A DNA stretch of 64,000 nucleotides, taken from Desulfovulcanus ferrireducens (lineage in GTDB: Bacteria; Desulfobacterota; Desulfovibrionia; Desulfovibrionales; Desulfonatronovibrionaceae). This document shows positions 1 to 64,000 of the stretch, piece by piece. Position numbers and translations under genes: made by a program. Numbering within the stretch: position 1 is the first letter of the stretch; every line of letters starts with the position of its first letter. The notes below the pieces were generated by a model, which worked only from the letters and a program-made list of their open reading frames with translations, ran no database searches and had not been told where the DNA came from. The stretch covers positions 1-64,000 of the forward strand of contig NZ_JAGUQP010000017.1 in NCBI RefSeq assembly GCF_018704065.1, given 5' to 3'.

Positions 1-65
1 AAAATTGTTCTTGAAAACAAAATAAACTAACCAATAAATTTTAACCATTAACTATTGACAAAAAA

Positions 66-359
66 CACAGTTGCTGAGTTAATTTGCGTGCGCATTTTCT
101 TCAATGCTAACAAAAACTTGGACACATCTAAGGCTTGCTTGCGGGCTGTGCATAATGGGGTTAGTCAATAGAATGTTACTTTATGCCTTTTCTGTTGTTA
201 TGATGGGTTTCGAAAGTTCGATGGAACAACCTCCCTATGCACAGCACCTCCGCAATCTTCGCCAAGATGTGTTACCCAACCCGTTTGTAATGCGTTTCAG
301 AAAATGCACTCTTCATTTGTGTAGTAATTTGAGGATGTTAATCGTGTCAGAAAGTTGAG
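66..359 (-). mobile_element. MITE-like palindromic element, family A copy 1
   Basis: A 294-bp repeat, in reverse orientation to the other copies at 17.1, 22.2 and 29.6 kb. The right end reads TCAGAAAGTTGAG. The left end (about 66-80) is a worn version of CTCAACTTCTGAGTT. The two halves are an imperfect long inverted repeat, so a transcript would fold into one long hairpin. No target duplication survives. The open frame inside it is repeat sequence and not a gene. With the hairpin-rich 360-445 segment it fills the gene-free start of the window. Confidence 0.8.
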
Positions 360-445
360 TTTACCCTTCTGTTCTGAGAGTCCTGGCTCACAACTCCTGG
401 AGTCACGACTCCCAGACTCTAGGTTACTTTTGACATCTTAACCAT
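360..445. other. Gene-free spacer with nested small hairpins downstream of ispG
   Basis: Contains overlapping GAGTC/GACTC repeats around 378-422 that can form nested hairpins on either strand. No clear U-run follows on the ispG strand, so I do not call it a terminator. Positions 1-65 hold only A+T-rich sequence without a recognisable signal. Confidence 0.3.
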
Positions 446-1513
446 TCACCTTCTATATAAAAAATTATCCAGTTCCTGCATAAAGGCGGGGATAAGGTTC
501 TCCTGGCCACGTACTTTTTTGACTACTTTGCCTTTCGCAAAAATAATTCCACAGTCGCGACCCCCAGCTATACCAATATCGGCCTCTTTGGCCTCTCCGG
601 GTCCATTGACTACACACCCCATAACCGCAACGGTAAAAACCTGGTCTATATTTTTTAACTTATCTTCCACTGCCTGGGCAAGATCAATGAGATTTATCTC
701 TGTTCGTCCGCAAGTGGGGCACGAGATTATTTCCGGCCCCCTGGCCCTAAGACCTAAGGAACGCAAGATCTCCCAAGCTACCCCAACTTCCTGAACCGGA
801 TCAGCAGTTAAAGATACCCTTAAGGTATCTCCAATACCTTTAAAGAGCAAAATACCAAGACCTACTGCAGATTTTACAGTTCCACGCATCAATGTCCCGG
901 CTTCGGTCACGCCAATATGTAAAGGGTAATCGACTTTTTGTGCTAAAAGCTCATATGCCCTGATTGTATTTAAAACAGAGGAAGACTTTAAAGAAATTTT
1001 TATTAACTCAAAATGCCTTTTTTCCAGCATCCCAACATGCCTAAGAGCACTTTCAACCATAGCCTCTGGGGTTGGGCCGCTCCATTTCTTTAGAAGATCC
1101 TTTTCAATAGACCCGCTATTCACACCAATACGAATAGGAACATTATGCATTTTCGCTGCACTAACCACCAGGTCAACCTTGTCCTCTCCCCCGATATTAC
1201 CAGGATTAATACGCAACCCATCCATCCCAGCCTCAATTGCCCTAATGGCCAGGCGATGATCAAAATGGATGTCCGCTATCAAAGGGACAGGGGATTTGGC
1301 TCTAATTTCAGGCAAAACATTTGCTGCCTGTTCATTTAGTACTGCCAGACGGACTATTTCACATCCGGCACCTGCCAGGGCATTAATTTGACTCAGGGTG
1401 GCAGCTACATCTCTCGTATCCGTGTTGGTCATGCTTTGAACCCGAACAGGGTTATCACCGCCAACACCTACAGAGCCGATTTTTACTTCCTTTGTTTTTT
1501 TTCGTAAAATCAT
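446..1513 (-). CDS. ispG: 4-hydroxy-3-methylbut-2-enyl diphosphate synthase
   Basis: IspG (GcpE), 355 aa, catalyses the penultimate step of the MEP isoprenoid pathway: reductive ring opening of MEcPP to HMBPP using a [4Fe-4S] cluster. The N-terminal part is the TIM-barrel (MTNTDTRDV near residue 28, then RINPGNIGGEDK). The C-terminal part carries the cluster ligands C265 and C268 in CPTCGR and C300 in MGCVVNGPGEA. Length matches the short bacterial form. It stands alone here, but ispD and ispF are fused in one gene 5 kb away, so this window holds three MEP steps. The product is cytosolic. Confidence 0.97.
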   Translation of the reverse strand: MILRKKTKEVKIGSVGVGGDNPVRVQSMTNTDTRDVAATLSQINALAGAGCEIVRLAVLNEQAANVLPEIRAKSPVPLIADIHFDHRLAIRAIEAGMDGLRINPGNIGGEDKVDLVVSAAKMHNVPIRIGVNSGSIEKDLLKKWSGPTPEAMVESALRHVGMLEKRHFELIKISLKSSSVLNTIRAYELLAQKVDYPLHIGVTEAGTLMRGTVKSAVGLGILLFKGIGDTLRVSLTADPVQEVGVAWEILRSLGLRARGPEIISCPTCGRTEINLIDLAQAVEDKLKNIDQVFTVAVMGCVVNGPGEAKEADIGIAGGRDCGIIFAKGKVVKKVRGQENLIPAFMQELDNFLYRR

Positions 1514-1640
1514 TTAGTGTTTGATTGCTACTTGATTGTTAGATGATTATCTGCTCAGAAAGGATTCAGACTTCCGTTCGTTCTTAAATCTTGAAACTCT
1601 CTAGCTTATTAAATAACAAAAGCCGGGGACAAAAACAACT

Positions 1641-2147
1641 ATGTCAAGTAAGATTAAATTAGCAGTGAGTGCTTGCCTACTGGGGGAAAATGTGCGCTAC
1701 GACGGCGGGCATAAGCTGGAACCCATCATCCGCGAAAAACTTGGTCCATTTGTAGATTTTATTCCTATTTGTCCGGAAGTGGAATGCGGTTTGCCAATAC
1801 CTAGAGAACCTATGCGACTAATGGGTAAGCCCAACAATCCACGGCTAATGACTATTACAACCAGAACCGATCATACCCAAAAAATGAACGACTGGGCCAG
1901 GAAAAAACTAAAGGTGTTGGCAAAACAAAATGTTTGTGCTTATATCTTTAAAAGCAAATCACCGAGTTGTGGACTAACCAGAATTAAAATCTATGGTGAC
2001 CACAGTCAGCCTATTGGCCTGGGCGCAGGTCTCTGGGCCAGGATGTTCATGCAGCGCTTTCCTCATGTCCCTGTTGTGGATGAGGCCAGCTTCTATGAAC
2101 CCGGATTTTGGGAGATGTTCATTGGCCGTATGTTTTCAACCAAGTAG
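1641..2147 (+). CDS. DUF523 family protein
   Basis: A 168-aa DUF523 (YbbK-type) protein of unknown biochemical function. The family start SACLLGENVRYDG (residues 9-21) is clear. Three conserved cysteines are visible: the N-terminal one, CPEVECG in the middle, and KSPSCG near residue 110. Together they suggest a metal or thiol site, which is an inference. The start ATG follows a poor ribosome site. It is divergent from ispG and convergent with the small zinc-binding gene downstream, so it is probably transcribed alone. Confidence 0.85.
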   Translation: MSSKIKLAVSACLLGENVRYDGGHKLEPIIREKLGPFVDFIPICPEVECGLPIPREPMRLMGKPNNPRLMTITTRTDHTQKMNDWARKKLKVLAKQNVCAYIFKSKSPSCGLTRIKIYGDHSQPIGLGAGLWARMFMQRFPHVPVVDEASFYEPGFWEMFIGRMFSTK

Positions 2148-2160
2148 CTCGTAACCTGCC

Positions 2161-2397
2161 TTACAATTTGTGGTCTTTGGTCCCGGTATAAGTAAAGGCT
2201 TTTCTGATCATTTTAAAGTATCTGCCTTTATCAATGCCAATGACCTGTCCGCAGGGACACTTAACTTTCTCCCCATCTAATTTATAAGCATAAATCCTGG
2301 TTATCCTGGTCTTATGGCAACGCAAAACTTCTCCAGGCCCTACTTTTTTATACTTCCAAAGTTTTTGTTTACAAGCTGAACATCTAATAGTGAGCAT
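2161..2397 (-). CDS. Small cysteine-rich (zinc-ribbon-like) protein
   Basis: A 78-aa basic protein with CSAC near residue 5, a single Cys near 27 and CPC near 46. This is a likely zinc ribbon made of two knuckles. I chose the ATG at 2397 over one 39 bases upstream: the upstream extension reads as non-protein-like, and a GAG-type site lies about 9 bases before 2397. I do not recognise a named family. Its function is unknown. It is convergent with the DUF523 gene. Confidence 0.6.
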   Translation of the reverse strand: MLTIRCSACKQKLWKYKKVGPGEVLRCHKTRITRIYAYKLDGEKVKCPCGQVIGIDKGRYFKMIRKAFTYTGTKDHKL

Positions 2398-2585
2398 AAT
2401 CAACTCTTTTTTAAAAAAACACCCGCTCAGCATCACACCACAGTAAGAGTTTAAGCAGGCATTGACTATTGTTCAAGAAACATTATTGTTGTTCTCTCAA
2501 ATATTGTGTCTTACCTAGTTTCAATGATCAAACATTCAGAAGTCAAGCGTGACTCAAGACTTCTGACGGAACAAAGGAGTCTGGT

Positions 2586-3485
2586 ATGGAAATAGTTGAC
2601 GTACTCATCGTTGGTAAAGGTCCGGCTGGCCTTTCTGCGGCCATTTACACTTCCAGGGCAGGATTGAATACCTTGATCCTGGGGTGCGCCCCGAAAGTAG
2701 CGGGCGATTATGATATAGACAATTATTTTGGTTTTCCGGAAACGATTTCAGGCAAGGAATTAATCGAATTAGGCCAGAAGCAGGCCCAAAAATTTGGAGC
2801 CAAAATCCGCTGTGAAAAGGTTCTTAGCATTTATCAGCAAGAGGATGGGCTATTTAAAGTCAAGACTGAAAAAGGAGAAATTCTGGCCAAAGCAATAATC
2901 CTGGCAACAGGCGTATCCAGAATCAAACCAGGAATCAAAAACCTTTCTGACTATGAAGGCAAAGGGGTATCTTATTGTGTCAGCTGCGATGGCTTCTTTT
3001 ACCGGAACAAAAAGGTCATGGTCCTGGGCGAAGGTATTTTTGCGGCCAACCAAGCCATTGAACTCAAAGAATACACACCACATGTAAAAATTTGTACCCA
3101 AAATAAAAAAATAACCATGACTGAAGAATTTAAGGAGAGGTTAAAAAAATTAGATATTCCCGTCATTGAGAAAAAAATTGACTATCTCGAAGGAAAGGAT
3201 TTTTTAGAACGCGTAGTTTATAGCGATGGAGAAAAAGAAGAAGTAGATGGTTTGTTTGTTGCTATGGGAGAAGCTTCCTCTCTGGATTTCGCTTACACCC
3301 TGGGTATCACCCGCAGGGGAGTATTTATTGAAGCTGATGCCGAACAAAAAACAAATGTGCCTGGTGTATTTGCTGCTGGAGACTGTGTGGGCCGCTTTTT
3401 ACAGATTAGTGTAGCTGTCGGGGAAGGAGCTATAGCCGCCCGTTCAGCCATTAATTATGTCAAGGGATTAGATCGTAATTCCTAG
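2586..3485 (+). CDS. Thioredoxin reductase-like FAD/NAD(P) oxidoreductase
   Basis: A 299-aa class of the low-Mr thioredoxin reductase family. An FAD-binding GKGPAGLSAAIY motif lies at residues 10-21. The redox-active pair is C131-V-S-C134 followed by DG, as in TrxB. The C-terminal FAD motif is AAGDCVGRFLQ. The second nucleotide motif reads VLGEGIFAANQA, where TrxB normally has GxGxxG/A, so the pyridine-nucleotide site is degenerate and the electron donor may not be NADPH (inference). Length is slightly shorter than E. coli TrxB. A usable AGGAG lies just before the ATG. Confidence 0.85.
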   Translation: MEIVDVLIVGKGPAGLSAAIYTSRAGLNTLILGCAPKVAGDYDIDNYFGFPETISGKELIELGQKQAQKFGAKIRCEKVLSIYQQEDGLFKVKTEKGEILAKAIILATGVSRIKPGIKNLSDYEGKGVSYCVSCDGFFYRNKKVMVLGEGIFAANQAIELKEYTPHVKICTQNKKITMTEEFKERLKKLDIPVIEKKIDYLEGKDFLERVVYSDGEKEEVDGLFVAMGEASSLDFAYTLGITRRGVFIEADAEQKTNVPGVFAAGDCVGRFLQISVAVGEGAIAARSAINYVKGLDRNS

Positions 3486-3576
3486 TTTGTTATAGGCTAT
3501 GAAAAAAAGATGGTGTAATCCGCCACTAACTTTTTGCCCAAACACGAATTAAAAAATTCGACTTATAAAAAAAATA

Positions 3577-3605
3577 TTGACAACAAGCACTAAAAAAACT
3601 AACAG
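3577..3605 (+). promoter_or_regulatory. Likely promoter of the tRNA gene
   Basis: A perfect TTGACA (3577-3582) is followed 17 bases later by TAACAG (3600-3605), about 19 bases before the mature tRNA 5' end. The -35 is strong and the -10 weak, which suits a tRNA leader. Confidence 0.5.
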
Positions 3606-3623
3606 CCTTCTTTTGCTTATCTT

Positions 3624-3699
3624 GGGCCTATAGCTCAGTTGGCAGAGCCCCCGGCTCATAACCGGATGGTCCCAGGTTCGAATCCTGGTAGGCCCACCA
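3624..3699 (+). tRNA. tRNA-Met (anticodon CAT)
   Basis: 76 nt with genome-encoded CCA. The acceptor stem GGGCCTA pairs with TAGGCCC. The D stem is GCTC/GAGC, and the anticodon loop CTCATAA gives CAT. The T arm is CCAGG-TTCGAAT-CCTGG. Base pair 27-43 in the anticodon stem is C-A. A CAT anticodon could also be the lysidine-modified tRNA-Ile2, and tilS is present at 31.8 kb. The elongator Met reading is preferred. It does not have the initiator pattern, because the acceptor is fully paired and there is no GGG/CCC anticodon stem. Confidence 0.93.
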
Positions 3700-3770
3700 C
3701 TAAAGGAGATAATTTGCTGTTCAAATCATTCCAGCAATCAGCACAGCCTATTTTGAGGCGAGTTATACTG

Positions 3771-3811
3771 AAAGGTGCTTCCTTAAAACCAATGGGAGCA
3801 CCTTTTTTTAT
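3771..3811 (+). terminator. Rho-independent terminator after the tRNA
   Basis: Stem AAAGGTGCTTCC (3771-3782) pairs with GGGAGCACCTTT (3794-3805) over 12 positions with one U-G pair, and a seven-T run follows. It ends a few bases before the NIF3 start, so it separates the tRNA unit from the next operon. Confidence 0.85.
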
Positions 3812-3819
3812 TCTGAACA

Positions 3820-4599
3820 ATGCATTACCAACATCTTATTAATCTGATTGAACAAACAGCTCCTCTTTCCCTGGCCGCGGATTGGGATAATAGCGGTGTG
3901 CAAATAGCAGGGAAAAAAAAGAATATAAAAAAACTTGTCCTTGCCCTTGAGCCAAACTTGGAGATTATAAACACAGCTCTGGAACAGGATGCTGATTTTA
4001 TTCTCTGTCATCATCCTCTGACATTAAAACCGCGGCTTCCCAATCGCTTAGACTCCTTTCACTCCATTTTAAGTAAGCTTTTAAAGGCAGAAAGCTGGCT
4101 TTATTCTGCGCATACCTCTCTGGATGCCAACCCGGATGGTCCAGTCAACTGGCTAGGCGCGAAATTGGCGCTCAAAGAAATGACAGTGCTCGCCCCAATG
4201 TCAGTGGATACAACGCAAAAACCCGTTGGTTTTGGCTGTATTGGTTCCCTCCCAGAGGCTGTATCAACCCAAACTTTCCTGATCGGCTTACAAACGATAC
4301 TCCCTGAACAAAAGTGGCGTTTAATCGGAAACAAACCACAACAAGTTGAAAAAATAGCTTATTGTCCTGGTTCAGGAGCTGAATTGGCTAGCAGAGCGTT
4401 CTCTCTGGGGGCTGACATTTTTATAACCGGGGATATTAAATATCATCAAGCCCTGGAAATTACCGAACAAGGTTTCGCCATTGATGTAGGACACTTTATT
4501 TTGGAAGAAAAAATGATGTACTACTGGTACAAAGAACTAAAAAATAAACTTGACCTGGAAATCTTCTTTATTCCAGGTAAAGATCCTTTTTATAGCTAA
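3820..4599 (+). CDS. NIF3-like dinuclear metal-center protein
   Basis: A 259-aa member of the NIF3/YbgI/YqfO family. These form toroidal oligomers with a two-metal site; they are often labelled GTP cyclohydrolase-like but the physiological role is unsettled. The metal-binding signatures are HHPL near residue 65, AHTSLD near 97, and GHFILEE near residue 223 at the C-terminus. Length equals the short YbgI form without the inserted PII-like domain. The start follows the tRNA terminator closely. The zinc-ribbon coiled-coil gene follows 35 bases later, a pairing widespread in bacteria. Confidence 0.93.
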   Translation: MHYQHLINLIEQTAPLSLAADWDNSGVQIAGKKKNIKKLVLALEPNLEIINTALEQDADFILCHHPLTLKPRLPNRLDSFHSILSKLLKAESWLYSAHTSLDANPDGPVNWLGAKLALKEMTVLAPMSVDTTQKPVGFGCIGSLPEAVSTQTFLIGLQTILPEQKWRLIGNKPQQVEKIAYCPGSGAELASRAFSLGADIFITGDIKYHQALEITEQGFAIDVGHFILEEKMMYYWYKELKNKLDLEIFFIPGKDPFYS

Positions 4600-4634
4600 A
4601 GCAAACTACAAAATTAGTGAGGAGGCATATACGC

Positions 4635-5369
4635 ATGTACATTGAACAAATTAAAAAATTGGTTGAGTTACAGGGACTAGACTCCGAGCTCCTTGTACTC
4701 AAAGAGCAACTAGTTGAGGCACCAAAACATCTTGAAGAGTTAAGAGATAAATTCAACACACTCAAAGAACAAAAGAGCCAGATTAAAGAAAAGCTGAGCA
4801 TTTTAAAAGAACAAAAAGGCAAGCTGGAGCACGATATTGAAGAAGATGCAAATAGGATTCGAAAAAGCAAAAATAAATTAATGATGGTCGAAAACGCTAG
4901 AGAATATCATGCCATGATGCGCGAATTGGACAACCTGGAAAAATTAAATCGCCTCAGGGAAGAAGAATTAAGCAATCTTTTGGAAGATCTCCAGGCCCAA
5001 CAATCTGTGTACGACCATCTTACAGAAGAAATGACCTCTTTGGATGAAGAAATCGTTGAACAACAATCATCTTTGGATAGTGAACTGAAAAAAATTAATG
5101 CTCGCATCCAGGAATTGGAAGAAAGCAGAAAAAAGGCCTGCACCAAAGTGCCAGCTCCTATCCTGTCCAGATACAATTTCATTCGCGAACGCCTGAGCAA
5201 TCCGGTAATAGTCTCTGTAACCAACGGAGTGTGCAACGGTTGTTTTATCAGTATACCTCCTCAAACTTTTATTGAATTACAAAAAGGCGAACAGATCCTA
5301 AGCTGCCCAAACTGCCAGCGCCTTATATATTGGGAAGAGCACTTTTCCCCTAAAAAAAATGAAGATTAG
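4635..5369 (+). CDS. Coiled-coil protein with C4 zinc ribbon (zf-RING_7/DUF164)
   Basis: 244 aa. Residues ~5-180 are heptad-rich, a long antiparallel helical hairpin full of Lys and Glu. The C-terminus carries the C4 zinc ribbon: CNGC near residue 199 and CPNC near 223. This is the CT398/DUF164 architecture, suspected of nucleic-acid or protein tethering, with no proven reaction. Start chosen at ATG 4635 because GGAGG (4621-4625) lies 9 bases upstream; the in-frame GTG 18 bases earlier would overlap that site. It probably forms an operon with the NIF3 gene, and rnpB follows. Confidence 0.9.
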   Translation: MYIEQIKKLVELQGLDSELLVLKEQLVEAPKHLEELRDKFNTLKEQKSQIKEKLSILKEQKGKLEHDIEEDANRIRKSKNKLMMVENAREYHAMMRELDNLEKLNRLREEELSNLLEDLQAQQSVYDHLTEEMTSLDEEIVEQQSSLDSELKKINARIQELEESRKKACTKVPAPILSRYNFIRERLSNPVIVSVTNGVCNGCFISIPPQTFIELQKGEQILSCPNCQRLIYWEEHFSPKKNED

Positions 5370-5422
5370 TGCCTACTGGCTAAAAAGGTTATCTCGCCTA
5401 TCATCTAGTTGCCCTTAATATC

Positions 5423-5455
5423 TTGCCATAAGTAAAAAAATGATTATTATATAAT
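5423..5455 (+). promoter_or_regulatory. Likely rnpB promoter
   Basis: TTGCCA (5423-5428) is followed by overlapping -10 candidates TATTAT (5445-5450, spacing 16) and TATAAT (5450-5455). The mature RNA begins at 5460, so either start would give a leader of a few bases at most. Confidence 0.5.
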
Positions 5456-5482
5456 TTCAGGAGTTGGACAGGCTATCGCCCC

Positions 5483-5575
5483 GCACCCACTTTGTACACG
5501 GTAACTTTATGATATGAAAAAAAGTTGATTGGGATTCCTTAAAGCAACTCAATTTACCGCGTACAAAGTGGGTGC
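5483..5575 (+). repeat. Inverted-repeat insert in rnpB helix P3
   Basis: A 93-nt unit that begins GCACCCACTTTGTACACGGT and ends in its reverse complement with one mismatch. The pairing continues outward through CCCC/GGGG, giving a ~26-bp helix with an A+T-rich ~45-nt loop. The same terminal sequence recurs at 5667-5762. It lies exactly where P3 belongs, between the P2 strand and GAGGAAAGTCCGG. Confidence 0.85.
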
Positions 5576-5666
5576 GGGGAGGAAAGTCCGGGCTCCACAG
5601 GGCAGGACGCTGGGTAACGCCCAGTGGGGGTGACCCCAGGAAAGTGCCACAGAAACAGACCGCCCT

Positions 5667-5762
5667 GCACCCACTTTGTGAACGGTAAATTGAAGTAAGA
5701 ACAGTAACGAAGAACTAAAAGTTTTTTAGAGCAATCCAATTTACCGCGTACAAAGTGGGTGC
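5667..5762 (+). repeat. Inverted-repeat insert in rnpB helix P12
   Basis: A 96-nt unit with the ends GCACCCACTTTGT and ACAAAGTGGGTGC. Its right 24 bases are the same as those of the P3 insert (TTTACCGCGTACAAAGTGGG core plus TGC). The left arm has three adjacent mismatches near 5680. The loop resembles the P3 loop only near its right side (AGCAA-TCCAA versus AGCAACTCAA). It occupies the P12 position between ACAGACCGCC and GGTAAGGGTG. Confidence 0.85.
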
Positions 5763-6034
5763 AGGGTAAGGGTGAAAAGGTGGGGTAAGAGCCCACCAGT
5801 TACTGCGGTGACGCAGTAAGCTAGGCAAACCCCGTCCGGAGCAAGACCAAATAGGAAGGCGCTTGAGACTGGCCCGGTCGATGCCTTCGGGTAGGTCGCT
5901 TGAGGCAGAGAGCAATCTCTGCCCTAGAGGAATGATAGCCATCTGGTTAACCTGAGTTTTCAGGTAAGCCAGAGACAGAACCCGGCTTATCGTCCGACTC
6001 CATTATAAAAAATACAAAGTGTAAAGTTATTTCT

Positions 6035-6073
6035 GACGCAACAGCAAAAAGTAGAACTTTTTGCTGTTGCGTC
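6035..6073 (+). terminator. Strong 17-bp hairpin downstream of rnpB
   Basis: GACGCAACAGCAAAAAG (6035-6051) is perfectly repeated in inverse at 6057-6073 around a 5-nt loop. The tail is ATTTCTGTCTTGG, not a clean U-run, so termination is likely but not certain. The internal A/T tract of the stem makes it bidirectionally similar. It lies between rnpB and ispDF. Confidence 0.6.
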
Positions 6074-6133
6074 ATTTCTGTCTTGGTTACACAAAAAAAT
6101 ATAGCAATACAGCAAAAAAACACTAAACTCTAA

Positions 6134-7336
6134 ATGAACTCGATCTGGGTTATCCTCCTTGCTGCTGGTCAAAGTTCCCGCCTGCAAAAACAAGGAATTG
6201 CACAAAAAAAACAATTTCTCTCCTGGAAAGGGTATCCCCTTTTCTGGCATAGTGCGTTAAAATTTGCTAAGATCCCGGAAATTAAAGGGATAATATGCAC
6301 TTTTCCCCCTGAAGACGTCAGTTATGCCCAAAATCTCACTAAAGAATTAAAGAAGAAAAAACCTCTGGGCATTCCCTTTTATCCAGTACCAGGTGGGGAA
6401 CTCAGACAAGATTCTGTTTATAATGGTCTGAAAAATCTACCCCAAGAATGTGACTATGTACTGGTTCATGATGCTGCCCGCCCCTTTTTTTCAGCAAAAC
6501 TTGTAGTCAATTTGATCGAGGCCTTTACTCAGGACTTAGGCGGAGTAATCCCGGGACTTGCCTGCAAAGATACTATAAAAAAAGTTTCGCAAAACCTGGT
6601 CCTGAAAACTTTGGCTCGAAAACAGTTGATGGCAGTGCAGACCCCCCAATTCTTCCCTAAAGATACTCTAATCAAAGCTCATGAAAAGGCCCAGGAAGAA
6701 AATTTTACTGCTACTGATGATGCAAGCATGGTCGAAAACCTGGGATTATCCATACGGGTCATCCCGGGGGAAGAAAAAAATATAAAAATTACTACCAAAG
6801 AAGATCTGAATATGCTCACGGAAAACACCCCTACTCCTGTTCCTTGTGTTGGATTTGGTTATGATGTGCATCGCTATGGCGGCCCCAGGCCAATGATTCT
6901 GGCCGGAGTTCCCATCCCTGGCGGACCAACTGTTTTTGCCCACTCTGACGGTGATGTCCTCTACCATGCCTTAACAGACGCCATCCTGGGCTGTTTAGGT
7001 GCAGGCGATATTGGCGAACATTTTCCTGACTCTGATCCACAGCATGAAGGGCAAAGCAGTTCTGTTTTCCTGACTGAAGCCCTGCACATGGCCCAGAAAC
7101 AAAATCTTAGGCTTATGCATATTGACTTGACCATAGTTGCTCAGGTACCCAAACTTGCTCCTTACAAAAAACAGATTAAAAAAAATATTGCCGGTCTAAC
7201 AGGGCTTAGGTCTGATCAAATCAATGTCAAAGCCACTACCGAAGAAGGACTTGGTTTTACCGGCTCTAAAAAAGGCATAAAAGCCATTGCTGTGGTTACA
7301 GCAATTAAAGAGGAAGTTGGAGAGACAGAAAGTTAG
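6134..7336 (+). CDS. ispDF: Bifunctional IspD/IspF
   Basis: 400 aa. Residues 1-~228 are IspD, which couples CTP to MEP: LLAAGQSSRLQ at the nucleotide loop, then HDAARPFFS near residue 116. Residues ~235-400 are IspF, which cyclises CDP-ME2P to MEcPP: GFGYDVHRYG (metal Asp and His), FAHSDGDV, and FPDSDPQHEG. Fusion of these non-consecutive enzymes is common in Alpha-, Epsilon- and some Deltaproteobacteria. The start ATG at 6134 has only a weak upstream site. cysS follows after 57 bases, so co-transcription is likely. Confidence 0.97.
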   Translation: MNSIWVILLAAGQSSRLQKQGIAQKKQFLSWKGYPLFWHSALKFAKIPEIKGIICTFPPEDVSYAQNLTKELKKKKPLGIPFYPVPGGELRQDSVYNGLKNLPQECDYVLVHDAARPFFSAKLVVNLIEAFTQDLGGVIPGLACKDTIKKVSQNLVLKTLARKQLMAVQTPQFFPKDTLIKAHEKAQEENFTATDDASMVENLGLSIRVIPGEEKNIKITTKEDLNMLTENTPTPVPCVGFGYDVHRYGGPRPMILAGVPIPGGPTVFAHSDGDVLYHALTDAILGCLGAGDIGEHFPDSDPQHEGQSSSVFLTEALHMAQKQNLRLMHIDLTIVAQVPKLAPYKKQIKKNIAGLTGLRSDQINVKATTEEGLGFTGSKKGIKAIAVVTAIKEEVGETES

Positions 7337-7393
7337 GAAACCATAGGAAAAGATCCTTATAACCATCACCAACACTAACACCAACACTTAAAA

Positions 7394-8851
7394 ATGTATC
7401 TATACAATACAATCGCTAGAAAAAAACAAGAGTTTGTGCCTCTGAACAACAACACCGTGCACATGTATGTCTGCGGGATTACAGCCTATGATTATTGTCA
7501 TATTGGCCATGCTCGCTCCGCAGTAGTCTTCGATGTTCTGGTTCGCTATTTAAGATCTCTAGGATATAAAGTTAAATTTGTACGCAACTTTACAGACATA
7601 GACGATAAAATAATTAAAAGGGCCCAAAAAGAAGGACTGACAACGGAGCAAGTTGCCGAGAAATATATCCAGGCCTTTTATGAGGACATGGATAAATTAA
7701 ATATCTTGAGACCGGATATTGAACCCAGGGCCACAGAGCATATTCAGGAAATGATAGACTTGATTCAGGTGCTGGAGGAAAAAGGTTACGCCTATAGAAC
7801 AAAATCCGGAGATGTCTATTTTCGAGTGCGCAAGTTTAAAGACTATGGTCGCCTATCCGGTCGCAACATAGAAGAGCTACAGGCTGGAGCACGCATAAAT
7901 CCCGGCGAAGAAAAGGAAGATCCTCTGGACTTCGCCCTGTGGAAAGCAGCCAAACCAGGCGAGCCTAAATGGAATAGTCCTTGGGGAGAAGGACGTCCAG
8001 GCTGGCACCTGGAATGTTCTGCCATGAGCGCAAAATATCTAAGCCAACCCTTTGATATCCATGGCGGCGGTCAGGATCTCGCCTTTCCGCATCACGAAAA
8101 TGAACGGGCCCAGAGTGAAGCTGCCTATGAACAAGAATTTGTTCGCTATTGGGTACACAACGGCTTCGTTCAAATAAGCGCTCAGAAGATGTCTAAATCC
8201 CTGGGCAATTTTGTGACAATCCGCGATATACTGAACAATTACCTGCCTGAAGTGCTCAGATTCTTTCTTTTAACCAAACACTATCGCAGTCCACTGGACT
8301 ACTCTGCAGACGCCCTGGATGAAGCAGAAAAGGCGTTGAAGAGGATTTATGTTGCCAAAGAATTGCTAGAAAACAAGCTCGAAAGTTCCAAGTGGAGTAA
8401 AACCAAACTTCCGGAAGAAATCTTTGCCGAGCTAAAAAGTCTGGAACAAAAATGGCAAGAGGCCATGGATGATGATTTAAACACGGCCAAGGCTTTGGGA
8501 TATATCTTTAATACCATCCGCCTGGCAGGCAGAGTTTTGGAAAACAAATCCTGGCGCAAAAGCGAGCAAACCAAAGAACTTTGCCAGCAAATTTTAAATA
8601 TCCTGGACAAATGGGGCAATATCCTAGGCCTGTTCACTCAGGAGAGCGCAACGTTCCTAAAGGATTTAAGGGACATCAAGTTAAGACGCAAAAACATTGA
8701 TCCGGACCAGGTCAACGAACTGGTTCAGAAAAGACAAGAAGCCAGAAAAGCCAAAGATTTCGCCCTGGCGGATAAGGTCAGAGAAGAACTTACTAACATG
8801 GGCATAGAGGTTAAAGACACCCCTGCCGGGCCGGTTTGGGATATTGTTTAG
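7394..8851 (+). CDS. cysS: Cysteinyl-tRNA synthetase
   Basis: A 485-aa class I aminoacyl-tRNA synthetase charging tRNA-Cys. It has the HIGH motif as CHIGHARS near residue 37, the zinc ligands (Cys at ~28 in [11 protein letters not shown], Cys at ~209 in WHLECSAMS, and His in HHENERAQ), and the KMSKS loop as QKMSKSLGN near residue 265. The C-terminal helical anticodon domain ends with the typical [10 protein letters not shown]. Length is normal. It is downstream of ispDF and convergent with selB. Confidence 0.97.
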
Positions 8852-8854
8852 TGA

Positions 8855-8941
8855 GTGGTGAGTAGTAGAGGCAGGTGGGAGGCCTGCCCCTACCACCCCC
8901 CCCAATCTCCTAACTTCCCATCTTCTTATCTTCTCAACTTC
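8855..8941. other. Spacer between convergent cysS and selB with a G/C hairpin
   Basis: GAGGCAGG (about 8869-8876) can pair with CCTGCCCC (about 8884-8891) around a short loop. No U-run follows directly. It may act as a weak shared terminator for the two converging genes, or it may be a fragment of a dispersed GC-rich repeat. Confidence 0.3.
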
Positions 8942-10852
8942 TTATTTTCCTGCCTTTCTGAGCCTTCTCTTGTCCCCAACGCGAATGGTCAGCTTTTCTT
9001 TGTCCATAAATTCAAGAAGCGGAATGGCGAATTTTCTGGACAATCCGGTTAAATTTTTAAAGTCCACCGGCCCCATCTCTTCATTTTTCTCAAAATAAGC
9101 AATGATTTTACTCTTCAAATCGTCAACAGCAGACTTGGCAAAATAAAAGTCTTCGTTGACTTTGACCAGAATATTCTCTTTTTGCAGAAGGTTAAGAACA
9201 GACCCGGCCTCTTTAAAAGTAAGCTTGAGCTCTTCCAGGAGTTTTTTTACTGTTGGAGGCTTGAGACCTGCCTTTTTATAAATATCTACAATCTTTTGTT
9301 TTAGTTTTTCCTGATCCTTGGCCAGAGAAACCTTGTGCCCTGGCAGTCTTAGAGTCTCCTGTTCACTGACAATTTTTTTCTGTCTGATCAAGCGCTCCAC
9401 GAGGAAATGGAACAGCCTGTCGGATAAATTTTTTCCCCACTGGGAGGCCAGTTCGCCCCGGGATATACCCTGACGCAGAGGATTTGCACGATGAAACTCC
9501 TGTACAAAATTTAATAAATCCTCCTCCAGGCCCTTGACTATTCTTCCCCCCACATAAATGCGCTTTTCTTTATCCACTAAAAACACTTCCTGGCGCCCGC
9601 CCATGACTTGCAGGGCCTTTTCCAAATCCTTGCTTTCCATATCAGTCAGAATGCGCAAACAGGCAAAACTCAAGCCCTCTATTCCAGCCCGATCAAGTTG
9701 AACAGCCAAAAGCTCCTGCCCCTCACTTGCAGCCAATTTTTCCAGGACCCTTATTTCTTCTGAACGGCGCTTAACCTTCCCAGCCAAAGGATTGATAATC
9801 CTGGCCCCTGCAATTGTCCTTAGGGGAGAAAACGAGCGCAGCACACACCTATCCCCGTAAACTCCGCACATGGGGCGCTCAAAGCGCACCTGGCAAATAC
9901 ACTTTTCCCCCGGCTCCACCTTATCCCTATCCAACAGATAGATCCTGGCCATGACTTCCTTGGCCCCATGATGAAAATGTACTTCTGTCCTGTGCTTCAA
10001 AGGTCTGGTTGCGGAAGGGAGATAAATTAACTCCAGGTCCCAAACTTTGCTTGGAAATAAGGTATGAGCATGGGCCAGAACAAAACCCCTCTCCAACTCA
10101 TCAACTTCCAGGCTGTGCAAGTTGACTGCCGTTCGCATCCCGGCCAGACTCTCCTGCCTCTGCTCTCCATGCACCTGGATGGATTTTACACGGGACTGCA
10201 ACATTTCAGGATAGACCATGATCTCATCGCCCACTTTGAGCTTGCCCGAAATAGTAGTCCCGGTAATAACCGTACCATGGCCGCGCATGGTAAATACCCG
10301 GTCAATGGGCAGGCGAAAAAGATCTGATCTCCTCTTTGGCTTAAAGGAATTGGCCAGGTCTTTTATAGCTGCGGTAAGTTGTTCAAGCCCTGCGCCTGTA
10401 TGGGCAGAGACAGGAATCACCTTTGCGTCCTTTAAAAAAGTATTCTTTAAAAACTCGGAAACATCTTCTTTGACCAGCTCCAGCCACTCTTCATCGACCA
10501 TGTCCACTTTGGTCAAAGCCACTATTCCTGTTTCAATGCCGAGTAATGTACATATCTCTAAATGCTCTCTTGTCTGGGGCATCATCCCTTCATCAGCAGC
10601 GATAACCAGAAGAACAAAATCAATACCAGCCGCACCAGAAACCATATTCTTCACAAAGCGCTCATGACCGGGCACATCAATAATCCCTAAACGCAGGTCT
10701 TTATCCAGATCCATAAAGGCAAAACCAAGCTCAATGGTAATCCCTCGCTTTTTCTCTTCAGATAACCGGTCACAATCAATACCAGTCAAGGCCTTGATCA
10801 AGGTTGTTTTGCCATGATCAATATGGCCAGCAGTGCCCATGATAACTGGCAT
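8942..10852 (-). CDS. selB: Selenocysteine-specific elongation factor SelB
   Basis: 636 aa. The N-terminal EF-Tu-like GTPase begins [19 protein letters not shown] (G1, residues ~6-24). DVPGHERFV is G3 and TKVDMVDE is G4. The beta-barrel domains follow to ~residue 340. The last ~280 residues are the winged-helix array that binds the SECIS hairpin in selenoprotein mRNA. It delivers Sec-tRNA to UGA codons. No selA, selC or selD is in the window, but the gene implies selenoproteins elsewhere in the genome. GGAGAAAAT precedes the ATG. Confidence 0.96.
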
Positions 10853-10873
10853 ATTTTCTCCTCTATTTTTTAA

Positions 10874-11713
10874 TTATGATTTTTTGAAACTTAAAAGAGG
10901 TTTAGGATCAACCAACTCGCCCAGAACGGATAAACCAAAATGGAGGTGAGGTCCAGTTGCCCGGCCGGTTTTCCCGGCCAAACCAATTACCTGTGCCCTG
11001 GCCACCACCTGACCTTTTTTTACCTTGATTTTATTTAGATGCATATAAATGGAATAGACTCCCAGGCCATGATCAATAATTACAGTCTTACCGCCAAAGT
11101 AAAAATCACCGGTCAGGGCCACATGCCCGGAATTAAATGCCCTGACAGGAGAATTTAGTCCGGCACGTAGATCTATGCCCCGATGGGAGGAACGAGGTTG
11201 ATTGTTCAGGAATCTGCGCAAACCAAATGTTGATAAAATGCGGCTCCTGACAGGCCAAACAAAAGGAAGTTTTAAATACTTGGTTGGCGTAATTTTTTGT
11301 AACGTACCGTTTATTAATTCCTTTTCGGCAAATATGCGGCTCAAGGCCTTTTTATCAGGAGTAACCATCTTTTTGGGCAGACGTAGATGCTGGACGGGGA
11401 AATCCTTTCTACGCACAAAAATCCACTTTTCCAGTTTACCGCCATTGCCAGTATCCACCAAAAGTAAATTTTTGCCGCTACACTTTAAGCCAGCTCCCAA
11501 AAGAACCTGCTGTTTTTTATATCTCGTAGGCAAAAAAAAGCTCTTTTTAAGCCAGGTTATTTTTATACTCTGAACGTCTTTATTGACTCTGATCTCGGCC
11601 CAAAAAGGGCTGCCCTGATCCACTACACCCGGGACCTTAACCTCTAAGGCATGAGCGTAAGACAAATAAAGTGAGCCGTAAATAATAAGCAGCAAATAAA
11701 CCAAAGCTTTCAT
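10874..11713 (-). CDS. Secreted M23 family metallopeptidase
   Basis: 279 aa with a hydrophobic signal segment (residues 1-~22, ending YAHA). The LytM domain occupies ~150-275: SSHRGIDLRAG gives the first zinc His and Asp, and GPHLHFGL gives the HxH pair. Such proteins cut peptide cross-links in murein or serve as division/envelope regulators. All catalytic residues are present, so activity is expected. It lies 21 bases downstream of selB on the same strand, though a functional link is unlikely. Acts in the periplasm. Confidence 0.9.
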   Translation of the reverse strand: MKALVYLLLIIYGSLYLSYAHALEVKVPGVVDQGSPFWAEIRVNKDVQSIKITWLKKSFFLPTRYKKQQVLLGAGLKCSGKNLLLVDTGNGGKLEKWIFVRRKDFPVQHLRLPKKMVTPDKKALSRIFAEKELINGTLQKITPTKYLKLPFVWPVRSRILSTFGLRRFLNNQPRSSHRGIDLRAGLNSPVRAFNSGHVALTGDFYFGGKTVIIDHGLGVYSIYMHLNKIKVKKGQVVARAQVIGLAGKTGRATGPHLHFGLSVLGELVDPKPLLSFKKS

Positions 11714-11930
11714 CCTGTATCTCCACCCATTGCGTTCATTGTTTTTCTACGGTAATTTAAATAAATAATATGTATTCAGCAATAACAAAAACTTCAAACA
11801 ACTCAGGCAAGATATATTCTTCAAGATTCAATGACCAGGCGTACTGGACATAGTCATTGATCTGAACAAAATTATACAACATAACCATCTAAAATAATTA
11901 AACATTTAACATTAAAAATTCAACATTATT

Positions 11931-13094
11931 ATGAACCCGACGAATTTAAACAAAATCACCTCTTTCCTGGTTATGGACATTCTGGAAAAGGCTCATGCTC
12001 TGGAAAAGGAAGGTAAAGAAATTATCCATCTGGAGGTGGGCGAGCCTGATTTTGCCACTCCTGCGTGCATAAAAGAGGCAGCCAACCTGGCCTTAAAAAA
12101 CGACCAGACTCATTACACGCACAGCCAGGGGATCATTGAGCTGCGCGAGGCCATATGCAGGTCCTACCAGGAAAAATATCAGGTTTCTTTAGACCCGGAG
12201 CAGATTTTTGTTACCCAGGGGACCTCGCCAGGCATGCTGCTGGTCTTTTCTCTGCTCCTAAATGAAGGCGATAAGGTAATCATTTCTGATCCTGCTTATG
12301 CCTGCTATCCCAACTTTATTCATTTTTCAGGCGCAAGCACAGTGCGCGTGCCCATCAGAGAAGAAGATGGTTTTCAATTAAAAGCCGAAATCCTGGCAGA
12401 TTATGTGGACAGCCAGGTCAAAGCCATAGTTATTAATTCCCCATCTAACCCTACGGGCACTCTGCTTTCCGCGCAAAATTTGCAGGACATAGCAGCCTTT
12501 TGCCGGGAAAAGGGGCTCTGGATTATCTCTGATGAAATCTACCACGGCCTGGTCTATGCCGGCCAGGAGCACTCTGCCCTGGAATATACAGACCAGTGTT
12601 TCGTGCTCAATGGCTTTTCAAAACTATACGCCATGACCGGTTGGAGGCTGGGTTATATAATTGCCCCACATGAATACATTGTGCCGCTGCGCAAGCTGTG
12701 TCAGAACTTCTTTATTTCCGCCAATTCCATGGCCCAATGGGCAGGGATTGCGGCCTTGAACAAGGCAGGTGAAGATGTGGAAAAGATGCGCCAGACATTT
12801 GATAAACGGAGAAAGTTTATGCTCGGTGCCTTGCGAAGCTTAGGCTTTAAAATAATTTGCGAACCGTCTGGTGCTTTTTATATCCTGGTTAATGCCCGGC
12901 ACCTAGCCCAAAAATTCGGCGGAAGTTCATTAAAACTGGCCCTGGATATCCTGTATAAAGCCGGAGTGGGAGTCACCCCCGGCATTGATTTTGGCCCCGG
13001 AGCTGAAGGCTACTTGCGCTTTTCCTATGCCAATTCCATGGAAAACATAGCCAAAGCCATGGACAAATTAGGTGAATATCTACGCAGGTTTTAA
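11931..13094 (+). CDS. PLP-dependent class I/II aminotransferase
   Basis: 387 aa, fold type I, similar to aspartate/aromatic aminotransferases. It has EVGEPDFATP near the N-terminus, NSPSNPTGT near residue 168 (cofactor Asn), SDEIYHGLVY, and GFSKLYAMTGWRLGY with the PLP-binding lysine. The substrate cannot be told from sequence; aspartate or another amino acid is plausible. The last base lies 6 bases before recB, so the two are probably translated from one message. Upstream 11714-11930 is A+T-rich spacer with no clear signal. Confidence 0.9.
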   Translation: MNPTNLNKITSFLVMDILEKAHALEKEGKEIIHLEVGEPDFATPACIKEAANLALKNDQTHYTHSQGIIELREAICRSYQEKYQVSLDPEQIFVTQGTSPGMLLVFSLLLNEGDKVIISDPAYACYPNFIHFSGASTVRVPIREEDGFQLKAEILADYVDSQVKAIVINSPSNPTGTLLSAQNLQDIAAFCREKGLWIISDEIYHGLVYAGQEHSALEYTDQCFVLNGFSKLYAMTGWRLGYIIAPHEYIVPLRKLCQNFFISANSMAQWAGIAALNKAGEDVEKMRQTFDKRRKFMLGALRSLGFKIICEPSGAFYILVNARHLAQKFGGSSLKLALDILYKAGVGVTPGIDFGPGAEGYLRFSYANSMENIAKAMDKLGEYLRRF

Positions 13095-13100
13095 CGAACC

Positions 13101-16100
13101 ATGTCAGAACCTATCCTCTGGCCTGAACTTTCAGGCATAAATCTCATTGAAGCTGCTGCCGGCACAGGCAAAACCTACACCATTGAAAGTCTTTTTTTGC
13201 GCCTCATCCTGGAAAAGGACCTGCGTGTAGATCAGATTCTGGTCATCACCTATACAGTAGCTGCTACCGAAGAGCTAAGAGACCGAGTGCGCTCCCGCTT
13301 AAGCCAGGCCTTGCACATGTTCATCCAAAACAGCCCCCCGGAAGACACTCTCCTCAAAAAACTATTCGCGGAACACCAGGGAAACAGAGAAAAGACCATT
13401 CAAAAACTCACCAGTGCCGTGCATGATTTTGACCTGGCTGCTATTTATACTATCCACGGCTTTTGTCAGCGGGTGCTAACAGACTTTTCCTTTGTAAGTA
13501 ATGCCTTGTTCCAGGCCAAAATCATTACTGATGAAGATCCCTTAATCCAGGAAATAGTCTATGATTTCTGGCGGCAAAATATTCTGGGGCTTTCCCCCGT
13601 CTATCTTCATTTTTTACAAAATCCGGGCAAGGGATTAAAACCCATTACCCCGCACAGTTTATGTGCCCTGGCAAAGCAGTCCCTAAATCACCCAAACCTG
13701 AAAATTGTTCCTGATGAACCTGCTCCTGATCTTGAGTCCATTGAACAGGAATATGTGCAGGTCTTCAGTGAACTAAAGAGGCTCTGGGATGAAAGAGAAG
13801 AGAACATCAGAGACCTTTTTCTAAACACCAAAGCCCTGCCCAAAAATATCTATCGCCCTGACAAATTGACAGATTACCTGGACAAATTGAGTGCTTTCCT
13901 GCACAAAAAGTGGCCGGACGCTCAGCTCCCGGATAAATTTCACCTCTTTACCACCTCGCATATCACTGCCAAGACCAAAAAAAAACATGAGCCTCCACAA
14001 GACATTTTTTTTGATTCTTGTGACCGCCTAAAAGATATAAATGAAAAGCTTATAAAAAATTATACCCTGGCCAGGCGCAGCCTGAAACAAAAATTTCTGC
14101 GCTTTGTCTTTCAAGAACTTGAAAGCAGAAAAGCCAAAAAAAATGTCCTGGGTTTTGGAGATCTTCTAACACATGTGCACGCGGCTTTGAGCGGACCGGC
14201 AGGCCTCAGGCTAACTTCCTGTCTGCGCCAAAAATACCGGGCCGTGCTTATTGATGAATTCCAGGATACTGACCCCCTGCAATACGCTATCTTTTCCACG
14301 CTTTTTAACTGCCCGGGACATATCCTGTTTCTCATTGGCGACCCTAAACAGGCCATTTACAGTTTTCGCGGAGCCGATGTCTTTGCCTATCTCAAGGCAC
14401 GAGAGAAGTGTACGCATACCTACACCTTGGATACCAACTGGCGCTCAGAGCCCGGCCTTGTTCAGGCCATAAACACTGTTTTTAAAAGACACAAAAACCC
14501 TTTTGCTGATGCGCGAATCAAATACACGGAAGTAAAACCTGCTCCCAAAAAACATGAAAAATTCACCGAAGAAAAATACAACGCCAATCTAGTTGTTTAT
14601 CTCGCCTCCCCCAAAGACCTGGACCAGACAAAAGAAGAGTTGGCAGCGAGCAACCTTGAGCCGGTTCTGGCCCGGCACACAGCTTGTGAAATACTGCGGC
14701 TTCTTTTGGCCGGCCAAAAAAATAAAGCCCTTATCGGGCAAAAACCGATCCAGCCCGAAGATATTGCGATTCTTGTTCGTACCCACCACCAGGCCCAGAC
14801 TGTTTTAGAAGAACTTAAAAGACTGCACATCCCCTGTGTTATCTACAATACTGGCAATATCTTTACCACAGATGAGGCCAGAGAAATCTATCTCCTGCTA
14901 AGAGCCATCTCCAATTGGACCAATGACAACTATATCCTCACTGCTTTGGCCACGCCTTTTTTGGGCCTGACAAGTGCGGACCTAAAAAAACTCGAACAAG
15001 ATAGCGAACAGTGGGAAGCATGGGTGCAAAAATTTTATACACTGCATCAAAAATGGCAAAACAAAGGAATAATTGCCGCCTTGAATCACCTTATGTTGAG
15101 CGAAAACACCAGGCAGAGAGTTCTGAGCCTGTCACTGGGGGAAAGGAAGCTGACCAACTATATGCAGCTTATAGAACTTTTGCACCAGTACGAGCGCGAG
15201 AATTCTGTCAGAATGGCTGGCCTTCTGATGTGGCTTAGGAATATGATGCAGAATAATAGCGGTAGCGACAGGGAGGAGCACCCTTTAAGACTGGAAAGCG
15301 ACAGGCAGGCCATTAAAATTATTACTATTCACAAAAGCAAGGGGCTGGAATTTCCCATTGTTTTCTGCCCCTTTTTACATGCCGGTTCCAGAATAAAAGA
15401 CGAACAGATATTTTATCATGGTGATGATGCTCACCTCGTCCTGGACCTGGGCTCAAAAGAATTAAAAACCAAAAAGCCTGTAGCGGAAAAAGAAATTTTA
15501 GGAGAAAATTTGCGCCTCATGTATGTTGCCCTGACCCGGGCCAGGCACAGATGTTATCTTGCCTGGGGTAAAGTTAAGGGTGCAGACACCTCTGCCCCGG
15601 CCTATATTTTCCATCTACCTCAAGCTGACGACAGCCATTCTGTCCTGAGCCAGGCAGAAGAGCGTTTTAAAAAATTAAATTTCGAGGACATAAAAAAAGA
15701 CTTGGAAGAATTAGCCCATGCAAGCCAGGGCTGTATAGAGATTGCATCCCTGGGCGAGCATGAACTTGCCCCCCGCTGCCGCTATTCCGGATTTGAGGAT
15801 GAAGCTGAAGAATTGTCCGCCCTTGATTTCACCCGCCACCTGGATAAAACCTGGTCCATCACCAGCTTTACCTCTCTGACCAAATCCATTTATGTCCAAA
15901 AAACAGAGTTTGATGAACCCTTTTCCCCTGGCTTTTTGCCCCAAGTAGTCACACCAGACGAAAAAAATATCTTTACCCTGGAACCCGGCCCAAAAACAGG
16001 CAACCTGCTTCATGAACTCCTTGAGCAACTGGATTTTAAACACCCGAAAGACATCAAAGATGTAATCCCTGGGCAACTTGATAAATTTGGTTTTGCCAGA

Positions 16101-16697
16101 GAATGGGAAAAGGTCATACTGGATTTAATGCAGCGGGTGGCCACACTGCAGCTAAAGCCTGACCTGAATTTAAAAGATGTTGGCTTAAATGAACGGATAA
16201 CGGAGATGGAATTTTATCTCCCATTAAAGGGACTTGAGGCCGAAACCTTGCAGCAGCTCTATAAGCAATGGGCATTCAGTTTTCCCCATGACTTTTTTCA
16301 GTCTGTTAAAGACCTTGATTTTCAGGCCACGCATGGATTTCTAAAAGGTTATATCGACCTGGTCTTTACCCATGAGAATAAGTTTTATCTTTTAGACTGG
16401 AAATCAAATTTCCTGGGCGCTGAATTAGAAGACTATGCCCCAAAAAACCTGGCCCGAGTGATAAAAAAGCACTATTATTTTCTCCAGTATCATCTGTACA
16501 CTGTAGCCCTAATTAAACATCTTAAATTCCGCATGCCAGGCTTTACTTATGACCAATTTGGCGGAATATTTTATGTATTCTTACGCGGAATAGCGGAAGC
16601 GAATGAAAATTCTCCCGGATACGGGGTGTTTTTTGATAGACCGGAAGAACAATTTATTGCCGTGTTAAGTGAATTTTTCCAGGTATCACGAAGTTAA
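13101..16697 (+). CDS. recB: Exodeoxyribonuclease V beta subunit (RecB)
   Basis: 1198 aa, the helicase-nuclease motor of RecBCD, which processes DNA double-strand ends for recombination and degrades foreign linear DNA. Walker A is AAAGTGKTYTIE (residues ~16-27). UvrD motifs follow: IDEFQDTDPLQY, GDPKQAIYSFRGAD and the late HKSKGLEFPIVF plus LRLMYVALTRARH. The C-terminal RecB nuclease is marked by KGYIDLVFTHE and LLDWKSNFLG. Length matches gammaproteobacterial RecB. recC and recD are not adjacent but lie 6 and 11 kb downstream, recD on the other strand. Confidence 0.96.
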   Translation: MSEPILWPELSGINLIEAAAGTGKTYTIESLFLRLILEKDLRVDQILVITYTVAATEELRDRVRSRLSQALHMFIQNSPPEDTLLKKLFAEHQGNREKTIQKLTSAVHDFDLAAIYTIHGFCQRVLTDFSFVSNALFQAKIITDEDPLIQEIVYDFWRQNILGLSPVYLHFLQNPGKGLKPITPHSLCALAKQSLNHPNLKIVPDEPAPDLESIEQEYVQVFSELKRLWDEREENIRDLFLNTKALPKNIYRPDKLTDYLDKLSAFLHKKWPDAQLPDKFHLFTTSHITAKTKKKHEPPQDIFFDSCDRLKDINEKLIKNYTLARRSLKQKFLRFVFQELESRKAKKNVLGFGDLLTHVHAALSGPAGLRLTSCLRQKYRAVLIDEFQDTDPLQYAIFSTLFNCPGHILFLIGDPKQAIYSFRGADVFAYLKAREKCTHTYTLDTNWRSEPGLVQAINTVFKRHKNPFADARIKYTEVKPAPKKHEKFTEEKYNANLVVYLASPKDLDQTKEELAASNLEPVLARHTACEILRLLLAGQKNKALIGQKPIQPEDIAILVRTHHQAQTVLEELKRLHIPCVIYNTGNIFTTDEAREIYLLLRAISNWTNDNYILTALATPFLGLTSADLKKLEQDSEQWEAWVQKFYTLHQKWQNKGIIAALNHLMLSENTRQRVLSLSLGERKLTNYMQLIELLHQYERENSVRMAGLLMWLRNMMQNNSGSDREEHPLRLESDRQAIKIITIHKSKGLEFPIVFCPFLHAGSRIKDEQIFYHGDDAHLVLDLGSKELKTKKPVAEKEILGENLRLMYVALTRARHRCYLAWGKVKGADTSAPAYIFHLPQADDSHSVLSQAEERFKKLNFEDIKKDLEELAHASQGCIEIASLGEHELAPRCRYSGFEDEAEELSALDFTRHLDKTWSITSFTSLTKSIYVQKTEFDEPFSPGFLPQVVTPDEKNIFTLEPGPKTGNLLHELLEQLDFKHPKDIKDVIPGQLDKFGFAREWEKVILDLMQRVATLQLKPDLNLKDVGLNERITEMEFYLPLKGLEAETLQQLYKQWAFSFPHDFFQSVKDLDFQATHGFLKGYIDLVFTHENKFYLLDWKSNFLGAELEDYAPKNLARVIKKHYYFLQYHLYTVALIKHLKFRMPGFTYDQFGGIFYVFLRGIAEANENSPGYGVFFDRPEEQFIAVLSEFFQVSRS

Positions 16698-16734
16698 TCC
16701 TATCCCATTCGAACTTTATCCAATAACTTACAAA

Positions 16735-16864
16735 CTCAACTTTTGGGGCCAGCTAACATGTGGTTTTCAGGATTGTTTTCTGAAATACACTAGATGTATT
16801 CAACTCTTTGTTAGCATTGAAGAAATCAAGCCTAAAAACCTGAAAAGAAACCACAACAGTTGAA
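16735..16864 (+). mobile_element. Short palindromic element, family C
   Basis: About 130 bp beginning CTCAACTTTTGG and ending near CAGTTGAAT. It carries a long imperfect hairpin: TGTGGTTTTCAGG near 16759 pairs with CCTGAAAAGAAACCACA near 16838. It shares CTTTGTTAGCATTGAAGAAA with family A and TTTCTGAAAT with A and B, so it looks like a short relative. Downstream of recB. I know of no named family. Confidence 0.55.
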
Positions 16865-16898
16865 TCTCTACCTATGGCCAGGATACAATCTGACCTCC

Positions 16899-16965
16899 TG
16901 TCATGTTGAGCGCAGCGATGCATCTCAACCCAATGAGATTCTTCGGGCGTCGCCCTCAGAATGAC
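16899..16965. repeat. Dispersed palindromic repeat (TCATTCTGAG type)
   Basis: TCATGTTGAGCGCAGCGATG and, in inverse, CGTCGCCCTCAGAATGACG form an imperfect hairpin around CATCTCAA/GAGATTCTTCGG. It belongs to the widespread AGATTCTTCG...CAGAATGAC type repeat seen in many unrelated genomes. Another copy is at 26212-26288. Confidence 0.6.
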
Positions 16966-17051
16966 GTATGATTAAGTGGCTGAAGGTCAACCAGAGTTAA
17001 TGTCTTTGTCATTCGGTAATTAGACAATTTGGATTTGTTTCGAACTTTTTA

Positions 17052-17068
17052 AAGCCCTGCGAGGGCTT
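17052..17068 (-). terminator. Short hairpin, possible former terminator of the 17.4-kb gene pair
   Basis: AAGCCCT (17052-17058) pairs with AGGGCTT (17062-17068) over a 3-nt loop. On the minus strand TTTAAAAAG follows, a weak tail. Before the family A element inserted, this hairpin lay immediately after the stop codon of the gene now at 17375. Confidence 0.35.
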
Positions 17069-17080
17069 CAAATTAAATAT

Positions 17081-17374
17081 CTCAACTTTCTGACACGATT
17101 AACATCCTCAAATTACTACACAATTGAAGAGTGCATTTTCTGAAATGCATTACAAACGGGTTGGGTAACACATCTTGGCGAAGATTGCGGAAGTGCTGTG
17201 CATAGGGAGGTTATTCCATCGAACTTTCGACACCCATCAAAATAACAGAAAAGGCATTAAATAATATTCTATTGACTAACCCCATTATGCACAGCCCGCA
17301 AGCAAGCCTTAGATGTGTCCAAGTCTTTGTTAGCATTGAAGAAAATGCGCTCGCAAATTAACTCAGAAGTTGAG
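17081..17374 (+). mobile_element. MITE-like palindromic element, family A copy 2
   Basis: 294 bp with ends CTCAACTTTCTGA and TCAGAAGTTGAG, flanked by a perfect 8-bp target duplication TTAAATAT (17073-17080 and 17375-17382). Inside, each half mirrors the other: TGCATTTTCTGAAATGC near the left, GAAGAAAATGCGC near the right, and AGTGCTGTGCATAGGG against CATTATGCACAGCCCG around the centre. It has no coding capacity. The right duplication contains the stop codon of the next gene. Confidence 0.88.
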
Positions 17375-17629
17375 TTAAATATCCCCATTTTCCTCTATTT
17401 TTTTATCCTCATAGGGAGCAAGTTTTCGCCTATACCATTCCAGCTTGGCGTGTTCCATGGCAGAGGAACACATGCTTAGATTGCTGTAGCTTTGTCCTAT
17501 ACGGTCAATGACCAAACTGGCCAATTTGTAGATACAATAGTTTAACTCTCCTTCATTTTGCACCTCTAAAGCCAATTTTTCTAATAAATCATCAAAAACC
17601 TTTCGCCGTTCTTTTTTAATGTATGGCAA
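17375..17629 (-). CDS. Small conserved protein (DUF6899-like)
   Basis: 84 aa, acidic at the end. It starts MPYIKKERRKVFD and contains GELNYCIYKL, a SYSNLS stretch, AKLEWYRRKLAPYEDKKIEENGD. I recall this as a conserved small protein of bacteria and archaea, now DUF6899-like, without known function. It starts 2 bases after the stop of the MoaD/ThiS-like gene and is surely co-expressed with it. Its TAA stop sits inside the target duplication of the family A element. Because duplication preserved the site, the reading frame did not change. Confidence 0.75.
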   Translation of the reverse strand: MPYIKKERRKVFDDLLEKLALEVQNEGELNYCIYKLASLVIDRIGQSYSNLSMCSSAMEHAKLEWYRRKLAPYEDKKIEENGDI

Positions 17630-17631
17630 GT

Positions 17632-17970
17632 CTAATTCCTCCTTTTTTTAGAATCCCTTATACCCAGCAACACCCTATACGGACCCGGTGTTCCCGGAGG
17701 AACAAAGGCAACCCTGTCACCATCTTTCAGCGTAGTCTGAAAAGAACTTACCCCTCCGTTGATAAACACCGCCTCCACATCATTATCACTCAGACCTAGC
17801 CTGGTCATTAAATCACCTGCTGTTTCCTGCTCCTTTATCTCTAGGCTCACATTGCAGCAGTCCAGGTTTCTTTCCCTTAATTTCTTTTGCAAAAAACCAA
17901 AAGCATTAAAGGTTATACAAGGCACGCTCTTCTCCTTCTTCCCTGAATTCTGACCGACGGGTAAGGTCAT
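17632..17970 (-). CDS. MoaD/ThiS-like ubiquitin-fold protein lacking a terminal Gly-Gly
   Basis: 112 aa. The central ~80 residues have the beta-grasp pattern: AGDLMTRLGLSDNDVEAVFING, then LKDGDRVAFVPPGTPGP, which resembles the last strand of MoaD/ThiS. The chain runs ~20 residues past that point and ends basic (DSKKRRN) instead of Gly-Gly, so it cannot be adenylated and thiocarboxylated in the usual way unless trimmed. The N-terminal ~15 residues are doubtful and a later start is possible. Function unknown; sulfur carriage for a cofactor is only a possibility. Confidence 0.65.
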   Translation of the reverse strand: MTLPVGQNSGKKEKSVPCITFNAFGFLQKKLRERNLDCCNVSLEIKEQETAGDLMTRLGLSDNDVEAVFINGGVSSFQTTLKDGDRVAFVPPGTPGPYRVLLGIRDSKKRRN

Positions 17971-18120
17971 TCCAGGTAATGTAGTAAACCTACCTAGCCA
18001 GTTTACCCGTATCCAAACACATGGTATCGTAACCCATCATAACCAAAGTCCCAAACCCCATGACTAGTTACGTTTACCTTTCTGGACAGACTCAAGGATT
18101 TCTAATATTTTTTACAAATT

Positions 18121-18891
18121 ATGACTAAGAAAAACATTGCTTGTCTGTTGATTCACGGGTTTGGAGGTTCACCTTTTGAGCTACAAGACTTAGCCAGCAC
18201 CTTGTCTCAAGCCGGCTATTTTACCAGGCTTCCCCTCCTTCCCGGGCATGGCCAAGACTTGAATGCTTTTCATCAAACGGGCTTTAATGACTGGGTTATT
18301 TTCGTAGAACAGGAATATTTAAGATTAAAAAAGGAGTTCTCCCAGGTCTTTGTAATTGGCTTTTCCATGGGAGGAAGTCTTGGGCTCTATCTGGCCCAAA
18401 AATATGAGTTGCCAGGCCTGGTCAGCATTGCAGCTCCAGTATTTTTATATCGCATTTTCCCCTTTAAGGCTCCGGACTGGAAACTCCCACTGGTTCCTAT
18501 CTTGCGTTATTTTCGCAAATATTGGCCCATTGACCCGGCCAGCCCGCAGTCCCGTCAAATCGCACCCTGGCAAGGATACGAAGGGGCTATGGCCCTCCAT
18601 CCTTTGACCAGCTTAGTCAAAGGAATAAAAAAAGTCCGCCAGGGACTACCCAAAATTAAATGCCCTCTTCTGGTTTTGCACTCGCCCCAGGATAAAACAT
18701 GCATAGTCGATAATGCTTGGGAAATCATCACAAAAGTCAATTCGCCAATCCGCAGGCTTGAACTATTGCCTATTGAAGAAAGAATTACCAGCGGCCATCT
18801 CTTGCCCACGCACCAGGAAACTAAAGAAAGGGTAAAAGAGATTGTTTTAAATTTCGTTAACTATATCATCCAAGTAAAATCTGAAGCTTAG
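18121..18891 (+). CDS. Alpha/beta hydrolase (carboxylesterase/lipase-like)
   Basis: 256 aa. The fold is shown by LIHGFGGSPFE near residue 9 (oxyanion region), the nucleophile elbow GFSMGGSLG near residue 80, the acid in LHSPQDKTC near 185, and the catalytic His in SGHLLPTH near 223. Closest in feel to the carboxylesterase Est30/monoacylglycerol lipase group that lacks a large lid. No signal peptide, so cytosolic. It is monocistronic, divergent from the MoaD-like pair and convergent with lipA. Confidence 0.88.
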   Translation: MTKKNIACLLIHGFGGSPFELQDLASTLSQAGYFTRLPLLPGHGQDLNAFHQTGFNDWVIFVEQEYLRLKKEFSQVFVIGFSMGGSLGLYLAQKYELPGLVSIAAPVFLYRIFPFKAPDWKLPLVPILRYFRKYWPIDPASPQSRQIAPWQGYEGAMALHPLTSLVKGIKKVRQGLPKIKCPLLVLHSPQDKTCIVDNAWEIITKVNSPIRRLELLPIEERITSGHLLPTHQETKERVKEIVLNFVNYIIQVKSEA

Positions 18892-18927
18892 AGATATAGA
18901 AAACTAACATCTCACCGGGTCCAAGAC

Positions 18928-19803
18928 TCATACTTCCACTTCTTTCCCCACAAACAACCTGGCATTGTAGCTGCTGCGAACCAGGGGGCTGCAATACATA
19001 TATTTAATTCCTATCTCTTCTCCAAAACGGGTAAAAGCGGCAAACCTGTCCGGATGGACATAGCGCTTGACCCGGGGATGGTTGCGGGATGGCTGCATAT
19101 ACTGACCAATGGTCACAATATCACATTTTACGCGGGAAAGATCTGTAATAACGTCCAAAACCTCATCATCCTGCTCGCCAAGCCCAACCATAAGGCCGCT
19201 TTTGGTCATTATATCCGGGGCCATTTCCTTACTGCAGGCAAGTATGTTCAGGCTCTGATTATAGTTGGCCTCAGGCCTTATCTCACCATAGAGACGGGGA
19301 ACAGTCTCTACATTATGATTTAAAATATGCGGACCAGCTTCCAGGACAACCTCCAGGGCCCTTTTTTGACCCTGAAAATCAGGGATCAAGACCTCGATAG
19401 TTACAGCCGAGAAATCTTCTTTAAGCCTTCTGATTACCGCTGCAAAATGTGAGGCTCCGCCATCAGCCAGGTCATCCCTGGTCACTGAAGTAATGACCAC
19501 ATGCTTCAACTTGAGTTTGCGAACAGCCTGGGAAATTCTTTGTGGCTCGTCTTTATCCACCGGCAAGGGGCTCCCTTTGTAAATATTGCAAAAACGACAA
19601 TTACGCGTGCAATTTGGCCCCAAAATCAGGAAAGTAGCCACTTTTTTGGAAAAGCATTCAAAGATATTTGGACACCGTGCTTCCTGGCACACAGTGTTTA
19701 GGTGTAAATCACGAACCAGTTTTCTGGTCTGAACAAAATGTTCATCCTGGGGCAGACGAACCTTGAGCCAATCAGGCAGACGCAATGGTTTTTCTGAACT
19801 CAT
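18928..19803 (-). CDS. lipA: Lipoyl synthase
   Basis: 291 aa radical-SAM enzyme that inserts two sulfurs into protein-bound octanoyl groups. The auxiliary cluster motif is CQEARCPNIFEC near residue 40, and the radical SAM motif is CTRNCRFCNI near 66. The C-terminal Ser ligand of the auxiliary cluster is in VRSSYNA. Start taken at ATG 19803, because AGGAAG lies 9 bases upstream; the TTG two codons earlier is less likely. It overlaps the 3' end of lipB by 32 bases, implying translational coupling. Confidence 0.96.
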   Translation of the reverse strand: MSSEKPLRLPDWLKVRLPQDEHFVQTRKLVRDLHLNTVCQEARCPNIFECFSKKVATFLILGPNCTRNCRFCNIYKGSPLPVDKDEPQRISQAVRKLKLKHVVITSVTRDDLADGGASHFAAVIRRLKEDFSAVTIEVLIPDFQGQKRALEVVLEAGPHILNHNVETVPRLYGEIRPEANYNQSLNILACSKEMAPDIMTKSGLMVGLGEQDDEVLDVITDLSRVKCDIVTIGQYMQPSRNHPRVKRYVHPDRFAAFTRFGEEIGIKYMYCSPLVRSSYNARLFVGKEVEV

Positions 19804-20404
19804 GAACAATATCTTCCTTTAGTTTAGACATATCAGGATAAAAATCCCCCCGTTCCCTGTGTATGGAGGTCATTTCGATGCCATTAAGCCCACAGGGGTT
19901 GATAAATTCAAATAAACTCAAGTCATTAACGAGATTTAAGGCCACTCCATGGTAACTGACCCATTTACGCACTGCAATGCCCATGGAAGCAATTTTTTTC
20001 CCTGCGACAAAAACACCGGCCTTGTTCTCTATCCGCTCTGCTGAAATCTCATACTTCTTTAATACCTGAATAACAACTTCTTCCAACTCGTAAAAAAACC
20101 TTTTGATTCCCCCTTTTTTGCGCTCCAGTTTAAAAATGGGGTAAAAAACCAGCTGTCCCGGAAAATGACAGGTAATATTTCCTCCACGAGATGCCTTAAC
20201 AACCCGGACACCTTTCTGGGCAAGCATGGCCCTGTCAACCAAAAGATTTTCCAGGCCACCGTTACGGCCCAGGGTAATCACCGGATAGTGTTCAAGCAAA
20301 AAAAGGGTATTGTTTTCTTCCTTTGCTATAACACGCTCCAGGGTTTCAAGCTGTACCTGCAAGGCCCTGTCATACTCAATCAGGCCAAGATCTATGATGT
20401 TCAT
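19772..20404 (-). CDS. lipB: Octanoyltransferase
   Basis: 210 aa, transfers octanoyl from acyl carrier protein to lipoyl domains. The substrate pocket motif VKASRGGNITCHFPGQLV (residues ~73-90) is complete, as are GVFVAGKKIASMGI with the catalytic Lys and HGVALNLV. The usual catalytic Cys is present in the NPCGLNG segment near residue 169. It forms an operon with lipA, the next enzyme of lipoate assembly. Targets would be a glycine cleavage H protein or 2-oxoacid dehydrogenase E2, not seen here. Confidence 0.95.
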   Translation of the reverse strand: MNIIDLGLIEYDRALQVQLETLERVIAKEENNTLFLLEHYPVITLGRNGGLENLLVDRAMLAQKGVRVVKASRGGNITCHFPGQLVFYPIFKLERKKGGIKRFFYELEEVVIQVLKKYEISAERIENKAGVFVAGKKIASMGIAVRKWVSYHGVALNLVNDLSLFEFINPCGLNGIEMTSIHRERGDFYPDMSKLKEDIVHEFRKTIASA

Positions 20405-20621
20405 GGATTAGTTAATAAAATTGATAAGTTAGTAAGTTAGTTGTCAACCTGCGTGAAACTAAGTTGTAAATAGTTTATGGCTAACGCCACTGTCAAATGA
20501 ATGCCAATAAATAACTAATCCAGAGAGCACATTCTCGAAACATTATGGTTCAAATCTCTCATAATATCACAAGCACAGACCTAAAGAATCACCAGACCAG
20601 ATTAATCCCGTAAAATTCTAT

Positions 20622-20940
20622 TAAGAGCCTGTGGCCAAACCCCATTTTAACCGCTGATTGAAAGTCTTGGTTTCAATGCATTACAAACGGCTTGGGTAAG
20701 CCAACTTGACGAAGCTTGCGGATAAGCAGAGCATCGGGATGAACAGGCTAAATATTTTGGATATTGACCATAACTATCGATAATAAAAAGAATACTTGTT
20801 TACCTAAAATATCCCATTATGCTCTGCCCGCAAGCAAGTTTTGAGAACAGGTCCAAGTCTTTGTACCAGCATAAAAGAAACCAAGACTAGAATAAACTAT
20901 AGAAATTAAGTTGATAAAGAGGTTCGGCCACAGGCTCTTA
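20622..20940 (+). mobile_element. MITE-like palindromic element, family B copy 1
   Basis: 319 bp with nearly perfect 20-bp terminal inverted repeats: TAAGAGCCTGTGGCCAAACC at the left and GGTTCGGCCACAGGCTCTTA at the right, one mismatch. The halves mirror each other as in family A, with the core GCATTACAAACGGCTTGGGT and TCCAAGTCTTTGTACCAGCA. No certain target duplication. The rest of 20405-21007 is A+T-rich spacer without a gene or other signal I can support. Confidence 0.83.
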
Positions 20941-21007
20941 AAACCACTGAAAAGCTGGTACACTTCATTGCTTTAGATGCTTTTACAGGATTGATTTCTT
21001 TCCTTAG

Positions 21008-22144
21008 CTATTCCTCATAACCTTCAAGATCCATTTTAAGCGAGAGCAATGTCAACATATCTTTTAACGCCACTATACCAACCAACCTATCGCCTTCGAC
21101 TACCATGAGCCGGCTGTTCCCTGTTGTACTCATAATTGAAAGAGCCTTCAGGACATCGTCTTCAGGACTAATGGTATTCTGCGGCGAACATTTCCACACA
21201 AGCTCTCTTACGGTATGCTGGTCCCATTCCTGGCGTGTAATGTCCTTTACCTGCCGGCTAGAGATACACCCTAGTAGCCTTCCGTTTTCAACAACGGGAA
21301 ACATTTTAAAATAATACTTGTAAAAGAAGTCCTCTACGAGCTCCTTTATGGAGAGCGAGGGCGGTACTGTAATGGGGTTGGGTTCCATGAATCGTCCAAC
21401 CTTCTCGCCTTTGAAGGCTTGCCGCGTTAGAACCTGCTGATATGAGCCACGCGCTGCATTCTGCAAAAACATGCCGATCATGAACCACCATATTCCGCCG
21501 ATAAAATTTCCGAGCAATACCTGTAAGACGCCAAAGAAGACCAGCACCATACCGAATCCAATCCCGATCCGGGACGCAATGCGGGTTGCCCATCGGAGAT
21601 TTCCTTTCCAGCCCCACAGGGCCGAACGGAGCATGCGTCCTCCGTCCAGAGGAAAGGCGGGCAGAAGATTGAAGGCAGCCAGAATCAAGTTTATCACCGC
21701 GAGATAACCAACTACGCCTTTAACCGGATCCGGGAACCCGATTCCCCTGCCCACTATCAGAACTCCATAGAAAAAACCGCCCAGCAAGATACTCGAGATA
21801 GGACCGGCAACAGCCATCAGAAACTCGACCTTCGCACTCGGAGGTGCTTCCTCCATCTCGGCCACGCCACCGAAAATGAACAAAGTTATTCCTTTCATGG
21901 GCAAGCCGTATCTTCTTGCCACGAGAGAATGGCAAAGCTCATGAAAGACTATCGAGGCAAACAGCCCCAGAGCACCAATTGCGCCCATTAACCAATAAGT
22001 CGTCTTAGAGAGATCCTTGTAATATTGGGGGAACAGTCCCAGGGCAAGCGACCAGGTAATGAGGATTGCGATGATTATCCAACTAATATCTATCCTCACC
22101 GAAAACCCAAAAAGCTTAAAAAGAGTGATTCGTTTCCCAAACAT
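21008..22144 (-). CDS. M50 site-2-type membrane metalloprotease with CBS domains
   Basis: About 378 aa. Several membrane helices surround FHELCH (HExxH zinc site, near residue 60) and the distal FPLDGGR near 170, which supplies the third ligand. The last ~130 residues hold two CBS motifs, which often bind adenosine nucleotides and may gate activity. Start set at the second ATG of an ATGATG pair, six bases after GGAGG; the first ATG is only three bases away. G+C is a little higher than in neighbours, which may mean a different origin. Flanked by elements B1 and A3. Confidence 0.9.
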   Translation of the reverse strand: MFGKRITLFKLFGFSVRIDISWIIIAILITWSLALGLFPQYYKDLSKTTYWLMGAIGALGLFASIVFHELCHSLVARRYGLPMKGITLFIFGGVAEMEEAPPSAKVEFLMAVAGPISSILLGGFFYGVLIVGRGIGFPDPVKGVVGYLAVINLILAAFNLLPAFPLDGGRMLRSALWGWKGNLRWATRIASRIGIGFGMVLVFFGVLQVLLGNFIGGIWWFMIGMFLQNAARGSYQQVLTRQAFKGEKVGRFMEPNPITVPPSLSIKELVEDFFYKYYFKMFPVVENGRLLGCISSRQVKDITRQEWDQHTVRELVWKCSPQNTISPEDDVLKALSIMSTTGNSRLMVVEGDRLVGIVALKDMLTLLSLKMDLEGYEE

Positions 22145-22229
22145 CATATTCCTCCGATTTTTTTCATGGAACAAAATTGATTGTTCACATCGATTAATAA
22201 CGACCGGACACTGATGACCAGATTTTTAA

Positions 22230-22523
22230 CTCAACTTTCTGACATGATTAACATCCTCAAATTACTACACAATTGAAGAGTGCATTTTCTGAAATGCATT
22301 ACAAACGGGTTGGGTAACACAACTTGGCGAAGATTGCGGAAGTGCTGTGCATAGGGAGGTTATTCCATCGAACTTTCGAAACCCATCAAAATAACAGAAA
22401 AGGCATTAAATAATATTCTATTGACTAACCCCATTATGCACAGCCCGCAAGCAAGCCTTAGATGTGTCCAAGTCTTTGTTAGCATTGAAGAAACTGCGCT
22501 CGCAAATTAACTCAGAAGTTGAG
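22230..22523 (+). mobile_element. MITE-like palindromic element, family A copy 3
   Basis: 294 bp, almost the same as copy 2 over its whole length. Ends CTCAACTTTCTGA and TCAGAAGTTGAG are flanked by TTTTTAA on both sides (22223-22229 and 22524-22530), so the duplication is 7 bp here, or 8 with one base lost from a T run. It lies between the M50 protease gene and recC, upstream of the recC start. The other ~200 bases before recC are A+T-rich with no clear promoter. Confidence 0.88.
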
Positions 22524-22739
22524 TTTTTAAGAATTGAGTAAAAATTCTCCCAAATTGTTGGGTATTGTATTATATAGTATATAGCAAGGTTAAGTTGAAT
22601 TTTTGCAGAACTTTCCGGCCAAGTGTAACGAAAATTGACTCACCTTACTTGCCTTTGGTTAGTATTTGACGTTAAGCATTACCTTAACTAAAGTCACACA
22701 ATCTTCATAAATTTGATATCCGAATTACCTGACTACCAA

Positions 22740-25700
22740 ATGACAAAAACATTAACTACGGTCGTGCCTCGATTCTATCTCTACCATAGCAACAAGCTCG
22801 AAATCCTGGCCGATAAGCTGGTGGAAAATCTTGGGCGCAGGCCTTTGCCCCCGCTGCAGCAGGAAACCATTATCGTCCAGAGCAAGGCCATGCAGGAGTA
22901 TATCTCCTTGCTTCTGGCCCGCAAAATCGGCATCTGCGCCCATGTGACATTCCCCTTCCCGGTCCTCTTCACATACAAACTTTTTCGAGACTACTTCCCT
23001 TCTCTTCCTGAAGACTATCCCTTTGCCCAGGAAATTCTGTTCTGGAAAATACTGGACATCCTCCCCTCCTTTAAAGAACAGCCGGAAGCCAGGATCTTAA
23101 AAGATTATGCCCCATCCAACCTGGAACTGGGACACATCCAGCTAGCAGAAAATCTGGCCTATCTCTTTGACCAATATGTCATCTTCAGGCCGGACATGGT
23201 ACTTCACTGGGACCAGGGAAAAAGCAACTATTTCAAGAATCAGCAAGAACACGAAGAGTGGCAGGCCAGGTTATGGCAAAATATAAGCCAGGGCCGGGAA
23301 CAAGAACACAGGGCCGCTTTAAAAGAACGCCTTAAACAGGCCCTTATAGAAAACCCGCAAAAATTGCCGGAGCGAATTTCCATCTTTGGCATATCTTCTT
23401 TACCACTCTATTACCTGGATATTTTTTATACCCTGGCCCATTTTTGTCCGGTGCATGTCTATATCCATAACCCGTGTCAGTTTTACTGGGGAGACAACCC
23501 CGGACCAAAGGCCAGGACAGCACTCAAAGAAGATTATCAGGTCAATGACTTGCTAGTTTCCTGGGGAAAACTGGGGCGTGATTTCCTGGATAGTTTTTAC
23601 ACCTTTGATTTGCAGATCAATGAATGGGAAGAGTTTATAAGTCATGGCCGGGACACCCTTTTACACTGCATCCAGGACGACATCTTGATTAATGAAAATC
23701 CAGGCCCTGATAACCAGCTTCTGCCTCCGGACAAAAGCATTACGATCCGCTCCTGTCACAGTCCTATGCGCGAAGTAGAAGTATTGAAAGACTATATTTA
23801 CTATATTTTGGAAAACAATCCCGATATCCAACCGGATGACATTCTGGTTATGACCCCCGACCTCGAGCTCTATGCACCCTATATACAGGCCGTATTTGAT
23901 AAAACAGAAGACCCAAATCAAAAACTTCCCTATACCATTGCTGAAAAAAAACTCGCCCATACCGAAGCAAGCCAGGCCCTTATAGCCATCCTGGAACTGC
24001 TCCAATCCAGGTTTGAAGCTTCAAAGGTACTCTCTGTCCTGGAAAAGCCCATAGTTCACAAAAAATTCGGCCTCACAGCTTCAGACCTGGAATTGATTAC
24101 CCACTGGATCAGGCAGGTGCACATCTTCTGGGGCCTGAATAGCGAACACAAAAAAGACCTCGACCTCCCCCCGCACTATCAAAACACCTGGGAGTTCGGC
24201 CTGCACAGACTTTTTCTGGGTCTTGTCCTGCCCGGTGACAATTGGACCCTGTTTTACCGACCGGATAAGGCCGGTCCGCCAATCCTTCCCTACCCGGAAG
24301 TAGAAGGAGAAACAGCCCATGCTTTAAGCAGCCTGGCACAATTTATATCCCTTCTGCACGATTTATATACAGAAATAAAAAAACCGCATAACATTCAGCA
24401 GTGGGAGAAAATTTTGCTACACATCCTGGATAACTTTCTGGCCCAGGATAGCGAAAGCATGGAGAACGAAGATTTTTCCATACAGGTCTTGAATTTGCGG
24501 GAACAGGTCCTTTCCTTATTTTCCAAGGCTGCAAAAACAGCTGACTTTAAGGGCGAAATCAGCCTACCCGGTCTCATCCACATTTTAAAACAACATTTAA
24601 GCCCAAAAAACATTGAATACGGCTATTTCAACGGCTCGATCACTTTTTGTTCCATGCTGGCTATGCGTTCTATACCCAAAAAGGTTATCTGCATGCTGGG
24701 GTTGAATGACTCTGCCTTTCCCCGTGAGGACAAACGGCCCAATTTTGATCTTATCTTTGCCAGACCCCAAAAAGGAGACCGGTCTATCCGCAATGATGAC
24801 CGCTATTTATTTTTAGAAGCTCTACTCTCTGCCCGCGAGTATCTCTTTATCTCCTTTGTTGGCCAGAGCCTGGAAGATAATTCTGAAATTCCACCATCCG
24901 TCCTGGTCAGTGAACTCCTGGACTACGTGCAGAAATACTATAAGTTTGAGAGGCAGGACGCGCGGGATTGTACTACAGACGAAAGCAAAAACCTGGTGAT
25001 CAAGGACAGACTTCAGCCTTTCCATCCTTGCTACTTTTCATCTCATCCTGCTAAAAACGATTATTTCAGCTTTTCCGAAGAAAATCTGGCCGCTGCCACT
25101 GCCCTGACTCAGCCCAAAAATAAACACCGATTTTTTACATCATATGTTCCGGACGAGGAGAACCCTACCCGGATCGACCTTCATGAGCTTATCCGGTTCT
25201 GGAAACATCCGGTTAAATTTTTGGCCCGGCAAAGACTCGGCCAGCACCTGGAAATTGATGATGGCTTAAATACGGATACAGAACCAATCTTTGAATTAAA
25301 TGGTCTGGACAAGTACAACCTGGCCCAGAAAGTCATTGCCAGGCTTCTTGAAGACGAGAAAAAAACAGTGCAGGACCTCTGGCCGGTGTTGGCCGCCAGA
25401 GGAATTTTCCCTCAAAAAAAACAAGGAAAACTCGTCCGGGATAACTTTTTTCAAGAGCTGAAGTTTTTTCTTTATCAGCTCAAAAGGATCTTAGCCGATA
25501 ATCCCAGGTTAGCCCCGCGATTCTTAAGCCTAACTCTCGACAACGTCTCTTTAAGCGGCAAAGTTACATCTTTGCACTCCAAAGGGCTTGTCTTTTACCG
25601 CTATGCATCCCTCAAAGCCAGAGATTTGCTATCAGCCTGGACAGAGCATCTCTTCCTGAGCCTGTCTCTTGAAGACTACCCTGGGCAGTGCCTGGTTATG

Positions 25701-26036
25701 GGCAGGGACAAGAGCCTGACTTTCGGCCAGGTGAAAGAGCCGGAAAATGTACTTAAAGGACTTGTTGACTTTTATAAGACCGGCCAAAGCCAACCATTAA
25801 AATTTATCCCGGAAATATCTTTTCAACTGGCTCAAGAGATTTTGATAAAAGAGAAACCTGAAGAAGAAGCTTTGGCCTCTGCCAAACGCAAGGCCCTGGG
25901 CAATAAATACCATGCGGGGGAGTTCAGTAATGATGAGTACTACCGGCTTTTTTTCCGGGAAGAAGAACTGTTTGATAAAGAATTCGTAGAGACAAGTCTC
26001 AAGGTCTTCGGGCCGATATTATCGGCAAAGGGATAG
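22740..26036 (+). CDS. recC: Exodeoxyribonuclease V gamma subunit (RecC)
   Basis: 1098 aa, the Chi-recognition and scaffold subunit of RecBCD. The start FYLYHSNKLEILADKLVENL and QQETIIVQSKAMQEYISLLLA match the RecC N-terminal dead-helicase domain. VCMLGLNDSAFPRED and CHSPMREVEVLKDYI also fit the family. The C-terminal third resembles an inactivated nuclease fold. Start placed at ATG 22740 where the RecC similarity begins; a TTG 27 bases earlier is in frame. It stands alone, separated from recB by ~6 kb and from recD by ~1.7 kb. Confidence 0.93.
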   Translation: MTKTLTTVVPRFYLYHSNKLEILADKLVENLGRRPLPPLQQETIIVQSKAMQEYISLLLARKIGICAHVTFPFPVLFTYKLFRDYFPSLPEDYPFAQEILFWKILDILPSFKEQPEARILKDYAPSNLELGHIQLAENLAYLFDQYVIFRPDMVLHWDQGKSNYFKNQQEHEEWQARLWQNISQGREQEHRAALKERLKQALIENPQKLPERISIFGISSLPLYYLDIFYTLAHFCPVHVYIHNPCQFYWGDNPGPKARTALKEDYQVNDLLVSWGKLGRDFLDSFYTFDLQINEWEEFISHGRDTLLHCIQDDILINENPGPDNQLLPPDKSITIRSCHSPMREVEVLKDYIYYILENNPDIQPDDILVMTPDLELYAPYIQAVFDKTEDPNQKLPYTIAEKKLAHTEASQALIAILELLQSRFEASKVLSVLEKPIVHKKFGLTASDLELITHWIRQVHIFWGLNSEHKKDLDLPPHYQNTWEFGLHRLFLGLVLPGDNWTLFYRPDKAGPPILPYPEVEGETAHALSSLAQFISLLHDLYTEIKKPHNIQQWEKILLHILDNFLAQDSESMENEDFSIQVLNLREQVLSLFSKAAKTADFKGEISLPGLIHILKQHLSPKNIEYGYFNGSITFCSMLAMRSIPKKVICMLGLNDSAFPREDKRPNFDLIFARPQKGDRSIRNDDRYLFLEALLSAREYLFISFVGQSLEDNSEIPPSVLVSELLDYVQKYYKFERQDARDCTTDESKNLVIKDRLQPFHPCYFSSHPAKNDYFSFSEENLAAATALTQPKNKHRFFTSYVPDEENPTRIDLHELIRFWKHPVKFLARQRLGQHLEIDDGLNTDTEPIFELNGLDKYNLAQKVIARLLEDEKKTVQDLWPVLAARGIFPQKKQGKLVRDNFFQELKFFLYQLKRILADNPRLAPRFLSLTLDNVSLSGKVTSLHSKGLVFYRYASLKARDLLSAWTEHLFLSLSLEDYPGQCLVMGRDKSLTFGQVKEPENVLKGLVDFYKTGQSQPLKFIPEISFQLAQEILIKEKPEEEALASAKRKALGNKYHAGEFSNDEYYRLFFREEELFDKEFVETSLKVFGPILSAKG

Positions 26037-26049
26037 AGGTCGGGGCCGA

Positions 26050-26180
26050 AACAATTTCGGAGTAAATACGCCTACCCGCTGAACTGGCGAAGCAGAGCAT
26101 CGGGGCGACAATTAAATATCTTGCGAAATTTGCCATAATTATCGATAATATTGAAAACTTGGGATATTTTTTTCTGCTAA
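26050..26180 (+). repeat. Decayed family B fragment
   Basis: GCAGAGCATCGGGGCGACAA, then AAATATCTTGCGAAATTTGC and ATTATCGATAATA match the left-centre of family B (CAGAGCATCGGGATGA, AAATATTTTGCGATATTG, CTATCGATAATA). The outer parts and terminal repeats are gone. It directly follows recC. Confidence 0.6.
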
Positions 26181-26211
26181 CTACTCCAATCCAAAAATAT
26201 TTTTCACTACT

Positions 26212-26288
26212 CGTCATTCTGAGGGAGCGAAACGACCGAAGAATCTCCAACGTTGCGAACCAGATTCTTCGCTTCGCTCAGAATGACG
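26212..26288. repeat. Dispersed palindromic repeat (TCATTCTGAG type)
   Basis: CGTCATTCTGAGGGAGCGAA at the left is mirrored by TTCGCTCAGAATGACG at the right, with GAAGAATCT and AGATTCTTC inside, giving a long imperfect hairpin. Same type as at 16899-16965. The rest of 26037-26785 is filled by the two family B sequences. Confidence 0.65.
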
Positions 26289-26372
26289 TAATTAGAGGGG
26301 CGCATTCGCTAGCTGCACCTACCACTCAAATGTGGGAAAATTGTGAAATAATATGATAAAATTTTAGCATAA

Positions 26373-26691
26373 AAGAGTCTGTGGCCAAACCCCATTTTAA
26401 CCGCTGATTGAAAGTCTTGGTTTCTGAAATGCATTACAAACGGCTTGGGTAACCCAATCTTAACGAAGCTTGCGGGAAAACAGAGCATCGGGATGAATGG
26501 GCTAAATATTTTGCGATATTGACCATAACTATCGATAATAAAAAGAATATTTGTTACCTAAAATTTCCCATTATGCTCTGTCCGCAAGCAAGTTTTAGTT
26601 GGGTCCAAGTCTTTGTACCAGCATGAAAGAAATCAAGACTAGAATAAACCATGGAAATTAAGTTTATAAAAAGGGTTGGCTACAAGCTCAA
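26373..26691 (+). mobile_element. MITE-like palindromic element, family B copy 2
   Basis: 319 bp, equal in length to copy B1. The left end AAGAGTCTGTGGCCAAACC is intact. The right end GGTTGGCTACAAGCTC has several substitutions. The centre matches B1, including CTATCGATAATAAAAAGAAT. It lies between recC and the DUF2202 gene, downstream of both. Confidence 0.82.
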
Positions 26692-26785
26692 AAAGGTAAT
26701 CCGGGCTCATCTAACAGAAAATAATAAGGCTCATGTGGGAGAAAATTTGGTGGCGGTGCAGACTGCGAATGCACCCTAAAAAGCT

Positions 26786-27514
26786 CTACCAGCTTCGACC
26801 TTGACCTCTTTTTAGTGGAATTGGCTTTCCATTTTCATCTACCATTCCGCGTTCCCGCGGAGAATTAATAATAGATTCAACTTCAGCAGGAGACAAATAT
26901 TGAGCCTTGTATCTGGCACGGTTCATAGATAACTGTGATGTAAAAGCTCGCAAGTGGTTTCTGGAGCCTTTAGCAAGATTTTGATAAACTATTTTGATAT
27001 CAGTATTGTCTGTTTGCTTGAGAAGGTCCTGTAAATCTTTAATATCAAGGTCTTCAATAGTTGCCCCGACCTTGAGCGCATCAATTAAAGACTTGCTGCC
27101 TTGTTTTATCAGTGTGTTATATAGCTCCTGAATCTCAGGCGAGGTGAAAAGACCTACGGTCGCAAGAGCAGGGTCAGCCAGGCCATACTTGTCTAGCAAG
27201 GACTTAATTGCATCCATATGGCGCTGTTCACTGAAAGCAATCTGAGTGAAAATACGCAGGTTCCAGTGTTCAGACATATTCTTATAAACATCACGAGCCA
27301 ACTTTTCTTCCTCACGCATTTTAATTAGACCTGCTTTTTCCTCCTTACTAAGTTTCTGGTAGGGTAAGTCGTCAACAATTGTTGACAAACCTAGCTCTCC
27401 ACCACGCATTCCACCAGCACCATGCATTCTTGCATCAGTAATTATCGGAGGGAACAAAAGACAGATGGAAAAAGCAAGTCCTGTGATTAAGATAAAAAGT
27501 TTAGTTGTTTTCAC
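26786..27514 (-). CDS. Exported DUF2202 ferritin-like protein
   Basis: 242 aa with a signal segment (residues ~5-25, ending TDA). The main domain (~45-220) is the DUF2202 four-helix ferritin-like fold: EEKLARDVYKNM gives an E...E pair and FSEQRHMDAIKSLLDKYGL gives ExxH, both likely metal ligands. Function is not established; metal storage or oxidative protection outside the membrane is a guess. Start chosen at GTG 27514, seven bases after AAGGAGG; the upstream in-frame ATG would itself overlap that ribosome site. Confidence 0.85.
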   Translation of the reverse strand: MKTTKLFILITGLAFSICLLFPPIITDARMHGAGGMRGGELGLSTIVDDLPYQKLSKEEKAGLIKMREEEKLARDVYKNMSEHWNLRIFTQIAFSEQRHMDAIKSLLDKYGLADPALATVGLFTSPEIQELYNTLIKQGSKSLIDALKVGATIEDLDIKDLQDLLKQTDNTDIKIVYQNLAKGSRNHLRAFTSQLSMNRARYKAQYLSPAEVESIINSPRERGMVDENGKPIPLKRGQGRSW

Positions 27515-27688
27515 GACATATCCTCCTTTCATTTTTTTATGTTCCCTTAATCTTATGTCTGATAGTTCTGAGAACCTATTCTTCTATTGGCATCTGGAGC
27601 TTACTTACATTTACAACAAACATAAACAATCTGTTTTAGTCCTAAATTGTACGATTTTTTTTCAATTTAAGAATGTTATGTTAGGTCA

Positions 27689-29509
27689 CTACGTCTTGGA
27701 TACTGCCTTGAGCCAAATTTCTTTTCGCCCTAAAACCACTATCTTCTTTTTTGCCCTGGTCACTGCAGTATAGACCAGTTCCCTGGTCAAAAGAGGTATA
27801 TCCTTGGGAGGCAGGATCAAAATTACGGTTTCAAACTCTGACCCCTGACTCTTGTGCACGGTCATGGCAAAGGCTGTTTGAGCGCCAACAATACGTACCG
27901 GGCTTATGGCCCTTAAATGCGCACCACTCTCATCTTGAAAATAGACTTTTGTCTCTTGCCCTATTTTCCAGGTCAAACCAATATCTCCATTAAACAACCT
28001 AAGTCCATAGTCATTTTGGGTGATCATTACCGGCCGGCGATCATACCAGCGGGCCATCGGCTTTAACCAGCCCTTGGCTTCAAAAATCTTTTCCGCCAGA
28101 AAATTCAGACCTTCCACTCCCCACATGCCGTTTTTTAAAGGACACAGTATTCTGGCCCGGTTAAAATGTGCAAAGCCTTCTTCCGGTTCACTACTCTGGA
28201 GATACGAATGAAAACACTTCTCTAAAATTTTTGGCAAAACCTGATTGAGTTTCTGCTCATCCTCAACTTCTATCCACTGCCACTGGGTGCTGTCCTGAAA
28301 GTAAAGTTCACAGGTCTGCCCTGAACGTATGGCACGGCTAATCCGGGCAATATGGGACTCATCTCCAAAGCGAAAATTCTGACGGAGCTCAATCAAGCAG
28401 TCTCCTAAAAAACTCCTGTCATGCCCGTTTGACTTAAGCCTAACATGGTCTATCCGATTATAGTCATCTTTAAATTCACTGGAAAAAGAATTTATCTCGC
28501 CCAGTGCGCAAATATCACCCATTACTGCCCCAGCCCCAACAGGAGACAACTGGTCTTTATCCCCCAGTAAAATCAGACGTGCCTCGTCCCTCAAGGCTTG
28601 AACCAATTTGGTCATCAGGGGCAAATCTACCATGGAGACCTCGTCCACTACCAAAACATCTACAGGAAGAGGGTTATCTCTATTGTGTCTGAAATAGGGT
28701 GAAAACCTTTTATAACCCAGAAGGCGATGGATAGTTTGGGCTTCATCCGGCAGGGCCTGCTTTAGGTTTTGAGCCAAACCCAGGTTTTGTTTTAACTCAC
28801 TTAAGGCCTGGCTAAGCCTCTGCGCTGCCTTGCCTGTTGGCGCACACACGGCCACTTTTAAACCCGGGCCATATTGCTCGGCAAGCACGGCTAAAATCTT
28901 GACCACAGTAGTTGTTTTCCCTGTTCCGGGTCCCCCTGTGATCACACAAAGGCTTTTATACACAGAAATAAAACATGCCAGCCTCTGCCAATCAATATCT
29001 GAAGTTGGTGGGAAATACCTGTCCAGGCTCTGTTTTAACCTGTTAAAATCAATATGCGGAGATTTTCCCTGCCCCCGTCGTTCCAGGGCACTGAACAACT
29101 CCTGCTCATAAGAAAAATATCTTTGCCAGTACAAAAGAGTGTCATTAAGAATGAGAGGTTTAAACTGCCCGCTTTCACCAACAACATCCCAATCTTTAAG
29201 TTTCTCAAGCCAGGTATTTAGTTCAGGCGCTCGTAGTCCCTCCATAGGTCCTGCAAAAGCAGGGACCCGCAGCTCAAAATCTGGGAAAAACTCCCCCAAC
29301 ATATATAATGACTGGCCCGCAATCCTGGAGAGATCCAGACAAACATGGCCTTGTTCCAATGCCTTATTGACCATAACAGCGGCCAAGGCCAGATGAAGAT
29401 CATCTTTACCTGTTAAATCCAGTAAAAACCCGGCTAGCTGAAGATCAATGGGCCTAAACAAGCCTGTCTCTTTGAGAATATTTATACTTTCAAGTTCCTG
29501 GCCAAGCAT
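27689..29509 (-). CDS. recD: Exodeoxyribonuclease V alpha subunit (RecD)
   Basis: 606 aa, the 5'-3' helicase of RecBCD. The N-terminal ~120 residues are the RecB-binding domain. Walker A is GGPGTGKTTTVV near residue 193, Walker B is VVDEVSMVDLPL near 296, the GDKDQLSPVGAGAV motif follows, and the late motif FAMTVHKSQGSEF lies near 560. Length is typical. It is on the opposite strand from recB and recC, so the three subunits cannot be made from one message here. Confidence 0.95.
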   Translation of the reverse strand: MLGQELESINILKETGLFRPIDLQLAGFLLDLTGKDDLHLALAAVMVNKALEQGHVCLDLSRIAGQSLYMLGEFFPDFELRVPAFAGPMEGLRAPELNTWLEKLKDWDVVGESGQFKPLILNDTLLYWQRYFSYEQELFSALERRGQGKSPHIDFNRLKQSLDRYFPPTSDIDWQRLACFISVYKSLCVITGGPGTGKTTTVVKILAVLAEQYGPGLKVAVCAPTGKAAQRLSQALSELKQNLGLAQNLKQALPDEAQTIHRLLGYKRFSPYFRHNRDNPLPVDVLVVDEVSMVDLPLMTKLVQALRDEARLILLGDKDQLSPVGAGAVMGDICALGEINSFSSEFKDDYNRIDHVRLKSNGHDRSFLGDCLIELRQNFRFGDESHIARISRAIRSGQTCELYFQDSTQWQWIEVEDEQKLNQVLPKILEKCFHSYLQSSEPEEGFAHFNRARILCPLKNGMWGVEGLNFLAEKIFEAKGWLKPMARWYDRRPVMITQNDYGLRLFNGDIGLTWKIGQETKVYFQDESGAHLRAISPVRIVGAQTAFAMTVHKSQGSEFETVILILPPKDIPLLTRELVYTAVTRAKKKIVVLGRKEIWLKAVSKT

Positions 29510-29587
29510 GGGTTCGTAATCCGTAGTTAGTTTAGAGAGCTAGTTGAGAGGTTAATTGGTTGAGTAGTCGCGTAAAAAATAAGTGTA

Positions 29588-29930
29588 CTCAACTTTCTGA
29601 CATGATTAACATCCTCAAATTACTACACAATTGAAGAGTGCATTTTCTGAAATGCATTACAAACGGGTTGGGTAACACATCTTGGCGAAGATTGCGGAAG
29701 TGCTGTGCATAGGGAGGTTATTCCATCGAAACCCATCATAACAACAGAAAAGGCATTAAATTAATATTCTATTGACTAACCCCATTATGCACAGCCCGCA
29801 AGCAAGCCTTTTACCCCGTTGAATCCAGCGAAGCTGGGCTGGCTTTGCCAGTATTCAACCGGGGCAGATGTGTCCAAGTCTTTGTTAGCATTGAAGAAAA
29901 TGCGCTCACAAATTAACTCAGAAAATAGAG
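29588..29930 (+). mobile_element. MITE-like element, family A copy 4, with nested insert
   Basis: 343 bp: a family A unit with a worn right end (CAGAAAATAGAG), a deletion of about 7 bases near the centre and a 55-bp insert at 29811-29865. Flanked by TAAGTGTA (29580-29587) and TAAGTATA (29931-29938), an 8-bp duplication with one mismatch, so this insertion is older than copy 2. It sits in the spacer between recD and the NifX-like gene. Positions 29510-29579 hold nothing recognisable. Confidence 0.85.
29811..29865. repeat. Small hairpin repeat nested in family A copy 4
   Basis: CCCCGTTGAAT at the left is mirrored by ATTCAACCGGGG at the right, with a further AGCGAAGCT / CTGG-CCAG stem inside. 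It interrupts the sequence AGCAAGCCTT-AGATGTGTCC that is continuous in copies 2 and 3. It resembles a dispersed ACCCCGTTGAAT-type repeat found in many genomes. Confidence 0.6.
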
Positions 29931-29949
29931 TAAGTATACCTAATACCAA

Positions 29950-30267
29950 TCACCCACCAAGCTTTTCACCCAAAATATAGGCATTCAAGGCGTTATTATA
30001 GCTATCCATAATTGAGTCATAAACCTTGATCTTTTTCCAGCGCAAGTACTGATAATACTCATCTTCAATCCCATTACACAACACTACATTGATATCTTCC
30101 TTTAGGATCAGGGCACACAACTCTTCTGCTGAAGCATGAGGCATGACGATTGTCTTTTGGTTTTTAATCTTCTTGTGTTCATCCAGTTCAACAATAATCA
30201 CTTCTGTAGCCAGGTCAAAACGTGGAGCAATATCGTGCTCAAATATGGGCATTAAAATCTTGTCCAT
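29950..30267 (-). CDS. NifX/dinitrogenase-cofactor-type protein
   Basis: 105 aa, similar to the NifX/NafY/NifB C-terminal fold that carries Fe-S or FeMo-cofactor precursors. It has FEHDIAPRFDLATEVIIVEL at the start, in which the RFD segment is typical, and VVLCNGIEDEYYQYL in the middle. The common glycine-rich HxxH-type features are not obvious, so metal binding is uncertain. It starts 4 bases after the stop of the sigma-54 activator, so they form one transcript. No nitrogenase genes are nearby; small proteins of this fold also occur outside nitrogen fixation. Confidence 0.75.
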   Translation of the reverse strand: MDKILMPIFEHDIAPRFDLATEVIIVELDEHKKIKNQKTIVMPHASAEELCALILKEDINVVLCNGIEDEYYQYLRWKKIKVYDSIMDSYNNALNAYILGEKLGG

Positions 30268-30271
30268 GCTT

Positions 30272-31687
30272 TTAATCCAAATTATATTTTTTCATTTTTC
30301 GCCACAAAGTACTTCTGCCCCAGCCCAGCCTTTTGGCCGCCAAAGCCTTCTTCCCTCCAGCTTCAACCAGGGCCTTCAAGATCATCTCCTTTTCCATGTC
30401 AGACCAGGTCTTTGGTTTTGCTTCTGTGCCAGAGTCCGTACCAGAATCCACTAACGAAGGGTGGTTTAAGTTGTTAAGCGGACTAAGAGCCGGTTCACTG
30501 GATGTGCGCAAGTATGCAGGCAGGTGCTCAAGGCCTATCTGATTGCCATCACAAATAGCCAAAGCATATTCTACAATATTTCTAAGCTCACGCACATTAC
30601 CCGGATAGGTATAATTTAACAGAACATTTAAAGCCTGGGGTGAAAATGTATGCACATCTTTTTTAAGTTCTTCACTAAACTGATTCAGAAAATGGTACAA
30701 AAGAAGGCGGACATCATCACCTCGTTCCCTGAGCGGAGGCAGATGAACCCTGATCACATTCAATCTGAACAGCAGATCCTGCCTGAATGTCCCAAGTCTT
30801 ACCATCTCCTCCAAATTTCTATGGGTAGCCGCAATAACCCGCACGTTAACCTGCACGCCCTTGGTACTGCCCAAGGGATAAATGACCTTATCATCTAAAA
30901 AGGTTAACAGTTTGACCTGCAGAGAAAGGGGTAAATCTCCTATTTCGGTCAGGAACAAAGTCCCGTTATTGGCCAGCTTGAACCACCCAGGCTTATCCTG
31001 GGTAGCTCCGGTAAACGCCCCTTTCTTATGTCCGAAGAGTTCGGATTCTAACAATGTTTCAGGCAGGGCCCCACAATTAACCTTAATAAAAGGCCCCTTG
31101 GCCCGAGGCGAATGCTGATGAATGGCTTCTGCCAAAAGGTCCTTTCCAGTACCGGTCTCACCGGTGATAAGCACAGAGGAATCTGTCTGGCCAATTACAG
31201 GGACAAGACTGAAAACCTTCTGCATTTCCGGACAGTTACCCAGGATATTACCCAAAAATTCAGTACGTATCTCCTGCCTTCCTGCTCGCTTGATGGTCCT
31301 TAAATCTTCTACGACTTCAATATAACCTTGAGTTTCACCAGAGGCATCCACAAGACGGGCCAAAGTATGCCTGGTTTCGATTTTCTGACGATTATGGTCA
31401 ATGATATTCCCTTCGAAAACAAGGCTTTCCCGTTCATTTTCCAATTGAGCCAAAGGACAGCCAATCATACACTGATTACCACGCAAAAAATGTGCACATT
31501 TTTTACCCAAAACCTGTGAACGTTCAAAGCCTGTCAGGCCTTCCATGGCCGAATTAATATACACAACACGCCTCTCTCTGGATAAGAGAACGACGCCTAT
31601 GGGCAAATTATCCATCAAATGGACAAAACTTATTTTTTGGGGAAATACCCCGTGCACCCAAGCGTTTGTTGAATTTATTATGCTCAT
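30272..31687 (-). CDS. PAS-domain sigma-54-dependent transcription activator
   Basis: 471 aa. Residues ~20-135 form a PAS sensor with Cys64, Cys73 and Cys77 (CX8CX3C), a possible metal or Fe-S site. The AAA+ domain spans ~145-375: Walker A GETGTGKD, the sigma-54 contact loop GAFTGA intact, and Arg finger region FRLNVIRVHLPPLRERGDD. Walker B reads GTLFLTEIGD, with Thr247 in place of the usual Asp. The C-terminal Fis-type helix-turn-helix is ALAAKRLGWGRSTLWRKMKK. No receiver domain, so signals probably enter through PAS. Likely partner: the NifX-like gene. Confidence 0.93.
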   Translation of the reverse strand: MSIINSTNAWVHGVFPQKISFVHLMDNLPIGVVLLSRERRVVYINSAMEGLTGFERSQVLGKKCAHFLRGNQCMIGCPLAQLENERESLVFEGNIIDHNRQKIETRHTLARLVDASGETQGYIEVVEDLRTIKRAGRQEIRTEFLGNILGNCPEMQKVFSLVPVIGQTDSSVLITGETGTGKDLLAEAIHQHSPRAKGPFIKVNCGALPETLLESELFGHKKGAFTGATQDKPGWFKLANNGTLFLTEIGDLPLSLQVKLLTFLDDKVIYPLGSTKGVQVNVRVIAATHRNLEEMVRLGTFRQDLLFRLNVIRVHLPPLRERGDDVRLLLYHFLNQFSEELKKDVHTFSPQALNVLLNYTYPGNVRELRNIVEYALAICDGNQIGLEHLPAYLRTSSEPALSPLNNLNHPSLVDSGTDSGTEAKPKTWSDMEKEMILKALVEAGGKKALAAKRLGWGRSTLWRKMKKYNLD

Positions 31688-31790
31688 CGAACTTATTACC
31701 CCGCCCCGCCATAAGGGGGGGGTCGAGTTTACTGGGTTGAAATATCAGATAAGGTTAATCGATAAAAATAGATTTAACCCTCTGGGCCTC

Positions 31791-32843
31791 CTACTCGTCC
31801 GTCTCGATTGACTCGCCCAACCTTTTAGCCTTTGGCTCTCTATAAAAAACTATTCCCTGAGATGCTATCAGGGCTATTTTGTTTCCCGGAAACTGAAACC
31901 TCTTGCCTATTCTTCTACTCTCAAAAGCGTCATCCAGTTGAAAAAGATTGTCCCCTAAAACTTGACCAGGCCCCAGCTGGTCCAGAATCTTTTTATAAAG
32001 TCTATATCTCAAAGCTTTATGCATCCCGGCTAACTCTGCATTTGAAACTATAATCTCCCGTCCATTAGCCTCAACCTTTATCTTATCTAATTGCTCATTC
32101 CAAAAGCCCCGATCAATCCTTCCCATCTCCCAAAGCCGGGCGATTGTTTGAAAAATATTTTTGTTTTCCTGCCTAAGTAAAGGTATAATTTTTAAACGGA
32201 CTCTGTTGCGTAAAAAAGTCATGTCCCGGTTAGACTTGTCCTCGACATACTCCTGGTCCAACTCTCTTAAAAACTCAAGTAACTTTGTCTTTGGAGTAAG
32301 AAGAAGTGGCCTTAGAACTTTGCTCTCTGGATCAAAGGCTTTCATACCAGAAAGTCCTGGCCATCCTGCCCCCCGCATAAGACGCATAAGTACATCTTCG
32401 GCCAAATCATCCAACTGATGGGCGGTGAGGATAAAGTCTGCTTCAAGTTTCCGGGCTAACCCTTGCAAAAACCTGTAGCGTATCTTTCGGCCTCCTTCCT
32501 CAATACCCAACCCCATTTTTTGAGCATAGACTCCAACAAGACTTCGCCCAATGTATATTGGAATCCCCAATTTCTGACAGGTTATTTTGGCCACTTGTTC
32601 GTCATCCCTGGCTTCAGCTCTCAAACCATGATTTAAGTGAGCAGCAATTAAGTTATATTTTAGTCTTGATCTTAAAAAATGCATGACTCTAAGCAGGGCC
32701 ATGGAATCAGGGCCAGCAGAAAAGGCCACTAAAAGAGTCTTCTTGTGGAGGTCTATCTTCAGCTTGTGCTGAATAAAATTTTGAATATTCAAGCAAAAAT
32801 GAGCCCATTTAGGGGGCAAATCCTGTAGGCGATTATACTTCAT
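31791..32843 (-). CDS. tilS: tRNA(Ile)-lysidine synthase
   Basis: 350 aa, modifies C34 of tRNA-Ile2 (CAT) to lysidine. The PP-loop reads AFSAGPDSMALL near residue 42, where the usual SGGxDS has Ala for the first Gly. HLNHGLRAEARDDEQ and TAHQLDDLAEDVLMRLMRGAG are conserved family blocks. The C-terminal domain is short, like smaller TilS forms. ATG at 32843. The spacer to the activator gene (31688-31790) holds a small GC hairpin, CCCCGCCATAAGGGGGGG. Confidence 0.92.
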   Translation of the reverse strand: MKYNRLQDLPPKWAHFCLNIQNFIQHKLKIDLHKKTLLVAFSAGPDSMALLRVMHFLRSRLKYNLIAAHLNHGLRAEARDDEQVAKITCQKLGIPIYIGRSLVGVYAQKMGLGIEEGGRKIRYRFLQGLARKLEADFILTAHQLDDLAEDVLMRLMRGAGWPGLSGMKAFDPESKVLRPLLLTPKTKLLEFLRELDQEYVEDKSNRDMTFLRNRVRLKIIPLLRQENKNIFQTIARLWEMGRIDRGFWNEQLDKIKVEANGREIIVSNAELAGMHKALRYRLYKKILDQLGPGQVLGDNLFQLDDAFESRRIGKRFQFPGNKIALIASQGIVFYREPKAKRLGESIETDE

Positions 32844-33965
32844 GGATTTATTTTATTTGGTTTAAATAACTTTCTAACTTAATTTTTAACATCCAAAACT
32901 AAATAGTTAAAGGTTATTTTTTATTAGTTAGTCGTCGCTTCCTAAATAGCTAATAATCTTAATCGAGCGTATTTTTATACATAAAAATCAACTATTGGGT
33001 AATGTTTAAGTCTATATAAAGAAAGATTTAAAGAAAACAAAAAAGAGGAAATATTACCAAAAAGGTAGAGGATATACTGAAAAAACATACCAACAAGCAA
33101 AATAAAAGCAAGCGTTGACAAGTGCGATTAGAAGCAGCGGACAAACTACTCTCCGGCGACTACCAGTTTCTCTAAACCGGAGAAGGCTAGCGTCTGCCGA
33201 TTTTTCTGTTCTTTGAGCACACCAAATTTAGGTACAAAGATTGTTCAAGTGGCTCTTTTGTTATTTGTTATCAGATGCTCCCCACTCAACCAATACCCTA
33301 CTCACCAACTCAACCAAAGTGCAGCTATCAGATGAACACTTGTTATCTCACGCCCATTCGTCGCGCTACTAGTGTAAGGGGCGATTAAAACAGAATAGCT
33401 ATCGAATCCATTTCGTCGTTGTAAACAGCAGGAAGGACATATTTCGACCAAGCAAAGCAGACTATACTATCGAACAAAAAAAATGGTGGCCTGAATCTAT
33501 ACGTACCTATTGGCCTATTTGAAATTCAACTGTAATTTTTTTTTGCATCTTCAATAAATAACCTAAAATATTTAACTTAATCTGTCGCCAAACCTACCTA
33601 GTATAAGGCATATCAAAGTCAAAATCAAAAGCTTACCTTTATCAAAACCTATAAAAGATAAGGATTTAAAAAAAAACAATATATAATTTTTATAGTTATT
33701 CTTCATTTGGCTCAACGTAATCTATGTGGTTTGCGATAGACTCTAACTAATGGGTTCTAATGACTTGAAAAAAATATTTTATGTCGAGAGGTTATCTAGC
33801 TCAAAAAGAGTCGATTTAACTCTAAAAGAAATAAAGTTTTTAAAAAAATGCTGAAAAAAACATCTTATTTTTTTGAAAATCTTTTAACTTGTTTTTTAGA
33901 ATATCTTTACAAAGGCATTTTAGTTGAGTAAAGTAAGCTAAAAAAATATTAGGAGGACAATATAG
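32844..33965. other. Long gene-free stretch before the A+T-rich cluster
   Basis: About 1.1 kb with no protein-like reading frame. It becomes steadily richer in A+T towards the right. One structured segment (33135-33205, listed separately) is the only hairpin of note. Two TATCAGATG copies occur near 33270 and 33327. I see no convincing promoter for the downstream cluster, though AGGAGG (33951-33956) is the ribosome site of its first gene. Confidence 0.6.
33135..33205 (+). ncRNA. Possible small structured RNA with terminator-like end
   Basis: CAGCGGAC (33135-33142) can pair with GTCTGCCG (33192-33199), with one A-C mismatch and one G-U. Enclosed is CTCCGG (33151-33156) with CCGGAG (33177-33182). 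GATTTTT follows the outer stem. A TTGACA at 33115-33120 lies upstream but no -10 box fits it. I do not recognise a riboswitch or known RNA family. Confidence 0.3.
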
Positions 33966-34352
33966 ATGAGTTTTGTTTTAAAGGAAGAACAGGTGGAAAA
34001 TCTAGAAAAAATTTTAAACAAAATTATTGATGATGGAGGAGCGACCTATGCCCTATTAACCGATACCGGAGGAAACTTACTTTGTAAGGTAGGTGAGAAC
34101 TCAATTGACGGAACTTCCTTGGCTGTCCTATCTGCAGCTAATTATGCCGCGACAAAAGAAATTGCGTCGCTGATTGGGGAAAAAGAATTTTCCCTTCTAT
34201 TTCATCGGGGACAAACAGAAAATATTCATTTTACAAGAGTAGCTCCGGATATTCTCTTGATTGTCTTATTTAAACCATATTTGTCATTGGGTTTATTAAG
34301 GTTGAAAGTAAATAGTGTAAAAAAAGAAATCAAAGATATTTTAAAGGCTTAA
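33966..34352 (+). CDS. Roadblock/LC7 (MglB-like) protein
   Basis: 128 aa roadblock fold. The N-terminal helix and TYALLTDTGGNLLCKVG hairpin (residues ~28-44) are typical, followed by LSAANYAATKEIASLIG and the strand FSLLFHRGQTENIHFTRV. MglB proteins activate the GTPase MglA and sit at one cell pole. Length is a little shorter than Myxococcus MglB (159 aa). AGGAGG ends 9 bases before the ATG. It is the first gene of the cluster and ends 2 bases before the GTPase gene, the classic mglB-mglA pair. Confidence 0.9.
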   Translation: MSFVLKEEQVENLEKILNKIIDDGGATYALLTDTGGNLLCKVGENSIDGTSLAVLSAANYAATKEIASLIGEKEFSLLFHRGQTENIHFTRVAPDILLIVLFKPYLSLGLLRLKVNSVKKEIKDILKA

Positions 34353-34354
34353 CG

Positions 34355-35008
34355 ATGGCAATTATAAATCTACGGGAAGGCATTATACAAGTAAAAATTG
34401 TATACTATGGACCAGGTAGAAGTGGAAAAACAACAAACCTGATATACACATATAACAAATTAAAAGAGAGAATAAAGAATAAGTTGTCTAGCAAGTTAAT
34501 TACAATCAACACAAAAGGAGAAAGGACATTATTTTTTGATTTCTTTCCAATTGGACTGGGAAAGATAAAAGGACTAGATTTAAAGTTACAACTGTATACT
34601 ACTCCAGGTCAGATTATTTATAATTCTACTCGCAAGTTAGTTTTAAAAGGTGTTGACGGGATAGTGTTTGTTGCAGATTCGCTTTCATCTAGAAGAGAAG
34701 CTAATATCGAATCATTTAAAAATTTACAAGAGAATTTATCTTACTATAATCTTTCTTTATCTGATGTTGCGATGGTTTTTCAATGGAATAAAAGAGACTT
34801 GGCTGAAGAAGGAATTCCCATATTAGATATAGAGGTGCTTGAGAAAGACTTAAATTCAGAACTAAATCTTCCCTCGTTTCCTGCAAGTGCCTTACATGGA
34901 GATAACGTTTTTAAAACATTAAATATTGCAGCCAAAATAACAGTTAAGTCTGTAATTCGCAAACTATTGGGGTCTAATGGGGACGAGAAAATGGCCATTG
35001 GAGGATAA
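34355..35008 (+). CDS. MglA-like small GTPase
   Basis: 217 aa Ras-like GTPase of the MglA family. G1 is GPGRSGKTTNL (residues ~19-29). Switch/G3 is YTTPGQIIYNSTRKLVLKGV with TPGQ in place of DxxG, the MglA hallmark. G4 is NKRD. FDFFPIGLG is the switch I segment, as FDFLP in MglA. In Myxococcus and Thermus MglA-GTP marks the active pole and drives pilus or gliding machinery. The ~20-residue C-terminal tail is not conserved. The next start codon follows one base after its stop. Confidence 0.93.
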   Translation: MAIINLREGIIQVKIVYYGPGRSGKTTNLIYTYNKLKERIKNKLSSKLITINTKGERTLFFDFFPIGLGKIKGLDLKLQLYTTPGQIIYNSTRKLVLKGVDGIVFVADSLSSRREANIESFKNLQENLSYYNLSLSDVAMVFQWNKRDLAEEGIPILDIEVLEKDLNSELNLPSFPASALHGDNVFKTLNIAAKITVKSVIRKLLGSNGDEKMAIGG

Positions 35009-35009
35009 A

Positions 35010-36083
35010 ATGCAAAAAATTGAGATTGAAGACATTTCTTTGGAAGAATGGGAAAAGGAAATAAATGAAGGACTTTCTTTTTTAGAAAAAATTGTAGAGG
35101 ATGAGGATACACCTGAAGCCGAGTACGAAAATACAGATGATCTGAACTCGCAATTAAAGAGATTATTCCATGAAATGGAAAAAAGTTCTGGTCCTGAAAT
35201 ATTAGAAAAAATAAATAAGCTTGTAGCACAAGATGATGAAACAAAGATTTTTTTAAATATATTGCAAAATTTAGTTAAAGCTACTTTAAAAATTGATCCG
35301 ATAAAAAAACTGGGCGTTCAAATGACAGACTATTTATCACTTTTCTTAGAAAGCTCAAATATAAGTGAGAAAAAAAAAGTAGTCGATGAAATCTATAAAA
35401 AGTATTTAGATTTAACACCCAAATCCAAACATAACGTAACGATTAAAAATGATAGTCATCAGATAATTATCAACAAGATTACTCAAGTTTTAGAAAGCAA
35501 ACTACATGAAATAAACATAAAGATCGAAGAAAATCAGCGTACTTTACATCAACTGGCTTTAGGAAGCTTTAATCAAGGCAAAAATACAGAATCAGAATTA
35601 GTTGAAGGGGCAGACGAAATTTCTGGCGAGTTTTATGTCTGTAAAGTAGGCGACAATAAGTTTGCTTTGCCTAAAGAAAGCGTATTGAATATTTATAAAA
35701 TATCTCCCAAAAAAGCAAAAAAATTGGCCCAAAAATCAATAATTCGCTTTAGCCAGCTAGGTAGCTTATTTTCTTCGATAACTAAAGGACTAAAAAAAGA
35801 ACTAATTGAAAAAAATAAAAAAGAATTAAGCAAGTTGTTTTTGCATGTTTTAGATCCCTTATTCGCTACTACTGATAGTAACCATACCTATAATAAAGCA
35901 GTTCTTCTTAAATTACCGGATAAAGACAAACTAGGAGTAATTTTTGTAGATAGTGTTTATTCAGACAAACCAATACGGGGTGAAATTATAGGAAACTCTG
36001 TTGATACATTGGATGGAGAATATCAACTTTTTGACATTGGAAAAGCATGGGAAAAAAATCGATTAAAAGGAGAAATAATATAA
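35010..36083 (+). CDS. Cluster protein with CheW-like C-terminal domain (copy 1)
   Basis: 357 aa. Residues ~1-200 are acidic and helical with no motif I recognise. Residues ~205-330 are a divergent CheW-like domain, guessed from VCKVGDNKFALPKESVLNIY. This domain is clearly paralogous to that at 39958-41283: both have VLNIYxIS, then KAKKL, a Lys-rich loop ending KKEL, ATxxxHxY and a following DKxxxxF strand. Start at ATG 35010, with GGAGG five bases upstream inside the GTPase gene. I infer an adaptor linking the GTPase to signalling proteins; no direct proof. Confidence 0.6.
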   Translation: MQKIEIEDISLEEWEKEINEGLSFLEKIVEDEDTPEAEYENTDDLNSQLKRLFHEMEKSSGPEILEKINKLVAQDDETKIFLNILQNLVKATLKIDPIKKLGVQMTDYLSLFLESSNISEKKKVVDEIYKKYLDLTPKSKHNVTIKNDSHQIIINKITQVLESKLHEINIKIEENQRTLHQLALGSFNQGKNTESELVEGADEISGEFYVCKVGDNKFALPKESVLNIYKISPKKAKKLAQKSIIRFSQLGSLFSSITKGLKKELIEKNKKELSKLFLHVLDPLFATTDSNHTYNKAVLLKLPDKDKLGVIFVDSVYSDKPIRGEIIGNSVDTLDGEYQLFDIGKAWEKNRLKGEII

Positions 36084-36084
36084 T

Positions 36085-36672
36085 ATGCTTAGAGGAAAAA
36101 TAGAGTCAGTTTCTATAGCAAGCATAATTCAGTTGTGCAACCAAGACAAAAAAAATGGGATTCTACAAATTTCGAAAAAAGAAAACAAAATAGGAGAAAT
36201 TTATTTTAAGAATGGAGAAATAATTGCTGCTCGTATTGGGGAATTAAAAAGCATTGAAGCGTTTAAAAAAATTTTTAATTTAAAAGAAGGAGATTTTGTT
36301 TTCCTAATAAAAAATTTTGATATAAAACCTGAAATAGAAGTTAGCTGCGAGTTTTTACTACTTGAAGCAATGAGTAAACAAGATGAAGAAAAAAAGATTA
36401 AAGAAAATCTTTTTTACAAACTTAATGAAAAATATGATGTTAAAGAGATTCATTTAGTACCCGATAATTACGATTTAATATCCAGTTTAAGCACAATTGG
36501 AGATGAACTGGAGTCAGGAAATCTAGCCTGCGCATGGCTTCAGGATGATGACGAAATAAAAATGATTGTAAAAAAGACAAACGAAAAAGACTTTATTGAG
36601 TTTGACTTTAAAAATCAAACAATAATAGAAGATACCTTTTACGAGATAAAAAAGTTGTTAAAGGAGGTGTAA
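36085..36672 (+). CDS. DUF4388 (PATAN-type) protein
   Basis: 195 aa. The N-terminal ~100 residues fit DUF4388: MLRGKIESVSIASIIQLC, then NGILQISKKEN, then GEIYFKNGEIIAARIG. This small domain is common in proteins of polarity, gliding and Frz-like systems and probably mediates protein binding. The C-terminal half is mixed alpha/beta of no known family; its shape (repeated strands and WLQDDDEIKMIV) could be roadblock-like, but this is weak. It starts one base after the previous stop. Confidence 0.75.
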   Translation: MLRGKIESVSIASIIQLCNQDKKNGILQISKKENKIGEIYFKNGEIIAARIGELKSIEAFKKIFNLKEGDFVFLIKNFDIKPEIEVSCEFLLLEAMSKQDEEKKIKENLFYKLNEKYDVKEIHLVPDNYDLISSLSTIGDELESGNLACAWLQDDDEIKMIVKKTNEKDFIEFDFKNQTIIEDTFYEIKKLLKEV

Positions 36673-37620
36673 ATGATTCTGCCGCGCTTCAGAACGTATC
36701 ATGAAAATTTAAACTTATATTATCTAAATCTAGAAAGTTACATGGAATTTTTGAAAATTGAACTTTTTAATGGATATATTCAAATTATTTCTGAAAATAA
36801 CAAATATTTTATTTTTCTCACAATGGGAGAAGTGCTTAATTGCTTCCAAATAAGTAATAACAAAGCAAATCCAATACAAATTTATAGCATTTTTAAAAAT
36901 ATAAACAACAACAATTTTCTTAATACTTATTCGTTAACAGACGAACAGCTAAATTTTTTTGTCAAGGTATTCTTCTCTGAAGCATTGTACGAAAACTTAA
37001 CTACAGAATTTATTAATGTTAACAATCTACTGGACAAATTAAAAAAAGAAAATCACACCGGATGGCTAAAAACAGATATTAAAAAGAAAATAAAAGGATC
37101 AAGCTATGTTTATTTTAACAAAGGGAGAATAATTGGCACATCTACATCATGGAATAAGTGGAAATTTAATGATACTGAAAAAGCATTAAATGAAATAATC
37201 AATAATATTGAGAATGGTGTATTTTATGTCTATAAAATTAAAAATTTGAAAACAAGTCACAATGATGAGGAATTATTCAAGAACATTATAAACTTCTTTG
37301 AAGAATACATGTCATCTTTAGAAGAAAATATTGGTACAAATAAATTTTCTGTTTTGTGGAGAGAAAAGGCACTAAAAAAAGCAGATAAATATAAATTTCT
37401 AGACCCATTTGCTGATGAATTTGAATATAGTTCCGGGAAAATCAGGGTTTGGAATGGAGTTGAAATCAACGAATTGACAGGCGGACTAAAAGAATTGTGC
37501 TTGGACATAAATAAAGATTATGACTTTAGCAAAACAAAGAACGATAAAATCAAAAAGATAGCTTCTAAGTATCAACATATTATAGATAAAATGAATTTAA
37601 AAGAACTGGTAACATATTGA
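36673..37620 (+). CDS. Cluster protein with weak DUF4388-like repeats
   Basis: 315 aa, unrecognised overall. Two segments look like worn DUF4388 units: MEFLKIELFNGYIQI followed by YFIFLTMGEVLNCF (residues ~16-58), and LLDKLKKENHTGWLKT followed by SYVYFNKGRIIGTS (~118-157). The remaining ~150 residues are charged and helical. Very A+T-rich codon use. The ribosome site AAGGAGGTG lies in the end of the preceding gene and the ATG follows its TAA directly, so translation is coupled. Confidence 0.5.
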   Translation: MILPRFRTYHENLNLYYLNLESYMEFLKIELFNGYIQIISENNKYFIFLTMGEVLNCFQISNNKANPIQIYSIFKNINNNNFLNTYSLTDEQLNFFVKVFFSEALYENLTTEFINVNNLLDKLKKENHTGWLKTDIKKKIKGSSYVYFNKGRIIGTSTSWNKWKFNDTEKALNEIINNIENGVFYVYKIKNLKTSHNDEELFKNIINFFEEYMSSLEENIGTNKFSVLWREKALKKADKYKFLDPFADEFEYSSGKIRVWNGVEINELTGGLKELCLDINKDYDFSKTKNDKIKKIASKYQHIIDKMNLKELVTY

Positions 37621-37636
37621 AACAAGCGGATTAACT

Positions 37637-37987
37637 ATGAAAAAAATCCTAAAAGATATCGTTAAAATAGAACAGGTTAAGGCTGCTTGGATTATTAACA
37701 AAAAAACTTATTTAGAAAAGTTTGAAATACCTATCGATTTAAATACAAAAGATAAAGTTCGAAAAGAGTTAAAAAAGTTAATAGAGAAATATTACAATTA
37801 CAAATCGGTCGGAGGTATTTTTGATAACGACTATTTAATTTGTCAAAATTATAAAGGTTACTGGATAATAGTATGGGCAAATAAAAATAATCCATTCTCA
37901 TATTTAAAAATGGAAATCGATATTTTAGTACAGGAAAAAATATCAAAAAAAAGTTTTGATTTTGTTAGAAAAATAAAATTATGGTAA
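37637..37987 (+). CDS. Small protein, possible second roadblock domain
   Basis: 116 aa. The pattern of an N-terminal helix, a VKAAWIINKKTYLEKFEIP strand pair, a long helix (KVRKELKKLIEKYYNY) and the strands GGIFDNDYLICQNY and YWIIVWANK fits a short roadblock/LC7 fold. Sequence similarity is too weak to be certain. If right, it could pair with the first roadblock protein or with the GTPase as a second regulator. Confidence 0.45.
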   Translation: MKKILKDIVKIEQVKAAWIINKKTYLEKFEIPIDLNTKDKVRKELKKLIEKYYNYKSVGGIFDNDYLICQNYKGYWIIVWANKNNPFSYLKMEIDILVQEKISKKSFDFVRKIKLW

Positions 37988-38020
37988 GCATCTAAATTCA
38001 TAAACAATAATGAGGTTCAT

Positions 38021-38500
38021 ATGAGAAAAGATTACGGTAGAGATGAGCTAGAAAAAAATATTGTCCTTCTTCCAAGGGAAGTTAATATCAGTCTAAACGG
38101 AAAAGAATGGATGGTTATTGCATTAAGCCAAAGGTTTAAGTCAATTAATGATATTTTAAAAAACATCAATTTCGACATAACTGAGCTAACAGAAATTCTA
38201 AAGTCCTTAGAAAAAAGGGGGGTTATAAAAATAAGCTCAAAAGAAGCCGAAATAAGTGAAGGTTCTAAAAAATTGCCTACCCTATTTTGGAAGGCATTAC
38301 AAACCGAGCTGTCTACTATAATTGGCCCTATAGCAAGTACACTTATCGAGGAAGAATTAGAAGAAATAAACGAAAATAAGGGAACTTTTACTTATCAAAA
38401 AGCAGCTGGTTTCATTGAAAAAATTTCCCTAGAGATTGATAACGCATCACAAAGAATGGTATTTCAGAAGAAGATGCTCGAAGTTCTAAAAAGATTGTAA
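38021..38500 (+). CDS. Small helical protein with winged-helix-like N-terminus
   Basis: 159 aa of no family I can name. Residues ~15-75 look like a winged helix (ISLNGKEWMVIALSQR, then ITELTEILKSLEKRGVIKI). This type is often attached to DUF4388 proteins and need not bind DNA. The C-terminal ~80 residues are helical: FWKALQTELSTIIGPIAS and EEELEEINENKG. Preceded by 33 bases of spacer. Probably an adaptor or effector of the switch. Confidence 0.5.
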   Translation: MRKDYGRDELEKNIVLLPREVNISLNGKEWMVIALSQRFKSINDILKNINFDITELTEILKSLEKRGVIKISSKEAEISEGSKKLPTLFWKALQTELSTIIGPIASTLIEEELEEINENKGTFTYQKAAGFIEKISLEIDNASQRMVFQKKMLEVLKRL

Positions 38501-38520
38501 CAAGGAGGAGGATTAATCAC

Positions 38521-39402
38521 ATGAGCTTAAAAATTAAATTTGTTATAATTTTCCTTTTAATTTCATTGCTTCCTTTGATTATTGCAGGAGGAGCCGGTTA
38601 TTATCATATTAATGAGATTAGTAAGTTATCTATTTCGCAGACTAGTAAAAGTCTAAAAGAAATGGCAGAGTTATTAGTAGAACAAAAATCTAATGATGTA
38701 TCTAAAAATGTAGAGTTTTTAGTTAGGCGCTTCATGCAAGAAAATGACGACAACATCGAGATTGAAGAATTACAATATGACCCTGACTTTAGCTCATTAA
38801 CTATTCAGACAATAGGTAAAACCGGGTATACATATTTAATTTTTCACGACAACGATAATTTTACAGTTTTTTTACATCCAAACCCAAAGTATATTGGCAA
38901 TGATATAAAATCAATACCAAACAGTATTGACTTTATTAGAACAATTAAAAACGTTAAATTAAAGCAAAAATCTGAAAAAGGATATTTCAAAATATTTAAT
39001 AACGGTAAAGAAGAAAATATTTTCATGGTTATTACGCCAGTCCCGAACACATCATTTTTTGTTGTAGCTCAAATTTCAACAAAAGAAGTTGAAGAGCCTG
39101 TAAGAAATCTCAATAAAACATTTCTGGATAAGCAAAAAGATTTTTTAATTCAATATAATATTGGAGGAATTGCAACCGGTATGATTGTATTCTTAGTTGC
39201 GATTTTATTTGCTATAAGATTAGTCCGACCTATTGTTCACCTAACCGAGGTTGCAGAAAAGATTAGCTTAGGTGACCTAAAAGCACCAATTGAAATTACA
39301 TCGACTGATGAAATCGGAGACTTAGCTGATGCTTTAAGAAGAATGCAAGCAAGCTTACGAAAAGCTGTTCAGAGATTACAAAGACGAAGAAAAGGTATCT
39401 AA
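38521..39402 (+). CDS. Cache-HAMP membrane sensor without output domain
   Basis: 293 aa. Membrane helix 1 is at ~8-28 and helix 2 at ~216-238. Between them an extracytoplasmic Cache-type sensor has IGKTGYTYLIFHD and VFLHPNPKYIGND. After helix 2 a HAMP domain (RLVRPIVHLTEVAEKISLGD to DEIGDLADALRRMQ), then only ~17 basic residues. There is no kinase, cyclase or methyl-accepting region, so the signal must pass to another protein, plausibly a CheW-like neighbour. Strong AAGGAGGAGG site. Confidence 0.88.
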   Translation: MSLKIKFVIIFLLISLLPLIIAGGAGYYHINEISKLSISQTSKSLKEMAELLVEQKSNDVSKNVEFLVRRFMQENDDNIEIEELQYDPDFSSLTIQTIGKTGYTYLIFHDNDNFTVFLHPNPKYIGNDIKSIPNSIDFIRTIKNVKLKQKSEKGYFKIFNNGKEENIFMVITPVPNTSFFVVAQISTKEVEEPVRNLNKTFLDKQKDFLIQYNIGGIATGMIVFLVAILFAIRLVRPIVHLTEVAEKISLGDLKAPIEITSTDEIGDLADALRRMQASLRKAVQRLQRRRKGI

Positions 39403-39414
39403 GAGGGAATAAAT

Positions 39415-39921
39415 ATGTATAAATTATTCAAATTGTTTGTTGCAAGCTTTATCACATTCTTCTTTTTATCTACAATTGGATTTTCTCAAAGTATCGATTT
39501 GCTAAAAATTAACGATCCTGGCTTTGCCAAATTAGGAAAGTATAAAAAGCCTCCTGTGTTTTTTTCTCATGATACTCATGTTGATGAATATAAAATAAAG
39601 TGCCCAACTTGTCATCATATATACAAAAATAGAAAAAATGTTTGGACACCTGATCAAGAAGTACATGAATGTTCTCAATGCCATGGAAGTAGTAAAGCTG
39701 AACTTATTAATGCATATCATATGAAGTGCTGGGGTTGTCATAAAAGATTAAAGGAGGAATACTCTAAAGCAGACGTTCCAACATCAGATTGTAAGAGATG
39801 TCATATCCCCAAAAAAAATTTAAAAAGTGAAATGAAGAGAATTAAAGACAAAATGCTTAATAAAGATTTAAAACTTTTTGAAGTTATTAACAAATTAGAG
39901 GTAAAAGGTTTTTATAAATAA
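39415..39921 (+). CDS. Periplasmic tetraheme c-type (c3-like) cytochrome
   Basis: 168 aa with a signal peptide (residues 1-~24). Four CxxCH heme sites follow: CPTCH, CSQCH, CWGCH and CKRCH, with SHDTH upstream giving distal His ligands as in class III cytochromes. Length is larger than c3 (about 110-120) because of a basic C-terminal tail rich in Lys. It follows the Cache-HAMP gene after 12 bases. Its role in a polarity cluster is unknown: redox sensing by the neighbouring Cache protein is one option, electron supply another. Confidence 0.9.
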   Translation: MYKLFKLFVASFITFFFLSTIGFSQSIDLLKINDPGFAKLGKYKKPPVFFSHDTHVDEYKIKCPTCHHIYKNRKNVWTPDQEVHECSQCHGSSKAELINAYHMKCWGCHKRLKEEYSKADVPTSDCKRCHIPKKNLKSEMKRIKDKMLNKDLKLFEVINKLEVKGFYK

Positions 39922-39957
39922 CTTATACGAAGACAACTAATGGTATGAGGTTTATCA

Positions 39958-41283
39958 ATGGACAACAAAATTAATCTTCAAAACTTGGAAGAAGCCGCTT
40001 TTAATGCTATAGATGAAATATTCTCTGAAGAAGAAAAAAAAGACGACAATGTTGTACGTCTAGAAGAAAAAATTTTAGCTCTGGACTGGGAATTTTCTGA
40101 AAACGATTTTTTTGAGCTACGTGAAATTTTAAATTCATTAAAACAAACATATACCGACGATATAAATAGAACACTACTAACTATGATGGATAATATAGCA
40201 AAATTTGTAATGACTGCTAAAGAAAAATCTCCATCAAATTCTCTTGTCGTATTAGCTCAAATTGCAAAAGGATTTAAGGAAATAAATTTTAACAATTTAA
40301 ATGCAACCCAAAAAAAGGAAAAGCTAGGCAAAATATATAAGTTTTTTACACAATTTAAAAATGATATAATTGCAAAAGCAAAAGAAGAAAATAAAGCAAG
40401 CATTCAAGGTAAAGCATATAAAAAAGAAATAACAGAAAATAAATTAGAAAACAAAAAAGAACTCTTTGACTATTCACAAGAAACAGCATTAGCATTTGAT
40501 AAAAACATCTTTAAAGACTACATGAAAAAGTTGGAGAAAAACATTAATGATATTAATAAAAAAATATCAGATTTAGAATTTAACAGAGAAATTTTTTCTC
40601 GTCTTGAGAATTTAGAAGAAAAGATCGATACAATACTATCATTTATACACAAACTTAATAACAACAATTCATTTGCAACAGATATTAAAACAAACATTGA
40701 AGAAGAATATGATGAAAACGACATTGATAAAATTGACTATGAGGCCCAAATTACAACTGATGATGAGGATGATAATCGTATTGGAGAAGAGTTAATAAAA
40801 GACACAGAAAATGATGGCAGTGAATTCAAGGAGGACGATATCATTCCATACGTATACGTTTTTCACTTAGACGATAAACTTGTAGCTTTTCCTTATGAAG
40901 CTGTTTTAAATATCTACTCCATTTCAAATGAGAAAGCAAAAAAATTACTGAGTCTAGAGCAATTTAAATTAAAAAATCTTAAAGGATTTATGAAAAAATT
41001 AAAGAAAAATATGCGAGGTAGTTTGCGCAGAAAAAAGGAAAAGGAACTTAAGGAGCTTGTAGTTTTTTCTAAAAATATAAGCTTAGCTACTGAAAACACT
41101 CACTATTCCAATGCGTTACTTGTCGAGTGCGGTGATAAATACAATATCTTTTTTGTAGGCAAAGAGTTGAGCTCAAAAGCTTATTTACCGATCAGCATAG
41201 AACAAAAAGACGAAAATGACATTATGGGGCATGTTGTAATTGAAGGAACAAAAAAAGCTTTTTTAATAAATCCCTGCCAGTAG
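39958..41283 (+). CDS. Cluster protein with CheW-like C-terminal domain (copy 2)
   Basis: 441 aa. Residues ~1-290 are very charged, with a coiled-coil stretch ~180-230 (KLEKNINDINKKISDLEF) and an acidic linker of Asp and Glu at ~250-290. The C-terminal ~135 residues are the same divergent CheW-like domain as in the gene at 35010: FHLDDKLVAFPYEAVLNIYS, then KAKKL, KEKELKEL, and ATENTHYSNALLVE. Probably an adaptor with a different N-terminal tether. It is followed after 14 bases by the ATPase gene. Confidence 0.6.
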   Translation: MDNKINLQNLEEAAFNAIDEIFSEEEKKDDNVVRLEEKILALDWEFSENDFFELREILNSLKQTYTDDINRTLLTMMDNIAKFVMTAKEKSPSNSLVVLAQIAKGFKEINFNNLNATQKKEKLGKIYKFFTQFKNDIIAKAKEENKASIQGKAYKKEITENKLENKKELFDYSQETALAFDKNIFKDYMKKLEKNINDINKKISDLEFNREIFSRLENLEEKIDTILSFIHKLNNNNSFATDIKTNIEEEYDENDIDKIDYEAQITTDDEDDNRIGEELIKDTENDGSEFKEDDIIPYVYVFHLDDKLVAFPYEAVLNIYSISNEKAKKLLSLEQFKLKNLKGFMKKLKKNMRGSLRRKKEKELKELVVFSKNISLATENTHYSNALLVECGDKYNIFFVGKELSSKAYLPISIEQKDENDIMGHVVIEGTKKAFLINPCQ

Positions 41284-41297
41284 AGTAAGGTGTAGAA

Positions 41298-43640
41298 ATG
41301 AAAACTAATAATGTTTTAGACCAAACCTTATTCTCTTTAAAATTAAAAGAAGCAGAGATTTATTCTCAACATGGCTTACTGGATGAGGCTAAAACGATCT
41401 ATTCCTCTTTACTGGCTGAGATAGAACAAATGCCCGCCACTAAAGAAGTTGAAATTCAAAAAAAATATCTAATAGAAGTTTATAATAAACTAAACATAAA
41501 AGACAATAAAGATCATTTTGGTCAAAATAAAAATGTAAACGACAAATTTACCGTAGATGAAATTTACGAAAAGGCTTTAGCTTTTAAGGATTTAGGTCTA
41601 TTTAAAGAAGCTTTAAATGAGTATAAAAACATTTTAAATGAAAATTTCAACTTTGAAGATGTAGTCAATGGAATTATAGATTGTTACAAATCTCAGGGCC
41701 AAAGAGTAAAGGCCATAAACTTTCTAGAACAAATACTAAATAAAAATAACTTTACTTTACAACAAAAGGATTTCATAAAATATAGATTATCAAAACTATA
41801 CGAAGAATCAGGATCCTATGCAAAATCTTTATTCTTCCTTCAGGACATCACAAACAAATCTAACTTTAAAGATTTAAACATCAAGATAAAATCAATTTCA
41901 TTAAGAGCCAAAGGCGGAACAAAATTTGATTATCTTTTACAACAAAATATAATCACAAAAGCCAAACTACAAGAAGCTTATTCTTTTTCAAAAAGAGAAA
42001 ACAAGAGTATTGAATACGTATTGCTAAAAAAATTCGGAGTTTTAAAAAATGATTTAGCAGAGTCATTATCTCTATATTATGGTTGTCCTTTTTATTCTTT
42101 TGATCATAATATTTCTATTCCATCCGAGTTATTTAAAAATTTAAAATATGATTACCTGAAGCACAACCATTGGCTTCCTATTAAAAAAAATGACAATCAG
42201 ATTACAATTGTTATTGATAACCCTTATGACTTATTACGTGAAGACTTAATCAAAAAATTATATCCCAATAACGAAATCAACTTTTTAGTTGCCATCAAAG
42301 AAGATATTGAAAATTTTATAGATTTTTACTTTAAGCAAAACAATCAAAAAAATGAATATATAAAAAAAATAATAGATGAGTTAAACTTAGAATTTGAAGA
42401 AAAGAATGAAGAAATTATTGCAAATGAAACCACGGTCCAGGATAGCAAAGTTGTACATTTTGTTAATCAAATGATAATTGATGCATGGCAAAGAAATGCA
42501 TCTGATATTCATATTGAGCCTTCTCCTTCAAACAATATTACAAATATAAGATTTCGTATCGATGGCGTTTGTCAGCCTTATGTTCAAATCCCAAATTCCT
42601 TTTCCAGGATTGTGATTTCAAGAATAAAAATCATGGCCAACCTAGATATTGCCGAAAAAAGATTGCCCTTGGATGGAAAAATTAAATTTAAACAAAGTGA
42701 CAAAAAGCAACTTGAGCTTCGTGTGGCCACCTTGCCCACTTCAGGAAAGTATGAAGATGTTGTTATGCGTCTACTCCAAAGTGGAAAGCCTTTAAAACTT
42801 CACGAACTAGGGATGTCTGAGGAAAATTTGATTAAATTTAGAGAGATAATATCTCAACCGTACGGTTTAATTCTAGTTGTTGGACCAACTGGCTCTGGCA
42901 AAACTACTACTTTGCATTCTGCGCTAGGATACATCAACACTCCCGAAAGAAAAATTTGGACCGCGGAGGACCCTATTGAAATCAGTCAAGAAGGACTACG
43001 TCAGGTTGAAATAAACTCAAAAATAGGTTTAACTTTTGCCAAAGTATTACGCTCTTTTCTAAGAGCTGATCCTGACGTAATTATGATCGGGGAAATGCGT
43101 GATGAGGAGACAGCATCTACTGGAGTGGAAGCCTCTTTAACAGGACATTTAGTATTATCAACTTTGCATACCAATAGTGCTCCTGAAACTGTATCGCGGC
43201 TTTTAGAAATGGATATAGATCCTCATAATTTTGCTGATTCCCTCTTAGGGGTCTTGTCACAGAGATTAGGAAGAAGGCTGTGCGAGGAATGCAAGGAAGC
43301 ATATCATCCGGATGAAAAGGAGTTTGAAGAAATTGTTAATGAATATGGCAAAGAATACTTTGATCGTCTAGAAATTAAACATACTAAAGAGTTAATTTTA
43401 TATCGCCCCAAAGGATGTCCGGTTTGTGCTGGCACCGGATACAAAGGAAGGATAGGTTTTCATGAGTTACTCGTTAATAATGACGACATTAAAAACTTAA
43501 TCAAAAAAAAAGCCCCTGCCGAGGAAATTAGAACCAAAGCCATAGCCGATGGTATGACCACCCTGAAGCAGGACGGCATTGCTAAAATTTTTCTAGGGTA
43601 TACCGATATGAAAGAAGTAAGGCGTGTGTGTATGAAATAG
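41298..43640 (+). CDS. TPR-MshEN-PilB/GspE-type secretion ATPase
   Basis: 780 aa. Residues 1-~200 are TPR-like helices (LKEAEIYSQHGLLDEAKTIY, then LAFKDLGLFKEALNEYKNIL). Residues ~207-365 are an MshEN/T2SSE N-domain (LLQQNIITKAKLQEAYSF), a type that can bind c-di-GMP. The motor spans ~395-780: Walker A GPTGSGKTTTLH at 529, Asp box TAEDPIEI, Walker B IMIGEMRDEETA, and the zinc tetracysteine CEECKE plus CPVC. It is complete, so it should power pilus assembly or secretion. No pilins, PilC/GspF, PilM-Q or secretin are in the window. The fused TPR region is unusual. Confidence 0.92.
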   Translation: MKTNNVLDQTLFSLKLKEAEIYSQHGLLDEAKTIYSSLLAEIEQMPATKEVEIQKKYLIEVYNKLNIKDNKDHFGQNKNVNDKFTVDEIYEKALAFKDLGLFKEALNEYKNILNENFNFEDVVNGIIDCYKSQGQRVKAINFLEQILNKNNFTLQQKDFIKYRLSKLYEESGSYAKSLFFLQDITNKSNFKDLNIKIKSISLRAKGGTKFDYLLQQNIITKAKLQEAYSFSKRENKSIEYVLLKKFGVLKNDLAESLSLYYGCPFYSFDHNISIPSELFKNLKYDYLKHNHWLPIKKNDNQITIVIDNPYDLLREDLIKKLYPNNEINFLVAIKEDIENFIDFYFKQNNQKNEYIKKIIDELNLEFEEKNEEIIANETTVQDSKVVHFVNQMIIDAWQRNASDIHIEPSPSNNITNIRFRIDGVCQPYVQIPNSFSRIVISRIKIMANLDIAEKRLPLDGKIKFKQSDKKQLELRVATLPTSGKYEDVVMRLLQSGKPLKLHELGMSEENLIKFREIISQPYGLILVVGPTGSGKTTTLHSALGYINTPERKIWTAEDPIEISQEGLRQVEINSKIGLTFAKVLRSFLRADPDVIMIGEMRDEETASTGVEASLTGHLVLSTLHTNSAPETVSRLLEMDIDPHNFADSLLGVLSQRLGRRLCEECKEAYHPDEKEFEEIVNEYGKEYFDRLEIKHTKELILYRPKGCPVCAGTGYKGRIGFHELLVNNDDIKNLIKKKAPAEEIRTKAIADGMTTLKQDGIAKIFLGYTDMKEVRRVCMK

Positions 43641-43824
43641 ATCAAGATAACTAGATATTTTATTAAAGTTCAATTTTTAGATATTTGAATCGCCTAATAA
43701 TTAGCCCAACATAAAATTTTTCATAATGCTCTTCAAAATCACAGGTGCCAACAAAAGATGCAAAACTCTCTTGGGTTAAATTTAATGCCCTGAGACTTGA
43801 GTGCATCCGGGTCCCTAATCATTA

Positions 43825-45489
43825 TCAATTAAGGATGGTCGTCGTTGCCGAGGGCTTTGGTACCCACCAGCGGATAAAATTATGGGTAATACCGGCCGGG
43901 GCCGCCTCAACTCCCTGAAAACAGCGGTGGACAATTGGGAGTGACATAGGGACATACAAGAAACAATATGGCTGGTCGCGATGCAAAATCTCTTGTAAGC
44001 GATCATAAATTGCCTTTCTCTTTTCCTGATCAAATGTCCTGCGTCCCTTTTCCAAAAGCTCATCCACTTCTTTGTTTTTGTAACCAATAAAGTTTAAACC
44101 TCCAGAAGCTGTACGCGAAGAATGCCAGACATCATAAATATCCGGATCCTGAACAATATTCCAACCTAGAATCAAGGCCTCAAAACGCCTTTTGTGCACG
44201 AACTCTTGAATAAAAGTAGCCCACTCCACAGTCCTGATTTTAACCTTGATCCCTACCTGTTTGAGCCGTTGCTGAATAATTGTTGCAGCTTTAACCCGCA
44301 AGTCATTACCCTGATTGGTCAAAATAGTGAAAGAAAAGGGCCGGCCATTTTTATCAATAATTCCATCCCCATCATGGTCAGTCCATCCCTCTTCAGCCAA
44401 CATTTTTCTGGCTAAAGCCTGATCAAAAACATAGTCTTTTATTTTATCATTATAGACCCATGTCCCGGGTTTATACGGCCCAATCGTAGGCACGCCCTGG
44501 CCCAGAAGAACACCTTTAACAATCTCTTCTTTATTTATGGCGTGGGCCAAAGCCTGTCGGACCTTCACATCTTTGAAAAGCGGATGCTCCAGGTTATAAC
44601 CAAGATAAGTGTAACTAAAAGATAGATACTTGTATTTCTTGAAATTATTTTCCCAGAACCGCCCCTTGGTCTGAAACAAAAACTGCTGAGGAGTAAGGCC
44701 CATCATATCCAGGTTTAGAGCTTTAAGTTCTAAAAGCATTGTCGCGCTATCCGGAATTATCCTATAAACAACCTCATCTAAATAGGGACGGCCTTCAAAA
44801 TAATCCTCATTGGCCTTTAAAACCAACTTGCGTCCGGGTTCCCACGCAGCCAACCTAAAAGGTCCTGCCCCCATAGGCTCACGACTATATCTGGTTTTTA
44901 ATAAATCTTCCTTTTCCAGAATATGTTTGGGCAAAATAGAATTGGCCCATGTGACCAGAGAACGGGCAAAAGGCTTGTCATAAACCACTTCAAAGGCATA
45001 TTTATCTATCAACCTAAATTCTTTTATGGCTTTATAGTCTTCAGCATAGGCTGTAGGAGTTTTTGGATCAATCATTAAACGGTAGGTAAAGTAGACGTCT
45101 TCGGCAGTCAGCTCATAACCATCAAACCATTTAATACCGGGCCGGAGTTTAAAGTAAAGTTTTTTACCTTGTTCAAGTACCTTAAACTCCTGAGCTGCCC
45201 ATGGTTTAAGTTGGATATTTTTATCATATTTCAAAGGGGCTACATAAATTAGATCAGCAACCTCATGAGAGGCACTATCCGTGGCCAAGGGTGGAATAAG
45301 ATTGCTTGGTTCACCACTTATACCCAAAATAATTCTGCCTCCAAATTCTGGAGTTACCGGAATATGCTTCTGCTCTTTTTTGGGGAGGTAAACTTTATTA
45401 TTTTCTTCGTCTCGGTCCATTTTGCTTTCAGAACATCCAAGCACCAAAAAAATAAAGCAAAAAACGACTAAAAAAAAATTTTTTAACAT
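43825..45489 (-). CDS. Peptide-type ABC transporter substrate-binding lipoprotein
   Basis: 554 aa solute-binding family 5 (OppA/DppA type). A lipobox LVLGC at ~15-19 marks a lipoprotein. The family signature is around WAAQEFKVLEQGKKLYFKLR and WFDGYELTAEDVYFTYRLM (residues ~98-145), with the C-terminal YDRLQEILHRDQPYCFLY. The ligand cannot be told; peptide or nickel-type substrates are both in the family. No permease or ATPase gene is adjacent. AAGGAAGG precedes the ATG. Convergent with the ATPase gene, with ~180 bases of spacer and no clear terminator. Confidence 0.92.
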   Translation of the reverse strand: MLKNFFLVVFCFIFLVLGCSESKMDRDEENNKVYLPKKEQKHIPVTPEFGGRIILGISGEPSNLIPPLATDSASHEVADLIYVAPLKYDKNIQLKPWAAQEFKVLEQGKKLYFKLRPGIKWFDGYELTAEDVYFTYRLMIDPKTPTAYAEDYKAIKEFRLIDKYAFEVVYDKPFARSLVTWANSILPKHILEKEDLLKTRYSREPMGAGPFRLAAWEPGRKLVLKANEDYFEGRPYLDEVVYRIIPDSATMLLELKALNLDMMGLTPQQFLFQTKGRFWENNFKKYKYLSFSYTYLGYNLEHPLFKDVKVRQALAHAINKEEIVKGVLLGQGVPTIGPYKPGTWVYNDKIKDYVFDQALARKMLAEEGWTDHDGDGIIDKNGRPFSFTILTNQGNDLRVKAATIIQQRLKQVGIKVKIRTVEWATFIQEFVHKRRFEALILGWNIVQDPDIYDVWHSSRTASGGLNFIGYKNKEVDELLEKGRRTFDQEKRKAIYDRLQEILHRDQPYCFLYVPMSLPIVHRCFQGVEAAPAGITHNFIRWWVPKPSATTTILN

Positions 45490-45757
45490 ACAGCCTTCCT
45501 TAACCTACTAATTTTATTAACAAGAATAATTTATTTGAGCAAGCAACAAAAATCAAATTCCCTCTTGCAAAATCCAAAAACTTTGATTAAATGGGTATGT
45601 TGTTCTTTTTGCGGTGTTGCACCTAAAAACTAATACCAACTTATAATTTTGCCTTAAAGAGAAAAAAAATCAATAAAGGCAACGCATTAGAGAAGTTCGA
45701 TAGATCAAACTGGATTCAATCGAAAAAATTAAAGATTTTTAGGGAGCTTTGAAAGAG

Positions 45758-48700
45758 ATGCTTAGTAATGAAGAAAAGAAAGTCAAAGAAATTCTTCAAA
45801 ACTTTGTCAAAGAAAATATTCCTGAGTATATTTTAGAAATATCGGAAGAGTTGATTGCCCAAAACGGAGTACAAAAAGTCACTTTAAAAAAAAGGGACCA
45901 GTATTGGGATATTGAGGGTCATGTCCAGGGTGACGATTTTCAGATGTACAATTCTGAAATAGGCCTGAACCTGGAAGGAGAATCTGTAAACTTCTATTGT
46001 AATTGTCCAGAATCATTTTCCGGGATATGCAAACATATTGGAGCTACTGTCCTAAAATTTTTATCTTCTTTAAGCGAAGACAGCCAGGACGCAATCCCCA
46101 AAGCCCGCACTGATTGGCGGCATAATTTCCATCATTTTTTTGCCACTGAACTCGAACCTGAACCTGGTCAACACTACTTAGTCTATCGATTCTTCCCGGA
46201 ATACGGAAGACTCCAAGTAGAATTTTTTCGAGCCAGGCAAAATAAGTCAGGATTGTCTACCGTCCTTAACCCAATTACTTTAGAACAAATAATACGTAAC
46301 CCTAATTGGTGTGAAGTCTCTCCCTCTCTTCCCAAAGTTGCCGAACAAATTGGGCAATATCTGGACTATTATGGTCATCGCGTTGAAATTCCCTATGGAC
46401 TCTTAACCTGGTTTTTCTGGACCATTCGTGATGAATACTATCTCTTTTTTGAGGAGACAGAACAACCTGTTCGCGTTCTCAGCACCCCTATGCGCTTACA
46501 GCTGAGACCTACTCTTTCCGAAGATGGTTTAAGTTTTGAAATCATGCTTGGCCGGGAAGGAAAACTCCCTTTCTCTATAACCGGAGAAAAAGTCTTTTTC
46601 TATGGTCAGCTACCATTATGGGTTTACTGGAAACATTGTTTTTATCCCGTCCAGACAGGTCTTCCCCCAAGCCTGATCCAGGAGTTGGCAGTAGAGCCAC
46701 CAATAGTCCCTCACAGTGAAATTTCTGAATTTCTGGACCGGGTCTGGACTAAAATCCACGCCTCAGACCTCTTTGGTCAGGAAGAATTCCTCGAACGCAT
46801 GTCGCCTATCTTTGTTCAGGCCAAATACAATCCTAAATTGTTCCTGGATGAAGAAGGAAGTCTTTTAACTTTACAAATTCAAAACATATATGAAACAGAA
46901 CACGGCGAAATTACTTTAAGCGGCCCTGACCAAGACCTGCAAACCGGCAGTTACCAATTCGAAGGTAAATCCTTTCTTATTCGCCGTGACCAGGCCAAAG
47001 AAGGCGAGCTGTTATCTAAACTAGTGGATATAGGTTTCCAAGCCCGAAGCAACTCCATGTGGTTTTTAGAGCCTGAAGAGGCCATTAACTTTCTCCTTGA
47101 CCACTATCCACAACTTATCAAGGAGTACCGCGTCTTTGGAGAACAAAACCTGACCAGATATAAAGTGCGTCTCTCTCCGCCCAATGTAGTGGCCAAAGTA
47201 GAGACCAAAGAAGAAGACAAATGGTTCAACCTGGACATCGTGGTTGAATATGAGGACATCCAAGTCCCCATCGAAAAAATCTGGAAAGCATGGACCCAGG
47301 GCAAACGTTATGTCCAATTAAAGGATGGTTCTTATACCAGTTTGCCCGAATCCTGGCTGAAAAAACTGGGGCACAAACTCCAGGCCATGGGTTTTGATCC
47401 TGAAAAGCCGCCCAAGAAAAAATTCCATAATCATGAAGCACCTATCCTGGATAAAATCATTGAGGACATCGATGATGTTCAGGCTGATAGCTTCTGGACA
47501 GAACTCAGGGAAAAAATCCATTCATTTACCGAGATCAAACAAGTCTCCCCACCTAAAGGCCTTAACGCGACTCTTCGCCCCTATCAATTACAAGGTCTTA
47601 GCTACTTAAATTTTCTCAGGGAATACAAGTTCGGCGGGATCCTGGCAGACGAGATGGGCTTAGGTAAAACCATCCAAACCCTGTCTTTCCTCCAATATAT
47701 GAAAGAAAAAGGGCTCAAGGGTCCCAATCTAATTATTGTTCCTACCTCGGTTCTACCCAACTGGGAGCGGGAAGCCCAAAAATTCGTTCCGGACATGAAA
47801 AGGCTGGTCATCTATGGAGCGCGGCGAGAAAATATGTTCAAAAAGATCAAGGATTCAGAGTTGGTTATGACTACCTATGCTCTTCTTCGCCGCGATCTGG
47901 ATGAGTTAATCAAGCATGAATACAATTCCATTATCCTGGATGAAGCTCAAAACATCAAGAATCCCAACACTATCACTGCCCGATCCGTGCGTAAGTTAGA
48001 AGCCAAATTCCGTCTCTGTCTATCTGGAACACCTATTGAAAATAATCTGCTGGAACTATGGTCTCTTTTTGAATTCTTAATGCCGGGCTTTTTGGGTTCA
48101 CAACACGCCTTTCAAAAAGGATTTGTCAAACCTATCAAAGACGGCGATCAGGAAACTCTGGAATATTTACGGGCCAGGGTCAAACCATTTATCTTGCGCC
48201 GAACCAAATCCGAAGTGGCCAAAGATCTGCCTCCCAAGGTGGAAAATGTCTACTACAGCGCTCTGCTTGACGAACAAATGGAACTTTATGCCGCTCTGGC
48301 CAAAAAACTCAAAGAACAGGTCATGCAAAGAGTGGACGAAAAAGGCATTGCTGGCAGTCAAATGTCTATTCTCGATGCCTTACTTAAACTTAGACAGATC
48401 TGCTGTCATCCAAGATTGCTCAAATTGGATATGCCAGGAGTGAACACCAATATTCCATCAGGTAAATTCGAGGCCTTTAAAGATCTGGTCACCAATATCA
48501 TTGAAGACGGACATAAAGTTCTGGTCTTTTCCCAATTCGTTCAGATGCTGCACATAATCCGCTCATGGCTGAATATGAATAAAATCCCCTTTGCTTATCT
48601 GGACGGCTCGAGCAAGGATCGCTTCGAACAAGTAGATAGGTTCAATAATAACCCAAATATACCTATTTTCCTCATTTCACTAAAAGCTGGTGGTACCGGG

Positions 48701-48964
48701 CTTAACCTGACTTCAGCCGATTATGTTATCCACTACGATCCATGGTGGAACCCTGCTGTAGAAAACCAGGCCACAGACCGCACACACCGCATTGGCCAGA
48801 CTAAGCAAGTATTTGCCTACAAGATGATCTGTGAAAATACAGTGGAAGAAAAGATCCTCAAACTGCAAGAACAAAAAAGAGGTGTAGCCGAAGCAATAAT
48901 TCCCGGCCAGAGTGCCTGGAAGTCACTAACCAGAGACGATTTAGAAATGCTTTTTGAAGTATAA
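45758..48964 (+). CDS. SWIM zinc-finger SNF2-type helicase
   Basis: 1068 aa. The SWIM finger CNCPESFSGICKHIG (residues ~85-99) is a DNA or protein binding module. The SNF2 ATPase fills the C-terminal half: ADEMGLGKTIQTL, DEAQNIKN, SGTPIENNLLELWSLFEF, and later GGTGLNLTSADYVIHYDP and TDRTHRIGQTKQVFAYK. All helicase motifs are present. Bacterial HepA/RapA-like members remodel DNA-protein complexes; the exact role of this group is not known. Start at ATG 45758; an in-frame TTG nine bases upstream is too near AGGGAG. Confidence 0.92.
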   Translation: MLSNEEKKVKEILQNFVKENIPEYILEISEELIAQNGVQKVTLKKRDQYWDIEGHVQGDDFQMYNSEIGLNLEGESVNFYCNCPESFSGICKHIGATVLKFLSSLSEDSQDAIPKARTDWRHNFHHFFATELEPEPGQHYLVYRFFPEYGRLQVEFFRARQNKSGLSTVLNPITLEQIIRNPNWCEVSPSLPKVAEQIGQYLDYYGHRVEIPYGLLTWFFWTIRDEYYLFFEETEQPVRVLSTPMRLQLRPTLSEDGLSFEIMLGREGKLPFSITGEKVFFYGQLPLWVYWKHCFYPVQTGLPPSLIQELAVEPPIVPHSEISEFLDRVWTKIHASDLFGQEEFLERMSPIFVQAKYNPKLFLDEEGSLLTLQIQNIYETEHGEITLSGPDQDLQTGSYQFEGKSFLIRRDQAKEGELLSKLVDIGFQARSNSMWFLEPEEAINFLLDHYPQLIKEYRVFGEQNLTRYKVRLSPPNVVAKVETKEEDKWFNLDIVVEYEDIQVPIEKIWKAWTQGKRYVQLKDGSYTSLPESWLKKLGHKLQAMGFDPEKPPKKKFHNHEAPILDKIIEDIDDVQADSFWTELREKIHSFTEIKQVSPPKGLNATLRPYQLQGLSYLNFLREYKFGGILADEMGLGKTIQTLSFLQYMKEKGLKGPNLIIVPTSVLPNWEREAQKFVPDMKRLVIYGARRENMFKKIKDSELVMTTYALLRRDLDELIKHEYNSIILDEAQNIKNPNTITARSVRKLEAKFRLCLSGTPIENNLLELWSLFEFLMPGFLGSQHAFQKGFVKPIKDGDQETLEYLRARVKPFILRRTKSEVAKDLPPKVENVYYSALLDEQMELYAALAKKLKEQVMQRVDEKGIAGSQMSILDALLKLRQICCHPRLLKLDMPGVNTNIPSGKFEAFKDLVTNIIEDGHKVLVFSQFVQMLHIIRSWLNMNKIPFAYLDGSSKDRFEQVDRFNNNPNIPIFLISLKAGGTGLNLTSADYVIHYDPWWNPAVENQATDRTHRIGQTKQVFAYKMICENTVEEKILKLQEQKRGVAEAIIPGQSAWKSLTRDDLEMLFEV

Positions 48965-49058
48965 ATGGTAGATGTGAAGTTGGGAGGAATGGGTGGATGA
49001 GTAAATGGGTGGTCATTAACCCAATAAGCACATTCACCCATTAGCCCCTTTAACCAGA

Positions 49059-49523
49059 TTAAAACGGAGCGTCATCCATGCCCCCGGCTTCAGAAGGAAA
49101 TGCCGGGCCTAGTTCTTCTTCTACATTATTTTCTTTAGCTTTCTCTTGAACTGGATCAGGGGCAGTAGCATATGTTTCGCCCTGCTGTCCTTTTGGATCT
49201 AAAGCCTGTACTCTGGAAGCCACAATTTCTGTGGTATATTTGTCCTGTCCTTGCTGATCCTGCCATTTTCTGGTCTGCAAACGACCCTCCACAAAAACCA
49301 ACCTGCCTTTAGTCAAATAGTTGGCACAAAATTCAGCTTGCTTATTAAAAACAACAATCCTGTGCCATTCAGTACGCTCTACTCTATTTCCTTCCCTGTC
49401 CGTATACCCCTCATCCGTTGCCATGGAAAAGTTAACCACCGGCATTCCACTAGCTGTATAAGCAAGTCGAGGATCCTGGCCAAGTCGGCCAATCAAAAAC
49501 ACTTTATTCAAGCTCGCAGCCAT
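49059..49523 (-). CDS. ssb: Single-stranded DNA-binding protein
   Basis: 154 aa. The OB fold covers residues ~5-108: NKVFLIGRLGQDPRL, WHRIVVFNKQAEFCANYL and GRLVFVEGRLQTRKW. A flexible linker rich in Gln and Glu follows. The acidic tip MDDAPF, at the end, is the usual docking tail for repair proteins such as RecQ, PriA and the chi subunit. Length is normal. Divergent or alone: no ribosomal protein partner as in rpsF-ssb-rpsR. Confidence 0.96.
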   Translation of the reverse strand: MAASLNKVFLIGRLGQDPRLAYTASGMPVVNFSMATDEGYTDREGNRVERTEWHRIVVFNKQAEFCANYLTKGRLVFVEGRLQTRKWQDQQGQDKYTTEIVASRVQALDPKGQQGETYATAPDPVQEKAKENNVEEELGPAFPSEAGGMDDAPF

Positions 49524-49558
49524 TTATCCCCCCATTTAAAGGTTATAAGTTTGAAGAG

Positions 49559-49660
49559 TAGAGTTTAGAGTTAATTTTTAGGTTATTCTAAACTGGAAAA
49601 CTTTGAACCAAATTCCTTTTCTTGTCCTGAACCAAAGCTGAATTCAAACTCTAAACTCTA
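49559..49660. mobile_element. 102-bp element with the terminal repeats of the 61-kb IS
   Basis: TAGAGTTTAGAGTT (49559-49572) and its exact inverse AACTCTAAACTCTA (49647-49660) bracket ~74 bp with no coding capacity. The ends match the terminal repeats of the insertion sequence at 61288-62779 over 13-14 bp. This looks like a non-autonomous derivative (MITE) movable by that transposase type. It lies between ssb and the next minus-strand gene. Confidence 0.6.
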
Positions 49661-49666
49661 TTTTTA

Positions 49667-50017
49667 TTACAACTGTCTGATTTCTTTTTCCAATTGATCC
49701 AGTTCATCTTCCAAAGAATACGACAGTTTATTGGCTATCTGAGGTTGCCAGTCAGCTAGAGCCTCCTCTAATTGTTTTTTGATGGATAAAATCTTGTTCA
49801 GACGCGGGCTCAAAGTATCTATCATTTTTTTATCCAGGTCTTCAAAACGAACCCTATCATGCAAAGTATCAACTAGTTCTAATACTCCTCTAACTCTCGC
49901 GATTCCTGACAGTTTTTCTTGTCCAAAGGCTATCTTATAAAGTCCTGGCCAGGCCTCTTCCACTTCTTTTTCGCTAAAGGTATAAGCCATAACCCGAATT
50001 TGCAATACTCGACCCAT
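49667..50017 (-). CDS. Small helical protein in the acetyl-CoA carboxylase operon
   Basis: 116 aa, unrecognised. It begins MGRVLQIRVMAYTFSEKEVE. The C-terminal 50 residues are a coiled coil (LNKILSIKKQLEEALADW and LEDELDQLEKEIRQL). Start at 50017, two bases after the stop of the biotinyl-like gene, so it is translated as a coupled partner. Position suggests a small subunit or regulator of the carboxylase, which is an inference. The element with IS-type ends lies just downstream. Confidence 0.6.
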   Translation of the reverse strand: MGRVLQIRVMAYTFSEKEVEEAWPGLYKIAFGQEKLSGIARVRGVLELVDTLHDRVRFEDLDKKMIDTLSPRLNKILSIKKQLEEALADWQPQIANKLSYSLEDELDQLEKEIRQL

Positions 50018-50019
50018 AT

Positions 50020-50670
50020 TTACTCTCTTTCTTCCCATTCACTTTGGATACGAGCGACAACATCCTTAATCTGTCCCAATTGCTCTCTGGGACAGACACC
50101 AATCAGAGGCTTGCCCGCATCCACACTTTCACCCGGCTTAAAATAAAGAGCATAGATAATACCTTCCGGGCCCTGATATGGGATAATTGTTTCTCTTTTC
50201 ATTCTGGACAAAATCAGGATCTCATCTCCTTCTTTAACATTGACCGCCTGGCACCCCTTCGACTTTATCTTTCTATCAACTTCAGACACAAAATAATACT
50301 TTCCTTTTTCCGGGGCCAAAAACAAGGATAAGGCTTTTTGTAAAATAATGTCTATGACTTCTTGCTTGGTTAGAAAATGTCTGATCTTTAAAAGCGGGGT
50401 ACCTGCCTGTACAAATTGCCCATCTCTTAAGCCGCAAAATTCAACCACCTCGCCTTTTTCCGGCGCATAAAGGGGCTTTTTATTTCCTTCACGTACTAAA
50501 TAAGCCAGTAAGGTCCCTGGCTTTTCGTTCCATGTTCCTGAAACCCCTTTTACCTTTGTCCCCACATCTTTGAGCACAAACTCGATGTTCCCCGAATGAG
50601 GAGAATATATAGTAATTTCTCTATAAGGGGCCTTTTTAATATCTTCTAATAGTGTCTTTATATTAAGCAA
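50020..50670 (-). CDS. Biotinyl/lipoyl-domain-like protein of acetyl-CoA carboxylase
   Basis: 216 aa with two tandem hammerhead domains. The first (~17-97) has YSPHSGNIEFVLKDVG and APEKGEVVEFCGLRDGQFV but no AMKM; its turn is REGNKK. The second (~125-195) has EGDEILILSRMKRETIIPYQ, where R-M-K158-R falls at the place of E-A-M-K-M, then PEGIIYALYFKPGESVDAG. So Lys158 is the only candidate biotin site, in a non-standard context. It sits downstream of the fused carboxyltransferase. Likely the BCCP-equivalent. Confidence 0.75.
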   Translation of the reverse strand: MLNIKTLLEDIKKAPYREITIYSPHSGNIEFVLKDVGTKVKGVSGTWNEKPGTLLAYLVREGNKKPLYAPEKGEVVEFCGLRDGQFVQAGTPLLKIRHFLTKQEVIDIILQKALSLFLAPEKGKYYFVSEVDRKIKSKGCQAVNVKEGDEILILSRMKRETIIPYQGPEGIIYALYFKPGESVDAGKPLIGVCPREQLGQIKDVVARIQSEWEERE

Positions 50671-50769
50671 TGAATCTTGCTCCTTCTAATTCAAGCTGTT
50701 AACTTGTAAGACATAATTTAATGGCATCCACGAACCATTACTTCCACGTCGCCAAATCATAGCAGGAAC

Positions 50770-53016
50770 TTAGCCTAGCCGATAATAAAGATTTCTTCCA
50801 CCCATAGTTACCAGGGCCTGAAATAAGTTATTCCTTACCTCGCGGCGATCCCAGATGCCTTGAATGTGTCCACGGGATAAGGCCCGATAGGCCCGGTGAT
50901 AGTCCGGGGGGATATCTAATCCTGTTGTCTCTTTAATTACACCCGGACCGGCAAACCCTATATTGGCCGAACGTACTGCAAATTGATAAGGTGAACAACC
51001 TAAGAAGCTGGCTACCGGTCCGGCATAAGAGTTGGTATCATAAAGGACCACATACAGTCCACCGGCCTCCAGATATCTACGCACAGCCATGGTACATCTG
51101 GGCATCTGGATTACTCCGTTTGTTCCCTCCTGGATTCTAATTCCCGCTGTTCCATGTACATAAGCCAGGAAAGGCATGTGTTTTAGCCTCGCCCGTTCCA
51201 CAGCCCGGATAAATTTCTCTCCTTCAGCAGCTCCCACACTACCCCCACGGAACTTAGCCATAAGCAGGGCCACAACCACCTTGAGGCCTTTTATAGATGC
51301 CTCGAAAGTCATGCATCCGCTTTTATGCCCGGTCATTTTTTTGGCCTGCTCCAGCTTGTGCTCAAATCCTTCATAATCTAAAGGATTCGTAGCTTCTATT
51401 TCCTCATTAAACTCGTGAATAGAACGGGGATCAAAGACATTGTATAAGTACCATTCATACTCCATGGGAAAGTGATGGCCGCAATAACTGCACACACCTG
51501 CAAAGTCACCAAATAGATCCGGAGCCCAAAGGTCCAAACAACCGTACTTCTCAGAGTTGGGGCAGCTAATGGCCCGATCTTGCCTGGCCTGAGGACTGAT
51601 GTATGTCCAATCCGTGTGAGAGGCACTGCCCTTCTCCCAGGTTGACAAACTGGTTAACTCGCTGGTTTCACCCTTTTCCTTTTTAAAGAAAGGCAGTTCA
51701 CGTAATATCCTTGAAACCTGCTGTATAGTTTTCCCCAACGCAGCATGGAGCTCTCCCTGGACATCTTCGACAACTTGAGAAATTTTGCGCTGATGACGTC
51801 CCAGGATATCATAACGAAAGAATGAATAAATAGCCCAGGCTAAATCCATGCCCTTGGAGAGAACCTTTTTCCACGCAGGTCGATTATCTATATATGCATG
51901 CTGGCTCAACCCCCGAAATTTTCGATACCGTCTCCAGATGAGTCGTTCTTTAGATTTTGCACCCAGAGTCCAACGTACATAAATATTTGGATTCTTTAAC
52001 TTTCTTAAAGCAAAAGTACGGAAAAACTTTATTCCCCGCACATTCAACACCACCTCGTCCGTGGCACGAATCACTTCCTGACGCAACCGCTTAAAAAAAT
52101 CATAATCTTCAGGTCTAGCGCCTAAAGGTGGCTCTTTGATAATGCGGTCAATATAGCCCATTCGCAGATTATCTTCCGCAGTAATCTTTAGCTGGGCAGC
52201 ACACTTTTCCACCAGTTCCGGCGTAGTGCTCATCCCGGGCTTAATGCGTCCCTCTATGGCCGCTGCTCCTTCAGGAGAAATGACTGAATAATAACCATGA
52301 GAAAGCATCAATCGCATGTCCGCCAGGCCAATAGCCTCGGCCCCGCCTGATCCTCCTTCAGAAATAACCGTAATAATAGGAACAGTAATTCCGGCCATTT
52401 CATATAGATTACGGGCTATTTGCTGGGCAGCCCCCGGATAATCTTCAATCGGATAGGAACCAGGTGTAAAAATATAGGTATGAATAGGGATATTTTCTGT
52501 CTCCGCAACTTTCATATATTGCAAAGCCTTGGCATTACCCCAAGGTTTTACTGACCCACCATTTCTAAATTCCTGCCCATGCCCCTTTTCCTGACCAATG
52601 ACCATAACCGGCTGATTATAGACTTTATTGCCTACTTTACGGGTTATGTAGGCACGGGCAATAATCATAGCCGGGTCTATGCTATATTCGTCCTGGCCGC
52701 CAATCTCAGTATAATTATCGTAAACATTCTCCAAAATATCTTTAAGACAGATACGCTGAGGATGCCGGACAATACGCACCTTGTCCATAGGCGTAAGCTG
52801 TTTTTCCAGCTTCTTTTCCAAAAAAGAGAACAAATCCAACAGCGAAGCAATTTGACGCTTACAATCTTTGAGTTCTAATTTAGGATAACGTTTTATAAAA
52901 TCACTTAATTTTGAACGCAAAAGGGCAATATTGGCATTTTCTTTTGAACCAAATATATCTTCAATATATTTTAATCTTTCTTGTAATTCCTGAATTTGTT
53001 TTTCAATATCGATCAT
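50770..53016 (-). CDS. Fused acetyl-CoA carboxylase carboxyltransferase alpha-beta
   Basis: 748 aa. Residues ~1-330 are AccA-like: FRNGGSVKPWGNAKALQYM, FTPGSYP and SEGGSGGAEAIGLADM. Residues ~480-748 are AccD-like, with a zinc finger (C near 493 and 500, CSYCGHHFP near 517) and later MAKFRGGSVGAAEGEKF and GPGVIKETTGLDIP. A linker of ~100 residues joins them. The enzyme transfers carboxyl from biotin to acetyl-CoA (or another acyl-CoA) for fatty acid synthesis. A-D order is inverted relative to archaeal and actinobacterial fusions. I recall the same arrangement in Desulfovibrio. Confidence 0.92.
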   Translation of the reverse strand: MIDIEKQIQELQERLKYIEDIFGSKENANIALLRSKLSDFIKRYPKLELKDCKRQIASLLDLFSFLEKKLEKQLTPMDKVRIVRHPQRICLKDILENVYDNYTEIGGQDEYSIDPAMIIARAYITRKVGNKVYNQPVMVIGQEKGHGQEFRNGGSVKPWGNAKALQYMKVAETENIPIHTYIFTPGSYPIEDYPGAAQQIARNLYEMAGITVPIITVISEGGSGGAEAIGLADMRLMLSHGYYSVISPEGAAAIEGRIKPGMSTTPELVEKCAAQLKITAEDNLRMGYIDRIIKEPPLGARPEDYDFFKRLRQEVIRATDEVVLNVRGIKFFRTFALRKLKNPNIYVRWTLGAKSKERLIWRRYRKFRGLSQHAYIDNRPAWKKVLSKGMDLAWAIYSFFRYDILGRHQRKISQVVEDVQGELHAALGKTIQQVSRILRELPFFKKEKGETSELTSLSTWEKGSASHTDWTYISPQARQDRAISCPNSEKYGCLDLWAPDLFGDFAGVCSYCGHHFPMEYEWYLYNVFDPRSIHEFNEEIEATNPLDYEGFEHKLEQAKKMTGHKSGCMTFEASIKGLKVVVALLMAKFRGGSVGAAEGEKFIRAVERARLKHMPFLAYVHGTAGIRIQEGTNGVIQMPRCTMAVRRYLEAGGLYVVLYDTNSYAGPVASFLGCSPYQFAVRSANIGFAGPGVIKETTGLDIPPDYHRAYRALSRGHIQGIWDRREVRNNLFQALVTMGGRNLYYRLG

Positions 53017-53142
53017 AGTAGTCTGCGTTTATTGGGTTTATTATTAAGTTACCTGCCCCGCCATAGGCGGGGTCGAGTCTATTAGGTTTGTCGAGTTAAC
53101 CTGTGCCTACATCACAGACTCTAACCCCTATATCCTCAAACA

Positions 53143-54570
53143 CTAAAACTTGAGCAAATCATCTGTTTTGGACAGCAAAAATTTTATATTTGACTTCAAT
53201 GGCTGTCCATTCTTATCTTTTCCTTCTAAAATCAAGTCGTTTAAAAACCTTTTTCCTCGCTCAATGGCCTGATCCAGATCTTTACCCCAGATAATGGCTA
53301 GAGCCAGGTTGGGGTCAAATTCTGTGGGTATCTCATAAGGTCTGTTGGTTGGGACTTGAGTATACACCTTGACCCATGGAGCCTCTGTCCATGAAAATTT
53401 TTCAATGCGTCCCACCCAGGGAGTAAACCTGTCTTCAGGGTCTTCGGCTAGAATCCTGTATTCTATCCCCACTCCATCAAAATTAATATCTTTTTGAGTA
53501 TATCGCAAAGGCTCTCCCAAGGCTAAACGAATCTGCTCCCGGATCAAATCCACTTCCTTATCTCTGACTTTAGAGATAATGGCCGATACCCCATTTTCCA
53601 CCTGAATCCGGGTATTTACTTCCATTAAAAAAGGATGGCCAGTGGGGCTGATAATCCACTCCCACGTGCCTACATTGTCATACCCCACTTCTTTCGCCAT
53701 ACGCAGAGAATATTTAACAATATCATCAAGAACCTTCTTGGCGTCAAAAGCATAGCGAATTTTCTCCGGATAAAATCCCGGTGCGACCTCTATGCGCTTT
53801 TGGCGACCTATACTTTGGATCGTGCAATTCCGGGTTCCGAAATGAACGACGTTCCCATTACGATCAGCTACAATCTGCACTTCCAGATGATTAAAATCAA
53901 AAATTCTCTGCTCAATGAGTACGCCTTCGTCACGGAACTGTCGCTTGGCGTAGCTTTTTATCCGACGCAAGACCGTACGGAATCTGTCCAGATCATTTAC
54001 CTCTTCAATGCCCATTCCCCCGCCTCCGGCAGAGGCCTTGACCAAAATAACAGGATTTTCAATACCCTGCTTTTCCTGAAACTCGAATAGGGAACGAGCC
54101 AGTTCTTCTGCTTCTAAATCATTAAAAATAGGTTTATCCGATCCAGGTACAGTTGGAACATCCAGTCTCCTGGCCAATCTTTTAGTGTTAATCTTATCTC
54201 CCAGCTCCTTGATTACCCGCCAGGAAGGGCCAATAAAAATCAACTTACGACTTCTTTGCACCACGCGGCGGGCAAAGCGAAAGTCTTCTGCAAAAAAACC
54301 ATAGCCGGGATGAATAGCCGTTGCTCCAGCATCATCAGCCACTGCAAAAATCTCATTGGCATCAAGATAGGAGCTAATCCGGTACAAAGCCTTTTTTCCG
54401 CCATATTTCAAGGCCAGGGTACAATGTTCCGATTCCCTATCCTCTTTTGTGTACACACAAACAAAATCCAGGCCTAAACTTCTACAGGCCTGGAGAATAC
54501 GGATAGCTATTTCGCCTCTATTAGCAATCAGAACCTTATGCCTTCTTCGCAAATTACTTATTTTTTGCAT
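53143..54570 (-). CDS. accC: Biotin carboxylase
   Basis: 475 aa ATP-grasp enzyme that carboxylates biotin. N-terminal HKVLIANRGEIAIRIL is the signature. HPGYGFFAED is the pre-grasp loop, KASAGGGGMGIEEV the glycine-rich ATP loop, and EVNTRIQVENGVSA the metal/catalytic block with the bicarbonate-related residues. Length is slightly over E. coli AccC (449) with no BCCP domain attached. The stop is ~130 bases from the carboxyltransferase start, on the same strand. Its start overlaps the end of the PilZ gene by 17 bases. Confidence 0.96.
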   Translation of the reverse strand: MQKISNLRRRHKVLIANRGEIAIRILQACRSLGLDFVCVYTKEDRESEHCTLALKYGGKKALYRISSYLDANEIFAVADDAGATAIHPGYGFFAEDFRFARRVVQRSRKLIFIGPSWRVIKELGDKINTKRLARRLDVPTVPGSDKPIFNDLEAEELARSLFEFQEKQGIENPVILVKASAGGGGMGIEEVNDLDRFRTVLRRIKSYAKRQFRDEGVLIEQRIFDFNHLEVQIVADRNGNVVHFGTRNCTIQSIGRQKRIEVAPGFYPEKIRYAFDAKKVLDDIVKYSLRMAKEVGYDNVGTWEWIISPTGHPFLMEVNTRIQVENGVSAIISKVRDKEVDLIREQIRLALGEPLRYTQKDINFDGVGIEYRILAEDPEDRFTPWVGRIEKFSWTEAPWVKVYTQVPTNRPYEIPTEFDPNLALAIIWGKDLDQAIERGKRFLNDLILEGKDKNGQPLKSNIKFLLSKTDDLLKF

Positions 54571-54967
54571 TTCTCCTCTTTTTTATAAGGCTGATATTTT
54601 TTTTCTGAACTTCTAAAACAAGTTTATCCAAACACAACTCTTGCCGGTAATCCAAATTTTGAAACCGACAAGCTACAATTCCATTTCCCACTCGGACTAC
54701 CTTAGCCTTAAGCAAGGACAAATATAATTTGTTCCTCAACCATAAGCTAAGCTCAATTTCCGTGCCTTCAACAAACTCTCTCACATATTCAACAGGGTCA
54801 AAAGCGACTCCTTTTACACTAAGATCAAGAACGGGGAAAAAAAGTTCTTCATCTTTTTCCCCAATAGAGACCTTCAGCCCGGGCACTCTAACTCTATATG
54901 CTTGGCGCCTTTGATTTTGTCCTCCAGGGTACTCCAAAGAATAATCGGTTAAAAAATCATCAGGCAT
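54554..54967 (-). CDS. PilZ-domain protein
   Basis: 137 aa. A PilZ c-di-GMP-binding module: RRQAYRVRV near residue 19 is the RxxxR arm and DLSVKGVAF near 48 is the D/NxSxxG element. Beta strands follow and the basic C-terminus KKRRNAKNK ends it. Both key motifs are intact, so c-di-GMP binding is likely. It follows motB after 6 bases, so it may adjust the stator, as YcgR does. AGGAGG precedes the ATG. The 17-base overlap with accC joins the two operons. Confidence 0.9.
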   Translation of the reverse strand: MPDDFLTDYSLEYPGGQNQRRQAYRVRVPGLKVSIGEKDEELFFPVLDLSVKGVAFDPVEYVREFVEGTEIELSLWLRNKLYLSLLKAKVVRVGNGIVACRFQNLDYRQELCLDKLVLEVQKKNISLIKKRRNAKNK

Positions 54968-54973
54968 TGCCCG

Positions 54974-55705
54974 TTAGCCTCCTATCATCTTTTCCAGGAC
55001 AAATTCCACACGCCTATTCCTAGCTCTATTTTCATCACTATTGTTAGGGTAAAGAGGGTTAAGATCAGCAAAGCCAGTAGCAGTTAGTCTTTCAGGTTCA
55101 ATACCAATGGAAATTAAATAGCGCAGCACATTAATAGCCCGCAAAGCTGATATCTCCCAGTTATCCTTAAACCTGGACCCCGCTCTTGGTGGGAGATTAT
55201 CTGTATAACCACGGATATTGATCTTCTGGTCCGGATGACGGATAAAAAAATCTTTCATCTCCTGCAACACCTTTTTCCCCTCTGGCTTAAGTTCCACCTT
55301 TCCAGAATCAAAAAGGACCGAGGCAGGAAGACGTAGAGTAATTTTGCCCGATTCCAAATAGGCACCTACAATTCCTTCTAGTCCCTTTTGGGTATAGTAA
55401 TATTGGAGATCAGCAAAAACTTTTTGTTGTGCTTTAATCAGTTGCCGAAATTTTGTTACTTCATTTACTAACACGCCTTCGTTGCCTGTCTCTATCTTTA
55501 CACTGCTTGGAATAACACTCTTGCCACCAAGTGCCTGACGCACAGAATGGATAGACTTCAAAAATTTCTCATCGTTTAAGGAAGACATGGAAAAGAGAAG
55601 AATAAAAAAAACCAGCAACAACATGGATATATCCGCAAAAGTGGTTATCCAAGCCGTACTTTCGTCTTCTTCTAGTTCTTCTATATCCCAATTATCTTCG
55701 TTCAT
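54974..55705 (-). CDS. motB: MotB-like flagellar stator protein
   Basis: 243 aa. A short acidic N-terminus, then one membrane helix with the proton-channel Asp: ITTFADISMLLLVFFILLF near residues 19-37. The C-terminal OmpA-like peptidoglycan-binding domain has PDQKINIRGYTDNLPPR and NWEISALRAINVLRYL. Start at ATG 55705 with AGGAG nine bases upstream; a long upstream extension would be non-protein-like and overlap motA. The start overlaps the motA stop by 14 bases. It anchors the motor to the wall. Confidence 0.93.
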   Translation of the reverse strand: MNEDNWDIEELEEDESTAWITTFADISMLLLVFFILLFSMSSLNDEKFLKSIHSVRQALGGKSVIPSSVKIETGNEGVLVNEVTKFRQLIKAQQKVFADLQYYYTQKGLEGIVGAYLESGKITLRLPASVLFDSGKVELKPEGKKVLQEMKDFFIRHPDQKINIRGYTDNLPPRAGSRFKDNWEISALRAINVLRYLISIGIEPERLTATGFADLNPLYPNNSDENRARNRRVEFVLEKMIGG

Positions 55706-56450
55706 ATTTTCGATCTCCTGGAGCGACAAAGGAAGAAAGCTTTTCGTAGACAAACACGGGGTTATTGTTTTCCAAAATAGATTTCGCCCCATGAAAAATA
55801 ATTTCCAAATGCATGATTTCCTGCAGACTACGGCTTTTAAGCTTTCCGGCAATAGGCAGAAATACAAGAGTGGACAACAGGGCCCCATAAAAAGTCGTCA
55901 AAATGGCCACAGCCATAGCCGGTCCGATAACCTTAGGATCTTCTAACCTTGTCAACATCTGAACCAAACCGATTAGAGTCCCGATCATACCAAAGCCAGG
56001 GGCAAAAGCCGCCATTTTTTTAAAGACATCCTGAACTATGGCATGGCGCTTACGCATGGATGAAATTTCTATACGCAACGTCTCGGTAATCATTTGCGGT
56101 TCAGCATTATCAGCAATTAACTGACAGGCCTTTTTCAACACCATATTATCGGTCTTGACATTCTCTAAGGCCACAAGACCATCCCTCCGACTTATCTCCG
56201 CCACCCTGACCATAGTGTTTACCACTTCGTTGGAAGTCACTTTTTTACTTCCAAAAATATAAAAGGCCGCCCGAAAAGCCTTGAAAATATCCTCCACGGG
56301 AAAATTAATACAGGTTGCTGCAAAAGTCCCGCCCAGGACAATCATCATTCCCGGTATATTAACAAACACATCAACGGCACCACCCCAAAATATGGCCCCG
56401 ATAACCAGGGAAAACCCTACAATGATCCCAAAAAAAGTTGCAATATCCAT
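55692..56450 (-). CDS. motA: MotA-like flagellar stator protein
   Basis: 252 aa MotA/TolQ-type protein. The N-terminus MDIATFFGIIVGFSLVIGAI is membrane helix 1, followed by IPGMMIVLGGTFAATCINFP as helix 2. The cytoplasmic loop follows. FAPGFGMIGTLIGLVQML and AVAILTTFYGALLSTLVFLP form helices 3 and 4. With MotB it makes the proton-driven stator of the flagellum. No other flagellar gene is in the window; the set motA-motB-PilZ is transcribed toward accC. Confidence 0.95.
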   Translation of the reverse strand: MDIATFFGIIVGFSLVIGAIFWGGAVDVFVNIPGMMIVLGGTFAATCINFPVEDIFKAFRAAFYIFGSKKVTSNEVVNTMVRVAEISRRDGLVALENVKTDNMVLKKACQLIADNAEPQMITETLRIEISSMRKRHAIVQDVFKKMAAFAPGFGMIGTLIGLVQMLTRLEDPKVIGPAMAVAILTTFYGALLSTLVFLPIAGKLKSRSLQEIMHLEIIFHGAKSILENNNPVFVYEKLSSFVAPGDRKYERR

Positions 56451-56656
56451 AATTCCGCTTTAAATAGAGATTTAAGGGTACGATCGATTTATCAATTTTA
56501 CGCCACTACACAACAAAAAGTCCAAGATAATGCTTCGAATAATTTTACACAAAACCAATCTTCTGACTTCGCCTTTTCTTTCAACTAAAACCTTATTTTT
56601 ACAGATACATTGCCAGTTTAGCCAAACAAAACCCTAATAACGATTATCTTAAAATT

Positions 56657-57487
56657 ATGCAAAAAGAAAATAACGTCTATCAAACCTGTAAATTTTTTAA
56701 AGAAAATCTTCCGGTTGAACACGTTGGCGTAGCCCTGGTGCTAGGCAGTGGTCTGGGCGACTTTATCCAGTCCCTAAACCCGATGCTGGAGCTTCCTTAC
56801 AGCCAAATCCCCCATTTTCCCCAGTCAACCATAAAAGGTCACCAGGGTGTCTTCTATCTTTGTCAACTAGAGCAGGTCAACCTCGCTATCTTATCCGGTC
56901 GGGTACATCTCTATGAAGGTTACTCTCCTTTTGAAGTAGCCTTTGCCACACGCGTTCTTGGAGTTCTGGGGGTGAAAAACATCATTTTAACCAATGCTGC
57001 CGGGGCATTAAACCCCCAATTTGACGTCGGCTCACTGATGCTCATTACCGACCACATCAATATGACCGGCAACAACCCCTTGACAGGTCCAAATGTGGAT
57101 GAGTGGGGACCTCGCTTTCCCGACATGAGTCAAGTTTATTCTCCTGAACTCCAGCAACTTGCCCTGGACACTGCCAAGAAATTGCAAATCCGCCTGGAAA
57201 AGGGTGTCTATCTCTGTATTCCCGGTCCAAGCCTGGAAACCCCCGCTGAAACCAGGGCCTTTAGATTTTTAGGAGCAGATGCCATTGGTATGTCCACGGT
57301 TATGGAAGCCATTGTAGCCAAGCATATGGGCATGCGCATCCTGGGCCTTTCCTGCCTGACCAATAAAAACCTGCCCGACTGTATGGCTGAAACTTCACAT
57401 GAGGAAATCCTGTCTCAGGCAAAGAAGGCAAACAGCATTTTAAGCACGCTCCTTTTAGATCTTATTCCAAGAATAAACTCCAACTGA
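56657..57487 (+). CDS. Purine nucleoside phosphorylase (PNP-I type)
   Basis: 276 aa trimeric-type PNP, which phosphorolyses inosine and guanosine. GSGLGDFI near residue 30 is the phosphate loop, GRVHLYEGY carries the His contact, LTNAAGALNPQFDVG lies near residue 112, the MEAIVAK segment is the ribose contact, and CLTNKN near 235 has the base-binding Asn. These fit the mammalian-like type, which prefers 6-oxopurines. The 206-base upstream region is A+T-rich. The next gene starts 30 bases later. Confidence 0.95.
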   Translation: MQKENNVYQTCKFFKENLPVEHVGVALVLGSGLGDFIQSLNPMLELPYSQIPHFPQSTIKGHQGVFYLCQLEQVNLAILSGRVHLYEGYSPFEVAFATRVLGVLGVKNIILTNAAGALNPQFDVGSLMLITDHINMTGNNPLTGPNVDEWGPRFPDMSQVYSPELQQLALDTAKKLQIRLEKGVYLCIPGPSLETPAETRAFRFLGADAIGMSTVMEAIVAKHMGMRILGLSCLTNKNLPDCMAETSHEEILSQAKKANSILSTLLLDLIPRINSN

Positions 57488-57517
57488 TAGTCAAACGACA
57501 AAAAGGGGACTTGATTA

Positions 57518-59152
57518 ATGACAGAAATAAATCCCAAACATTTAATTGATGAACTTCAATATAATGTTAAGCGACAGGATAAAATCAAAGCAGATATTGT
57601 CCTGTCTTATTTCTTTGATGTAGATAAAAATACGCAAAAAGAACTGGTACGTATCCTGGAGCAAGGCCCTGCTGAATTTTCCATACCTCTTCTCGTTGAT
57701 TTAATTCAAAAAAAAACAAGCTTGGTACATGAACTTCCAGAAATCAAGAACGCCTTAATTGCCAAGGCCCTGGAAGCTCCTGAACTTTTGCTCAAAATCA
57801 TAGAAGACGATGCTATTCAACCTAAAGAATTATTTATCCGAATATCCGGAGAAATCCGGTTAGAACAGGCCCTGCCTGTCTTGATCAAAATTCTGGTCAA
57901 CACCAAAGTTGAAAGTATCTTAAAAGAGACCATAACTACCCTTGGCCTCATTGGGGATCCCAAAGCCACAAATGCTGTAAGCGAATTTTTGTACTCCAAC
58001 AATAAGGCTCTGACCATAGCGGCCATTAAAACCCTGGGACAAATTGGCACGCCCACTGCTATGCAAAGACTGGCTGAAAAACTAGGCCAAGACCCACAAT
58101 TGGATGTACTCATCTTAGATATTTTTTCTCAAGTCCAGGATAACATAAGCCTGCAAAAATTGAATGAAACTCTTGGCTCACACTATGCTCACCTGCGCAA
58201 CTATGCCAAAAGTAAATTGGTTCAAATCGGAGCCAAGGCTGTCCCCCTCTTAATCCAAAACCTAGTCTATGACGATCCGGATCTTTTAATCCACACCTTA
58301 AATGTTTTGGGGGAAATAGGTGATGCTTCTACCATAGTGCCCATCCGCAAGCTATTACACAACCACCCCGATGATCCTAATGTTCGCTTTGCAGCTTACG
58401 AAGCTTTAGGGATGCTGCCCATAGACAAAGGAGCTTATGTACTCGCTTCCGGACTCACAGACGAGGAAGAGCACGTACGGGTAGCCGCTGCCTCGGCCAT
58501 TGACCGCAGCCTGAATGAAATCCTGGTGGCAGGCATAAAAAACATGGTCCGCCAAAAAGACGAGGACACGGTCAAAATTATCCGCTCCATTATCAATGCC
58601 CAGGCCTCAAATATCTTTATTTCCCTCATAGAAGAACCCGTTTTTCAAGAACTAGTCATCAACTTTCTCCAAAAAAAAGCTACGCCGGACGTTCGCGCCT
58701 ATTTTCAAAAACTTTTGGATAAACATGGCTATAAAGACCTGGCCCAGAAACTGAGTAAAGAAGTTGCTACTCATAAAGCCAAAATCAGGGCTCTGGCTGT
58801 TGATGATTCTAAAATGATTTTAAATATCTACAAGTCAACACTGTATGAATTGGGATGTGACCCCATTCTCTTCGATAAACCGGCCGATGCCCTTGAGTGG
58901 CTTAAAAACAATAAACCTCAAATCATGTTTACCGATCTTAACATGCCAGAAATTACCGGAATTGACCTTATTGCCAAAACCAGATCCATCTACCGCAAAG
59001 CTGACTTACCCATAATCATGGTCACTACTCAAAATGAGGTCCAGGACAATGAAGCTGCTTATGCGGCAGGAGTCAATGAGATTCTCTTCAAGCCATTTAC
59101 CAGCGAGACCATAAAACAAGTTCTTGACAAGTTCGTCACTAGTGGTTCGTAA
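57518..59152 (+). CDS. HEAT-repeat protein with C-terminal receiver domain
   Basis: 544 aa. Residues ~60-400 contain serial HEAT/PBS-lyase-like helical pairs (for example ATNAVSEFLYSNNKALTIAA and ALGMLPIDKGAYVLASGLTD). A response-regulator receiver ends the protein (~422-544): AVDDSKMIL, phosphoacceptor Asp in FTDLNMPEITG, MVTT, and the Lys in LFKPF. Receiver at the C-terminus of a solenoid is uncommon. It probably controls a partner by phosphorylation. No sensor kinase is adjacent. Confidence 0.9.
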   Translation: MTEINPKHLIDELQYNVKRQDKIKADIVLSYFFDVDKNTQKELVRILEQGPAEFSIPLLVDLIQKKTSLVHELPEIKNALIAKALEAPELLLKIIEDDAIQPKELFIRISGEIRLEQALPVLIKILVNTKVESILKETITTLGLIGDPKATNAVSEFLYSNNKALTIAAIKTLGQIGTPTAMQRLAEKLGQDPQLDVLILDIFSQVQDNISLQKLNETLGSHYAHLRNYAKSKLVQIGAKAVPLLIQNLVYDDPDLLIHTLNVLGEIGDASTIVPIRKLLHNHPDDPNVRFAAYEALGMLPIDKGAYVLASGLTDEEEHVRVAAASAIDRSLNEILVAGIKNMVRQKDEDTVKIIRSIINAQASNIFISLIEEPVFQELVINFLQKKATPDVRAYFQKLLDKHGYKDLAQKLSKEVATHKAKIRALAVDDSKMILNIYKSTLYELGCDPILFDKPADALEWLKNNKPQIMFTDLNMPEITGIDLIAKTRSIYRKADLPIIMVTTQNEVQDNEAAYAAGVNEILFKPFTSETIKQVLDKFVTSGS

Positions 59153-59251
59153 TTTTACTAAACGCTCAAGCTTGACTCACTGCATCATGAGAGTAAATCG
59201 TGTACGAAGCGGACTTTAAACTTTTTTAACTTTTAAGTTTTAAATATTGTT

Positions 59252-60886
59252 ATGAAAATCGCCCTGTTACAGCTCAATCCAACTGTCAATCATCTGGAAT
59301 TAAATAGCCAGAAAATTATTTCCTCTGTGGAAAAGGCCTATAAAAATGGCGCTGACCTTTGTATTACCGGCGAAATGTCCCTTTTAGGTTATCCGCCTCG
59401 AGACCTTCTTTTCAATACAAGTATAATTGAAAATTGTTGGGAGAAAGCCATAGAAATTGCCCGGAAAACAGAAAAATTTTGTCCTCTAATTCTGGGCTTG
59501 CCTATAAAAAGTAAACAAAGAGATAAACTATACAATGGGGCTGTTTTTATTTCCCAGGGAGAACCCAGGCAAAATTTTGGCAAAAGCCTTCTGCCCAATT
59601 ATGATGTCTTTGACGAACAACGTTATTTTCTCCCCTATCCACAACCAGGTTTTTTAAATTTTAAAGGAGTAAAGCTTGGTATAACCATCTGCGAAGATAT
59701 CTGGAACGACAAAGACTTCTGGCAGGAACGCAAATATTCTTTTGACCCGGTGGAGGCCCTAGCAGGGCAAGATGTGGATATCATTCTCAACCTTTCTGCT
59801 TCTCCTTTCACCTTGGGCAAACAAATCGTCCGTCAAAAAATATTAACGGCTCTAGCCAGAAAATATAAACTGCCGCTTCTTTATTGTAACCAGGTCGGCG
59901 GCAATGATGACCTCATTTTTGACGGCAGGAGTTGTGCGGTTGATCATGAGGGTCGGCTTCAGGCCAGGGCCAAAGCATTTGCCGAGGACATCCTTATTGT
60001 TAATATAAAAGATTGGACGCAAAACAGAATTGAAGTTCATGACTTTAGCCCCGAGGCAGAGGCCTGGCAGGCCCTGGTTCTGGGAACCAGAGACTATGTA
60101 CGCAAATGCGGATTTAAAAAGGTTCTTCTCGGACTATCCGGAGGCATAGATTCATCCTTATGCGCGGCCATAGCTGCCCATGCCATAGGCCCGGAAAATG
60201 TCCTCGGAGTGCTTATGCCCTCACCACACACCAGCAAGCAAAGCATTCGTGATGCCTTGGACCTGGCCGATAATCTAAACATAAAGACCATAACCCTGCC
60301 CATAGAAAATTTAATGCGCTGCTTTGATCAAACGCTGCAACCTGTTTTTGCCGGCTTGTCTCCCGATGTGACTGAAGAAAATATCCAGTCGCGCATAAGA
60401 GGAAACTTGCTCATGGCCATATCCAATAAATATAACGCCATGCTCATTACCACCGGCAATAAATCAGAACTGGCAGTGGGCTATTGTACCATCTACGGGG
60501 ACATGTCCGGCGGACTGGCCATTATTTCCGACGTACCCAAAACAATGGTTTATCGCCTCTGCCGCTGGCTAAACAAACAGGAGGGCAAAGACATTATCCC
60601 CTCCTCTGTACTCGAAAAACCACCTTCGGCCGAACTAAAACCAGACCAGAAAGACGAAGATAGTCTGCCTCCTTACAGTATCCTTGATAAAATCCTGCAC
60701 CTTTATATTGAAAAAGGGCACTCTATAGACCAAATCATAGCCCAAGGATTTGACCCGTCACTTATAAACCGCGTCGCTGATATGGTTAAAAAGGCTGAAT
60801 TCAAACGCTACCAGGCCCCGCCAGGACTAAAAATCACTGACCGCGCCTTTGGCACCGGATGGCGTATGCCCATTGCCAGAAAATAA
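59252..60886 (+). CDS. nadE: Glutamine-dependent NAD+ synthetase
   Basis: 544 aa. Residues ~1-250 form a nitrilase-type glutaminase: the Glu in TGEMSLLGYPPRDLL, a Lys in GKSLLPNYDVFDE, and the Cys in GITICEDIW. Residues ~270-544 form the ATP-PPi synthetase with LGLSGGIDSSLCAAIA, TTGNKSELAVGYCT and the final RAFGTGWRMPIA. It converts deamido-NAD to NAD with ammonia from glutamine. Length is typical of the short bacterial two-domain type. Confidence 0.96.
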   Translation: MKIALLQLNPTVNHLELNSQKIISSVEKAYKNGADLCITGEMSLLGYPPRDLLFNTSIIENCWEKAIEIARKTEKFCPLILGLPIKSKQRDKLYNGAVFISQGEPRQNFGKSLLPNYDVFDEQRYFLPYPQPGFLNFKGVKLGITICEDIWNDKDFWQERKYSFDPVEALAGQDVDIILNLSASPFTLGKQIVRQKILTALARKYKLPLLYCNQVGGNDDLIFDGRSCAVDHEGRLQARAKAFAEDILIVNIKDWTQNRIEVHDFSPEAEAWQALVLGTRDYVRKCGFKKVLLGLSGGIDSSLCAAIAAHAIGPENVLGVLMPSPHTSKQSIRDALDLADNLNIKTITLPIENLMRCFDQTLQPVFAGLSPDVTEENIQSRIRGNLLMAISNKYNAMLITTGNKSELAVGYCTIYGDMSGGLAIISDVPKTMVYRLCRWLNKQEGKDIIPSSVLEKPPSAELKPDQKDEDSLPPYSILDKILHLYIEKGHSIDQIIAQGFDPSLINRVADMVKKAEFKRYQAPPGLKITDRAFGTGWRMPIARK

Positions 60887-61077
60887 ACATTAAACTTTTT
60901 TACCAATAAAACCAATGAGTTACACCAAACCTAAAAATGTCAGAAAATCATGGTTGGCACTTTTGGTCGGCAATTTGTTTTAAAACGTCTTTATTCGTTA
61001 GAGGCTTTTTTTGTAAACGCCAAAACCTTACTATCCTTCTTCCAGCCAAAGACCTCATCAAGACAGATCTGCACGCC

Positions 61078-61287
61078 TGAGGATTAAAAACGGTTAACAA
61101 CTTGTGAGGAAAAACAGAGCATCGGGATGAATGGGCTTGTATTTTGCTATGTTGCCCATAACTACCGGTAATAAAAGAATATTTGTTTACCCAAAATGTC
61201 TCATTATGCTCTGTCCGCAAGCAAGTCCTGAGAACAGGTCCAAGTCTTTGTACCAGCATGAAAGAAAGCAAGACTAGAATAAACAAA
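61078..61287 (+). mobile_element. Truncated family B element interrupted by the IS
   Basis: Family B sequence from AAACGGTTAACAACTTG through CAGAGCATCGGGATGAATGG to GTCCAAGTCTTTGTACCAGC and AGACTAGAATAAAC. The left terminal repeat is missing. At the right it stops at the IS end. After the IS, GAAATTATATTTATC resembles the next family B bases (GAAATTAAGTTTATA), so the IS probably entered the element. Region 60887-61077 has no gene I can support. Confidence 0.65.
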
Positions 61288-61388
61288 CTAGAGTTTAGAG
61301 TCTCCTCAGTAAAAAAAATGATGAAAATTAAAAAAAGTTGGAAAAATCTCTTGACTTTACCGCGCAAATGCGCGGCCGCCTTTGGCGG

Positions 61389-61419
61389 CCTCCAAGAAAG
61401 AACTAATCTTTCTTGGAGG
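61389..61419 (+). promoter_or_regulatory. Hairpin that hides the transposase ribosome site
   Basis: CCTCCAAGAAAG (61389-61400) pairs perfectly with CTTTCTTGGAGG (61408-61419) over a 7-nt loop. The right arm contains the GGAGG ribosome site seven bases before the ATG at 61427. In a transcript entering from outside the element, the site would be closed, a known way for IS elements to limit transposase. Confidence 0.8.
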
Positions 61420-61426
61420 TGTAACC

Positions 61427-62676
61427 ATGCTTTCTTCTCTAAAAATCTTCCAGCTTATCTCAGACTGGATAACTACCCTTTGGACTGGCTTGCCCACCAA
61501 GCTCAGACCAACTTTGCTAGAATTACTGCTTGGCGCTATTATCTCAAACTCAGGCCATATTACAGATGCTATTTTGGCTATCAAACCTGTAAGAACATGG
61601 ACTACATACTTCAAAGTCATCGAAAATGGAAAATTCTCATGGCTAATACTTGCACGAAACTGGACAAAACTTTTGATTCGCTTACTGGGAAACTTCCAAA
61701 AAAGCACCAGCAGTAGGCCCTCCATCACGATCATGCCAAAAGACAAAACAGGCCCAAATTCCTTTGGGGGCAACTTCGGGTAACTCTGGCTATGATTGGC
61801 TCCAAAAACAAACGTTATGGTGCCTTTCCTCTCCTGATGAAACTTATTCCCAAAAACGGCAACTACTCCAAACTCAAGGCAGCAAAATTTTTAATGAAAC
61901 TCTTTATTTCCTATACGGATGCTTCCTTCAACATCAAATTACTTCTGGATGCCTGGTATATGAAAGCAAACTTGCTTCTGCCTCTAATAAAAAACAATGT
62001 CACCGTTATAGGTCAGGTTCGCAGAGATACAGCTCTATACTTACAACCTGTAGCTACCAAAAAAGTAGGCAGACCTCGAAAATACGGTCGGAAACTAACA
62101 TTCGAGCTGGTAAAGCAACTCTTTACCCTTCAGGAAGACTCTATTGTTGCATATGGCAAAGAGCGAAAGTTCCTATTTTATTCCTTAGAAGCAAAAGCCC
62201 GCTTCCTCAAAGGACACCTTTGCAAAATTGTTTGGTGTCGTCTTCAACAAGACACAGGCAAATGGACAAATTGGCACCTTTTATTGTCTACAGACCCAAC
62301 TCTGTCTGGTTCCACAATTATTCACCTTTACTCACTGCGTTGGTGGACAGAGTCAATGTTCAACGAAATCAAAAACCTTTTTGGTCTTCAACATGCCTGG
62401 CAACAAACCAAACAGGCATTGGCCAGATGGCCATTTATTCTCTCTTTAGCTTACAGCATCCCCAAATTATTGTCCTTAGTATTGGAGCCAGGGGAAGCAA
62501 AGTCTTTCTTTTCAATCCCCTGGCGTACAGAGCAACCAATAACTGCCGGATGGATAGCTACTAGTATCAGATTTTATTTTCAAAACTTCAAGGTTCGCTG
62601 CCTGTGGGACCGAAAGTCCCAAAAAATGATCATAAAAAAACAGCACCTGGATTCAATTTATGGCAAGATAGCCTGA
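61427..62676 (+). pseudogene. IS4-superfamily transposase, frameshifted
   Basis: The N-terminal part reads MLSSLKIFQLISDWITTLWT to LIRLLGNF. The rest resumes in another frame at about 61717 (ALHHDHAKRQNRPKFLWGQL) and runs to the stop. Between them the expected first catalytic Asp block (a VIDDT-type strand) is absent, with a short deletion plus at least one further frame slip near 61710. The second Asp (LLLDAWYMKA) and the YREK signature (YSLRWWTESMFNEIK) are intact. So it is probably inactive, unless rescued by frameshifting, which cannot restore the missing Asp. Confidence 0.85.
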
Positions 62677-63017
62677 CAATTAAGAATTATTCAGCAACTA
62701 CAAAATATTTTTTACTCGCTTAACTAGCGATAATAGATAAGTGCGCCCGGCTTTGACCAACTGAAACTCTAAACTCTAGAAATTATATTTATCATTTATT
62801 ATTGAGATATCATCAACGGATTTTACAAAGTCTACATTTAATTAATATTTTTCCAATTCTACTGGAGAACGTTATTTGGTACAAATAGGACAGTTACCAT
62901 GGCCAATATATTATTTTATTTCAGCCTATTATGTAATCCAACCGAACAATGACGCTGAGGGGATTTCCAGTTGCTTTTATGAACTTGCTTTCCAGCTTTC
63001 CTGCTTTTCCGCCATTT

Positions 63018-63902
63018 TCACCTTTTTTTCTGGTTTTTTTGGGAGATAAAAACGCCTAGACTAATAAGGAATCCGCCAAAAATCATCAAACCGGTTATCC
63101 TTTCCTTTAAAATAAGGTTAGAAGATATGACAGTCACAACCGGGACTAAATACATATAATTTACAGTTACAACAATCCCGATTTTGTTGATCGACTTGTT
63201 CCATAGTACGTAACACATTGAGGAAGCTATCAATCCTAAAAACAGTAAGTTAAAAATTACATTTGAATTTGTTAGTTTATTAACATCAAATTCTGAATTA
63301 AATAAAAACATGAAGGGAAAAGAGGTAATTATTCCATAAAGAAAAACTTTTCTCATGACATAGATAAAATTATGTTTCCCTCCAATTATTTTCAGCAAAA
63401 CCGCAAAAAATGCCCAAACAAATGCTGATAAAAAAGCTAAAAGATCACCTAATGGATTGAGTTTTAGAAAAAATTTACCGTTATACATAATAAAAAACGT
63501 CCCTGTAATTGCCAAAAAGAATCCGTAAATCAGGCTTTTGTTTATTTTCTCATCTGCAGTAATGATATGAGCGGTGATAGCAGCCAGAATTGGTGAAGCT
63601 GAAATGATGAAAGAGGCATTTGAAGCATATGTATAAGCCAGGGAAGTATTCTCAAAAACAAAATATAAAGAAATCCCGCACATTCCAGCAAGCATGAATA
63701 GCATTTCTTCTTTGATACTTTTTATCTTTTTTACTTTTGGATACATCAAAAATAATATGATATATGCAAAAATAAATCGATAAATTAAAATCTCATAGGC
63801 GTCGAGTGTTTTTAATAATATTTTAGTTGAAACGAAGCTATTACCCCAAACAAAAATACAAAATAAGGCAGCAATGTGCCATAGAATTATCTTTTTGCTC
63901 AA
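63018..63902 (-). CDS. EamA/DMT-family transporter
   Basis: 294 aa, ten predicted membrane helices in two EamA repeats (~8-135 and ~150-290). LFCIFVWGNSFVSTKILLKT starts the first; LGDLLAFLSAFVWAFFAVLL starts the second. Family members export amino acids or metabolites, or import nucleotides and others; the substrate here cannot be told. Base composition is more A+T-rich than the core genes, and the gene sits next to the broken IS, so it may be recent arrival. The 98 bases after its start to the window end hold nothing recognisable. Confidence 0.9.
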   Translation of the reverse strand: MSKKIILWHIAALFCIFVWGNSFVSTKILLKTLDAYEILIYRFIFAYIILFLMYPKVKKIKSIKEEMLFMLAGMCGISLYFVFENTSLAYTYASNASFIISASPILAAITAHIITADEKINKSLIYGFFLAITGTFFIMYNGKFFLKLNPLGDLLAFLSAFVWAFFAVLLKIIGGKHNFIYVMRKVFLYGIITSFPFMFLFNSEFDVNKLTNSNVIFNLLFLGLIASSMCYVLWNKSINKIGIVVTVNYMYLVPVVTVISSNLILKERITGLMIFGGFLISLGVFISQKNQKKR

Positions 63903-64000
63903 TTTTAACTCCCGAATTCGGTTTGTAATTCAATAAATGCCAAAAATTCACAAACATTTATTACAACACACATTTTAGGGTTTTTTAAAAACGCAAATGT

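Follow-up and report, generated by a model that had tools for sequence, protein, structure and literature searches.

A dispersed palindromic repeat at hairpin tips of RNase P RNA, 23S rRNA and cobalamin riboswitches in part of the Desulfovibrionales

RNase P RNA and rRNA differ widely in the length of their peripheral helices, and the source of the extra segments is rarely known. In 23S rRNA, intervening sequences are hairpin inserts at tolerant helix tips, usually those of helices 9, 25 and 45, and are excised by RNase III. Repeats are also found in the RNase P RNA gene, rnpB, of heterocystous cyanobacteria, in the form of STRR repeats (PMC2858038). Mitochondrial genomes carry hairpin elements of several kinds, including the sponge RHEs, the fungal double-hairpin elements and the yeast GC clusters (PMC2800124, PMC4478555), and those located in rRNA reportedly stay in the transcripts (PMC2800124). 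Here we describe two similar hairpins in rnpB of Desulfovulcanus ferrireducens and the repeat family to which they belong.

The window, a 64,000-nucleotide stretch of the D. ferrireducens genome, carries rnpB. The neighbourhood of this gene, a zinc-ribbon protein on one side and an IspD-IspF fusion, CysS and SelB on the other (names read from translations), is suggestive of Desulfovibrionales-like bacteria. A cmscan search identified the gene as a class A RNase P RNA, with a full-length, untruncated model match (Table 1) and an intact core, the latter in agreement with the first-pass annotation. The two long insertions relative to the model coincide exactly with the tips of P3 and P12. This placement, together with 13-nt termini common to both inserts (start GCACCCACTTTGT, end ACAAAGTGGGTGC), confirmed the earlier proposal that P3 and P12 hold nearly the same inverted-repeat insert. 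The two are identical at 78 of 98 aligned positions, and the shared right end, previously given as 24 bases, extends to 26 in the alignment. Both helices run unbroken into the inserts, with CCCC/GGGG in P3 and CCCT/AGGG in P12 stacking on the shared stem. That each insert forms a hairpin was borne out by RNA folding, at −52.1 kcal/mol for P3 (z −8.7) and −52.3 kcal/mol for P12 (z −10.3), with 0 of 200 shuffled sequences as stable in either case. Such helices would be long enough to act as putative RNase III substrates. Either fate, being kept or being cut, is possible for them, given the retention reported for mitochondrial hairpin elements in rRNA.

Table 1. Positions of rnpB and its two hairpin elements in the window
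Feature	Position	Strand	Basis
rnpB, full length including both inserts	5460..6005	+	RF00010, 332 bits, model 1-367
P3 element with YCCN/N'GGR ends (CCCC ... GGGG)	5479..5579	+	Palindrome boundary four pairs outside GCAC; fold
P3 insert GCAC...GTGC, 93 nt	5483..5575	+	Sequence; 13-mer search
P3 insert right arm, 26 nt, identical to 5737-5762	5550..5575	+	Sequence, alignment
P12 element with ends (CCCT ... AGGG)	5663..5766	+	Fold; palindrome boundary
P12 insert GCAC...GTGC, 96 nt	5667..5762	+	Sequence; 13-mer search
P12 insert right arm, 26 nt, identical to 5550-5575	5737..5762	+	Sequence, alignment

The first-pass annotation had proposed searching the host genome for the terminal sequence, and the exact 13-mer was found only at the four half-sites in rnpB. 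A related form, GCACCCATTT...AAATRRGTGC, occurs at 2 further places; pattern searches placed these diverged intergenic copies at C5:74709-74805 and C5:93699-93793, both outside long open reading frames. Only these two dispersed copies were found in this genome, and they give no evidence of recent activity there.

Among 60 related genomes, most of them drafts, a whole-genome search with paired ends revealed copies outside rnpB, many of them intergenic; the reversed-pattern control gave 0 matches in every genome, and this kind of pattern overlooks degenerate copies and may let through a small number by chance. The rnpB hairpins thus belong to a dispersed palindromic repeat with ends YCCN-GCACYYACTT ... 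AAGTRRGTGC-N'GGR, known from three families within the order. In a comparison of 87 distinct copies, the inverted repeat extends four pairs outward from GCAC before it drops off, whether the copy is intergenic or lies in an RNA, and N pairs with its partner N' in nearly all copies, including intergenic ones. In the arms of the rnpB hairpins 573 of 585 pairs are standard, compared with 482 ± 6 when partners were shuffled. The middles vary in length and sequence. Conserved terminal inverted repeats, dispersed copies and the lack of coding capacity are features that the element shares with MITEs; a fixed-length target-site duplication was in general not found across the copies. A direct-repeat flank, GGGACWGTCCC, was considered as a target duplication and rejected, as it holds at one kind of site only.

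Of 395 genomes sampled across the phylum, almost all of them from outside the element-bearing families, a search with gaps of 30-60, which would miss longer copies, matched a single one, with a different loop. At this search sensitivity the element appears to be restricted to part of the order. When genome contigs were scanned for exact GCACCCACTTTGT..ACGGTAA, unrelated bacteria accounted for nine matches, which we took as chance. Twelve viral contigs (L252-L263) carry the paired GCACYYACTT...AAGTRRGTGC motif.

The first-pass annotation, made from the window, could see only rnpB, which is just one of several RNA hosts. Rfam placement located copies inside 23S rRNA in two genomes (G005 and G006) and inside cobalamin riboswitches. 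In G006 23S rRNA both rrn copies have the element as the hairpin that follows AGCCCAAACC, close to E. coli position 270. In G005 it lies at the tip of H68 in one rrn copy, and the short hairpin TTTTACTTCGGTGGGA occupies exactly that place in the other (L141, L199; helix names are our own reading of the E. coli sequence). We rejected a simple insertion for the H68 case, as comparison of the two rrn copies shows the apical hairpin replaced and not interrupted. Of the 39 rows parsed in a survey of RF00174 matches (~37 real riboswitches), 23 contain the element, which gives at least 23 cobalamin riboswitches carrying it, in every case in one and the same variable hairpin flanked by GCCACTG and GGGAAGG. 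Separately, one cobalamin riboswitch in the window's genome (C25, L235:234-557, minus strand) has ~140 extra nt of different sequence (AGAAGTTAGGCAGATAGGATG...) in this same hairpin, which therefore takes unrelated inserts too.

We collected rnpB from ~50 genomes of the same order. Hairpins with GCACYYACTT...AAGTRRGTGC ends are found in P12, P3 or both in families f1, f2 and f4, whereas P3 and P12 are ordinary short helices in f3 and in almost all f5 genomes. Renewed searches of the genomes without an rnpB match gave nothing new; several of these are incomplete drafts. In two further genomes P12 is a long hairpin whose stem differs in sequence, GCACCTAAAAGGG in one (L011, G004) and GCACCCAAACCGG in the other (L057, G034); these are perhaps diverged copies or different elements. 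In G008 and G015 a contig ends within rnpB, the kind of break that repeats are expected to cause in an assembly.

This distribution bears on the possibility that long P3 and P12 helices with a conserved stem sequence are ancestral, inherited vertically and never mobile. A motif-bearing long P12 is indeed common to f1, f2 and f4, and old f4 copies have kept their pairing through double changes. Extended helices conserved across the whole order had been named in advance as the observation that would overturn an insertion origin; they were found in three families, but helices are short in others, empty or short states occur within families, and presence of the hairpin requires at least 5 changes for P12 and at least 6 for P3 on a rough tree of the rnpB core with modest support, from which P3 and P12 had been removed. 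In addition, the contents of P3 and P12 change places between congeners, and the same ends, sometimes with the same loops, recur in riboswitches, 23S rRNA and intergenic DNA. Ancestry cannot account for the copies in other RNAs and between genes, and we consider strictly vertical inheritance highly improbable.

Several observations point instead to movement and exchange. Loop sequences match between hosts within a genome, the P3 loop of G005 matching one in a G005 riboswitch and the P12 loop of G002 one in a G002 riboswitch. Relatives have the same hairpin, in some cases with a matching loop, in cobalamin riboswitches, in 23S rRNA and at intergenic sites, which lends support to the mobile hairpin insertion suggested by the first-pass annotation. 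Elements also nest at the apex of other elements, in rnpB of G005 and G015 and inside the element of a G002 riboswitch. The same element occupies different helices in congeners: a 148-nt nested element in P12 of G005 is identical at 145 positions (98%) to one in P3 of G015, from the same genus, and the rnpB stretch between P3 and P12 is identical at 83 of 84 positions in these two genomes. Type swapping is also seen among three genomes of a single genus: both helices are of one type in G035 and of another in G027, and G047 has one of each. In 9 of 18 genomes the internal sequences of the P3 and P12 elements are alike (z 4.3-12.6; 7.3 in the window's genome); pairs from different genomes, the reference for these rough z-scores, have a 95th percentile of 2.8, and the other half of the genomes show no likeness beyond the ends. 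This likeness, with the G005-G015 match, is in favour of the gene conversion between helices that had also been suggested.

Exchange might, on the other hand, occur with no transposition at all, if replication switched template between hairpins and the shared ends were a selected motif, for example one recognized in RNA by a protein or by RNase III. The P3/P12 swaps, the replacement of the apical hairpin at H68 of G005 and the complementarity of N and N' even in intergenic copies would all be compatible with this. Such a model does not readily explain why intergenic copies with no known RNA role share the ends and boundary, or why loop sequences match between unrelated hosts, and we regard it as quite unlikely.

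We found no enzyme or transposase mobilizing the element. The element could be a true REP element, mobilized in trans by a RAYT (Y1) transposase that these genomes encode. It is palindromic, often extragenic and without a general target duplication, Y1/RAYT genes are abundant in G005 (31 matches), and some copies lie within GGGGACWGTCCC palindromes, one such palindrome adjoining a Y1 gene. However, the element ends were present within ~1.5 kb in 0 of 30 Y1 loci checked, no Y1 match was found in the element-bearing drafts G003, G007, G008, G009, G016 and G037, and a constant tetranucleotide beside the hairpin was not noticed. We consider RAYT-driven movement an unlikely explanation. Ends paired at insertion-sequence distance were likewise absent among the listed G005 half-sites.

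Two larger repeats contain the hairpin. In G005, a ~190-nt repeat with inverted ends TTAACACTACAGCGAAACTTAT has the hairpin at its centre (L145, L147, L149, L151, L153, L155); direct repeats, GGGACTGTCCC, flank the central hairpin in most copies, and a further copy, with other flanks, has GGGACAGTCCC. Pieces of this repeat are also found within riboswitch hairpins of G005 and G013 (L236, L237). A ~300-nt intergenic repeat of the same genus ends in a 59-nt form of the hairpin (L143, L144, L146, L148, L150, L152, L109).

Taken together, we favour the reading, at a probability of about 0.78, that the rnpB inserts are a lineage-restricted, non-coding palindromic repeat, REP- or MITE-like, that spread as DNA, was kept at hairpin tips and was exchanged between P3 and P12. 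Under this proposal the repeat, probably moved by an enzyme acting at the DNA level, would persist at the tips of existing hairpins. It would lengthen or replace the apical part of a peripheral helix (P3, P12, variable 23S tips or the riboswitch side hairpin) with the core untouched, and the hairpins would stay in the mature RNA. Copies in P3 and P12, ~90 nt apart, could exchange sequence through gene conversion over short tracts or through template switching during replication, or could be replaced by another resident copy; any of these routes would keep the two helices alike within a genome.

An apex position could arise because tips are targeted or because copies survive there. Targeting is favoured by the nested copies and by those located centrally in other palindromes, since nothing obvious selects for an apex in these cases. 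More tentatively, and with the odds against it, mobility may be aimed at hairpin apices, with a folded single strand of DNA or a folded RNA as the substrate, such that the element repeatedly enters helix tips in RNase P RNA, 23S rRNA and riboswitches, other palindromes and its own copies, and would be a natural source of new, exchangeable peripheral RNA helices.

With the same repeat in four settings, filled and unfilled states, and helix swaps, one bacterial lineage offers a traceable source of extra RNA segments. The origin of RNA expansion segments thereby becomes directly testable, and the system lends itself to asking whether apex positions are targeted or merely tolerated. It also carries a warning that assemblies from short reads can be broken within rnpB by repeats of this kind.

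Among open papers we found no report of one hairpin repeat common to bacterial rnpB, riboswitches and rRNA. The cyanobacterial STRR, the parallel drawn in the first-pass annotation, are likewise repeat DNA at a tolerant place in rnpB, but are short tandem repeats, in contrast to an inverted-repeat hairpin in two helices. The 23S intervening sequences share hairpin form and tolerant tips; the present sites, however, are not in helices 9, 25 or 45, and the same repeat is common to other RNAs. MITEs are similarly short and non-coding, with conserved terminal inverted repeats and variable middles, yet the element has no general target-site duplication, and a parent insertion sequence was not found among the listed G005 half-sites. 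The closest parallels are bacterial REPs and the mitochondrial hairpin elements (yeast GC clusters and sponge RHEs). Bacterial REP/BIME with RAYT (PMC2817692) are palindromic, mostly extragenic, dispersed and lineage-specific, as here, but the present hairpins are longer, have variable middles, lie in structured RNA genes and were found flanking no Y1 gene with their ends. Yeast GC clusters have short target duplications, which the present elements mostly lack. Like the mitochondrial elements in general, the repeat is small, occurs in intergenic DNA and variable parts of rRNA genes, and is shuffled and merged without an autonomous coding partner; unlike them, it is bacterial and chromosomal, has other ends, and counts RNase P RNA and riboswitches among its hosts.
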